IMG/VR virus record: IMGVR_UViG_3300038548_000174
Location: 1-34,631 of that record
Length of the DNA: 34,631 bases
Reading direction: 5' to 3' (one strand)
DNA from: a virus
Positions within the stretch are counted from its first letter, which is position 1, and each line of letters opens with the position of its first letter. Positions 1 through 34,631 of this stretch are shown piece by piece. The position numbers and the translations under genes are program-made. The notes beneath the pieces were generated by a model, which worked only from the letters and a program-made list of their open reading frames with translations, ran no database searches and was not told the DNA's origin.

Positions 1-69
1 ACGGCTCTAGTGCGATATTTTTTGATTTAGGTACAGCAGTTTTTGATACGTTCTCATACGATGCGTCAT
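1..69. repeat. Left copy of 69-bp terminal direct repeat (circularity overlap)
   Basis: The first 69 bases are identical to 34563-34631. The reading frame of the gene at the right end continues exactly in frame through this overlap into the left end, so the molecule is circular or circularly permuted with a 34,562-bp unit. A perfect short overlap lying inside a gene is what an assembler leaves when it closes a circle; a true short terminal repeat is possible but less likely with a P22-type small terminase. Confidence 0.93.
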
Positions 70-683
70 TCCTAACTTTGGCAGCCGGTGCAACTTTCCT
101 TTCTGGCTTGACTGGATCGGGCAATATTTCAGCCGGTAACAGCGGCACCATTACCGGCGTGAAAACGTTTGGCGTCGGAACACCATTAGCGGGGATTACT
201 GTTGACGATATCCGATGGGAATTTTTTGCAAACGATGATATTGCCGATACTCGCCCAGATGGGTTTTTATCGTTAACTGGTAATGCAGCTGAAACTGTTA
301 TCGCCAACCCAAGCAGTGATGGCACTAATGCCGTTTTAGTTGCTGGCACATGGGCTATTGAAAGAACATCTAGATTTACAGGTACAGCAGCCGGAAGGCT
401 CACATATAACGGGATTAAAGATTTAACCGTTCCAATTATAATTCCTACAAACGCATCCGCAGCAAGCGGGACCAATAAAGACATTAATTTTTATGTTTAT
501 ATTAACGGTGTAATTCGACCCACATCTAAAACCAGAGCCAGAGTTGATGCTAATGATGTAAAAAATCAAACGGTAATTTGGCAGGAAACTTTATCTACTG
601 GTGATTTTATTGAAATATTTGTTGAAAACTCAACTGATTCAATAAATTTAATAGTTGAAGACGCAAAAATGGTGGTGAACTAA
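1..683 (+). CDS. C-terminal part of 466-aa virion structural protein (gene split by window ends)
   Basis: This is the distal part of the gene that starts at 33845. Position 1 is the second base of a codon and the open frame runs without a stop to TAA at 681-683. Joined across the circle, the gene is 1401 nt and encodes 466 residues. An in-frame TTG at 78 could be mistaken for a start, but it has no ribosome binding site and lies inside the longer frame. The region is rich in Gly, Thr, Ser, Asn and Asp, with alternating short hydrophobic stretches, as in all-beta virion proteins. It ends TAATG with the tail tubular gene, so the two are translationally coupled. No enzyme motif is visible. Its place between capsid and tail tube genes argues for a head or neck accessory protein. 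Confidence 0.85.
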   Translation, partial: GSSAIFFDLGTAVFDTFSYDASFLTLAAGATFLSGLTGSGNISAGNSGTITGVKTFGVGTPLAGITVDDIRWEFFANDDIADTRPDGFLSLTGNAAETVIANPSSDGTNAVLVAGTWAIERTSRFTGTAAGRLTYNGIKDLTVPIIIPTNASAASGTNKDINFYVYINGVIRPTSKTRARVDANDVKNQTVIWQETLSTGDFIEIFVENSTDSINLIVEDAKMVVN

Positions 684-1264
684 TGCCTAGCTCAATTGAT
701 ATAGCTTCAAATGCTTTGCTTCTCGTTGGTGATAATCCGATTTCATCATTTGATGATCCCGGCGCTGGTGCTCAAGCTGCCGCTAACCTTTACCCTGAAA
801 CAAAGAAACGCCTCTTAAGTGAGCATCCTTGGTCATTCGCACTAAAGCAACAACGACTTAACCGGCTATCTCAAACGCCTGACGAGTTAACCAACTTTAA
901 TAACGCTTTCCAGTTGCCAACCGATTTAATCCGCATTTGGAACATGCAACCTCGCGGCGATTATATATTGATCGGCAATCTGCTTTATTCAAATCAGAAT
1001 GAAATTTTAGCAACTTACGTGTTTGATGTGGATGAAGTAAACCTTCCCCCTCACTTTGTTAAGTCTCTTGAGTACGCCCTAGCAAGCGACTTTGCTATTT
1101 CTGTTACCGAAGACACTAAGAAGGCTGGATTGTACGAGCAAAAGGCTATCAATGCCATTAGTCAGGCAATGGCTATCGACTCGCAAGGTCGCCCAGGTCG
1201 CGGAATAATTGATTCGCCGTTAATTGATGTTCGATTTAGCGGGAACAGAAGGGGTTTCTTGTAA
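683..1264 (+). CDS. Tail tubular protein A-like (T7 gp11-type adaptor)
   Basis: 193 residues, the usual size of T7 gp11-type proteins, which form the ring joining portal to nozzle in short-tailed phages. The N-terminus (SSIDIASNALLLVGDNPI, then a helix ending in LYPETKKRLLSEHPWSFA) is the typical opening of this family: short helix, 'ALLLLG-PI' turn, then 'Y---R--LL--HPW-FA'. The start ATG overlaps the stop of the previous gene (TAATG) and its own stop overlaps the next start in the same way, so it sits in a tightly coupled head-to-tail operon. Family assignment is by recognisable pattern and gene order; no comparison was run. Confidence 0.86.
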   Translation: MPSSIDIASNALLLVGDNPISSFDDPGAGAQAAANLYPETKKRLLSEHPWSFALKQQRLNRLSQTPDELTNFNNAFQLPTDLIRIWNMQPRGDYILIGNLLYSNQNEILATYVFDVDEVNLPPHFVKSLEYALASDFAISVTEDTKKAGLYEQKAINAISQAMAIDSQGRPGRGIIDSPLIDVRFSGNRRGFL

Positions 1265-3303
1265 TGGGCATTTGGAGCTTTTCCAGTAATTTCAATCGAG
1301 GCGAACTTGATCCAACATTATTAGGCCGAATTGACATACAGGCTTATTACAACGGATTAAGAACGGCTACTAACGTTTTAACTTTGCCGCAAGGTGGAGT
1401 TAAACGGCGTCCTGGTCAGGATTTTTTAGGGACTGCCATCGGCAATGGTCGCTTTGAAAACTTTAGCTTCAATGTTCAGCAAAATTACTTGTTGGTTTTC
1501 ACTGATCTTAAAATGCAAATTTATAAAGATGGCATATTGCAAACCAACATCAATGGTTCAGGAAATGATTTTGTTGCTACACCTTGGACATTGGCACAAA
1601 CTCAGGAGTTTGATTTTATTCAATCTGCTGATACCGCCATTGTTACGCAAGTTAATGCCGCACCACAGGCCATAACTCGAACGTCTGACACTGATTGGAC
1701 AGTTAGCCCGATAACGCTGCTTAATATCCCACAGTTTGATTTTAATGATGGTTCTAGCCCTACCCCAGTATCAGAGGTTCAGAGAATACTTTTCTCAGCC
1801 CAATTTGAGGGTGATAGATATAAAATATCCCTAAATGGAATCTTGACTGAAGATATTGTTTTTTCTGGTGATGATTCATCAAACGAGGAGGCCATCAGGG
1901 ATGCCCTTCAGAGATTGCCCAATACAGGTAGTACTGGGGTATCGGTAACAACAGTGATTTCAGTTACAACATACGAGATAACCTTTGCAGGTGATTCCGC
2001 AAACGATTTTGAGTTAGCAACTCCAACCGCAGTGGTAACCCGATCATCAAGTTTTAATGGTACAACAACTCGTGTAGCTCCTGGCACTTCATCTGCTGAG
2101 GACACTTGGAGCGTTGCACGTGGGTTCCCTAGAACATGCACATTTCATGAAGGAAGATTATATTTTGGCGGCTCACTTTCTCGACCTGCCACCATTTGGG
2201 GATCAGTTGTTAATGATTTCTTTAACTTCGATAAGGGCCGAGCCCGTGACGATGAATTGATTGAAGCAACACTTGATACCGATCAAGTTAATGCCATTGA
2301 AGCTATATTTTCAAATCGCTCACTTCAAATATTTACTTCTGGCGGTGAATTCTTTGTTTCTCAGGCAAGAGGAACGCCGATCACCCCGGCTAATATCGCA
2401 GTATCACCACAAACCAATTTAGGCTCTAAGCGTTTGCGCCCTGTTAGCATTGATGGCGTGACATTATTTGTGCAACGTACCGGCAAGGTGATCAATCAAT
2501 TCGTATTTGTTAACGAGTTCCAATCTAATCAAACAGCGAGTGTTTCATCACTGGCCCCGCACTTGATTAAAAACCCAATTAAGATGGCAGCAAGCCGAGG
2601 CACAGAAAGCACTGATGCCAATTACATTTATATTTTGAATACCGATGGTAGTTTAACCGTATTTAACACATTAACCGCTGAAGGCATTCAGGCGTTTACA
2701 ACCTGGTCAAGTGGGTTAATAAGATCAATAGCTGTTGTTTCGGATAGGTTATTTTTATTAGTCGAACGCGTGGTTAATAGTTCAACCGTTTTTTATATCG
2801 AAACTGAATCATTAACAGCTCTTACTGATAGCGCAATAACTACCAACGTGGGCGGCTCTGATACATTAACCGGGCTTTCTCATTTGGAAGGAGAAACGGT
2901 AGACGTAAAAGCCGATGGTTCTTTTCAAGGTGAATTCGTTGTTTCTGGTGGTCAGATAACTATCACGCGGGACGCTCAAATTATTGAGGCGGGATTAACC
3001 TATAAGCCATTAATTAAAACCATGCCGTTAAATATGGGGCTCGAAAATGGTCCTAATGCCGCAGACAAAAAGCGCATTTTACGGGCAGCTATACAATTAT
3101 TTGAATCAAATGGTATTATTGTGAATGGTCAACGATTGGCCGATAAAACTATAGGTGTTAATCAGTTTGACGCCCCAACGCCGCAAACAGGATTTAAACG
3201 AATCACGTTACACGGTTGGAGCATTGAAGCGGATATTGAAATAACTCAAGATACGCCTTTTAACATGACAATATTATCAATTGGTATGGAAGTAAAAACT
3301 TAA
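1264..3303 (+). CDS. Tail tubular protein B-like (T7 gp12-type nozzle protein)
   Basis: 679 residues. The opening (SFNRGELDPTLLGRIDIQ, YYNGLRTATNVLTLPQGGVKRRPG) is the signature start of podovirus tail tubular B/nozzle proteins, which form the distal conduit of the tail. The rest is repetitive beta-rich sequence, including WSVARGFPRTCTFHEGRLYFGG, a motif common in these proteins. It is coupled to the gp11-like gene by a TAATG overlap and followed 16 bp later by the first ejection-protein gene. The family range is roughly 650-800 residues, so it looks full length. Confidence 0.87.
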   Translation: MGIWSFSSNFNRGELDPTLLGRIDIQAYYNGLRTATNVLTLPQGGVKRRPGQDFLGTAIGNGRFENFSFNVQQNYLLVFTDLKMQIYKDGILQTNINGSGNDFVATPWTLAQTQEFDFIQSADTAIVTQVNAAPQAITRTSDTDWTVSPITLLNIPQFDFNDGSSPTPVSEVQRILFSAQFEGDRYKISLNGILTEDIVFSGDDSSNEEAIRDALQRLPNTGSTGVSVTTVISVTTYEITFAGDSANDFELATPTAVVTRSSSFNGTTTRVAPGTSSAEDTWSVARGFPRTCTFHEGRLYFGGSLSRPATIWGSVVNDFFNFDKGRARDDELIEATLDTDQVNAIEAIFSNRSLQIFTSGGEFFVSQARGTPITPANIAVSPQTNLGSKRLRPVSIDGVTLFVQRTGKVINQFVFVNEFQSNQTASVSSLAPHLIKNPIKMAASRGTESTDANYIYILNTDGSLTVFNTLTAEGIQAFTTWSSGLIRSIAVVSDRLFLLVERVVNSSTVFYIETESLTALTDSAITTNVGGSDTLTGLSHLEGETVDVKADGSFQGEFVVSGGQITITRDAQIIEAGLTYKPLIKTMPLNMGLENGPNAADKKRILRAAIQLFESNGIIVNGQRLADKTIGVNQFDAPTPQTGFKRITLHGWSIEADIEITQDTPFNMTILSIGMEVKT

Positions 3304-3319
3304 CCGGGGTGAATAAACA

Positions 3320-3760
3320 ATGGGAATTCTAGCGGATATCGGCAGCTTTGGCTTACAAAAAGATATCGGAAAAATACAGCGCGGAGAAGCTGAAGTTGCC
3401 GCTAAATCAGAAGAAGCCGCAGGTGTTCAGCGCGAAGTTGATCGCAAGGCTCAACTATCTGAAGCTTTGGCGTCCCAAAATGCCGCAGCCGGTACCGCTG
3501 GCATAGCCGCTTTTGAGGGCTCGCCGCTTTCAGTGATGCAAGAAGATGTTCGCCGCGAATCAGTAGCAACTGAGCGCGATGTATTCCAAACAAAATTAAA
3601 AGCGTTGACTTTAAGATCTCGCGGCAAGATAGCCGAAAGAACAGCTAAAGCCGGGGCTAAACTTGGTTTAATATCGAAACTTGAAGAACGAGGCGCGGCG
3701 GCTTTTGCTGGTGGTGCTGGTGGTGGCAAACCAGCCCCAGTTTCAGATCTTAGCAGGTAG
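3320..3760 (+). CDS. Small internal virion (ejection) protein, T7 gp14-like position
   Basis: 146 residues, Ala/Glu-rich and helical: a charged N-terminal helix with many Glu/Lys/Gln (about residues 15-60), an 'AFEGSPLSVMQEDVRRESVAT' type segment in the middle, then a helix and a Gly/Ala/Pro-rich tail. This pattern and the position just after tail tubular B and before two large helical proteins match the smallest of the three DNA-ejection core proteins. Shine-Dalgarno GGGGTGA lies upstream of the ATG. Assignment is from context and composition; it does not look like T7 gp14 in detail. Confidence 0.7.
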   Translation: MGILADIGSFGLQKDIGKIQRGEAEVAAKSEEAAGVQREVDRKAQLSEALASQNAAAGTAGIAAFEGSPLSVMQEDVRRESVATERDVFQTKLKALTLRSRGKIAERTAKAGAKLGLISKLEERGAAAFAGGAGGGKPAPVSDLSR

Positions 3761-3771
3761 AGGGATTAATA

Positions 3772-5886
3772 ATGGCAAGACGATTTCAAGAAACTGTAAA
3801 CATTCGCCAGCAAGATTTATCAACTGGAGCTGCCCAGGGCGCTAGCTCGTTATTAAATAGGCTTCAGCAATTCGGCAGGTCAACTGATAAATTAATTGGT
3901 GTAGTCGAAACTCAACGCGGAGCGCAAGAGGCCCAAGCCGTAGAGCTACAAAAGGTCGGCGGCGTAACTCAGGCACCAGAACGGCGCGAAGCTGGCATTG
4001 TTGAAACTGTTTTAACTGGTGGTGTATCAACCGCCCAATACAACAAAAGCTTACAAACTGCTTATTTGGCTGGTCTTGGCAATGACACCAAGGAGGCTAT
4101 TAACGCCATTGAAGCGGAAAACCCCGACAATATAGCGCTGTTTAATGAAAAGGCTGCTGGTTATGCCTCTGGTGTTCTTAAAGGTGTTGATCCAACTGTT
4201 AGGCAGCAAGTGTCTCAGTTTATAGACAACACTATTTCAAACTCTCGGTTGCGAGTGCACAGAAAAACTATTGCCAAAAACAAATCAATTGCAGCTTCTG
4301 AAAGTTTAGCCGCGGTTAACTCGTTTGCTAATGAGTCTGCCCGGTTATCACGCGAAGGTAATGTAATTGGTTCTGGTGAGTCATTAATTCAGTCATTTGA
4401 TATTATTGATGGCATGGTTGAAGCCGGTGATTTATTACCTGATCGCGCGGCTACTATGAAACGTGAAATTGAACGTGAATCAACCGAGCAAAAAATAAGA
4501 GGTGAATTTGATACTGTTGTCGATACTGAAGGGCCAGCCGTTGCGCTTGATCAGTTAGAAGAAATATCTAATAAAATACCTAAAGGCTGGACCCCTGATG
4601 AATGGGACACCTTTATTAAATCTGAGCGGGCATCAATAGGTCAAGAGCTAACCAAAGCAGCAAAGGCGGCCTCTGAGGTAACCATTGAACAGGCCCGTGA
4701 AATATCAAACTTAAAAATTCAGGCCTCAACTGGTACCGGCGATGCTGGTAAAATTGTGCAACGCACTGAAACATTATTCAATGAAGGCAAAATTAACCCT
4801 TCTGAACGTACATCGATATTAACTAACATTATTAACCAGCAAAAAGCCGCAGTGAAAAAGAGCAAAGACTTTTCTTTAGTTGCTGATCGCTTGGCTGGTA
4901 AAGATGGAATTGTAATTGATACCAAAACCATTGATGATTTTTACCAAGAGACAATGGTTGAACCTTTGTCTCAAGTGCCAATAGAGCTAAAACGACAGTC
5001 TCAAGCTTTATTTGTCGATAAGATGAAGCGCGTTCCTACTGCAATGAAAAACGAAATAACAACTCAGTTAAGATCAGGTAATCCCGATTTAATCGCTGAA
5101 GCTTCACGCCTCATTGATATGATTGACGACACACCAGGCTTAATCGATCGGACTTTTACCGCCCATGACCGAGCATTTGCCGAACAAGTCGTTTCATTAT
5201 CGGCCAATTTAGAACCAGTTGAAGCTGTAAAATTAGCTAATGATTTAACGGACCCAACGAACCAAGCAAGAATACAGGCAGTTAAGGACGTTATTAAAAC
5301 CCAAAAGCTGGCCGATAATTACCCTTCAATAGTGCAAGATGCCTATAACCCGTTTGGACCGTTTGAAGGTACTCAGGTTGGCGAGATAGCATTGCCATTA
5401 ATGACTAAAGAATATAAAGATTTATTCGAAGCGCATTATGAAGCGGGAATGTCTGAAAGCGCAGCCAAAGAAAAAGCCATTGCCTTACTTAAGCGTAACT
5501 GGAAAAAATCAGAGGTTACTGGTCAGGTAATGAAATATGCCCCTGATGATTATTATTCAGTTGCCGGTGATGTTGATTATATAAAAACCCAGTTGGTTAA
5601 TGACGTTAACAAAGAATTTTTGTTTGCTGAATCGATAAAGGCCGATCAAGTATTTCTTCAAGCAACCGAAACCACAGCGAGAACAGCATCACAAGGCGAA
5701 CCAGAATACCGGGTTATGCTTCTACGTGATGGCAGCATTACCCCGCTTTATGGTTTTACTTGGAAACCTGATCAACAAAAGCAAATCAAAAAGATTGAGG
5801 CTGAAAACGAAGCTGAATTAAATAAACGTCGAGTTCAGTCCGGCCAAACTCCTAACATTTTGAGAGGTGCGACCCTTGGGCTTTAA
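3772..5886 (+). CDS. Internal virion protein, T7 gp15-like position
   Basis: 704 residues, almost wholly predicted helix, rich in Gln, Glu, Ala and Lys, with no membrane segment. It starts RRFQETVNIRQQDLSTGA, close to the gp15-type proteins of podoviruses lacking an RNA polymerase. Shine-Dalgarno AGAGGGA precedes the ATG. The last 11 bases overlap the next ejection-protein gene. Established role of the family: released into the host envelope with the other core proteins to build the DNA translocation channel. Confidence rests on order (small, medium and large helical proteins between tail tube and fibre) more than on motif. Confidence 0.72.
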   Translation: MARRFQETVNIRQQDLSTGAAQGASSLLNRLQQFGRSTDKLIGVVETQRGAQEAQAVELQKVGGVTQAPERREAGIVETVLTGGVSTAQYNKSLQTAYLAGLGNDTKEAINAIEAENPDNIALFNEKAAGYASGVLKGVDPTVRQQVSQFIDNTISNSRLRVHRKTIAKNKSIAASESLAAVNSFANESARLSREGNVIGSGESLIQSFDIIDGMVEAGDLLPDRAATMKREIERESTEQKIRGEFDTVVDTEGPAVALDQLEEISNKIPKGWTPDEWDTFIKSERASIGQELTKAAKAASEVTIEQAREISNLKIQASTGTGDAGKIVQRTETLFNEGKINPSERTSILTNIINQQKAAVKKSKDFSLVADRLAGKDGIVIDTKTIDDFYQETMVEPLSQVPIELKRQSQALFVDKMKRVPTAMKNEITTQLRSGNPDLIAEASRLIDMIDDTPGLIDRTFTAHDRAFAEQVVSLSANLEPVEAVKLANDLTDPTNQARIQAVKDVIKTQKLADNYPSIVQDAYNPFGPFEGTQVGEIALPLMTKEYKDLFEAHYEAGMSESAAKEKAIALLKRNWKKSEVTGQVMKYAPDDYYSVAGDVDYIKTQLVNDVNKEFLFAESIKADQVFLQATETTARTASQGEPEYRVMLLRDGSITPLYGFTWKPDQQKQIKKIEAENEAELNKRRVQSGQTPNILRGATLGL

Positions 5887-8767
5887 AGAGAACAAAACCG
5901 AGCAAGTTACTTTTAGCCGCGCCATTGGTGCCGATGTTTTAGAGCCCGGTGAAGCGCCAGGCTTTAAAGAAACATTGGAGGCCGCATTTCGCCAAGAAAA
6001 CACCTTTGGTTCGTTTCTTTCACAAACTCCTGATCTCCCTGATTCGGTTGTAGATAATGCCAACTTCGATTTATGGGGTGAATTGTCAGAAGAAGAACGA
6101 TTAAACGAGCAATTTTTATCTAATGTTTCCAACGCTGATAACATTAATGAAGTTAACGCGGTAAGAACTCAACGAGCCAGAGAGCAGAAGGATCGAGATA
6201 CTATTGCCGAAGGTTCTTTTTTGCCAACATTAATGGCTGCTGGTTTCGATCCTATTAATTTAATCCCTGTAGGCGGCACAGCGTATCGAACTTATAAAGC
6301 TGGTGCCAGCATATTAACAAGCGGTTTAGCTACCGGCGCTGTTGCCGCTAGCTCGACTGCCGCCGTTGAAGCGGGACTTCATCAAACTCAATTAACAAGA
6401 ACATTGGGAGAATCAGCAACAAATATTGCCGCAGCTAGCTTTTTAGGCATGGTATTAGGTTCAACGCCAAGAGTTGTTCAAAGCTTATTAACTAAATCTG
6501 AAGTTGATGGCCCTAAGCTAGCTGATGATATCGAACGAACAATGGACCCTGAAGGCGTTATTGCTCGCGGTGAAAATAGCGTTTTTGGTGATGGCACCGT
6601 GGGCGCAGCTCAAGTAAACACTGATGCTAAAGTCCGTGGTAAATTCGCCAGGGCAGCAACCAAGGCGTTAGGCTTTGACCCACTAAGCCGAACTATCACC
6701 TCAGACACCGCCGCAACTCGCCAAACAGTTAACCGCTTGGCAGAAAACCCGCTTGATATGGATCAACCATTGCGAACATCTGTTGAGTCAAAGATAAAAA
6801 TTCACGATGGTCAATTGTTTGAAGGGTTCGAGGCTAACGAAAAGGCATTTATCGCTTATCAAAAAGATGGCGGCAACCTCAAGCGCCGAACCTTTAATGA
6901 GGCTGTAGGCAAGGCAATGCGGAACGGCTCTGATAATGTTCACATTCAACGTGCCGCAGACGATATAAACGCCAAAGTTTACGAGCCATTAAAGAATAGC
7001 GCCATCGAGGCTAAAATTTTACCTGAAGATGTTGAAGTAACCACGGCCAGAGGTTACTTAAACCGCCTTTGGAATAAAGAAAAAATGGCGGCTAATCTTG
7101 ATAACTTCGTTGGTATTACTAGCCGGTGGATGATGGACCGCCAACCCGATCTTGATGTTGAAGATGCCCGTTCAATAGCGCGTGAAATTTCAGGTCGGAT
7201 AATGAGCACACCTGATGGCCGGTTACCATACGATTATAAAATTGCGGAAAATAGCAGCAAGGGCGGCAAGCCTAGCGGGTTAAAAGGCCAATTCAAATCA
7301 AGATCCTTTACTATCCCTGATGAATTGGTCGAAGACTTCCTTGAAAACGATATCGAGGTATTAATGGGCCGCTATGTTAAATCTGTCGCGCCTGATATTG
7401 AGCTAGTAAAAGAGTTCGGTGATGTTAATTTAACTAATGAAATTAAGAATATTGAACAAGAATGGCAATTAAAAATTGAAAAGGCATCAAAGGCCGGTGA
7501 CGAAAAACTAGCGCGTAAATTAGCCAAGAAAAAAGACGCTGACATTCGTGATATTGCTGCCATGCGTGACCGTATGCGCGGCACGTTCGGGCAAACGGAT
7601 TGGGATAACCCGTGGGTAAGAGCTGGCCGCGTTGCAAGAGACTTAAATTACATGCGTTTATTAGGTGGCGTTGTTGCTTCATCGTTTCCCGATGTTGCGC
7701 GGGTATTCGCTGCCGAAGGCATAGCTAGAACCTTTAGTGATGGCTTGGTGCCAATGATAAAAAACATTAAAGGCTTTAAGGCATCGGCCAGAGAGGCCAA
7801 ATTATATGGCATTGGCACCGATGCGCTGTTAGGTGGTCGGGCAGAGCTGATCGCTGATGTTGCCGACTTTTCCCAGGGAGGTACCGCTTTTGAGCGTGGT
7901 GTTCGTGCTGCTGCAACTAAGTTTTCATCAATCAACTTAATGAACAGATGGACCGGCGGCATTAAACAACTTCACGCCGTTGTTCAACAATCGCGTTTGA
8001 TCACTGAATTAAAAGCAGGGACCATTGATCCTAGATTAAATCAGCTTGGCATTAGTGATGCTGATGCTTTAAATATTGCCGGTGAAATGAAAAAACACAG
8101 TACCAAAGTTGATGGCGTTTGGATCGCCAACTCTCGCAAATGGGAAAATCAAGAATTGGCTACCATGTGGGGCGCGGCACTACGAAAAGAAAGTGACCGG
8201 GTTATTATTGTCCCAGGTCAAGAACGCCCGTTGTTTATGTCTACCGAGTTGGGCAAAACTATTTTTCAATTTAAAACCTTCATGTTTTCGGCAACTCAGC
8301 GAGTGTTAATATCTAACTTACAGTTGCAAGATAAACACTATATGCAGGGCATGTTAGGCATGGTTGGTATAGGAATGTTATCTTATGCCTTAAAGAATTG
8401 GGACGCAGGGCGGGAATTAAGCGACGATCCCGCAGTATGGGTAACCGAAGGTATTGATCGCTCTGGTATGCTAGGAATGTTGATGGAAGCTAATAACACC
8501 ATTGAGAAAATAACCACTCAGCATTACGGATTGCGCCCATTGCTAGGTATTAATGCCCCATCTGCTAGATATGCCTCAAGAACCGCTCTTGATTCGGCAT
8601 TAGGGCCAACGTTTGGCCTAGCTGGTGAAGTGGTCAGGGTTGCCGGTGCCGCAACTGGTGAGCGTGATTGGTCCGATTCTGACACCAGGGCATTAAGGCG
8701 ATTATTACCAGGCCAAAATTTATCATTAATTCGACAAGCTTTAGACGAAATTGAAAAAGGATTATAA
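5876..8767 (+). CDS. Large internal virion protein, T7 gp16-like position; TTG start
   Basis: 963 residues from TTG at 5876. This start is preferred over the in-frame GTG at 5867 because GAGAGGTG lies six bases before the TTG, whereas the GTG itself is part of that ribosome binding site. Around residues 110-200 there is a weakly hydrophobic Gly/Ala-rich stretch (DPINLIPVGG, then a run of Ala, Ser and Thr) suited to membrane insertion; the remainder is long helical sequence. No lytic transglycosylase motif (catalytic Glu with the usual Gly-rich context) is visible at the N-terminus, unlike T7 gp16. It is the largest protein of the genome and is followed three bases later by the tail fibre gene. 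Confidence 0.74.
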   Translation: MGFKENKTEQVTFSRAIGADVLEPGEAPGFKETLEAAFRQENTFGSFLSQTPDLPDSVVDNANFDLWGELSEEERLNEQFLSNVSNADNINEVNAVRTQRAREQKDRDTIAEGSFLPTLMAAGFDPINLIPVGGTAYRTYKAGASILTSGLATGAVAASSTAAVEAGLHQTQLTRTLGESATNIAAASFLGMVLGSTPRVVQSLLTKSEVDGPKLADDIERTMDPEGVIARGENSVFGDGTVGAAQVNTDAKVRGKFARAATKALGFDPLSRTITSDTAATRQTVNRLAENPLDMDQPLRTSVESKIKIHDGQLFEGFEANEKAFIAYQKDGGNLKRRTFNEAVGKAMRNGSDNVHIQRAADDINAKVYEPLKNSAIEAKILPEDVEVTTARGYLNRLWNKEKMAANLDNFVGITSRWMMDRQPDLDVEDARSIAREISGRIMSTPDGRLPYDYKIAENSSKGGKPSGLKGQFKSRSFTIPDELVEDFLENDIEVLMGRYVKSVAPDIELVKEFGDVNLTNEIKNIEQEWQLKIEKASKAGDEKLARKLAKKKDADIRDIAAMRDRMRGTFGQTDWDNPWVRAGRVARDLNYMRLLGGVVASSFPDVARVFAAEGIARTFSDGLVPMIKNIKGFKASAREAKLYGIGTDALLGGRAELIADVADFSQGGTAFERGVRAAATKFSSINLMNRWTGGIKQLHAVVQQSRLITELKAGTIDPRLNQLGISDADALNIAGEMKKHSTKVDGVWIANSRKWENQELATMWGAALRKESDRVIIVPGQERPLFMSTELGKTIFQFKTFMFSATQRVLISNLQLQDKHYMQGMLGMVGIGMLSYALKNWDAGRELSDDPAVWVTEGIDRSGMLGMLMEANNTIEKITTQHYGLRPLLGINAPSARYASRTALDSALGPTFGLAGEVVRVAGAATGERDWSDSDTRALRRLLPGQNLSLIRQALDEIEKGL

Positions 8768-8769
8768 CG

Positions 8770-11325
8770 ATGACCATTACTGTAAATGAAGCTAGAAATG
8801 AATACACCAGCAACGCAGGGCAAGCCATTTTTTCGTACACATTTAAGATATTTTCAATCACTGATCTTAATGTCTACATCACGCCAGCCGGTCAAGATGC
8901 CAATGACTCAACCGATTTAACCACGGCTTACACTGTATTAGGCGTTGGTGATGAAGATGGCGGCACCATAACGCTAACTGTTGGCGCTAATTTAAATGAT
9001 TTGGTAACCATAGTTTCCAACGTGCCATCAAGTAGAACCATTGATTATCAAAACAATGGCGATTTCAGACCAGACGTTGTTAATAGTGATTTCGATCGGG
9101 TTGTTTCCATTGCAAAAAAAGTTGAAGATTTATCCGGTAGAGCGTTATTGCTTCAGCAGTCACAACAAGGGCCAAAGCCTTTAACTCTACCCGCGCCATC
9201 TTCAGGGGAATTATTACGATGGAAAGCTGATTTAACGGGACTTGAGAACGTTGAAATTGTTAATTTAGACGCAGCCATTATAACGCTCTTTGGTAGGGAT
9301 CTAATTGATAGCCCCGATGCAGCAGCCGGAAGGCAAGTGCTGGAGCTTGGCGCGCTAAACCCTGATACGCTAGACATTGCAATTGCAGACGCGACGCTAT
9401 TAGTTGGCGACCTTTTGAATGTCGGCGGCAGGGCAACATTAAATGACGGCGGCAGGTCATTCTGGAAAGTCGTACTCACATCGACCGTAACGCCAAATAC
9501 ATCAACTATCGTTGTATCAACTGGTGATGCTACTCTCTCACTGGTACTGCAAGTTAACGGCCCTATCTCTGCTATATCTTGCGGCGTTAAGACCGTTGTG
9601 AACTCTCAAGTATTTATACAAGAAGCTCAGAACCTATCAGAGTTATTTCAAGTTCCTGTCGTTTTCTCTGGAATACCTCAGATATCATTTAACGGATTTA
9701 TAGAGTTCGAGGGTTATTTAGAGTGGCATGGCTCGGGACGATTTGATACCACAGTTAAACCGCTACAGCTAACTAGAACATTAATTAGTGCTTCAAATTG
9801 GATTCAAAAGAAAAACGAGAACGTGGCGCTTAATCATTTCTTAATGCAAGACATGGGGTTCGACGGCTCGTACTCTCTTGGCGGATTCCCCGCTGTAGAT
9901 AATTTAGTGTCAATGATTAGAATCAAGCCTGACGGCGTAACCGATACTGATATTACTTATCTACGTTGTCACTTTAAAGATATCCCCCACGAGTGTACCG
10001 TTCACAGCCCAAAAGTTACCAGCCTTGTTAGTTCTGGCGGTAAGATTGACGGAATAAATATGCTGTTTTGTTCCGGTGATGTGACTAGTTTGGCTAATGC
10101 ATCACGTAGCTGTAACATGTTTAAAACCATTAATGGCTCAATTGATGATCCAGGGGAATATTTAAATTTCCCTATCACTAACGTTGTGTCATTCGGTAAT
10201 ACTTGTCGAGGAATGAGATCGCTAGCTGATTTTAAACGCGGGACTAGACATTTTAGTCACAACAATTCGTCAGTTGTAGACATGACAGACGTCGCAAGCA
10301 TATCGGTTGATGGTGTAAAGGATGGAACTATTGGCCCTAACAATAGCGGGTTCCAAACTGCCGCCGCAGTTGATACTAAAAACTTCTATGAGGTACAGGG
10401 TATTGATGTTGAGATTATGGGTGGAGTTTGGAACGCAGACAATGAGGTCGACACTGTAGCCGCAGTGCTAGTCACCGATTTTATCTATCCAGCGGAAACA
10501 ACTGGCACATACACTGGGAACCAGTCGCAACGGGTAAACATTAGAGGATTTAGGGCTGAAAATATAACAGGCCACGCTGTACGACTACTTAATACTGCCG
10601 ATTGCTATGTCGAACATGTTAACGCGATTAACTGTGACCTAGACGCTGTCTCTTTTGAATTTACAGCAAAGCTTGACGCGGCAGGTGATCCAATAGTTCC
10701 GTCTGGCAACTCAGCTAACCATTTAAAATCAAGAGCGTGTAGAAATACGTTATCAAGTAATGCGAGCAACCCCGTAACAGTGGGCTTGGACCTTGAAAAT
10801 GAGTTCGGGCAGTTTGAAGTCGAGATACCTCATGACAAATATGAAGAGGGGGCGGTTAACGTAAACCCTAACCCGATGCTGACCGACTTTACCGGAGGTA
10901 TATCACCGTTACATTGGCCTGGTGCTGCTATATATGCGGCGGCTGGGTCTGTAATTGGAGCCCCCGCATCGTTTGTATTAGACGACACTAGCGCGGTAGC
11001 CTTACACTTTAAGACTTTTGAAAAAATACCATGTGTGGAAAATGATATTTATTATTTCAAATTATTTGTTCAGTCTGGTACAGGGCCTTCGCAATCAGTA
11101 TTGGTACAAGAGTTCACATCTGCTGATGGGTTTATTGCATCGACATTCATACCGTTGAACGCTACAGGCACACTAACAGAGGTGTCAAAGCGGTTTAAAA
11201 GTGCAAATGCAACCTGTGCTTACATTAAAGTTAACCTGCTACCTGCTGGCGAGTCAGGCGGTGATAGTGCAAGCATCGGCACTACGACATTTGCCAACGT
11301 GCGAATAGGAAGAAAGCCGTTTTAA
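8770..11325 (+). CDS. Tail fibre/tailspike with T7 gp17-like N-terminal attachment domain
   Basis: 851 residues. Residues 1 to about 140 are a T7 gp17-type virion-binding domain: FSYTFKIFSITDLNVYI, a TAYTVLGVGDEDGGTITL stretch, then RTIDYQNNGDFRPDVVNSDFDR and a helix ending in a Gln-rich linker (LLLQQSQQG). The middle (about 230-690) is Asn/Ser/Gly-rich with regular short strands, consistent with a parallel beta-helix. The last ~140 residues start NPNPMLTDFTGG and look like a separate beta-sandwich, a form often carbohydrate-binding. Codon choice after about 9600 looks more varied than upstream, as expected of an exchanged receptor-binding module. This is the last gene of the rightward unit before the shared terminator. 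Confidence 0.85.
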   Translation: MTITVNEARNEYTSNAGQAIFSYTFKIFSITDLNVYITPAGQDANDSTDLTTAYTVLGVGDEDGGTITLTVGANLNDLVTIVSNVPSSRTIDYQNNGDFRPDVVNSDFDRVVSIAKKVEDLSGRALLLQQSQQGPKPLTLPAPSSGELLRWKADLTGLENVEIVNLDAAIITLFGRDLIDSPDAAAGRQVLELGALNPDTLDIAIADATLLVGDLLNVGGRATLNDGGRSFWKVVLTSTVTPNTSTIVVSTGDATLSLVLQVNGPISAISCGVKTVVNSQVFIQEAQNLSELFQVPVVFSGIPQISFNGFIEFEGYLEWHGSGRFDTTVKPLQLTRTLISASNWIQKKNENVALNHFLMQDMGFDGSYSLGGFPAVDNLVSMIRIKPDGVTDTDITYLRCHFKDIPHECTVHSPKVTSLVSSGGKIDGINMLFCSGDVTSLANASRSCNMFKTINGSIDDPGEYLNFPITNVVSFGNTCRGMRSLADFKRGTRHFSHNNSSVVDMTDVASISVDGVKDGTIGPNNSGFQTAAAVDTKNFYEVQGIDVEIMGGVWNADNEVDTVAAVLVTDFIYPAETTGTYTGNQSQRVNIRGFRAENITGHAVRLLNTADCYVEHVNAINCDLDAVSFEFTAKLDAAGDPIVPSGNSANHLKSRACRNTLSSNASNPVTVGLDLENEFGQFEVEIPHDKYEEGAVNVNPNPMLTDFTGGISPLHWPGAAIYAAAGSVIGAPASFVLDDTSAVALHFKTFEKIPCVENDIYYFKLFVQSGTGPSQSVLVQEFTSADGFIASTFIPLNATGTLTEVSKRFKSANATCAYIKVNLLPAGESGGDSASIGTTTFANVRIGRKPF

Positions 11326-11332
11326 AAAATAA

Positions 11333-11348
11333 AGCCCACGGATGGGCT
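11333..11348. terminator. Bidirectional intrinsic terminator at the convergence of both transcription units
   Basis: Six-base-pair stem AGCCCA/TGGGCT with loop CGGA. On the plus strand it is followed by ATTTACTTTTATT; on the minus strand by TTTATTTTTT. It ends the tail fibre transcript and the ninG-end transcript. It is the only convergence point in the circle. Confidence 0.8.
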
Positions 11349-11433
11349 ATTTACTTTTATTATGAAGCCAAACTAAACAGCCAAATATCACAACACAACC
11401 AATCAAAAATATTACACCTGGCAAGTTTGGCAT
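11347..11433 (-). CDS. Tiny single-span membrane protein coupled to ninG
   Basis: 28 residues: MPNLPG, then a hydrophobic span of about 17 residues (VIFLIGCVVIFGCLVWL), then a basic tail HNKSK. The ATG overlaps the ninG stop by one base (TAATG) and has a strong upstream AGGGGG, so translation is well supported despite its size. Its stop codon lies in the stem of the shared terminator, making it the last gene of the leftward unit. The orientation suggests N-terminus out, basic tail in the cytoplasm. Function unknown. Confidence 0.68.
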   Translation of the reverse strand: MPNLPGVIFLIGCVVIFGCLVWLHNKSK

Positions 11434-12083
11434 TATAACCCCCTTAGTTTTGCGTAAAACCTAGCGCGACGATTAAATATTTTCTTGATCCGCTTAAGTC
11501 GATCGATATCGAATTTGTTTGATTCAGGTTCGTTATTGTTTTCAAGGAACTCAACTTTATCAATGCCAATTTTTTGAATTAAATTAATTCTATAACTAGC
11601 GTCAACCGTTGCGGCCTTAGCTGAAAACTTACCACCACCAGCATTACATGATTTGCATTGCTTATGGACATTAAAAAGAATAAACCTTAACTGGCCTTTT
11701 GCGCCTCTTGTCATAAAATGCCCGGCATCCCAACAGCCGCCAACCTTCCAGCCTTGTTCGTGCTCGATAACCTCTCTTGGCTTTAGGCATGAAATACATG
11801 GATCGGCATAGTCACGAATGCGAATATATTTATTAAATGCCGATTGAGCTTCAGCTAACCATTTTGATTTAGGCTTAATTCGCTCCCTTGCTTCTCTATG
11901 GGCTTTATTGGCGGCCTTAACTTCTTTGGCTTGTGATTGCTTGGCTTTGGCCTGTTGTCGCTTGCGCTGTTGCTCCTGCTTAGCTACAGTAAACTTGTAA
12001 GCGCAATCCACTTGGCAAAATTTATATATACCTGCATGAAAGGGCTTATCTGCTTTTTTGCTGCAAAATTTACATTTAGCCAT
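11433..12083 (-). CDS. ninG: NinG (Rap-like) recombination nuclease
   Basis: 216 residues, the normal NinG length. In lambda, NinG/Rap is a Holliday-junction/D-loop endonuclease acting with the Red pathway. N-terminal zinc finger: CKFC near residue 4 and CQVDC near residue 23. Then a Lys/Gln/Ala-rich helix (about 33-75), and a core HNH-like zinc site: DPCISCLKPRE, CWDAGHFMTRGA, and NVHKQCKSCNAGG, holding the Cys-x2-Cys, Gly-His-Phe and His-x-Gln-Cys-x2-Cys-Asn residues expected of the family. It overlaps the gene upstream by 8 bases and the downstream tiny membrane gene by one. It fits the RecT/exonuclease pair on the rightward arm as a recombination set. Confidence 0.93.
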   Translation of the reverse strand: MAKCKFCSKKADKPFHAGIYKFCQVDCAYKFTVAKQEQQRKRQQAKAKQSQAKEVKAANKAHREARERIKPKSKWLAEAQSAFNKYIRIRDYADPCISCLKPREVIEHEQGWKVGGCWDAGHFMTRGAKGQLRFILFNVHKQCKSCNAGGGKFSAKAATVDASYRINLIQKIGIDKVEFLENNNEPESNKFDIDRLKRIKKIFNRRARFYAKLRGL

Positions 12084-12276
12084 TATTTATTATCCTTACA
12101 CAATGTTTGCAGGTCACTTCGGCCTTATTTGTTGTTAATAATTTAGGGTTGGTTACCATAAGATCGGTACACGCCTTAGCTACGAATGGAACTAAACCCT
12201 CTCTATTCCAACAATCGATAGCATATTGACGATCACCCGACACCTTACCCCCTACCTTTAAATGAATTTTACTCAT
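12076..12276 (-). CDS. Small protein between ninB and ninG, possible zinc-binding end
   Basis: 66 residues if started at ATG 12276 (MSKIHLKVGGKVSGDRQYAI), which leaves an 8-base overlap with ninB; a longer frame begins at 12306 but would overlap ninB by 38 bases. A Cys pair (CKHC) lies near the C-terminus, with a third Cys near residue 22 and another in the 'KACTDL' segment. The genes at both sides are recombination functions, so a DNA-related role is plausible, but I do not recognise the family. Confidence 0.72.
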   Translation of the reverse strand: MSKIHLKVGGKVSGDRQYAIDCWNREGLVPFVAKACTDLMVTNPKLLTTNKAEVTCKHCVRIINNG

Positions 12277-12709
12277 TTTTATATTCCAATTCCAACCCGT
12301 TCTCATGCCAAAACATTACTAAATTGTCACGGTAAAGGTTGTGCTGTTTAGTTGAAAATAACGATGTTACTTGTATTAAGTCCATCACGTTTATTTGTTG
12401 CTCTCGATTCATTAGGTGAAAGTTTATATTATCCAATACCCAACCAACTTTCGGCCCCATTTCTCTATCAGAAATCAATATAGGCAAGCCAAAATCTAAC
12501 TTGCACCCATTGCCAGCCTCTCTAATGTCGCAGCCTTGAAACTGGCTTATTTTCTTGTACCAAATGTGCTGTTGTGAGTTAGCCGATAAGCCACGCTTTT
12601 CTGACCACTCAGTAATAACAACTCGATATTGTTTACCGCTTAATACAACTTCTCGCATTTTCGCAAGCAATTCAGGAAGCGATCCCCGATGTAGTTTAAA
12701 GTCAGCCAT
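12269..12709 (-). CDS. ninB: NinB (Orf-like) recombination mediator
   Basis: 146 residues, matching lambda NinB/Orf (146 aa), a recombination mediator that binds single-stranded DNA and works with the Red system. Visible family features: the 'YRVVITEWSEKRGLSANSQQ'-type segment (V-I-E--R--SQN--LW), here followed by HIWYKKISQ, and the C-terminal helix with LIQVTSLFST and FWHENG. Upstream 49 bases hold a plus-strand terminator hairpin; the Shine-Dalgarno is weak. It is followed by an 8-base overlap with the next gene toward ninG. Confidence 0.88.
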   Translation of the reverse strand: MADFKLHRGSLPELLAKMREVVLSGKQYRVVITEWSEKRGLSANSQQHIWYKKISQFQGCDIREAGNGCKLDFGLPILISDREMGPKVGWVLDNINFHLMNREQQINVMDLIQVTSLFSTKQHNLYRDNLVMFWHENGLELEYKNE

Positions 12710-12752
12710 AATAATGTTACTCTTTCATTTCACCTGTTACTGTTAGCTCTTT

Positions 12753-12777
12753 GCCCATCACATTGATGGGCTTTTTT
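12753..12777 (+). terminator. Plus-strand intrinsic terminator inside the leftward operon
   Basis: Perfect 8-bp stem GCCCATCA/TGATGGGC (12753-12760 with 12764-12771), loop CAT, followed by six T on the plus strand. The minus strand has no T-run, so it would stop transcripts running rightward, opposite to the genes around it. It overlaps the stop of the gene at 12758-12952. A plausible role is to stop late tail transcripts that leak past 11333-11348. Confidence 0.72.
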
Positions 12778-12952
12778 GTTCTGAATTATCAGTAATTATA
12801 TCTTCATAAGTTATTTTAGTATTGTGCTGATGCATCCAGTTGGGGATATGTTTATTAAGCCAGTTCCACGCGTCGCTTTCGGTTTCCATTCCGCCATACC
12901 AGCGAACATATTTGGCCAATTCGTCCATTTGTTCCTGAGTCTTTAGCTGCAT
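12758..12952 (-). CDS. Hypothetical 64-aa protein
   Basis: 64 residues beginning MQLKTQEQMDELAKYVRWYG with ESDAWNWLNKHIPNW in the middle: a compact, aromatic-rich helical protein of a kind often seen among small phage early genes. It overlaps the preceding gene by 10 bases, consistent with the same operon. No catalytic or metal-binding motif is visible and I cannot assign a function. The stop codon is inside the plus-strand terminator hairpin. Confidence 0.7.
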   Translation of the reverse strand: MQLKTQEQMDELAKYVRWYGGMETESDAWNWLNKHIPNWMHQHNTKITYEDIITDNSEQKSPSM

Positions 12953-13179
12953 GGCTTAACAACCGACTGAATAACCAACATGCTTAACGTTCCAGTTTTA
13001 CTCAATTGAGCCCAACCAGAAAGGCCTAAATGGTCATTACTGTAAGCGCAATCTTTCCAATCATCGCCGTACGTGTTTAGTTTTTTATGATTGATGAAAT
13101 TTTTAATGCAGCTGTTGCCAAACTGTAACATCGCTGGCGTTAAGTCCTGCCCTCTCGTTCTGATAATTATTTTTTTCAT
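12943..13179 (-). CDS. Hypothetical 78-aa basic protein
   Basis: 78 residues: MKKIIIRTRGQDLTPAMLQF at the N-terminus, Lys/Asn-rich middle, and a C-terminal half with DDWKDCAYSNDHLG. Overlaps its neighbours by 4 bases upstream (ATGA type) and 10 bases downstream, good evidence for coupled translation. No recognised domain. The Trp/Cys-rich middle is not a zinc-finger pattern. Confidence 0.68.
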   Translation of the reverse strand: MKKIIIRTRGQDLTPAMLQFGNSCIKNFINHKKLNTYGDDWKDCAYSNDHLGLSGWAQLSKTGTLSMLVIQSVVKPCS

Positions 13180-13382
13180 CGTCCTGACCTCTTATATTTA
13201 CCGCGTCGATTCTTCTTGTGCGGTGGTGTGAATGATTGAAGTTGCTTGTCAATATTTAAATCGCCAGATGCAATATTGAAGTGATCGATAGCATTGATTG
13301 CATAAGTAATAGTCTCAGAAAGACTAGCAAATGAACAAGCTATCAGAATTTGACGATCCATTATTTCTCTTGAATTACTCAT
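13176..13382 (-). CDS. Hypothetical 68-aa protein with basic tail
   Basis: 68 residues. A helical N-terminal part (IMDRQILIACSFASLSETI) is followed by a strongly basic C-terminus (PPHKKNRRGKYKRSGR), which suggests nucleic-acid binding. It starts four bases inside the stop of the upstream gene and ends four bases inside the next start, so it is in a chain of overlapping early genes. Not recognised. Confidence 0.65.
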   Translation of the reverse strand: MSNSREIMDRQILIACSFASLSETITYAINAIDHFNIASGDLNIDKQLQSFTPPHKKNRRGKYKRSGR

Positions 13383-13579
13383 GAATTATTTTCCTCATTT
13401 TTAGCTGCCCGCTCTGCATCATACTTAACTTTCGCAGCGTCAGGACGGTGACAACCAAGCATTTTATTGAAATTGGTAAGCATGTTGCCTTGCTGCTTAA
13501 TTAAACTCTTGAGTGGCTTCGACTTCTCGACTGGCTTAATTAATGGAGCTATAAGTAGAACGTTTTGATTAAAAAGCAT
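13379..13579 (-). CDS. Hypothetical 66-aa protein
   Basis: 66 residues: a hydrophobic beginning (MLFNQNVLLIAPLI) followed by a Lys-rich helical region and GCHRPDAAKVKYDAERAAKN near the end. The hydrophobic stretch is too short to be sure of membrane insertion. Shine-Dalgarno AGGAG lies on the minus strand just before the ATG. It follows the HNH-like gene by one base and overlaps the next gene by four. Function unknown. Confidence 0.66.
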   Translation of the reverse strand: MLFNQNVLLIAPLIKPVEKSKPLKSLIKQQGNMLTNFNKMLGCHRPDAAKVKYDAERAAKNEENNS

Positions 13580-13580
13580 G

Positions 13581-14129
13581 TTATTTCTCCTTGTTGGTTG
13601 ATAACCAGCCTTTGTGCTGCTTGCGCCGGCCCAAGTGAACTTGACTCATATGGCTCTGATGCAAACCGTTAGTGCGGCAGAATTCAGACAGGTTATACAC
13701 ATCAACATTCTCACCGACTGGACTTATAAACTTATAATGCTTAGCTCTTGACTCGATCATATTGACCGCTTGTGTCACAAAGCAACATGTTTCAGCGCTA
13801 TATATTTTGTTACCCTTAACAAGAATATCTTTATCCAATTGCTTACCTTGCCAGTCTTGATTTACCATCCATCGTCTGAAGTTGCTAAAAGTTAACCACT
13901 CCTTGCAGACGGTACAACCTATATAAGTTGGGCATTTTGCTTGGCGCTTTTCCGAGTAGCACCGCTCAAGCATGCTTTTCCATACTCTGTATATTGGACA
14001 CCTGCCTCGCTTTCCATCTATACGCGGATCGACCATATAATCAGCATCATTCGTGCCGATACCGTAAATTGGCTTTCTTAAAGCTAATGATCTTTTACTT
14101 GCTGGAATTTCTATAAATTGATTTGTCAT
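13581..14129 (-). CDS. HNH/AP2-like phage DNA-binding protein with C-terminal NUMOD-like helix
   Basis: 182 residues from ATG 14129, chosen because AAGGTG lies six bases upstream; an in-frame GTG nine bases earlier is part of this site. It carries hallmarks of a widespread phage family related to homing-type HNH/AP2 proteins: GIGTNDADYMVD, CPIYRVWKSMLERCYSEK, TYIGCTVCKEWLTFSNFRRWM, QLDKDILVKGNKIYSAETC. The C-terminal 45 residues (VYNLSEFCRTNGLHQSHMSQ, then KQHKGW) resemble a NUMOD1-like DNA-binding helix. The classic HNH catalytic His pair is not evident, so nuclease activity is unsure. Such genes are often free-standing mobile elements within phage early regions. Confidence 0.76.
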   Translation of the reverse strand: MTNQFIEIPASKRSLALRKPIYGIGTNDADYMVDPRIDGKRGRCPIYRVWKSMLERCYSEKRQAKCPTYIGCTVCKEWLTFSNFRRWMVNQDWQGKQLDKDILVKGNKIYSAETCCFVTQAVNMIESRAKHYKFISPVGENVDVYNLSEFCRTNGLHQSHMSQVHLGRRKQHKGWLSTNKEK

Positions 14130-14130
14130 T

Positions 14131-14316
14131 TTACGCACCTTTAGAAAAGAATTGTTGCCGTATTTCTACGGCGAAAGGTGCTTGATTTGTATTTGATTGC
14201 TCCGACTGGGGAGCGAAAGGTGCTGCGCGTGGAATTAAACAATAGCATATTAAGCCCTGCTGTCCAGTAATTTGCATGTAGACATTAGTTAATTTTTCTT
14301 TCCCACAATCCATCAC
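14131..14316 (-). CDS. Small 'APFA'-motif hypothetical protein
   Basis: Up to 61 residues; ATG at 14277 would give 48 and avoids most of the 32-base overlap with the upstream gene. Two repeated Ala-Pro-Phe-Ala motifs (RAAPFAPQ and NQAPFAVEIRQQFF) come from a 12-bp direct repeat in the DNA. It ends one base before the ATG of the HNH-like gene, and that gene's ribosome binding site is in its last codons. Similar tiny frames with repeated APFA motifs are known to me from other gammaproteobacterial phages and genomes, but no function is established. Neither candidate start has a clear ribosome binding site. Confidence 0.45.
   Translation of the reverse strand: MMDCGKEKLTNVYMQITGQQGLICYCLIPRAAPFAPQSEQSNTNQAPFAVEIRQQFFSKGA
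14171..14224. repeat. Pair of 12-bp direct repeats (GCGAAAGGTGCT)
   Basis: GCGAAAGGTGCT occurs at 14171-14182 and 14213-14224, 42 bp apart, exactly 14 codons, so both copies encode Ala-Pro-Phe in the minus-strand gene. The exact DNA match together with a kept frame suggests either protein-level constraint or a binding site pair. Confidence 0.6.
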
Positions 14317-14608
14317 TGGAATTATATTTCCTTGGGCCTTTAGTTTTAATAACCGGCACCGCCTTAGCCTTCAGTTTAATAACCCTCTCTGGTCGCTCTG
14401 GCCGGTACTCCTCGGCAACTGAGCGAAGGTATTTATTAGCTTCATCGCGCCCTGGATAACCCTCATTGAACCTGAGCAACTTCTCATAATGATTTGTCAC
14501 TTCCTGCCGCCGGTCTTCGGGAATAGCTTTGAATTTCTTAATTATCCAGCGAATATCATTAACACCACGCCGACAAAAATACATGATTGGTCTAATTAGT
14601 TTTGACAC
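14285..14608 (-). CDS. Hypothetical 107-aa basic helical protein
   Basis: 107 residues: MSKLIRPIMYFCRRG, then a helix with IPEDRRQEVTNHYEKLLR, a conserved-looking GYPGRDEANKYLRSVAEEY, and a Lys/Arg/Val-rich tail. Strong net positive charge suggests nucleic acid contact. It abuts the upstream gene with no gap (stop at 14609, start at 14608). I believe this family recurs in phage early regions but I cannot give a function. Confidence 0.72.
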   Translation of the reverse strand: MSKLIRPIMYFCRRGVNDIRWIIKKFKAIPEDRRQEVTNHYEKLLRFNEGYPGRDEANKYLRSVAEEYRPERPERVIKLKAKAVPVIKTKGPRKYNSSDGLWERKIN

Positions 14609-15010
14609 TTAATCAACTCTCCAATAATTATCAGGGTTTTTAATCATAGCTCTAACTAGCCTCCTTAGCTTCGCAATTGCCTCGCATGAGTCAACGTTAT
14701 TCTTTTCTTCGTACCAGTCAAAATCTGGATACGTGTAGTCTTCTTCTAACGGATCTAAAAGGGTTATATACTCAAGTTTGCGGTCAAACCTTTTAAAAAG
14801 CGCGCTTCTAATATTAAATCTAACGCCATCAGCCCCGTTAAAATCAGGATAGATATTAGAAACATAAAGAAGGGATTTAAAGTAAGCATTATCAACGCGC
14901 CAATCTAACAGCCCGCGTCTTTTTTGTTCTGCTATTCCTGATTTCTCAACTAAATCGTTTGCATACTTAACTAGTAATTCTAATTTTAGTAATTCACTTT
15001 TAACGCTCAT
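14609..15010 (-). CDS. Hypothetical 133-aa protein
   Basis: 133 residues. Leu/Lys-rich N-terminal helix (about 1-35), then aromatic and acidic sequence (YPDFNGADGVRFNIRS; DPLEEDYTYPDFDWYEE), then a C-terminal helix CEAIAKLRRLVRAMIK. No metal or nucleotide motif. It lies two bases after the preceding gene and directly before the next. Part of the replication-proximal early operon; role unknown. Confidence 0.72.
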   Translation of the reverse strand: MSVKSELLKLELLVKYANDLVEKSGIAEQKRRGLLDWRVDNAYFKSLLYVSNIYPDFNGADGVRFNIRSALFKRFDRKLEYITLLDPLEEDYTYPDFDWYEEKNNVDSCEAIAKLRRLVRAMIKNPDNYWRVD

Positions 15011-15012
15011 AA

Positions 15013-15240
15013 TTATTTACCCTTAGTTTTATTTTTGGCCATCTTTTTAGCCATCTTAGATTCTTTCACCGACTCTTTAACCATTCGCTCAATCATCTTG
15101 CCCACGGTCTTATCGATGAATGATGATTGCTTGTACATCTTCTTGCCAAACTCAGCATGACGGCGGGCAATAGCTTGGTTAGAGCCATCTTTAACGGCTT
15201 CCTTTATGATTGAGTCATATACAAAATTTGCAATGTCCAT
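15013..15240 (-). CDS. Hypothetical 75-aa Lys-rich protein
   Basis: 75 residues from ATG 15240, immediately after the stop of the helicase-loader-like gene and 8 bases from AGGGG. A longer frame from 15279 would overlap that gene by 38 bases and is less likely. The protein is helical (MDIANFVYDSIIKEAVKDG) with a very basic tail of Lys and Met (KESKMAKKMAKNKTKGK). Nucleic-acid binding is plausible from charge only. Confidence 0.7.
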   Translation of the reverse strand: MDIANFVYDSIIKEAVKDGSNQAIARRHAEFGKKMYKQSSFIDKTVGKMIERMVKESVKESKMAKKMAKNKTKGK

Positions 15241-15241
15241 A

Positions 15242-15823
15242 TTATTTACCCCTATTTTCTTCAAACTTTTTAATACCATCGGCCAAGCTTTTCATTCCTG
15301 ACTTGTCTTTTGATTTGTTGTTTTCTATCTCAAATCTGCCAGGAAGGTTTTTAGGTAACAACTCAACAGGCGTTCTTTCGTAGTTTTTGTAAGCAGCTAC
15401 GAACTCTTTTTTTACCCAAACTAATTGATCGGTTGTTAATGAACAGATGTGACACCAGCCGCCAACGGATCTAACTGCCGCCATCGCCATGCCATCGTCA
15501 AGTTTTAATGCGCCATAAGAGCCTATTCTGACCATTTCACCTATGATGGTATGCCATTGTAGCTCTGCCTTGTCGTCGACCTCTTGTTCTTGCTGTTTAG
15601 AGGTTCCAGCAATTTGCTTGGCAATGTTTGCTGGCTTAGGAAAAAACATGCCCTGATCTGGATCTAGCAAATGACTATGAAAAGCTTTCTCAACTTTTTC
15701 TATTGGATAGCTTATTAACATTTGAAAGTAAGTTTGCATTAACGTTTTGGTGATCTTCTTATCGAACAATTCACCGGTGGTAGTCATTATTTCGGCAAAT
15801 TTATTTTTATCGCTGTTATTCAT
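15242..15823 (-). CDS. Putative helicase loader (lambda P-like, DUF6475-type)
   Basis: 193 residues. The N-terminal 65 residues (KFAEIMTTTGELFDKKITK, YFQMLISYPIEKVEKAFHSH, GMFFPKPANIAKQI) match the opening seen in phage proteins paired with a replication initiator: a helical domain ending in 'FFPKPADI-K-I'. The middle (WHTIIGEMVRIGSYGALKLDD, VGGWCHICSLTTDQLVWVKKEF) also fits the DUF6475/replication-P-like group. Its start overlaps the end of the initiator gene by 8 bases. In lambda and P22 such proteins bring host DnaB to the origin. Assignment is by pattern and position. Confidence 0.72.
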   Translation of the reverse strand: MNNSDKNKFAEIMTTTGELFDKKITKTLMQTYFQMLISYPIEKVEKAFHSHLLDPDQGMFFPKPANIAKQIAGTSKQQEQEVDDKAELQWHTIIGEMVRIGSYGALKLDDGMAMAAVRSVGGWCHICSLTTDQLVWVKKEFVAAYKNYERTPVELLPKNLPGRFEIENNKSKDKSGMKSLADGIKKFEENRGK

Positions 15824-16577
15824 TTAGCCATTCCCCTATGTTTTTAATGTTTTGGTCTGTTACTGCGCTGTGATTTTGTGCCATTCCTGCCCGTGGTTTA
15901 ATCCATTCCGATTTAAAAGACTTCCAACCCCTTAATTCCCACTCTGTTATTAATTCGTCGAATGAATAGCCTAGTGTTGCTGCTTGATGGAATTCCTTAG
16001 CTAAAGCATTAGCGACTCTTTGAGTTATTGCGCCACCTTTGTTTTTGCGTCTGATTCGCTTTACTTCTGAGACTTGATCATCGGTCATACCAAATGAAGA
16101 AAAATCAGTTGCAGCTTTAGCTGGATCTATTTCTATTTCTACTTCTTTTTCTTTCTTCTTTTTCTTACTTCTTACTTCTTCTTCTAGAGGGACTTTCTCG
16201 GAGTTTGTCGGACTTACTCCGACCGATTGATTTGTAATGGCTTTTATACCATTTCGTCTAACTGCCTTAGCCGTAAAATCATCGCAACGAGCAGCAAGTT
16301 TTAAGCAAAAAATATGACCGTTATCAGAGTTAAGCAATCCTAAATTAATAAATGATGTCATCATCTGTTCAACCTTTTGAGCTGTCGAGCCTGTGTTACG
16401 CGCAATAATTCTCGCGTCATGCTCAAGTTCAAAAGTTAGGTTATCGCCGTTAACGTTCTGAGCAATTAGCTCTATGCAGTACCAATACAAGCCGTAACCC
16501 TCAAGACCATAATCAAGCATCACCTCTTGCAGCTTGGCGTCCATATTGGCGTCAGTGTCGTGCTTAAACCACTTCAT
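15816..16577 (-). CDS. Replication initiator with Lin1244/DUF4373-type N-terminal domain
   Basis: 253 residues. MKWFKHDTDANMDAKLQEVM, then GLEGYGLYWYCIELIAQN is a clear DUF4373/Lin1244-Lin1753 winged-helix opening, as in phage replisome organisers. Residues about 85-110 continue 'GHIFCLKLAARCDDFTAKAV'. A Lys/Glu-rich low-complexity linker (about 130-150) separates this from a C-terminal domain (DQVSEVKRIRRKNKGG; WELRGWKSFKSEWIKPRAG) typical of the DNA-binding/DnaB-contact end of such initiators. It overlaps the upstream ribbon-helix-helix gene (ATGA). The origin may lie inside this gene, as in lambda O; no clear iteron array was seen. Confidence 0.82.
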   Translation of the reverse strand: MKWFKHDTDANMDAKLQEVMLDYGLEGYGLYWYCIELIAQNVNGDNLTFELEHDARIIARNTGSTAQKVEQMMTSFINLGLLNSDNGHIFCLKLAARCDDFTAKAVRRNGIKAITNQSVGVSPTNSEKVPLEEEVRSKKKKKEKEVEIEIDPAKAATDFSSFGMTDDQVSEVKRIRRKNKGGAITQRVANALAKEFHQAATLGYSFDELITEWELRGWKSFKSEWIKPRAGMAQNHSAVTDQNIKNIGEWLNE

Positions 16578-16729
16578 ACAGGTGATGCTTCGTCAATAGC
16601 TTTTGTTAACAGAACCTCGACCATGTTGCCGAAACTGCGTTTTTCTTTTTCGGCCAGCTTGTTGATATTTTTAATTAGCTGATCGTCAAGGCGCATTGTC
16701 TTGTGAGATTTTGGTGACTTAGTTTTCAT
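16574..16729 (-). CDS. Arc-like ribbon-helix-helix repressor
   Basis: 51 residues. After a basic N-terminal arm (MKTKSPKSHK) comes TMRLDDQLIKNINKLAEKEK RSFGNMVEVLLTKAIDE split as one beta strand (TMRLD) and two helices joined by a 'KRSFGN' turn, the ribbon-helix-helix fold of Arc, Mnt and CopG. The dimer would place the TMRLD strand in the major groove. Its stop overlaps the start of the replication initiator gene (ATGA). The promoter 28 bases upstream contains a near-palindrome over the -10 box (16751-16764), so autoregulation of the replication operon is likely. Fold assignment is firm by pattern; target is inferred. Confidence 0.85.
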   Translation of the reverse strand: MKTKSPKSHKTMRLDDQLIKNINKLAEKEKRSFGNMVEVLLTKAIDEASPV

Positions 16730-16750
16730 GTTGATTCCTCTTGTTTGTGT

Positions 16751-16785
16751 GTGATAATTATTACTCGCGCGGTGTCACAAGTCAA
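16751..16785 (-). promoter_or_regulatory. Sigma70 promoter with operator for the replication operon
   Basis: On the minus strand, -35 TTGACT (16780-16785), 17-bp spacer, -10 AATAAT (16757-16762). The -10 sits in a near-palindrome (16751-16764, plus strand GTGATAATTATTAC) with an 8-bp perfect core ATAATTAT. The first downstream gene is the ribbon-helix-helix protein, a natural candidate to bind here. Confidence 0.7.
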
Positions 16786-16805
16786 CACTTTGATTGATTT
16801 ATTGC

Positions 16806-16828
16806 AAAAGAAAACCCGCGAGTGCGGG
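16806..16828 (-). terminator. Intrinsic terminator (leftward) after the first early segment
   Basis: Minus strand: stem CCCGC/GCGGG (16815-16819 with 16824-16828), loop of four, followed by TTTTCTTTT. It lies 26 bases beyond the stop at 16854 and before the promoter at 16757-16785, dividing the leftward arm into two transcription units. Confidence 0.78.
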
Positions 16829-16853
16829 CTTGGGCTAATCAGGTAAGTGATGT

Positions 16854-17219
16854 TTAACAGGCAAAGTTGTAAGTTAAATATTTTCCGTGTCGTATTGGTA
16901 TGGACATTTCACCTGACCAATCATCGCCAGAAATACCACAAGACTGCCACAAGTAAACGTGTTTAAATCTGGTTAGCTCTTTTTGTTTATGGCCGCTGGT
17001 GCATGGCTTATCTGTTATGCGAAAATCCCAAAAATAATCGCCGCAACCAAGATCCATGTAAGCAATCATTTGATCATACCAAACCTTGCTAACTCGCTTT
17101 TTGCATGAGGCAAGAATTAAAGATAAAAGCCTAGCATCCTCCTTATCTTGCGTCACTTCATCCTCTCTCATTTGCTTGAATTCAAGTTCCAGTTCTTCTT
17201 CGGTGCTGTATTCCATCAT
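16854..17219 (-). CDS. Hypothetical 121-aa acidic protein
   Basis: 121 residues. A Glu-rich N-terminal helix (MMEYSTEEELELEFKQMRED) leads into LLSLILASCKKRVSKVWYDQ and a C-terminal half rich in aromatics and Cys (DLGCGDYFWDFRITDKPCTS; LWQSCGISGDDWSGEM). The Cys are not spaced as a zinc finger. It follows the DUF551 gene by nine bases and precedes a terminator. Not recognised. Confidence 0.7.
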   Translation of the reverse strand: MMEYSTEEELELEFKQMREDEVTQDKEDARLLSLILASCKKRVSKVWYDQMIAYMDLGCGDYFWDFRITDKPCTSGHKQKELTRFKHVYLWQSCGISGDDWSGEMSIPIRHGKYLTYNFAC

Positions 17220-17228
17220 TCATTCCCT

Positions 17229-17516
17229 TTATCGGTCATAGTGGGTGGTGGTTGGTGGCTCTGGTAGTTTCCTTGGTGGCATCTCCATCCAATGAGTCAC
17301 GCCATCGGCTTTAAATTCCCCGTCATATTCTGGGCTGCTGTTCGGCTGATAAAAGCATCCTCCTTCACACTTGTTTCCCCATCCATCACTTTCTCTTGGG
17401 TATGTAGAAAACCACTCATCATCCCTGACTACACCGTATGAAAATGTGTAATAATACTTTCCATCGTTATCTTCGTTCTTTTCTGGAAGTTTTTCTAAAA
17501 CGCTTATCCATTTCAT
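17229..17516 (-). CDS. DUF551-family protein
   Basis: 95 residues. It starts MKWISVLEKLPEKNEDNDGK and ends ADGVTHWMEMPPRKLPEPP; the opening 'WISV---LP' and the closing 'VTHWM-LP-PP' are the two diagnostic ends of DUF551, a small domain common in phages and prophages of gammaproteobacteria. Biochemical role unknown. The ATG directly follows the upstream stop, with AAGGAAA as ribosome binding site on the minus strand. Confidence 0.88.
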   Translation of the reverse strand: MKWISVLEKLPEKNEDNDGKYYYTFSYGVVRDDEWFSTYPRESDGWGNKCEGGCFYQPNSSPEYDGEFKADGVTHWMEMPPRKLPEPPTTTHYDR

Positions 17517-17518
17517 TA

Positions 17519-17638
17519 TTATTTCCTTTTATTCATTCGCATAGGAGTAGTCATTGATCGCGCTGTGCTTTTCTCGCCACAACGCTCAAAGACTATATTG
17601 TAATATCTGAATGTGTGCTTACGCTTAGGTTTAGGCAT
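17519..17638 (-). CDS. Small basic hypothetical protein (39 aa)
   Basis: 39 residues starting MPKPKRKHTFRYYNIVFERC and ending RMNKRK. It fills the gap between two early genes exactly: the start is three bases after one stop and the stop (TAA) is two bases before the next ATG, with the ribosome binding site of the DUF551 gene in its last codons. A weak GGGA lies upstream. High net positive charge. No known family. Confidence 0.55.
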   Translation of the reverse strand: MPKPKRKHTFRYYNIVFERCGEKSTARSMTTPMRMNKRK

Positions 17639-17641
17639 GAT

Positions 17642-17851
17642 TTAGTCCCATACTTCCATAAGGCTCTCGCGTAACAAGGCCGCGTTTTCAGCTTTAACTC
17701 TGCGCTTATGTAGTGCGCATCCAATTTTAGTTTTGACTGACTTGTTAGTTTCGTGAAGGTGCGTTAGTGATTCGTCAGCCAGGCTTTGCGCGTCCTTCTT
17801 ACTGATTCGAGACTTCTTATTTTTGGTTAAGTTCATTGCGAAATCTGACAT
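17642..17851 (-). CDS. Hypothetical 69-aa basic protein
   Basis: 69 residues: MSDFAMNLTKNKKSRISKKD, then a helical region LADESLTHLHETNKSVKTK and LHKRRVKAENAALLRESLME. Likely a small helical, positively charged early protein. GGAG lies seven bases before the ATG. It begins one base after the upstream frame ends. Function not recognised. Confidence 0.72.
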   Translation of the reverse strand: MSDFAMNLTKNKKSRISKKDAQSLADESLTHLHETNKSVKTKIGCALHKRRVKAENAALLRESLMEVWD

Positions 17852-17852
17852 G

Positions 17853-18038
17853 TTACTGCTCCAATGATTTTTTGATTGATTGATTTGCTACAGCCCGGGC
17901 TTGTTTTTCTTCACACGTTTGCGCGTAATAGCTTTTGTCGTCAGTGACTAGCTTGCCGGGCTTGTATGGTTCGAGTTGGCCAGGGTAGCGCTCAGTAGGA
18001 TTGTTCGTTAGTCCTCTCCTAATTTTACGAATTCCCAA
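17853..18038 (-). CDS. Hypothetical protein with uncertain non-ATG start
   Basis: The open frame from TTG 18038 gives 61 residues and overlaps the repressor gene by 31 bases. No ATG is available. A strong AGGAGAGG (inside the repressor's last codons) lies just before an ACG codon, which would give about 51 residues starting (M)NNPTERYPGQLEPYKPGK. The remaining sequence (KLVTDDKSYYAQTCEEKQAR) is compact and charged. The position between two well supported genes argues that it is translated, but the start is unresolved. Function unknown. Confidence 0.5.
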   Translation of the reverse strand: MGIRKIRRGLTNNPTERYPGQLEPYKPGKLVTDDKSYYAQTCEEKQARAVANQSIKKSLEQ

Positions 18039-18208
18039 ACTTTAAAGTCCAGGCGCTCGCAAATCTCAGCAAGTCTACGGATTGATAATTTACCGTTCTT
18101 AATTACCTGGTTAATGTATGGGGTGGTAACTTTCATTTCTCTGGCTAAATCAGCCTGCTTCATTCCGCGCATTGCTAATGCAACATTAAAAGATTTTTCT
18201 AGGTTCAT
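18008..18208 (-). CDS. Cro/CI-type helix-turn-helix regulator
   Basis: 66 residues from ATG 18208. A longer frame from 18262 is rejected because its extra codons cover the -35/-10 region of the leftward promoter. The protein is a bare XRE domain: SFNVALAMRGMKQADLAREM, KVTTPYINQVIKNGKLSIRR, LAEICERLDFKVWEF, with the helix-turn-helix 'QADLAREMKVTTPYINQVI'. It has no dimerisation/cleavage domain of the LexA-CI type, so it is Cro-sized. As first gene of the leftward arm, next to divergent promoters with a dyad, it probably controls the early switch. No partner repressor was found elsewhere. Confidence 0.88.
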   Translation of the reverse strand: MNLEKSFNVALAMRGMKQADLAREMKVTTPYINQVIKNGKLSIRRLAEICERLDFKVWEFVKLGED

Positions 18209-18238
18209 AATTACTTCTCGTTGTTTGGTTGATGCCTT

Positions 18239-18267
18239 AATGTATTCTTTATTCGTAAACATGTCAA
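18239..18267 (-). promoter_or_regulatory. Leftward early promoter
   Basis: Minus strand: perfect -35 TTGACA (18262-18267), 17-bp spacer, -10 TACATT (18239-18244). Transcription would begin about 18231, giving a short leader to the repressor start at 18208. The near-dyad TTAActaaaTTAA at 18269-18281 flanks the -35 and could be an operator. Confidence 0.68.
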
Positions 18268-18290
18268 CTTAACTAAATTAACAAAATAGC

Positions 18291-18320
18291 TTTACATTAA
18301 TAAATGTGAGGTGCTATGAT
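18291..18320 (+). promoter_or_regulatory. Rightward early promoter with operator dyad
   Basis: -35 TTTACA (18291-18296), 18-bp spacer, -10 TATGAT (18315-18320). The dyad ACATT-AATA-AATGT (18294-18307) overlaps the -35 end and spacer, a good position for repression by the Cro/CI-like protein encoded alongside. A GTTTAAAC palindrome lies in the leader (18336-18343). Confidence 0.7.
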
Positions 18321-18365
18321 TTGCCCATCAAAAACGTTTAAACAAAAATAATTAAGGTGACTAAC

Positions 18366-18719
18366 ATGAACAACGAAAAGAGCGCAGCAATTAAAGCGGC
18401 AATGAAAAAGCTAGTAGGCTTTTCTTTAAGTAAAAATGTACCTTACGGCCTTTGTGTTTCGGTTCAACTAAACCCATCTTTCGATAATTTAATTTGGGTT
18501 TCTTTATTAGATATAAATCACGGTTCAATCACTCATGATGACGAGATTTTAACTTGCCTAGGAATTTCAGAGCCAACTGGCGATACAGATATTCATCGTT
18601 ATCAAAACGAAGTTGAATCATTGATAGCTAAATTAACAAAGGTTTGCAGAGAAATAGAAAGCAAGCTTCACACCACCGCCAAAGTTATGGCAAATCTTGA
18701 AAGCGAGGTTAACGAATAA
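18366..18719 (+). CDS. Hypothetical 117-aa first rightward gene
   Basis: 117 residues from ATG 18366, with AAGGTGA five bases upstream; the GTG at 18357 is within that site. Lys/Ala-rich start (MNNEKSAAIKAAMKKLVGFS), a beta-like middle (GLCVSVQLNPSFDNLIWVSL) and a C-terminal coiled-coil-like helix (VESLIAKLTKVCREIESKL). The last base of its stop is the first base of the recT-like start (TAATG). As first gene of a recombination operon it may be an accessory factor or host-nuclease inhibitor, but there is no motif for that. Confidence 0.72.
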   Translation: MNNEKSAAIKAAMKKLVGFSLSKNVPYGLCVSVQLNPSFDNLIWVSLLDINHGSITHDDEILTCLGISEPTGDTDIHRYQNEVESLIAKLTKVCREIESKLHTTAKVMANLESEVNE

Positions 18720-19498
18720 TGAACAATTCAAATCAACTAACTGAATCAGAAATATCAGTAACACCTGCCAACATGATTTTAAATCCGGCAGCAATGCAGC
18801 AAATCACAAACTTTGCGCATTTAATGTCTCAAGGTGTTTGCACTGTGCCAAAGCATTTGCAAAATAACCCAGCCGATTGCCTGGCTATAACTATGCAAGC
18901 AGCACGTTGGAATATGGACCCTTTCGCTGTAGCCCAAAAGACCCACATAGTTAGCGGCAACATGGGTTATGAGGCGCAATTAATTAACGCGGTGATTAGC
19001 TCATCAAAAGCAATCAAGGGCCGATTTCATTATGAATACGCCGGTAATTGGGCTAATACCGGACCAGGTGGTGATGCCGCAATTAGGACAGGAGCAATAA
19101 TCAAGGACGAATCCGAAGTTACTTGGGGTGAATGGATATTTGTCGGAACGGTAACCACGAAGAACTCACCACTATGGAAAACCGCACCAAAACAACAGGC
19201 CGCATATTTAGCTGTTAAATATTGGTCAAGAATGTATTGCCCTGAAGTTATTATGGGTGTTTATACTTCTGATGAGCTGCAAGAAGCTGAACCAATTTCG
19301 GTGCCAGAAAGAGTAATTAACCCGGAGCCTGAAGTTGTAACGGAATACCCTAAAGATCAGTTTGATAAAAATTTCCCTAAGTGGGAGAAAGCTATCGAAA
19401 GCGAAAAATTAACGGTAGATGACGTTATATCAAAAGCAAACAGCAAATACCCATTAAGCGACAACCAAAAGAAGCTAATACAAGGGATTGGGGCGTAA
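18719..19498 (+). CDS. recT: RecT-family single-strand annealing protein
   Basis: 259 residues, usual for RecT-type recombinases (about 260-300). Family features in order: a start with PANMILNPAAMQQITNFAHL, VPKHLQNNPADCLAITMQAA, RWNMDPFAVAQKTHIVSGNM, GYEAQLINAVISSS, and SPLWKTAPKQQAAYLAVKYW with the terminal 'SR--CPEVIMGVYTSDEL'. These pair-wise landmarks (aspartate-cysteine-leucine, then 'A--W-MDPF-VA') are diagnostic. The protein anneals complementary single strands made by the partner exonuclease. It is coupled to both neighbours by TAATG overlaps and belongs with the nuclease at 19665. Confidence 0.92.
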   Translation: MNNSNQLTESEISVTPANMILNPAAMQQITNFAHLMSQGVCTVPKHLQNNPADCLAITMQAARWNMDPFAVAQKTHIVSGNMGYEAQLINAVISSSKAIKGRFHYEYAGNWANTGPGGDAAIRTGAIIKDESEVTWGEWIFVGTVTTKNSPLWKTAPKQQAAYLAVKYWSRMYCPEVIMGVYTSDELQEAEPISVPERVINPEPEVVTEYPKDQFDKNFPKWEKAIESEKLTVDDVISKANSKYPLSDNQKKLIQGIGA

Positions 19499-19668
19499 TG
19501 GGAGATATATCCGACATGATCTTGAACGGTGAACTTTGTGAAAGTTGCGCCGGTTACATCGATAATGATGAGCCAGGCTACCCACGTAAATGTTCATCGT
19601 GCAAGCCATCAAAAAAACGTAACAAAAAATCAAAGTCAAAAACAAATAAAGGTAAGGGAACAGTATGA
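19498..19668 (+). CDS. Small zinc-ribbon-like protein
   Basis: 56 residues: MGDISDMILNGELCESCAGY, then YPRKCSSC and a Lys/Ser/Asn-rich tail. Two Cys pairs (Cys-x2-Cys at about 14-17 and 32-35) form a probable zinc ribbon of a type very common between recombination genes of phages ('MGDISDMILDG--CE-CG----G-P--C--C'). It starts in the stop of recT (TAATG) and ends in the start of the exonuclease gene (ATGA), so translation is coupled across all three. Function unknown; DNA or RNA binding is plausible. Confidence 0.85.
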   Translation: MGDISDMILNGELCESCAGYIDNDEPGYPRKCSSCKPSKKRNKKSKSKTNKGKGTV

Positions 19669-21599
19669 AAATTATCAATGTAATCCAGGGATCACAGGAA
19701 TGGTTAGACCTTCGAGCTGAAAAATTTACGGCATCTGAAGCACCGGCAATGATGAACGATTCAAAATATATGAGTCGTGATCAATTGCTTCACATGAAAG
19801 CAACCGGCGAAGTTAAAGCGGTAACCAGCTTTCAACAGTCGATTTTTGATAAAGGCCACGCAACCGAAGCGATGGCTAGACCGATCATCGAGGCTCAAAT
19901 TGATGAGGACTTGTACCCGGTAACCGGCATCCTTGAAGGAACAAAATTACTAGCAAGCTTTGATGGTTTAGATTTACTTGAAGAAGTCGTTTTTGAGCAC
20001 AAGCTATGGAATGAAACGCTTGCCGCAAATGTTCGCAGCTTTACACTTGAGCCGCATTACTACTGGCAGCTTGAGCAACAACTTCTTGTTTCCGGCGCTG
20101 AAATGGCAATATTTGTCACTAGCGATGGCACCGAAGATAACATGGAACAAATGAATTACGGATCAGTACCAGAACGCCGCGAGGCATTGATCGCCGGTTG
20201 GGCTCAGTTTGATAAAGATTTAGCCAACTACGAAGTGAAAGCCAAGGTTGAAAAGGTTGTTGGTACCAATGTCACCGAATTGCCAGCATTGATGATTGAG
20301 CTCACAGGCCAAGTAAATAGCAGCAATTTAGTTGTTTACAAGCAAAACGTATTTGAGTTTATCCAGAACATCAATACAGATTTGCAAACCGATCAAGACT
20401 TTGCTGATGCTGAAAGTATCGTTAAATTTTGCACCAAAGCAGAAAAAGAAATAGAAGCGGTAAAAAATCGCGCCCTTGATAGTACCGCCGATATTAAAAC
20501 CCTGTTCGCTGAGTTGGATATTTTAAAAGAAGAAATGCGCCAGAAACGATTATCTTTAGATAAGACGGTTAAGCTGCGCAAAACGGAAGTTAAAAGCGAA
20601 ATTACTACCGCGGCAAATAACGAACTATGTAATCACGTTAACGGCTTAAACGACCAGCTAGGCGGCGTGGTTTCGTTTACTGTTCCTTGCAACTTTATAG
20701 TGGCAATCAAAGGCAAACGCACCGTTGACTCTATCCGCAGCGCAGCCAATGACCACTTGGCCAAATGTAAGATTGAGGCTGATGCCATTTTTGCTAAATA
20801 CTCAACTAACCTAGCCACCGTTGAAGAATTAGCCGCCGACTATAAATTCTTATTTAACGACATTGCACAAGTTATCACTCAAGAGCCTGATCACTTCCGT
20901 ATGACGATTAAAACCCGCGTTGATGATCATTTGGCCGATGAAAAGTTACGCTTAGATCAAGAGCGCGAACAAATACGCCTTGAAGAAGAACGCAAAGCCA
21001 ATGAAAAAGTAGCAGCAAAAGCTAAAGCGGCCCAGGCAAAACTTGATGAAGAAAACGAAAGGATCCGCAAGGAAGAACAAGTCAAGGCGCAAGAGGTAAA
21101 TCAACAAGACGAGTTAAAGCGCAAAATATCACAAAGCAAGCAAAACCTTGACTATGCCGATACCGCCCAGGCTCGCCAAAGTCAGCAGCGTGACATTGAT
21201 CACCTTGTTTCAAAGTTAGAGCCAGAACCAACAATTCAACAAAGCCCATCAATGGCCGAGCAGATAGCGCAGGGCTCGCCAACGCTATCTAAAATCAAAA
21301 CTGTTAGGGAGGTTTTGACCGAGCACAATAAAGCTAATGGTTATGGTGTTGACGACGAATGCCTTATTGAAACATTAACTGAGAGCCAAAGAGTTCACAC
21401 TGATTCGTATATCGATATGCACCGTTGGTACGGGATTCAATCCGTAGTTAATGAGATCGATGGCGTATTCATAATGTTTAATGATTATATTATTACTGGT
21501 GACGGCTGCATGGGCGATATGGATTTAAGCCACAACCTTGATGATATGGCAATTGTTCATAGAAAAGAACGAACAGTAATTGAAGTTTATTACGCTTAA
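19665..21599 (+). CDS. YqaJ/lambda-exonuclease-type recombinase with long C-terminal extension
   Basis: 644 residues; ordinary phage exonucleases of this class have about 200-330. The nuclease is residues 1 to about 200: QGSQEWLDLRAEKFTASEAP, KGHATEAMARPIIEAQI, then the active-site set Asp100 (SFDG), Glu111 and Lys113 (FEHKLWN), and HYYWQLEQQLLVSGA. It degrades one strand to feed RecT. Residues ~210-520 are long charged helices, including a coiled-coil (REQIRLEEERKANEKVAAKA). The last ~110 residues form a compact acidic domain ending ERTVIEVYYA. The extension resembles DUF1351-like partner proteins fused in, but that is a guess. Confidence 0.87.
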   Translation: MKIINVIQGSQEWLDLRAEKFTASEAPAMMNDSKYMSRDQLLHMKATGEVKAVTSFQQSIFDKGHATEAMARPIIEAQIDEDLYPVTGILEGTKLLASFDGLDLLEEVVFEHKLWNETLAANVRSFTLEPHYYWQLEQQLLVSGAEMAIFVTSDGTEDNMEQMNYGSVPERREALIAGWAQFDKDLANYEVKAKVEKVVGTNVTELPALMIELTGQVNSSNLVVYKQNVFEFIQNINTDLQTDQDFADAESIVKFCTKAEKEIEAVKNRALDSTADIKTLFAELDILKEEMRQKRLSLDKTVKLRKTEVKSEITTAANNELCNHVNGLNDQLGGVVSFTVPCNFIVAIKGKRTVDSIRSAANDHLAKCKIEADAIFAKYSTNLATVEELAADYKFLFNDIAQVITQEPDHFRMTIKTRVDDHLADEKLRLDQEREQIRLEEERKANEKVAAKAKAAQAKLDEENERIRKEEQVKAQEVNQQDELKRKISQSKQNLDYADTAQARQSQQRDIDHLVSKLEPEPTIQQSPSMAEQIAQGSPTLSKIKTVREVLTEHNKANGYGVDDECLIETLTESQRVHTDSYIDMHRWYGIQSVVNEIDGVFIMFNDYIITGDGCMGDMDLSHNLDDMAIVHRKERTVIEVYYA

Positions 21600-21606
21600 T
21601 TTAACC

Positions 21607-21623
21607 GGCGGTTAATAGCCGCC
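21607..21623 (+). promoter_or_regulatory. Intergenic hairpin after the exonuclease gene
   Basis: Stem GGCGG/CCGCC with loop of seven, 8 bases after the exonuclease stop. There is no T-run behind it, so it is more likely an mRNA-stability or processing hairpin than a terminator. AGGTGG for the next gene follows. Confidence 0.45.
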
Positions 21624-21647
21624 AACACAAACTAACAGGTGGATGAA

Positions 21648-21914
21648 ATGGACAACTTAAAAAAATTAATTAAATCAGTAGAAAATAAAAGTGAAGCCAT
21701 TAGTAAGAAAATCAACATGGTCAATGAGGCAAGCAAAAGAAGTGGGTATTTAATTAGCGCGTCAAACGGATACTATCAAGTTCAATTTACTGACAAGCAA
21801 CAGGAAAAGATCGGAGCTTTGATTGAATCATTCATCAAAGAAGAAACGTTAATTCGCGATCCGCTGGCTGACACATTAAACACAATATCAAAATTGATTG
21901 GCAGGGGCGAATAA
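21648..21914 (+). CDS. Hypothetical 88-aa helical protein
   Basis: 88 residues from ATG 21648, with AGGTGG six bases upstream; the GTG at 21639 overlaps that site. Lys/Glu-rich helices: MDNLKKLIKSVENKSEAISK, a GYLISASNGYYQVQF turn, and FTDKQQEKIGALIESFIKEE. No recognised domain. It stands at the head of a run of small genes after the recombination genes and a gap of one base precedes the next. Confidence 0.68.
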   Translation: MDNLKKLIKSVENKSEAISKKINMVNEASKRSGYLISASNGYYQVQFTDKQQEKIGALIESFIKEETLIRDPLADTLNTISKLIGRGE

Positions 21915-21915
21915 T

Positions 21916-22185
21916 ATGAATAAATCTAAAGCAAAAGAAATGGCTTATGCTGGAACTGTTACCTTTGGGCAGCTTCAAGAGTTGATTGATAATTGCGACA
22001 GAAGCAAGCCTTGTAAATTAAATAAAAATTTAACCAGAGAACAGGCTCTTTCGATTATGGAAGGCGGTATAAAAGGTAAAGATCCAGAAGATCGCCCGAT
22101 AACAACGTGGATTAATCGCCGTGAAAAATTAACGCTAACTGGTGACGGCATTAATGTTATGAATATCTTATTTGAGTGCGGTTAA
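21916..22185 (+). CDS. Hypothetical 89-aa protein
   Basis: 89 residues from ATG 21916 (GGGG ten bases upstream). MNKSKAKEMAYAGTVTFGQL followed by LIDNCDRSKPCKLNKNLTRE and a C-terminal TWINRREKLTLTGDGINVMN. Mixed alpha/beta with two Cys; no metal site can be called. Coupled to the PapB-like gene by TAATG. Function unknown. Confidence 0.68.
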   Translation: MNKSKAKEMAYAGTVTFGQLQELIDNCDRSKPCKLNKNLTREQALSIMEGGIKGKDPEDRPITTWINRREKLTLTGDGINVMNILFECG

Positions 22186-22442
22186 TGAAATATTTATTAG
22201 CTGGCGGTGAGAGTAAAGAACGAGTTTTATTGCTGCTAAAATTAACCAAGATAAACAGCGAATCGTTAACAGATGCGGTGACCGTTCATCTAGTAAAGGG
22301 TTTTAGTGAAAAAGATTCAGCCGAATTAAACGATATCCCGCAACAGAATTTTAATAGGGCAATGGCAAGGCTGAACGAGGTAGCTGGTATTGTTGAAGAT
22401 ATTAAGAATCATGATTGGGCTAAGTTTAAATCAGGTAAGTGA
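22185..22442 (+). CDS. PapB/FocB-like helix-turn-helix regulator
   Basis: 85 residues from ATG 22185 (overlaps previous stop). The region INSESLTDAVTVHLVKGFSE, KDSAELNDIPQQNFNRAMAR, LNEVAGIVEDI aligns by eye with the PapB domain of fimbrial regulators (S-K-I--AL-D-LV-G-S-KEA------Q--FS-AL-RL--V---V). PapB-type proteins oligomerise on DNA to set phase-variable operons. In this phage it sits among small genes between the recombination and lysis genes, where it might control the late switch or host genes. The helix-turn-helix assignment is fairly sure; the target is not. Confidence 0.7.
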   Translation: MKYLLAGGESKERVLLLLKLTKINSESLTDAVTVHLVKGFSEKDSAELNDIPQQNFNRAMARLNEVAGIVEDIKNHDWAKFKSGK

Positions 22443-22451
22443 TGTTAATTT

Positions 22452-22712
22452 ATGTTTAAATCTAATGTGGCTGGATTTTATTCCCCAATATGGACTGATA
22501 AAGAATCAGGAAAGGGCAATAAGATAACCAGCCGAACTATTAAATTTGAAGCTGGTGAGAGGTTGAAGTTTTGCCCAAAGTGCCAAGATTGGCACCCAAG
22601 CGACACGGAATTCTTTTCACCGGCTAAAAATTTAAGACTTGGTTTGTCTTCCTGGTGCAAATGTTGTTATCGGGAATGGAAAAACGAGAAACGTTATTGG
22701 GAAAAATCATGA
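22452..22712 (+). CDS. Small zinc-finger protein
   Basis: 86 residues. Two Cys pairs with aromatic surroundings: FCPKCQDWHPSDTEFFSP and SSWCKCCYREWKNEKRYW, a pattern seen in short phage proteins related to HNH-type zinc folds ('C--C---KP---F------ C--C---'). No catalytic His-Asn-His set is present. Its stop overlaps the next start (ATGA). Probably nucleic-acid binding; function not established. Confidence 0.75.
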   Translation: MFKSNVAGFYSPIWTDKESGKGNKITSRTIKFEAGERLKFCPKCQDWHPSDTEFFSPAKNLRLGLSSWCKCCYREWKNEKRYWEKS

Positions 22713-23167
22713 GTAAAAGATACGGTAGAAATCAAAAAAGAAAAGCAAAAGCTCAAATTGAAAAAATGCAAAAAGAAATCGCTAGTTTTAATTACACAAC
22801 AGCAACAGCCAAGCGAATAGTTGGTATTGCTTACCAAATCAACCCTAATGCAATTTGCTTTGAACCAGAAAGGATTGGCGATCATTACCTAACGCACGAA
22901 AGGACAAGCTTAAATTCAGTGCTGGTTGGTGGCGGTAATGAACCTGCTAGAATGATTAATATTAATTACATCGACCTGTACCAGTTAGAGGCCGTTTTGA
23001 TTGAAAGTGAGTTTGATCGAATGCTTCACTTTGATGCGCGGGTTTACAATCCCCATAAAAACGGGCTAAGAGCCGGTTACAGAGTAAGCAGAGAAGGGTT
23101 TGTTCACCTTTCAATAGATGAAGTTGCCAAGGAATTAGCCCGCCACCTTAAGAGCGTGTGGCGATAA
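22709..23167 (+). CDS. Hypothetical 152-aa protein
   Basis: 152 residues from ATG 22709, which overlaps the preceding stop; the longer frame from 22655 would overlap by 58 bases. N-terminus very basic (MSKRYGRNQKRKAKAQIEKM), then an alpha/beta domain with ININYIDLYQLEAVLIESEF and FVHLSIDEVAKELARHLKS. I think this is a conserved hypothetical of gammaproteobacterial phages, but cannot give a role. Basic N-terminus suggests nucleic-acid contact. Confidence 0.72.
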   Translation: MSKRYGRNQKRKAKAQIEKMQKEIASFNYTTATAKRIVGIAYQINPNAICFEPERIGDHYLTHERTSLNSVLVGGGNEPARMININYIDLYQLEAVLIESEFDRMLHFDARVYNPHKNGLRAGYRVSREGFVHLSIDEVAKELARHLKSVWR

Positions 23168-23169
23168 TC

Positions 23170-23355
23170 ATGATTAAAGTTATTAAGGTTTCATTCACCC
23201 CAAAGAAAACAGCCCCAATTGAACCGGCAGTTTATTTTGTTGAAACCAATAACTTCAACATTGCAGAACAAAAAGCCCTCCAAAAATTACACCTGGACGG
23301 GCTAAACCCTAATCGATATAAAGACGTTGTAATGTCTGAAATCGATGTTATTTAA
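23170..23355 (+). CDS. Hypothetical 61-aa protein
   Basis: 61 residues from ATG 23170, two bases after the previous stop. MIKVIKVSFTPKKTAPIEPA, then beta-helix mix AVYFVETNNFNIAEQKALQK and a C-terminal acid strand MSEIDVI. Small single alpha/beta domain. An in-frame GTG at 23158 is possible but lies inside the upstream gene. It is followed 23 bases later by the endolysin. Confidence 0.65.
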   Translation: MIKVIKVSFTPKKTAPIEPAVYFVETNNFNIAEQKALQKLHLDGLNPNRYKDVVMSEIDVI

Positions 23356-23378
23356 ACTAAGCAACAATAGGAAAAATT

Positions 23379-23795
23379 ATGGGTAACCTAACAAAAAACA
23401 TAAGTAGCCACGAATTAGAATGTAATTGTGGTAAGTGCCAGGTAAGAATTCAGAATCACGAACCTGTTATTCAAGTGGTTCAAGATGTTTGTGATTACTT
23501 CGCTCAAGTTCACGGCGTTGATAAAGTGGTTTTAAATATCAGTAGCCCGGCGCGGTGTTATGAATACAATCGTTTACCAGCCGATGAAGGCGGCCCCGGT
23601 AGTAATGACGAAAGCCAACACCCGCGTTGCTGTGCTATGGACATTCAATTGTTCGTTAATGACGTCCAGATAGCGCCCCAATTGATTTACGCTTACCTTT
23701 GCGCCAAGTATCCAAACAAGTACGGCATTGGTTCTTACAAGAGCTTCACGCATGTTGACACTAGGGCTATTCGTGCGCGTTGGGGTGACCTATGA
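23379..23795 (+). CDS. M15-family peptidase endolysin
   Basis: 138 residues, a stand-alone peptidase M15A (D-Ala-D-Ala/L-Ala-D-Glu type) domain that cuts cell-wall peptide cross-links at lysis. Zinc ligands by pattern: His81 and Asp88 (ESQHPRCCAMDIQL) and His125 (FTHVDTR). The usual 'S-H--G-A-D' motif has Cys in place of Gly at residue 85, not expected to remove activity. SSPARCYEYN (about 55-64) is the typical substrate-side segment. There is no signal peptide, so export needs a holin; the next gene, overlapping by ATGA, encodes a membrane protein suited to that. Confidence 0.9.
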   Translation: MGNLTKNISSHELECNCGKCQVRIQNHEPVIQVVQDVCDYFAQVHGVDKVVLNISSPARCYEYNRLPADEGGPGSNDESQHPRCCAMDIQLFVNDVQIAPQLIYAYLCAKYPNKYGIGSYKSFTHVDTRAIRARWGDL

Positions 23796-24250
23796 GCTGG
23801 TACAATCCTTTAAGCTGGGGAGAAAAAGCAGCAGACAATGTATTAGATAAAGAAAACGGTCTAGCCACTCAGTTTGGCGGCTTTATTAATAACCTTCATT
23901 ATTCTGATGCTGAGAAGGCAGAAAACAATTTAACGGTTATCGACTTTGCGCTTAAACGATTAAAGGCATTGGAACCATTTAAAATAGTTCAACGAATTAT
24001 CGCCTTTGCAACATTGTTTCTTTGGGTATTTGTCGGGCTCAATGTGTGTGTTTCAATATGGGTTTACGCGATCACCAAAAAAATAACGGTTATTGATGGT
24101 GTTCAGGTTGTAACTGGTATTGATGCAAGAACTGACTTTATGAAATTTGCAATGAGTGATTATGTTTTTTGGCCGGTAATATGCGTTTTCACGTTATATT
24201 GTGGTGGTGGTGTTGCTCGGTATTTCAGGCGCGATAGTAAAGATGATTAA
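23792..24250 (+). CDS. Putative holin (GTA-holin/3TM-like membrane protein)
   Basis: 152 residues. N-terminal half is soluble (MSWYNPLSWGEKAADNVLDK, later LKRLKALEPFKIVQRI); two clear membrane spans follow: about 78-103 (IIAFATLFLWVFVGLNVCVS and onward) and about 128-145 (FWPVICVFTLYCGGGVA), with a short basic/acidic tail FRRDSKDD. Layout and sequence tone fit the 'holin of 3TMs' group found beside endolysins in phages and gene-transfer agents. Overlaps the endolysin gene by four bases. It is followed by a 224-base gap that holds a structured RNA candidate. Confidence 0.65.
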   Translation: MSWYNPLSWGEKAADNVLDKENGLATQFGGFINNLHYSDAEKAENNLTVIDFALKRLKALEPFKIVQRIIAFATLFLWVFVGLNVCVSIWVYAITKKITVIDGVQVVTGIDARTDFMKFAMSDYVFWPVICVFTLYCGGGVARYFRRDSKDD

Positions 24251-24291
24251 TTTTTCATAAATGTTATACTTGCTATCTAATTGAATATTAG

Positions 24292-24446
24292 CCTGTATAT
24301 ATCAGTGAGTTAGTTCTTGCGCAAGGTAAGTGAAATTTTCCTATTACGTGTTGCAACGCTGAACGGCGAAGGAAGCTTTAAGAATAGGACATAGTAGGAC
24401 GGTGCAAATCCGTTGGCCTTTTCACTAGCTCATTGTTATATGCAGG
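24292..24446 (+). ncRNA. Candidate structured RNA element between lysis genes
   Basis: The 224-base gap between the holin-like gene and the 33-aa gene folds into an ordered structure on paper. Closing stem: 24292-24313 pairs with 24425-24446 (22 positions, one T-T mismatch, four G-T). Inside: a small hairpin 24315-24326; a stem 24331-24335/24420-24424; a 7-bp stem TCCTATT/AATAGGA (24339-24345 with 24383-24389) enclosing a hairpin CGCT-GAAC-GGCG (24357-24368); and a hairpin with loop TGCAAAT (24398-24402/24410-24414). Purine tracts CGAAGGAAG and ACATAGTAGGA are single-stranded, as in riboswitch or ribozyme cores. It ends 28 bases before an ATG. Class unknown. Confidence 0.6.
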
Positions 24447-24474
24447 TTAACCAACAACAAATTAAGGAAGTTAC

Positions 24475-24576
24475 ATGCCCAGCAAAACGAAAGGTACTAA
24501 CACCGGCGTAATGACACCAGCCGAGAAAAACGCAGGTTTCGGATCAACTCCGAACCAGAGCCCAGGCCGTAACTAA
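24475..24576 (+). CDS. Tiny hydrophilic protein (33 aa)
   Basis: 33 residues starting MPSKTKGTNTGVMTPAEKNA and ending STPNQSPGRN, rich in Gly, Asn, Pro, Thr and Lys. Good AAGGAAG seven bases upstream; the stop overlaps the next gene (TAATG). It lies directly downstream of the structured RNA, so it is the first reading frame that RNA could control in cis. It looks like other very small basic 'tail' proteins of phage lysis regions. No known family. Confidence 0.7.
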   Translation: MPSKTKGTNTGVMTPAEKNAGFGSTPNQSPGRN

Positions 24577-25088
24577 TGTTAATGTTTTACGGGTTAGCAT
24601 TTGCAGCTATGATAATTATCTCGCTGCTTTTGTTTAAAGCCAAAGGCACTATCTCTGCTTTATGCGGAATAGTGCTTTTAAGCTACCTTTCCTTTTTTTG
24701 CCTCTACTACACCCCATACAAAGACGAATTTTACACTTCAATGGATTCAGTAAGAATCGGCTTTGTCATGATCTCGATACTATTTTGCGGAATTAAATCA
24801 GATAAGCCTGTTGTTTATCTAGTTTATGCAGCAACTCTTTTAGTAAACTTAGTGATTAATATGTGCTGGCTATTCGTTAGTGGCTTTTATATTTACGCCG
24901 ACAGTTTTTATATAGTGATCGCAGCAATTGAGTTGATTATTTTTGGCATTGGAACGGACAGAACTCTAAAAATAAAATCAAGGAAGCGCAATGTCTCTTT
25001 TCATCTTGATAATATTGGTAGCATTAATAACTACTGGTGTAGGATTGTCAGTGGTGATGATACTGTTTCAAAAGGTGCAGAAAAATGA
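24576..25088 (+). CDS. Multi-span membrane protein of the lysis region
   Basis: 170 residues with about five hydrophobic segments: MLMFYGLAFAAMIIISLLLF, a second with ALCGIVLLSYLSFFCLYY, then VRIGFVMISILFCGI, VVYLVYAATLLVNLVINMCW, and FYIVIAAIELIIFGIGT; the last 35 residues are soluble. It could be a holin, pinholin-like or antiholin protein, or an unrelated membrane protein. Coupled on both sides (TAATG upstream, ATGA downstream). Its C-terminal ~33 codons overlap a second frame (24991-25119) that also encodes a membrane protein, limiting both sequences there. Confidence 0.72.
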   Translation: MLMFYGLAFAAMIIISLLLFKAKGTISALCGIVLLSYLSFFCLYYTPYKDEFYTSMDSVRIGFVMISILFCGIKSDKPVVYLVYAATLLVNLVINMCWLFVSGFYIYADSFYIVIAAIELIIFGIGTDRTLKIKSRKRNVSFHLDNIGSINNYWCRIVSGDDTVSKGAEK

Positions 25089-25119
25089 GCGAATTAGAGC
25101 AGAGGATAAGCGAGATTAG
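24991..25119 (+). CDS. Overlapping small single-span membrane protein (42 aa)
   Basis: 42 residues in a different frame across the junction of the 170-aa and 127-aa genes. AAGGAAGC lies just before the ATG. A membrane span of about 24 residues (LFILIILVALITTGVGLSVV and following) is followed by a charged tail (QKVQKNERIRAEDKRD). Span plus charged tail resembles small holins or a nested spanin-type gene, but there is no lipobox cysteine. The frame is kept open through the crowded overlap and has a good ribosome site, which is why I list it. Confidence 0.58.
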   Translation: MSLFILIILVALITTGVGLSVVMILFQKVQKNERIRAEDKRD

Positions 25120-25468
25120 CCAAAAGGTTAGCGGCATTGATCAGCGACTCGACCGGCACGAAGGCAAGGTTGAAAAAATACTTGGTGAAATGTCCGAATC
25201 ATTACAGAAAATAACCGAGGTAATGATCAAGCAAGAAGTGCAGGAAGAAGCGTCAAAGCTTGACCGTGAAGAAATTAACCAATTAAAAGATAAGTATCAC
25301 GAACTCGATAAGAAAGCTGATCTCGCCATTCAAAGCGAAGAAAGCATTAAGGACACAGCCAAGGAAATTAAAACAACCTTGAAGGGCGCGTTAAAGTGGG
25401 GCTTTGGATTATTCGGCTCATTAATGATATTGTTAGTTGCTGCCGCGATAAGAGCCGCATTAACATGA
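25085..25468 (+). CDS. Coiled-coil protein with C-terminal membrane anchor (XhlA-like layout)
   Basis: 127 residues. Residues 1 to about 95 are heptad-like coiled coil (ELEQRISEISQKVSGIDQRL; KYHELDKKADLAIQ), then LKWGFGLFGSLMILLVAAAI forms a single membrane span with a short end. This is the layout of hemolysin XhlA/small holin-partner proteins that sit beside phage lysins. Start overlaps the preceding stop (ATGA), and its stop overlaps the next tiny gene. A spanin or holin accessory role is inferred from layout and place only. Confidence 0.72.
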   Translation: MSELEQRISEISQKVSGIDQRLDRHEGKVEKILGEMSESLQKITEVMIKQEVQEEASKLDREEINQLKDKYHELDKKADLAIQSEESIKDTAKEIKTTLKGALKWGFGLFGSLMILLVAAAIRAALT

Positions 25469-25554
25469 GGCCCGGAACGGCAAAGAAAAAAGCTCGTTAT
25501 ACTGAGCGAAACAATCCACAATCACCGAAAGACGTATCACGTCTAGGAGGATAG
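25465..25554 (+). CDS. Tiny basic protein (29 aa)
   Basis: 29 residues starting MRPGTAKKKARYTERNNPQS and ending DVSRLGG. The ATG overlaps the stop of the coiled-coil gene (ATGA), a standard coupling arrangement. Its last codons contain AGGAGG, the ribosome binding site of the following ATT-start frame. Very basic. No homologue recognised. Confidence 0.6.
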   Translation: MRPGTAKKKARYTERNNPQSPKDVSRLGG

Positions 25555-25558
25555 GCCC

Positions 25559-25624
25559 ATTCCACAACATACACCACGCGAAAAGCGCAAAAACCCTAGC
25601 AAGAACACCCGTAAACGCCGTTAA
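25559..25624 (+). CDS. Tiny arginine/lysine-rich protein with probable ATT start
   Basis: 21 residues, (M)PQHTPREKRKNPSKNTRKR R, from ATT 25559. A perfect AGGAGG (25545-25550) stands eight bases upstream, and no ATG, GTG or TTG is in frame before the stop at 25544. ATT starts are rare (infC is the known case). The product is like the 33-aa and 29-aa neighbours: short, Pro/Lys/Arg-rich. Confidence is limited by size and by the start codon. Confidence 0.45.
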   Translation: MPQHTPREKRKNPSKNTRKRR

Positions 25625-25640
25625 ACCAAAAGGCCAGCAA

Positions 25641-25904
25641 ATGACACCTGACATTGACGCACTAATTGAAGAATGCATTACCAACCTTTCTGACGATAAT
25701 ATTAAAATGGGCGGTGAATCACTTCAAGAGCTCGCCCGGTATTGGGCCAAAGCTGGCCTTACTTTAAAATCATTTATGGATATGCGAACATACATCATAA
25801 ATGCAGCAATAGAAAAAACAGATGCTTTCTTTATTCGTGAAAAACTCAAACTTGCTGAAGAAGATTTAAGAGTTAAACGAACCGGCAGTATTATCATTCA
25901 CTAA
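25641..25904 (+). CDS. Hypothetical 87-aa protein
   Basis: 87 residues, acidic-to-mixed helical: MTPDIDALIEECITNLSDDN, GESLQELARYWAKAGLTLKS, then IREKLKLAEEDLRVKRTGSI. AAGG lies upstream. No domain recognised. It follows the tiny basic genes and precedes another small helical gene, still within the rightward operon. Confidence 0.68.
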   Translation: MTPDIDALIEECITNLSDDNIKMGGESLQELARYWAKAGLTLKSFMDMRTYIINAAIEKTDAFFIREKLKLAEEDLRVKRTGSIIIH

Positions 25905-25919
25905 CTAACAGGTAACATC

Positions 25920-26168
25920 ATGGGCAGACCATCAAACGCAGAAAAAGAAGCAAAGCGATTAACTGAACTAGCAGGGAACTTATCTGAAGTTGCTGAGGTT
26001 CTAATAACTCCAGAAATGAGAATTGAAGCGCTTGAAGCTCATTGCCTTAAACTCGAGTCAGCTATTTCACGCATTGCAGTACTAACCGGCAACGGTAACC
26101 ATTTACGCGAACTTGGTATTGAGCGTTGGGTGCCAGGTAAAAAAGATATGAACAAGAAGTACGCTTAA
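25920..26168 (+). CDS. Hypothetical 82-aa protein
   Basis: 82 residues: MGRPSNAEKEAKRLTELAGN at the start (a Gly-Arg-Pro opening like an AT-hook), then MRIEALEAHCLKLESAISRI as a helix, and a C-terminal GIERWVPGKKDMNKKYA. AGGTAA upstream. Could be a small DNA-binding protein; not recognised. It is followed by a 136-base structured, gene-poor stretch. Confidence 0.68.
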   Translation: MGRPSNAEKEAKRLTELAGNLSEVAEVLITPEMRIEALEAHCLKLESAISRIAVLTGNGNHLRELGIERWVPGKKDMNKKYA

Positions 26169-26175
26169 TTCAACC

Positions 26176-26270
26176 GGCATGTAATTTCGCTACCTGCCAA
26201 ACCTTAAGGAGGTGATACCTTGCGGCGTAATACGCCAGTGCGTTAATACTGTCGAGCGATAGATTTAACG
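26176..26270 (+). promoter_or_regulatory. Structured mRNA leader with near-perfect Shine-Dalgarno
   Basis: Between the genes ending 26168 and starting 26305. Hairpin 1: GGCA-t-GTA / TAC-c-TGCC (26176-26198). Then TTAAGGAGGTGAT (26204-26216), with TAAGGAGGTGAT complementary to the 16S rRNA 3' end over 12 bases, in a sequence that can fold AGGT/ACCT. Hairpin 3: GGCGT/ACGCC (26224-26236). Hairpin 4: CGTTAA/TTAACG (26241-26270), extended by CTGTC/GATAG after a 2x2 internal loop. This order (strong initiation site, short frame, stacked hairpins) is typical of translational or transcription-attenuation leaders. No T-run follows hairpin 4. Confidence 0.55.
26220..26246 (+). CDS. Possible 8-residue leader peptide (TTG start)
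   Basis: TTG at 26220, seven bases after GGAGG, opens the frame (M)RRNTPVR followed by TAA at 26244-26246. Three of eight residues are Arg. Translation would run through hairpin 3 and stop in the 5' arm of hairpin 4, so ribosome position could switch the leader structure. There is no direct evidence for translation besides the unusually strong ribosome binding site. Confidence 0.38.
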   Translation: MRRNTPVR

Positions 26271-26304
26271 TAACCTAACTATTACCCAAGCAGGATGATA
26301 AATC

Positions 26305-26478
26305 ATGAATGAATACCGAATCACTCTAGGCAACGGACTATCAACAGTAACTATCGAAGCTGATGGTTTTTTTGTCGATGATAATGGAGCTCATTTTTTT
26401 AAAGGCGCTAAACAAGGCGAGCAATTAGCTACTTTTGCCATTTATAGCCACATTACCAAAAGAACCAAATGCCAATAA
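26305..26478 (+). CDS. Hypothetical 57-aa protein
   Basis: 57 residues from ATG 26305 with AGGATG upstream: MNEYRITLGNGLSTVTIEAD, GFFVDDNGAHFFKGAKQGEQ, then LATFAIYSHITKRTKCQ. A small beta-rich domain with alternating strands, seen from its pattern of polar/hydrophobic alternation. It follows the structured leader and its stop lies in a 15-bp tandem repeat. Family not recognised. Confidence 0.65.
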   Translation: MNEYRITLGNGLSTVTIEADGFFVDDNGAHFFKGAKQGEQLATFAIYSHITKRTKCQ

Positions 26479-26501
26479 ACTAACACCCAATAAACTAACG
26501 A
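26472..26501 (+). repeat. 15-bp tandem duplication
   Basis: CCAATAAACTAACAC (26472-26486) is followed at once by CCAATAAACTAACGA (26487-26501), 13 of 15 bases identical. The first copy holds the TAA of the 57-aa gene. Downstream bases to the next ATG also resemble the leader before 26305 (CTAAC-ATTACCC...AGGAT), suggesting that a short leader unit was duplicated with the gene. Confidence 0.65.
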
Positions 26502-26526
26502 TTACCCGATAAGGATACTAATCGAT

Positions 26527-26667
26527 ATGAATATATTCAAAAAAGCAACACGCCTCCCTACCCCTTTAATTTGGGTTCTAATAGTTTCCTCAATAGTAGG
26601 TTTCATTGCCTTAATAAACGCTTCCTATCTAATATTTAATATCGTTAAGGTGATCTCTAATGGCTAA
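26527..26667 (+). CDS. Small membrane protein (46 aa)
   Basis: 46 residues: a basic, Pro-containing N-terminus (MNIFKKATRLPTPLIW), one long membrane span (VLIVSSIVGFIALINAS), and LIFNIVKVISNG. AAGGA lies upstream and it overlaps the next gene by eight bases. Holin-like in size, but also like many small phage inner-membrane proteins. Function unknown. Confidence 0.62.
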   Translation: MNIFKKATRLPTPLIWVLIVSSIVGFIALINASYLIFNIVKVISNG

Positions 26668-26845
26668 ACATAATATAAACACCCCAAGCCAATCAGACCT
26701 ACTATTCCACGCCCAAATGGAAGCTCATTATAAATTCATAGGGAAGGTAAGGCGGGCTGCAGAACGAAAACAAGCCAGAAGAGTGAAGCTTGTATTCATT
26801 TGTTTAGCTATTATCATGACTTGCTTAATATGGGGCGGCACCTAA
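26660..26845 (+). CDS. Small C-terminally anchored protein (61 aa)
   Basis: 61 residues. A soluble, basic N-terminal part (MAKHNINTPSQSDLLFHAQM; RRAAERKQARR) precedes one membrane span at the C-terminus (LVFICLAIIMTCLIWGG). AAGGTGAT is well placed upstream. The ATG lies inside the previous gene and its stop overlaps the next start (TAATG). Tail-anchored, with the body in the cytoplasm by charge. Function unknown. Confidence 0.68.
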   Translation: MAKHNINTPSQSDLLFHAQMEAHYKFIGKVRRAAERKQARRVKLVFICLAIIMTCLIWGGT

Positions 26846-27063
26846 TGGATAACACACCCAAAGCATCAAGCGTTATAAAAGCCATTCAAAAACTAATAGA
26901 CGAGCATGGCGACTTGCCTTTTTATCTTGAGGATGCCGATACTGGCTGGATGATGGGGATAGGCGTTTATCAAACCACCGATGAATGGCCTAATGGTAAT
27001 AAGTGTTTTGCGGCTAACGGTGATTACAATGGGCAACCAGAAGGCGAGGTGAAGAATGGGTAA
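26845..27063 (+). CDS. Hypothetical 72-aa protein
   Basis: 72 residues from ATG 26845 (TAATG overlap); a longer frame from 26800 is rejected since it runs through the upstream membrane segment. MDNTPKASSVIKAIQKLIDE, then HGDLPFYLEDADTGWMMGIG and KCFAANGDYNGQPEGE. The 'HGDLP--L-D-DTG' pattern is seen in small phage and plasmid proteins of unknown role. Overlaps the next start by 8 bases. Confidence 0.72.
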   Translation: MDNTPKASSVIKAIQKLIDEHGDLPFYLEDADTGWMMGIGVYQTTDEWPNGNKCFAANGDYNGQPEGEVKNG

Positions 27064-27172
27064 ACCAACAAATAACAATCATCAAGCTATCATTGGTATC
27101 TTGATAGCTTTCCTTTGCGCTATAGCTGGCCTGTCAATTCCTATTATTGTATGGCTGTTCGCTAATGGGTAA
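27056..27172 (+). CDS. Small membrane protein (38 aa)
   Basis: 38 residues: MGKPTNNNHQ followed by one hydrophobic run (AIIGILIAFLCAIAGLSIPI and VVWLF-like end). GAGGTGA lies upstream in the previous gene and the end overlaps the small-terminase start by eight bases. The third small membrane protein in a row. Function unknown. Confidence 0.62.
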   Translation: MGKPTNNNHQAIIGILIAFLCAIAGLSIPIIVWLFANG

Positions 27173-27662
27173 AGCTAAAGCGGGCGATAAACGCCTGGGT
27201 AATCAATTTTGGCTTGTTCGCTCAACACATGGGCGCAAGCCTATATTTAAACGCGCTGATAAAATGTGGCGATGTGCTTGTGAGTATTTCCAATGGGTAG
27301 AAGAAAACCCCTTGATTGAGAAAAAGCTTGTTTCATTCCAAGGGGCAAGCGTACTTGAAGATGTTCCTCATATGAGAGCAATGACTATAAACGCTTTATG
27401 TCGATTTATGGATATTAGCGAAGATACTTTTGCAACATATGGCAAAAAGAAAGATTTTATAGGAGTCGTTAACGAGATTAGACAAGTAATCTATGACCAG
27501 AAGTTCACAGGAGCCTCAGCAGGGTTCTTAAACTCCAACATCATAGCAAGAGACTTAGGTTTAAAAGACAAGTCCGATGTGGAGATTACAGAGAGATTAC
27601 TAGTTAAGATTAGCCGTAAACGTTTTGATGGTTCTGAGGGTGAACACGATGAAACAGAATGA
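27165..27662 (+). CDS. Terminase small subunit (P22 gp3-like DNA-packaging protein)
   Basis: 165 residues from ATG 27165; the frame could open at TTG 27147, but the ATG gives the usual 8-base overlap. NQFWLVRSTHGRKPIFKRAD, MWRCACEYFQWVEENPL, RAMTINALCRFMDISEDTFA, FTGASAGFLNSNIIARDLGL are landmarks of the P22 gp3/GP3_package family, which recognises the pac site for headful packaging. This favours a circularly permuted genome. A pac site would usually be in or near this gene; none is called. Ends 14 bases inside the large-subunit gene. Confidence 0.88.
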   Translation: MGKAKAGDKRLGNQFWLVRSTHGRKPIFKRADKMWRCACEYFQWVEENPLIEKKLVSFQGASVLEDVPHMRAMTINALCRFMDISEDTFATYGKKKDFIGVVNEIRQVIYDQKFTGASAGFLNSNIIARDLGLKDKSDVEITERLLVKISRKRFDGSEGEHDETE

Positions 27663-29121
27663 GGTTGAATACCTGCTAAGGCCTCAAGGGGAAATACTCC
27701 AAGAGTTTGCCGATTGCCGCGATAGAAATACATTCATCATGGGGCCGTTAGGTTCTGGTAAGACAGTTCAAACCATATTAAAGATATTCGATTTAATGTG
27801 TGAACAAAAGCCGGTGCCAGCCAAGGACCACAAAAACTACAATGTTCGATTAACTCGTTTTCTTGCTGCTCGTAATACCTACAGTGAGTTATTCTCAACA
27901 ACAATAAAAGATTGGCTGGAAATACACGGCGATCTTGGTAAGTTCAAAGCAGGGAGCAAGGAGCCACCAAGTCATAAACTTATTTTTGACTTGGAAGATG
28001 GGACAAGGGTTAATGCTGAGATTCTATTTATAGCATTTGATAGACCTGATCACGTTAAAAAAGCTCGCGGCATGCAATTAACCGGTATCTGGCTAAACGA
28101 AACCAAAGAACTATCAAAGGCCGTTGTTGATATCCTTGATTTGCGTCATGGCCGATACCCTTCAAAGAAGGAAGGCGTTAAGTGTACGTGGCATGGGATG
28201 ATAGGAGACACGAACGCACCTGATGAAGATCATTGGTATTACAAGGCCGCTGAGGAAAATAAAGCTGAAGGCTGGACCTTCTTTAGGCAACCTGGCGGCG
28301 TTTATAAAGATGGCGAAGAATGGTTGATCAATCCTAACGCTGAGAATATTGGCAACTTACCTGATGGTTATTATCAGCGCGGGTTAGCCAATAAATCAGA
28401 CGATTGGATTAAGGTTAATCTAGCCAATGAATATGGCTTTGTCTCCAATGGTAAGCCTGTTCATCCTCGTTACGTTGACTCAGTACACTGCCAAGATATT
28501 AATTTTACCCCAAGTAAGGACCAGCCAATCATACTGGGCTTTGACTTTGGGCGAACACCGGCTTGCGCTTTACTTCAGAGGCAGCCAGCATTTAGCCGCT
28601 GGATAATGTTTGATGAATTCCTTTGCGATGATATGAGCGCGATCACCTTTGCCCCAGAGCTTAAAAGATACCTTGAAGCCAATTACCCTGGTCACACTTT
28701 CAAAGGGTGGGGAGATCCATCAGGAAACAACCGGGGACAAGGAACGGATGAAACGCCATTTCAAATCGTACGGGCCGCTGGCATTCCTTGTTATCCAACC
28801 GAAAGCAACAACCCAACATTGCGCCGGGCAGCTCTTGAAGTGCCAATGAAAGAAATTTGCATGGATGGCAAGCCAAGATTCATCATTCTGCCTAAGGCGT
28901 CAATGGCTAGAAAAGGATTACAGGGCGGGTTTTGTTATCGTAGAATAATGACATCAGGCGAGCGTTACACCGACGAACCAGATAAGAATGAATACTCTCA
29001 TATCGTTGAGGCGTTAGAGTATGCAGTTCAAGGAGAGGGCGAAGGAAGGCAAGCGGTTATTAATGAGCATGCTAAGAACGTAGCGCCAGCTAGAGCAGGT
29101 GGTTTTAATGTCTTCGGCTGA
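27649..29121 (+). CDS. Terminase large subunit (packaging ATPase/nuclease)
   Basis: 490 residues from ATG 27649; GAGG lies ten bases upstream. It powers DNA entry into the prohead and cuts the concatemer. Walker A GPLGSGKT (32-39), Walker B-like GIWLNE (146-151, Glu catalytic), coupling motif GDTN (187-190). RNase H-like nuclease: Asp299 in LGFDFG, an Asp in KGWGDPSGN (near 355), and the late acidic site in EYSHIVEALEYAVQG. The missing classic 'adenine Q' motif is replaced by the N-terminal RPQGEILQEF. Length is normal for this family (450-550). Confidence 0.92.
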   Translation: MKQNEVEYLLRPQGEILQEFADCRDRNTFIMGPLGSGKTVQTILKIFDLMCEQKPVPAKDHKNYNVRLTRFLAARNTYSELFSTTIKDWLEIHGDLGKFKAGSKEPPSHKLIFDLEDGTRVNAEILFIAFDRPDHVKKARGMQLTGIWLNETKELSKAVVDILDLRHGRYPSKKEGVKCTWHGMIGDTNAPDEDHWYYKAAEENKAEGWTFFRQPGGVYKDGEEWLINPNAENIGNLPDGYYQRGLANKSDDWIKVNLANEYGFVSNGKPVHPRYVDSVHCQDINFTPSKDQPIILGFDFGRTPACALLQRQPAFSRWIMFDEFLCDDMSAITFAPELKRYLEANYPGHTFKGWGDPSGNNRGQGTDETPFQIVRAAGIPCYPTESNNPTLRRAALEVPMKEICMDGKPRFIILPKASMARKGLQGGFCYRRIMTSGERYTDEPDKNEYSHIVEALEYAVQGEGEGRQAVINEHAKNVAPARAGGFNVFG

Positions 29122-29497
29122 AATAATAGAAGAATGGTATATCTGTTTCGGTGGTGAATGCGAGAAGCATTGGGTTCAGAAGATATTAAAGCCCGGATTC
29201 TTTCACTGTTGGGCCTTCAAGCTTTCACCTGGTGGCCAGTTTTACATAACGGTTAACGCAACACGTAGCCATACCGACATTGATTTGTTGCCAGTTACCC
29301 CTGAAAACTTCGATGAACTGACAAAGGGCTATAAGTTTGTTAAAGTTATAGCCAATATCGACGTACAAAAAGACCGGGGCCACTTATGCCGGTTTAATTG
29401 CGTTGAACAGGTTAAATCATTAATAGGGCTTTCTGAGTTTTGGACTTGGACGCCATACCAACTGTATAAGAGGCTGACCAATGACACAGATATTTGA
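29108..29497 (+). CDS. Hypothetical 129-aa protein between terminase and portal
   Basis: 129 residues from ATG 29108, after AGGTGG; it overlaps the terminase end by 14 bases. Cys/Trp-rich: IIEEWYICFGGECEKHWVQK, LKPGFFHCWAFKLSPGGQFY, HLCRFNCVEQVKSLIGL, WTWTPYQLYKRL. Proteins with this sort of content stand between terminase and portal in many podoviruses with T7-like heads, role unknown. Overlaps the next gene by 17 bases. Confidence 0.74.
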   Translation: MSSAEIIEEWYICFGGECEKHWVQKILKPGFFHCWAFKLSPGGQFYITVNATRSHTDIDLLPVTPENFDELTKGYKFVKVIANIDVQKDRGHLCRFNCVEQVKSLIGLSEFWTWTPYQLYKRLTNDTDI

Positions 29498-29717
29498 CCC
29501 AGGTAAAGGCGCTAGAAAAGAAGCAAGAACGGCTCAAGCAGCACAAGAGAAGTTAATTGCTGAACAAAAACAAGCATCAGAGCAACAGCTAGCAACCGAA
29601 GAAGATGTTATTGCCCGTAAAAAGCTAGCTGGTGCAACAGGTCGAGCTGGTCGCCGTTCGTTAATCAAGACAAGCGAAACAGGCGTTAAATCTCCTAACT
29701 TGAGTGGGACTACATAA
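29481..29717 (+). CDS. Small Gln/Ala-rich virion-region protein (78 aa)
   Basis: 78 residues: MTQIFDPGKGARKEARTAQA, a Gln/Glu/Ala helix, and a basic Gly-containing end (AGATGRAGRRSLIKTSETG). Common in phages of this build directly before the portal gene; often annotated as virion-associated but function unknown. The stop overlaps the portal start (TAATG). Confidence 0.74.
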   Translation: MTQIFDPGKGARKEARTAQAAQEKLIAEQKQASEQQLATEEDVIARKKLAGATGRAGRRSLIKTSETGVKSPNLSGTT

Positions 29718-31264
29718 TGGCTAAAATACCTGTAGGCCATGGCGGCATGAAGCAGTTAATGAAGAGATTCGACGCTGCCGCGGTGCGATTTAATCAATGG
29801 CGTTCCCTTCATCAAGAAGCTATGGACTTTTCTGCACCTCAGCGAGAAACATTCAGCTTACATAGCCCAGGCCAAACCAAGAACCGTTTTGTTTATGATT
29901 CGACCGCTGAAGAAGGTCTTGATCAATTCACATCACGCCTTCAAGGTTCATTGGTGCCAGCTCAGATACAATGGATGAAGCTAACCGCCGGTGATGATAT
30001 ACCCAAGAACGAAAAGGAAGAAGTAGACAAGGCGCTTGCCGAGGCTACCGACACTTTCTTTACTCACCTTAACCACTCAAATTTTGATACCGAAATAACG
30101 CCATCACTTACCGATTTAGGCATTGGTACTGGCTGCATTATGGTAGAGGAGAATGATTTTAATGAAAGCTCTGCTGTTATTTTTACTAATATACCTCTTG
30201 CTGAGTTGTACGTTGAAAAACCTGCTCGTGGCCCGATTAAGAACATTTGGCGTAAACAAAAGGTTGAAGCCGGTAGCATTAAAACTACCTGGCCAGATGC
30301 CGACATCCCAACGAATTTGCAAAAGATTATCGATAAGGATCCTTCATCCGAGGTCGACATTCTAAATGCAATGCTTTTTAACACCAAGTCAAAGAAATAT
30401 GACCAAATTGTTATTTGGGAAAAGAAAGCAATCTTTAGCCAGAGCTTTAACACGCGCCGAATGATTGCCTTTCGCTGGAAAGTGACACCGGGTGAAGTTT
30501 ATGGACGCGGCCCGGCTATTAGTAAGTTGCCAGATATTAGAACAGTTAATAAGATTGTCGAAATAAGGCTCGGTAACGGAGCTATTCAAATGTCTGGTAT
30601 TTACACTGGCCGATCTGATGGTATTTTTAACCCTCACACGGTAACCATCGCCCCTGGCTCAATCATTGCTGTTGGAAGTAATGACAACACGAACCCCACT
30701 ATCAGAGCATTAACCCCATCGGGCAACATTAATATTACTTTAGAGGATCTTCAAGACGGTAGAGAAAACATAAGGAAAGCTTTCTTTTCTTCACCATTAG
30801 GCGAGATTAGCGATCCTGTTCGCTCTGCTACAGAGAACATTCTCCGTAACCAAGAGTTTTTAAAGAACTCTGGCGCCTCAATTGGTCGTCAAATGTCTGA
30901 ATTTGTTGAGCCAATGGTTGCGGCCGTGGTTGATATATTAAAAGAACGCGGTAAAATTCCTGATATTGAAGTTAATGGCAAGGATGTAACCATTAAGCAA
31001 ACTTCACCATTAGCCAAGGCAGCCGATCAGGAAGCATTTCAAAACACTCAGTTATGGTTAAGCTCAATGGCTCAGTTTGTACCGCCTGAAGTAATGGCGC
31101 TTAAGGTTAAAATCGAGAGCTTACCGCGTGAATTCGCTCAGCAACTAGGTATTAACCCTGATTTAGTTCGTAGTGATGCGGAAACAAAGGAAGTTGCTAG
31201 TCAAGTGCAGGCCGCAGCTCAAGCGGGATTAGAGGGAGGCGCACCAAATGAACCAGCCGTTTAA
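29717..31264 (+). CDS. Portal protein (T7 gp8-type head-to-tail connector)
   Basis: 515 residues, fitting T7-type connectors (about 500-560). Family landmarks: LMKRFDAAAVRFNQWRSLHQ, MDFSAPQRETF, YDSTAEEGLDQFTSRLQGSL, PAQIQWMKLTAGDD, then DLGIGTGCIMVEEN and FRWKVTPGEVYGRGPAISKL, LPDIRTVNKIVE. The protein forms the dodecamer at the head vertex through which DNA passes. Overlaps the next gene by 17 bases. Assignment is firm. Confidence 0.92.
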   Translation: MAKIPVGHGGMKQLMKRFDAAAVRFNQWRSLHQEAMDFSAPQRETFSLHSPGQTKNRFVYDSTAEEGLDQFTSRLQGSLVPAQIQWMKLTAGDDIPKNEKEEVDKALAEATDTFFTHLNHSNFDTEITPSLTDLGIGTGCIMVEENDFNESSAVIFTNIPLAELYVEKPARGPIKNIWRKQKVEAGSIKTTWPDADIPTNLQKIIDKDPSSEVDILNAMLFNTKSKKYDQIVIWEKKAIFSQSFNTRRMIAFRWKVTPGEVYGRGPAISKLPDIRTVNKIVEIRLGNGAIQMSGIYTGRSDGIFNPHTVTIAPGSIIAVGSNDNTNPTIRALTPSGNINITLEDLQDGRENIRKAFFSSPLGEISDPVRSATENILRNQEFLKNSGASIGRQMSEFVEPMVAAVVDILKERGKIPDIEVNGKDVTIKQTSPLAKAADQEAFQNTQLWLSSMAQFVPPEVMALKVKIESLPREFAQQLGINPDLVRSDAETKEVASQVQAAAQAGLEGGAPNEPAV

Positions 31265-31541
31265 TGGGTTTGATGCAATGGGCGGGGTAATGGATCCTGA
31301 AGCGGTAAAGCTTGCCCAGGCTCAACAGGAACAAATGTGGAATGAAACAGAGCAGCTAATACATAAGGTGTTCAAGCAAAGCCCAAATGGTAAGAAGCTA
31401 ATAGCCATTTGGAAAGAAGCTTTAATAATGACACCCACGGTCACGCCTAACTCAACTCAATTTCAGGTTGGGATTGAAGAAGGCAAGCGGGAATTCATCC
31501 GTAATATTTATTTAACTATTAAAAACGTAGAAGGCAACTAA
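31248..31541 (+). CDS. Bbp19-like small protein
   Basis: 97 residues. The C-terminal two thirds (IHKVFKQSPNGKKLIAIWKE; TQFQVGIEEGKREFIRNIYL) fits the Bbp19 group ('-F-----GK-LL--L-------------- GRR----I'), small proteins found between portal and scaffold genes in many phages. GGAGG is nine bases upstream of the ATG, inside the portal end. Function unproven; head assembly is suggested by place. Confidence 0.78.
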   Translation: MNQPFNGFDAMGGVMDPEAVKLAQAQQEQMWNETEQLIHKVFKQSPNGKKLIAIWKEALIMTPTVTPNSTQFQVGIEEGKREFIRNIYLTIKNVEGN

Positions 31542-31543
31542 CC

Positions 31544-32395
31544 ATGAAATTTATGAATCAGGCTCGTTTATTCGGAACATATCAAGAAGAAGCTGGACCG
31601 GATGGTAGTGCTCCCCCTGCTGGCGGTGATACCCCTCCGGATGGTGGTGACGCGTCGACTGTTGCTGATATGGCTAACGGTGATACGCCTCCTGCTGCCG
31701 ATACCCCACCTGCTGCCGGTGACGCCCCCGAATGGTTGCTAGGTAAATATCACACTGAAGGTAAAAGCGTTGAAGAAGCCACAACCGAACAAGCCAAGGC
31801 ATACAATGAATTGTCAGGCAAGTTCGGCGCATTTACTGGTGCTCCTGAAGAATATGCGATCGCGCTTAGTGAAGAATTAACCGAAGCTGGCGTTACCATG
31901 GACAAAGACGATCCAATGGTTGAAGCTGCTATGAAGTTTGCCAAAGACTCGAACATGAGCCAGGAAGGCTTAAACGGCATGTTGAACTTATACGCTATGC
32001 AGATGGCCGCAGAGCAGCAAGCCGACACCGAATACAAAGCCGAGCAAATGAAAGCTTTAGGCCCACAGGCTGAGTCTCGTATTCAAAACATTCAGCAATG
32101 GGCAGGTAAGAACCTTGATCCTGAAACAGTTGCTAGTTTAGAAGGTATGGCAACATCTGTTGAATCGGTTAAGGCTATCGAACGTTTAATCTCAATGACT
32201 CGAGGCGCTGCTGTTGATGTTGATAATACGGTCCCTGCTGCCGGTGCTAGTGCTGAAGATGTCGAGGCCATGCAATTTGAAAAGGACGATAACGGCAATC
32301 GCCGCATTCAAACGGATCCAGCATTTAAAGCTCGTTATCAGAAGTTGCGTAATGAAGTTTATGGCACTCACGAACATAAAGTGATGGTAGGTTAA
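31544..32395 (+). CDS. Scaffolding protein
   Basis: 283 residues. Pro/Gly/Asp-rich low-complexity N-terminal part (about 15-65: repeats of TPPAADTPPAAGDAP type), then a helical acidic body (GAFTGAPEEYAIALSEEL; LNLYAMQMAAEQQADTEYKA) and a helical C-terminus ending YGTHEHKVMVG. The 'GAP--Y-' segment followed by a long helix is typical of podovirus scaffolds directly before the capsid gene. Scaffolds guide prohead assembly and leave. AAGG lies eight bases before the ATG. A terminator follows. Confidence 0.85.
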   Translation: MKFMNQARLFGTYQEEAGPDGSAPPAGGDTPPDGGDASTVADMANGDTPPAADTPPAAGDAPEWLLGKYHTEGKSVEEATTEQAKAYNELSGKFGAFTGAPEEYAIALSEELTEAGVTMDKDDPMVEAAMKFAKDSNMSQEGLNGMLNLYAMQMAAEQQADTEYKAEQMKALGPQAESRIQNIQQWAGKNLDPETVASLEGMATSVESVKAIERLISMTRGAAVDVDNTVPAAGASAEDVEAMQFEKDDNGNRRIQTDPAFKARYQKLRNEVYGTHEHKVMVG

Positions 32396-32405
32396 ACCAA
32401 TCATG

Positions 32406-32430
32406 AGGCCACTCTATTTAGTGGCCTTTG
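32406..32430 (+). terminator. Intrinsic terminator between scaffold and capsid genes
   Basis: Perfect 8-bp stem AGGCCACT/AGTGGCCT (32406-32413 with 32420-32427), loop CTATTT, then TTTGATTTT. Partial termination here, with a promoter just behind it, would let capsid expression differ from scaffold. Confidence 0.8.
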
Positions 32431-32455
32431 ATTTTAATCACTTATGTAGTATTAT
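32428..32455 (+). promoter_or_regulatory. Possible capsid promoter
   Basis: -35-like TTGATT (32428-32433), 16-bp spacer, -10-like TATTAT (32450-32455), directly after the terminator. Transcription would start near 32462, giving a ~130-base leader. Moderate match; a host sigma70 reading is assumed. Confidence 0.45.
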
Positions 32456-32551
32456 TAACTTAAGTCTACAGATACCTTCCTCAGAAGCCTGAATACGGAC
32501 TAATTAAATGTAATAAAATTACTTTAGTTAGGCGGCCCCATTCAGGACACA

Positions 32552-32586
32552 CCCCTTACTAAAACAAACCAAACTTTAATAAGGGG
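32552..32586 (+). promoter_or_regulatory. Hairpin enclosing the capsid gene ribosome binding site
   Basis: CCCCTTA (32552-32558) can pair with TAAGGGG (32580-32586), which is the Shine-Dalgarno of the capsid gene (ATG at 32593). The 21-base loop is nearly all A and C. An upstream GGCCCC (32534-32539) could compete. The rest of the 197-base gap (32396-32592) shows no open reading frame. Confidence 0.5.
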
Positions 32587-32592
32587 CATATA

Positions 32593-33456
32593 ATGTCTAA
32601 ATTTCTCACCGAAGCTGCTGTCACGGAATTTGACAGCGAAGTAAAGCACGAATATCAAGGTATGCGCACGTTACGTGAAACTGTAAGTATTCGTACTGGT
32701 GTTATTGGTAAATCTTATGAATTTACTCGCATGGGTAAAGGACTAGCTAACCAGAAAGCTAGCCAAGCCGATGTTACTCCTATGGACGTCGACCATAGCA
32801 GACAGCCTGTTATTATGCAGAACTGGAATGCGCCGGAATATACCGATATCTTCGATCAGGCAGAAGTTAACTTTGATGAAAAGGCAGAGCTTGCCGTAAC
32901 CATTGCTAAAGCGATCGGTCGTCGTGAAGATCAGCTTGTTATTGATGCGTTGGCCGCCGTTACCTTTGCCGCTACTAACGATGAAGATCCCGACACTGGG
33001 CGAGTATTCGATATCTCAGCTACTCGTAACTTTGATTTGGATTCAATCCGTAGTGCTAAAGGCCACTTGGATGATATTGAAGCGGATGATGATGAACGTC
33101 ATATCGTTTTGCGGGCTCAAGCACTTCAAAAGTTACTTGAAGATCCAGAAGTAACAAGTTCAGACTTCAATACCGTGAAGGCGCTGGTTAATGGTGATCT
33201 TGATACCTACATGGGTTTCAAGTTCCATAAAATCGGCACACGTAAAGAGGGCGGTTTGCCTGGTGTTGCTGCTGACCGTACAGCATTTGCTTATCAAAAG
33301 GCAGCTATCGGCTTGGCAATCGGTATAGATATGAAAACAACTATCGATTGGATTGCTCAGAAAACCTCATGGTTAGCTAACGGCATGTTTAAAGCCGGTG
33401 CGATTGCTCGCGAACCTCAAGGTATCGTCAAGATTCAATATGACGAAGGTGTTTAA
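32593..33456 (+). CDS. Major capsid protein
   Basis: 287 residues. MSKFLTEAAVTEFDSEVKHE, then FTRMGKGLANQKASQADVTP and DIFDQAEVNFDEKAELAVTI, AKAIGRREDQLVIDALAA are features of HK97-fold capsid proteins in podoviruses of this group; the 'R-E---- DALA' helix is the spine helix region. The C-terminal part (FHKIGTRKEGGLPGV; WIAQKTSWLANGMFKAGA) is the typical P-domain/A-domain end. Own terminator-promoter leader and strong AAGGGG ribosome site indicate high expression. Confidence 0.92.
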   Translation: MSKFLTEAAVTEFDSEVKHEYQGMRTLRETVSIRTGVIGKSYEFTRMGKGLANQKASQADVTPMDVDHSRQPVIMQNWNAPEYTDIFDQAEVNFDEKAELAVTIAKAIGRREDQLVIDALAAVTFAATNDEDPDTGRVFDISATRNFDLDSIRSAKGHLDDIEADDDERHIVLRAQALQKLLEDPEVTSSDFNTVKALVNGDLDTYMGFKFHKIGTRKEGGLPGVAADRTAFAYQKAAIGLAIGIDMKTTIDWIAQKTSWLANGMFKAGAIAREPQGIVKIQYDEGV

Positions 33457-33469
33457 TTAAAATCAGTTA

Positions 33470-33488
33470 AGCGGTGTTTGTCGCCGCT
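33470..33488 (+). promoter_or_regulatory. Hairpin after the capsid gene
   Basis: Stem AGCGGTG/CGCCGCT (7 bp, one G-T) with loop TTTGT, then AACGTTATTGTATTTTT. This could be a weak terminator or a 3' stabilising hairpin that reduces expression of the downstream genes relative to capsid. Followed by GGAGA for the next gene. Confidence 0.55.
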
Positions 33489-33517
33489 AACGTTATTGTA
33501 TTTTTGGAGAATATATC

Positions 33518-33790
33518 ATGGCTTTTTCTGCTGCTGAATTTTTACCACTGTCTAGCATGGCAAATAGCAATGCACCACGACAGTTCACCTATGCTACACC
33601 AGACACAAAGGCAACCTCCGTTGCTTCCGGTTACTTTAATAATGCTGTCGTGTTGGGGTTGACCCAAGGCGATCTCATTTGGGCGGTTGGTGTTACTGGT
33701 GGTACTGAAGTGTTTACATTGATATTTGTTGATGCTATTTCCGCCGCTGGTGTTGTAACAACCTTAAGCTCAACTTTAACACTGGCTTAA
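33518..33790 (+). CDS. Small capsid-proximal protein (decoration-type), paralogue of next gene's N-terminus
   Basis: 90 residues. MAFSAAEFLPLSSMANSNAP, then YATPDTKATSVASGYFNNA and LGLTQGDLIWAVG, ending in beta-rich, Ala/Thr/Val sequence. Its first ~55 residues match the start of the following gene (see 33845): both begin MAF, both have T-D--A-V-ASGYFN followed by GD-I. GGAGA is nine bases before the ATG. Position after the capsid gene and small beta-rich nature suggest a head decoration or accessory protein; no homologue was checked. Confidence 0.72.
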   Translation: MAFSAAEFLPLSSMANSNAPRQFTYATPDTKATSVASGYFNNAVVLGLTQGDLIWAVGVTGGTEVFTLIFVDAISAAGVVTTLSSTLTLA

Positions 33791-33792
33791 GA

Positions 33793-33828
33793 AAATGGGA
33801 TTAACAAGGACGTTGACCCACCCCATTT
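33793..33828 (+). promoter_or_regulatory. Hairpin between the two paralogous head genes
   Basis: AAATGGG (33793-33799) pairs with CCCATTT (33822-33828) around a 22-base loop, in the 54-base gap before ATG 33845. No T-run of termination quality follows (TAAAAATAGG); likely an mRNA processing or stability element. Confidence 0.4.
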
Positions 33829-33844
33829 AAAAATAGGAATCGTT

Positions 33845-34631
33845 ATGGCCTTTGATCAAACAACATTTGCATTAGTCGGGGCTCATTCTGCTGACACCCC
33901 TAAATTGTATTCATACAAAACTATTGACTCTCTGGCAACTGTTACGGCTAGCGGGTATTTTAACCAGAAAAGATTTGAATTATCGCCTGGCGATATAATC
34001 CTTAACGATATTTCCGGATCATTCCATATCATCCAAGTTTTAACGGCGACACCAACCGTTGTTACCTCACAAGAGCAGTTCAGAATACCAACCAAGCAAC
34101 TTACTATTAATAAGCTTTCAGAATTCCCCGCCGCTTCTGGCGGCGTGATAACGTTAGATGATGATACTTTTTATCTAATTGGTGACAATCTAACTGACAG
34201 CTCAGACAGGTGGCAATTAGGACAAGATACGGTTATAGCTGGCCTTGATAGTTCGGTTTCGTCACTCACTTATATAGGCACTGGTGATATGTTCACAGCT
34301 GTCGATACCAGCAACAAGATTACATTGCTTACTTTGTCATGCCCTAATGGAACGCTTCACAATATTACTAAACCTGGTGCTGGGGTTGCTGTATTCCAAT
34401 TAATCAACTGTACTATTGATTCATGTGACATTGTTGGCGTGTTGGATAATTTAAACGCCATACAATACACAGATGTTGCATTCAACGATGTTAAAACCGA
34501 TGGTATTACATTTGCTGGCATTATCCCGGTATTTATCGGCAATACAGATTTGGTAACCGTAAACGGCTCTAGTGCGATATTTTTTGATTTAGGTACAGCA
34601 GTTTTTGATACGTTCTCATACGATGCGTCAT
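33845..34631 (+). CDS. 466-aa virion structural protein, N-terminal part (continues at position 1)
   Basis: Starts at ATG 33845 (AGGA upstream) and is open to the window end, then continues in frame at 70-683. Residues 1-55 (MAFDQTTFALVGAHSADTPK; SLATVTASGYFNQKRFELSP; GDII) form a copy of the domain found in the preceding 90-aa protein. The rest is long, beta-rich, Asp/Thr/Gly/Asn-rich with repeated short strands (e.g. TLLTLSCPNGTLHNI; NCTIDSCDIVGVLDNLNAI), resembling a beta-helix or stacked sandwich seen in phage head fibres. Thus a decoration-type base extended into a fibre or spike-like body. The function is inferred. Confidence 0.82.
   Translation, partial: MAFDQTTFALVGAHSADTPKLYSYKTIDSLATVTASGYFNQKRFELSPGDIILNDISGSFHIIQVLTATPTVVTSQEQFRIPTKQLTINKLSEFPAASGGVITLDDDTFYLIGDNLTDSSDRWQLGQDTVIAGLDSSVSSLTYIGTGDMFTAVDTSNKITLLTLSCPNGTLHNITKPGAGVAVFQLINCTIDSCDIVGVLDNLNAIQYTDVAFNDVKTDGITFAGIIPVFIGNTDLVTVNGSSAIFFDLGTAVFDTFSYDAS
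34563..34631. repeat. Right copy of 69-bp terminal direct repeat
   Basis: Identical to bases 1-69 over its whole length; see the left copy. Removing one copy gives a 34,562-bp circle with an uninterrupted 466-codon gene across the junction. Confidence 0.93.

Follow-up and report, generated by a model that had tools for sequence, protein, structure and literature searches.

A structured RNA of about 160 nt in phage genomes, best explained as a family with two known members

Genomic Context of the Element

The window, that is, the whole 34,631-nt stretch of viral DNA that was analysed, carries a 163-base element at positions 24288-24450, located in the gap between the gene of a 152-aa membrane protein (23792-24250) and a 33-aa gene (24475-24576). 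A near-perfect inverted repeat in this gap brackets a core of about 109 nt. The following features were identified:

24262..24270, + strand: extended -10 promoter-like TGTTATACT, directly upstream of the RNA (sequence match)
24288..24314, + strand: 5' strand of the closing stem P1 (pairing; the inner positions 24303-24314 covary with Vibrio phage 1.185.O)
24313..24326, + strand: P2 hairpin, conserved GTTCTTGCGCAAG with palindromic CTTGCGCAAG and loop GCGC
24338..24374, + strand: P3 arm (tentative), UUCCU/AGGAA with inner hairpin GUGU-UGCA-ACGC; conserved GTTGCAA..CTGAACG
24382..24423, + strand: P4 arm (tentative), lower stem GAA.AGG/CCU.UUC, CATAGTA (24390-24396) and hairpin GACGG-TGCAAAT-CCGTT (24398-24414)
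24424..24450, + strand: 3' strand of P1 (pairing; covariation with Vibrio phage 1.185.O)
24464..24470, + strand: ribosome-binding-site-like AAGGAAG of the 33-aa gene (24475-24576), from sequence

The element showed no evident protein-coding content. The only + strand open reading frame of at least 30 aa overlapping it was a 32-aa TTG frame that crosses its 3' end and is not kept in the homologue, and a coding explanation was rejected. About 18 nt upstream of the RNA lies TGTTATACT, the sole match to TGnTATAMT in the window; about three matches were expected by chance, and the match is weak on its own. A similar sequence, AAATG-TA-ACTTGC, was found at the equivalent place in contig L003, a relative that lacks the RNA, and TGTTATAAT is the promoter-like counterpart in L035. 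We infer that the TGTTATACT site may have promoter activity. Literature searches returned no description of the RNA at 24288-24450.

A Homologue in Vibrio Phage 1.185.O

A homologue was identified in Vibrio phage 1.185.O (MG592551.1), in a gap that carries no annotation, where it was first seen as a weak blastn match with an E value of 10. With the window sequence as the sole query, nhmmer gave an E value of 3.3e-4, with scaling to both strands of the whole phage collection. The alignment score between the window element and that of 1.185.O was 93.5, compared with 32-42 for unrelated loci. The core blocks GTTCTTGCGCAAG, GTTGCAA..CTGAACG, AAGAAT, CATAGTA and CGGTGCAAATCC were identical in the homologue, the AAGAAT block with a shift of one position in the MAFFT alignment. 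The element is present as a single copy in each genome.

The two phages are distant, and their clearly related proteins are structural, with about 20-35% identity. The neighbouring genes also differ. In the window, the element is located in the lysis region; in 1.185.O, it lies upstream of a Dam-type DNA adenine methyltransferase gene with replication genes nearby, and the lysis genes are elsewhere. Elsewhere in MG592551.1 (28101-28318), "CRISPR spacer" ncRNA features are annotated within the protein gene NVP1185O_27; these are more likely a repeat in the coding sequence.

The Closing Stem and Its Covariation

The preliminary description of this locus had proposed a closing stem of 22 positions (24292-24313 with 24425-24446). 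This stem was confirmed as a subset of a longer one, P1, which consists of 26 base pairs and one U·U mismatch (24302/24436). The outer part pairs 24288-24301 with 24437-24450 (14 bp) and the inner part pairs 24303-24314 with 24424-24435 (12 bp). All 12 inner pairs were formed in both sequences despite eight substitutions, three in one arm and five in the other. Three of the changes were two-sided and two were one-sided (G-U), with p of about 3e-4 under random substitution, and this covariation was lost in slid control alignments. Beyond the inner 12 pairs, P1 continued in unrelated sequence, with 14 bp in the window and 7 bp in 1.185.O. For P1, RNAalifold on the window element and the homologue gave a z-score of -5.45, and none of the 200 column shuffles was as good.

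The covariation in homologues that had been set as a check was therefore found in the closing stem, in one homologue (three two-sided and two one-sided changes). Two-sided compensatory changes of this kind, which mark a structured RNA conserved by base pairing, were found for P1, with statistics that are thin because the comparison has two members only.

Folding Energy and Strand

The folding energy of the element was compared with shuffled controls, as had also been suggested beforehand. On the + strand, 24292-24446 had a minimum free energy (MFE) of -49.7 kcal/mol (z -3.53, 0/200 shuffles as good), better than the shuffles, while the - strand gave z -1.10 with 27/200 shuffles as good. By a composition regression of MFE across the window, the element ranked about fifth among 164-nt stretches on both strands, so energy alone is modest evidence. 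The strongest composition-corrected fold of the window, at 22468-22631, lies inside the gene of an 86-aa Cys-rich protein (22452-22712), and strong folds were also predicted on both strands at 32388-32641, in the gap between the presumed head genes 31544-32395 and 32593-33456.

The homologue gave z -4.75 for the whole element. Its reverse strand folds well too (z -5.45), so the strand is likely rather than proven. The + strand is favoured by two G-U pairs in the window P1, by the strand z-scores of the window and by the gene orientation in both phages, and the RNA is likely on the + strand.

The 109 nt enclosed by P1 in the window gave z +1.28 when folded alone, no better than shuffles, and the homologue core gave z +0.17. 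The fold energy thus comes from the closing stem, and the nested helices are not established by it.

These two properties, an MFE rank of only about fifth in the window and a core no better than shuffles, would suit an inverted repeat that arose by chance in a spacer and folds well by accident. Against this stands an independent homologue with a covarying stem and a conserved core, which already refutes an accident unless the match itself is due to chance (E 3e-4), and we regard this explanation as very improbable. The stretch 24288-24450 very probably specifies a folded RNA. The best explanation of the sequence comparison would be a structured phage RNA of about 160 nt that forms a family with two known members, in the window and in Vibrio phage 1.185.O.

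A Tentative Fold for the Core

At least four nested inner helices had been proposed from the window sequence, and this claim is weakly supported: the core-only z-score (+1.28) does not support it, and another layout fits both sequences. The inner helices of the window MFE structure, UCCUAUU/AAUAGGA and CGCU/GGCG, are not those shared with the homologue. The alternative layout fitting the window and the homologue comprises a hairpin with a GCGC loop, a middle arm with a UGCA loop and a third arm. In P2, 13 nt were identical in the homologue and the stem pairing was kept through a U-G to U-A change, giving UCUU-GCGC-AAGR in both sequences. In the middle arm of the common fold, the UGCA loop is followed by UGAACG. 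The sequence block of this arm is conserved, and the pairing of P3a showed two two-sided changes in a structure-guided alignment; this pairing is tentative.

For P4, the homologue shows an equivalent layout: both the lower stem and the upper hairpin carry two-sided changes, and CATAGTA and CGGTGCAAATCC are identical. The lower stem is composed of GAA/UUC and a covarying AGG/CCU versus CAGU/GCUG helix, with CAUAGUA as a bulge. The hairpin GACGG-TGCAAAT-CCGTT, which had been likened to a T-arm, does occur, at 24398-24414, and the homologue has the same 7-nt loop. The structure modelled for the P4 arm is likewise tentative. The consensus of the two cores gave z -1.44, which is not significant, with the unbiased MAFFT alignment and z -3.56 with a hand alignment, the latter being biased since that alignment was fitted to the fold. 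A fold common to both cores is plausible as a tentative model. In the homologue, a direct repeat TGCAAACCTGAACGCTGT/TGCAAATCCTGACGCTGT was observed, a hint that the hairpins of P3 and P4 may have arisen by duplication; the repeat is weak in the window.

Presence and Absence in Related Phages

The RNA was absent at the same site from close relatives of both phages. Contig L003, whose flanks are about 93% identical to the window, carries the same endolysin and 33-aa gene with a different holin and no RNA. The Vibrio phages 1.021.A and PS25B.1, with flanks about 90% identical to those of 1.185.O, carry 16 nt at the position of the RNA, and both keep the preceding hairpin and the following methyltransferase. 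In 1.185.O, the RNA replaced a leader bearing the AAGG of the methyltransferase gene. These close relatives without the RNA indicate that it was gained or lost as a unit.

The preliminary description had placed the RNA in the lysis region and suggested that it might time lysis. This link was not supported: the homologue lies away from lysis genes, and the RNA was absent from relatives of the window holin and from L003 with its same endolysin and 33-aa gene. A holin-linked origin was ruled out by the same holin relatives. Judging from these genomes, the RNA occurs sporadically as a unit and does not belong to the lysis module.

When 26 related phage records were scanned with a covariance model, the only match was a weak one in phage 2E1. 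The first model, R1, was built on a poor automatic structure and was replaced by R2. The 2E1 match proved to be a terminator hairpin and no relative of the RNA.

Several side observations were made in these relatives. In Vibrio phage 2E1 (L050, 2374-3091), a 718-nt gap 3' of an M15 endolysin contains a hairpin region that resembles an sRNA and has a strong terminator at its end. A hairpin CCCTGTGTAACAGCAGGG-TCTTT upstream of the methyltransferase is conserved among three Vibrio phages, whether or not they carry the RNA (L002:3973-3990; L040/L041 ~1520-1545). A comparison of L003:5414-6315 with window 23792-24474 revealed a lysis cassette swap, in which near-identical endolysin and 33-aa genes flank different holins, and L003 has an extra gene that is YopX-like by appearance.

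The arrangement in both phages could also be read as a cis-acting 5' leader element, riboswitch-like, protein-binding or affecting stability, that controls the downstream gene. The RNA shares its strand with the next gene, lies within the 5' leader of that gene and ends 22-24 nt before the start codon in both phages; the promoter-like site directly precedes it in the window, and the leader that it replaced in 1.185.O held the AAGG of the methyltransferase gene. However, the downstream genes are unrelated (a 33-aa protein in the window and a Dam-type DNA adenine methyltransferase in 1.185.O), and close relatives have the same genes without the RNA. An alternative fold that pairs with the ribosome-binding site was not seen, and the predicted accessibility of AAGGAAG was 0.54 with the RNA and 0.55 without it. 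The stem is not followed by a terminator, and no riboswitch family matched. Control in cis is a possible account that we place second.

The presence and absence in two lineages, at sites bounded by an inverted repeat, would also be expected of a small selfish mobile element in RNA or single-stranded DNA form, inserting in intergenic gaps, with the long inverted repeats as its ends and, as here, no evident protein-coding content. However, the two elements differ in their repeat ends and share a conserved centre, a pattern opposite to that of transposon or attC-type ends, and no target-site duplication was found, the 1.185.O leader being replaced rather than split. The single copy per genome and the lack of a reverse transcriptase in either phage also argue against such an element, which we consider unlikely.

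Comparison with Known RNA Families

Rfam 15 gave no match to the window at the gathering score, and up to E ≤ 10 both the element and the homologue had only chance-level matches. The Rfam search proposed for this locus thus linked neither sequence to a known family. The cobalamin riboswitch, RF00174, had no match in the window at E ≤ 0.001, a threshold at which 8/14 control genomes matched, and was absent up to E 10. No tRNA or tmRNA was called by ARAGORN or RF00005, with controls positive in 14/14. No terminator-like site (a short GC-rich hairpin with a T run) was found in 23700-25200, in agreement with the earlier view that the structure is unlike an intrinsic terminator. Of the classes named for it at that time (riboswitch, ribozyme or phage ncRNA), a phage ncRNA is the most probable, and the suggested resemblance to the cobalamin riboswitch was not borne out by RF00174.

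No reverse transcriptase (RVT_1), the gene expected near a retron ncRNA, was found in either phage, while the controls matched. The conserved blocks, searched as exact and as gapped DNA patterns in IMG/VR and in GTDB genome contigs, gave only chance matches, mostly coding, besides one group containing L008; these scans depended on exact conserved blocks, so that diverged members would escape them. The element had no blastn match in plasmids or E. coli genomes, and the homologue had only chance matches in plasmids.

The group L008, L009, L011, L013 and L016 was rejected as homologous: it has CATAGTA and GGTGCAAATCC in common with the element, its topology differs, and both R1 and R2 scored no match. 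These records carry a cloverleaf-like element of about 71 nt (e.g., L009:7560-7640, minus strand) with a 7-bp stem GCCGTAG/CTACGGC, an anticodon-like loop ATACCAT and a T-loop TGCAAAT. It lies upstream of terminase genes, in the 96 nt that separate a ParB-like gene from a gene of Mom-like appearance. ARAGORN did not call it, and RF00005, searched in L008 and L011, did not match it; it is possibly a degenerate or decoy tRNA.

Partial likenesses to known RNAs were also considered. The element resembles the cobalamin riboswitch in its GGTGCAAATCC hairpin with a T-loop-like loop, although RF00174 did not match while the controls did. It resembles a tRNA in having a closing stem with three arms (tentative) and a last hairpin with a 7-nt T-arm-like loop, but the closing stem is far too long and the UGCAAAU loop has G where tRNAs have U55. 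AbiF/RCd22-type antitoxin RNAs (PMC12373285) are likewise structured, prophage-encoded ncRNAs with hairpin motifs; however, no Abi_2/AbiF protein was found in either phage (in a search with a weak control), and Rfam gave no match. A search for a ToxN toxin, the partner of type III antitoxin RNAs, matched none of its controls and is uninformative. GOLLD and ROOL (PMC12286853) are similar as structured bacterial or phage-associated RNAs of unclear role, but are much larger, and no Rfam family matched the window RNA.

Proposed Function

In P1 the sequence is variable while the pairing is kept, and the enclosed core of about 110 nt is conserved. RNAs excised from a longer transcript are laid out in this way, with a conserved core inside a long stem whose sequence is free to vary; rRNA precursors, for example, are cut by RNase III at a double-stranded stem. 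On this ground, an RNA excised from its transcript and acting in trans is favoured over control in cis and over a selfish element. We therefore propose, with a little less than even confidence, that the RNA moves horizontally, is excised at the long stem and acts in trans. Transcription would start from the promoter-like site directly upstream, and the P1 duplex would be cleaved by a double-strand-specific, RNase III-like enzyme. The freed core could then act in trans via its conserved loops (the GCGC palindrome, UGCA, CAUAGUA and UGCAAAU), which may bind a factor of the host or of a competitor; an action in trans on host functions, among the suggestions of the preliminary description, is thus possible. 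A role in anti-defence or host takeover would fit the patchy, portable distribution. More doubtful is the specific proposal of a previously undescribed class of portable, RNA-only phage accessory element. Its core of about 110 nt would be excised from the leader of any gene next to which it inserts and, acting in trans, would counter a system of the host or of a rival phage that lies outside the targets of known RNA inhibitors.

Small phage-borne ncRNAs that act in trans on host defence have been described, namely pseudo-ToxI of phage PhiTE (PMC3475682) and the RNA anti-CRISPRs, or Racrs (PMC10651486). Those RNAs are short repeat units copying a known host RNA (the ToxI repeat and the CRISPR repeat, respectively), whereas the predicted window RNA is about 160 nt long with a 26-bp closing stem, and no copied host RNA was found.

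The RNA-free sister phages 1.021.A and PS25B.1 and the RNA-bearing 1.185.O, all Vibrio phages, offer a natural comparison that is directly testable in the laboratory. To our knowledge, few phage RNAs have been described besides tRNAs and repeat mimics, and through some of them new mechanisms by which bacterial defences are blocked have come to light.
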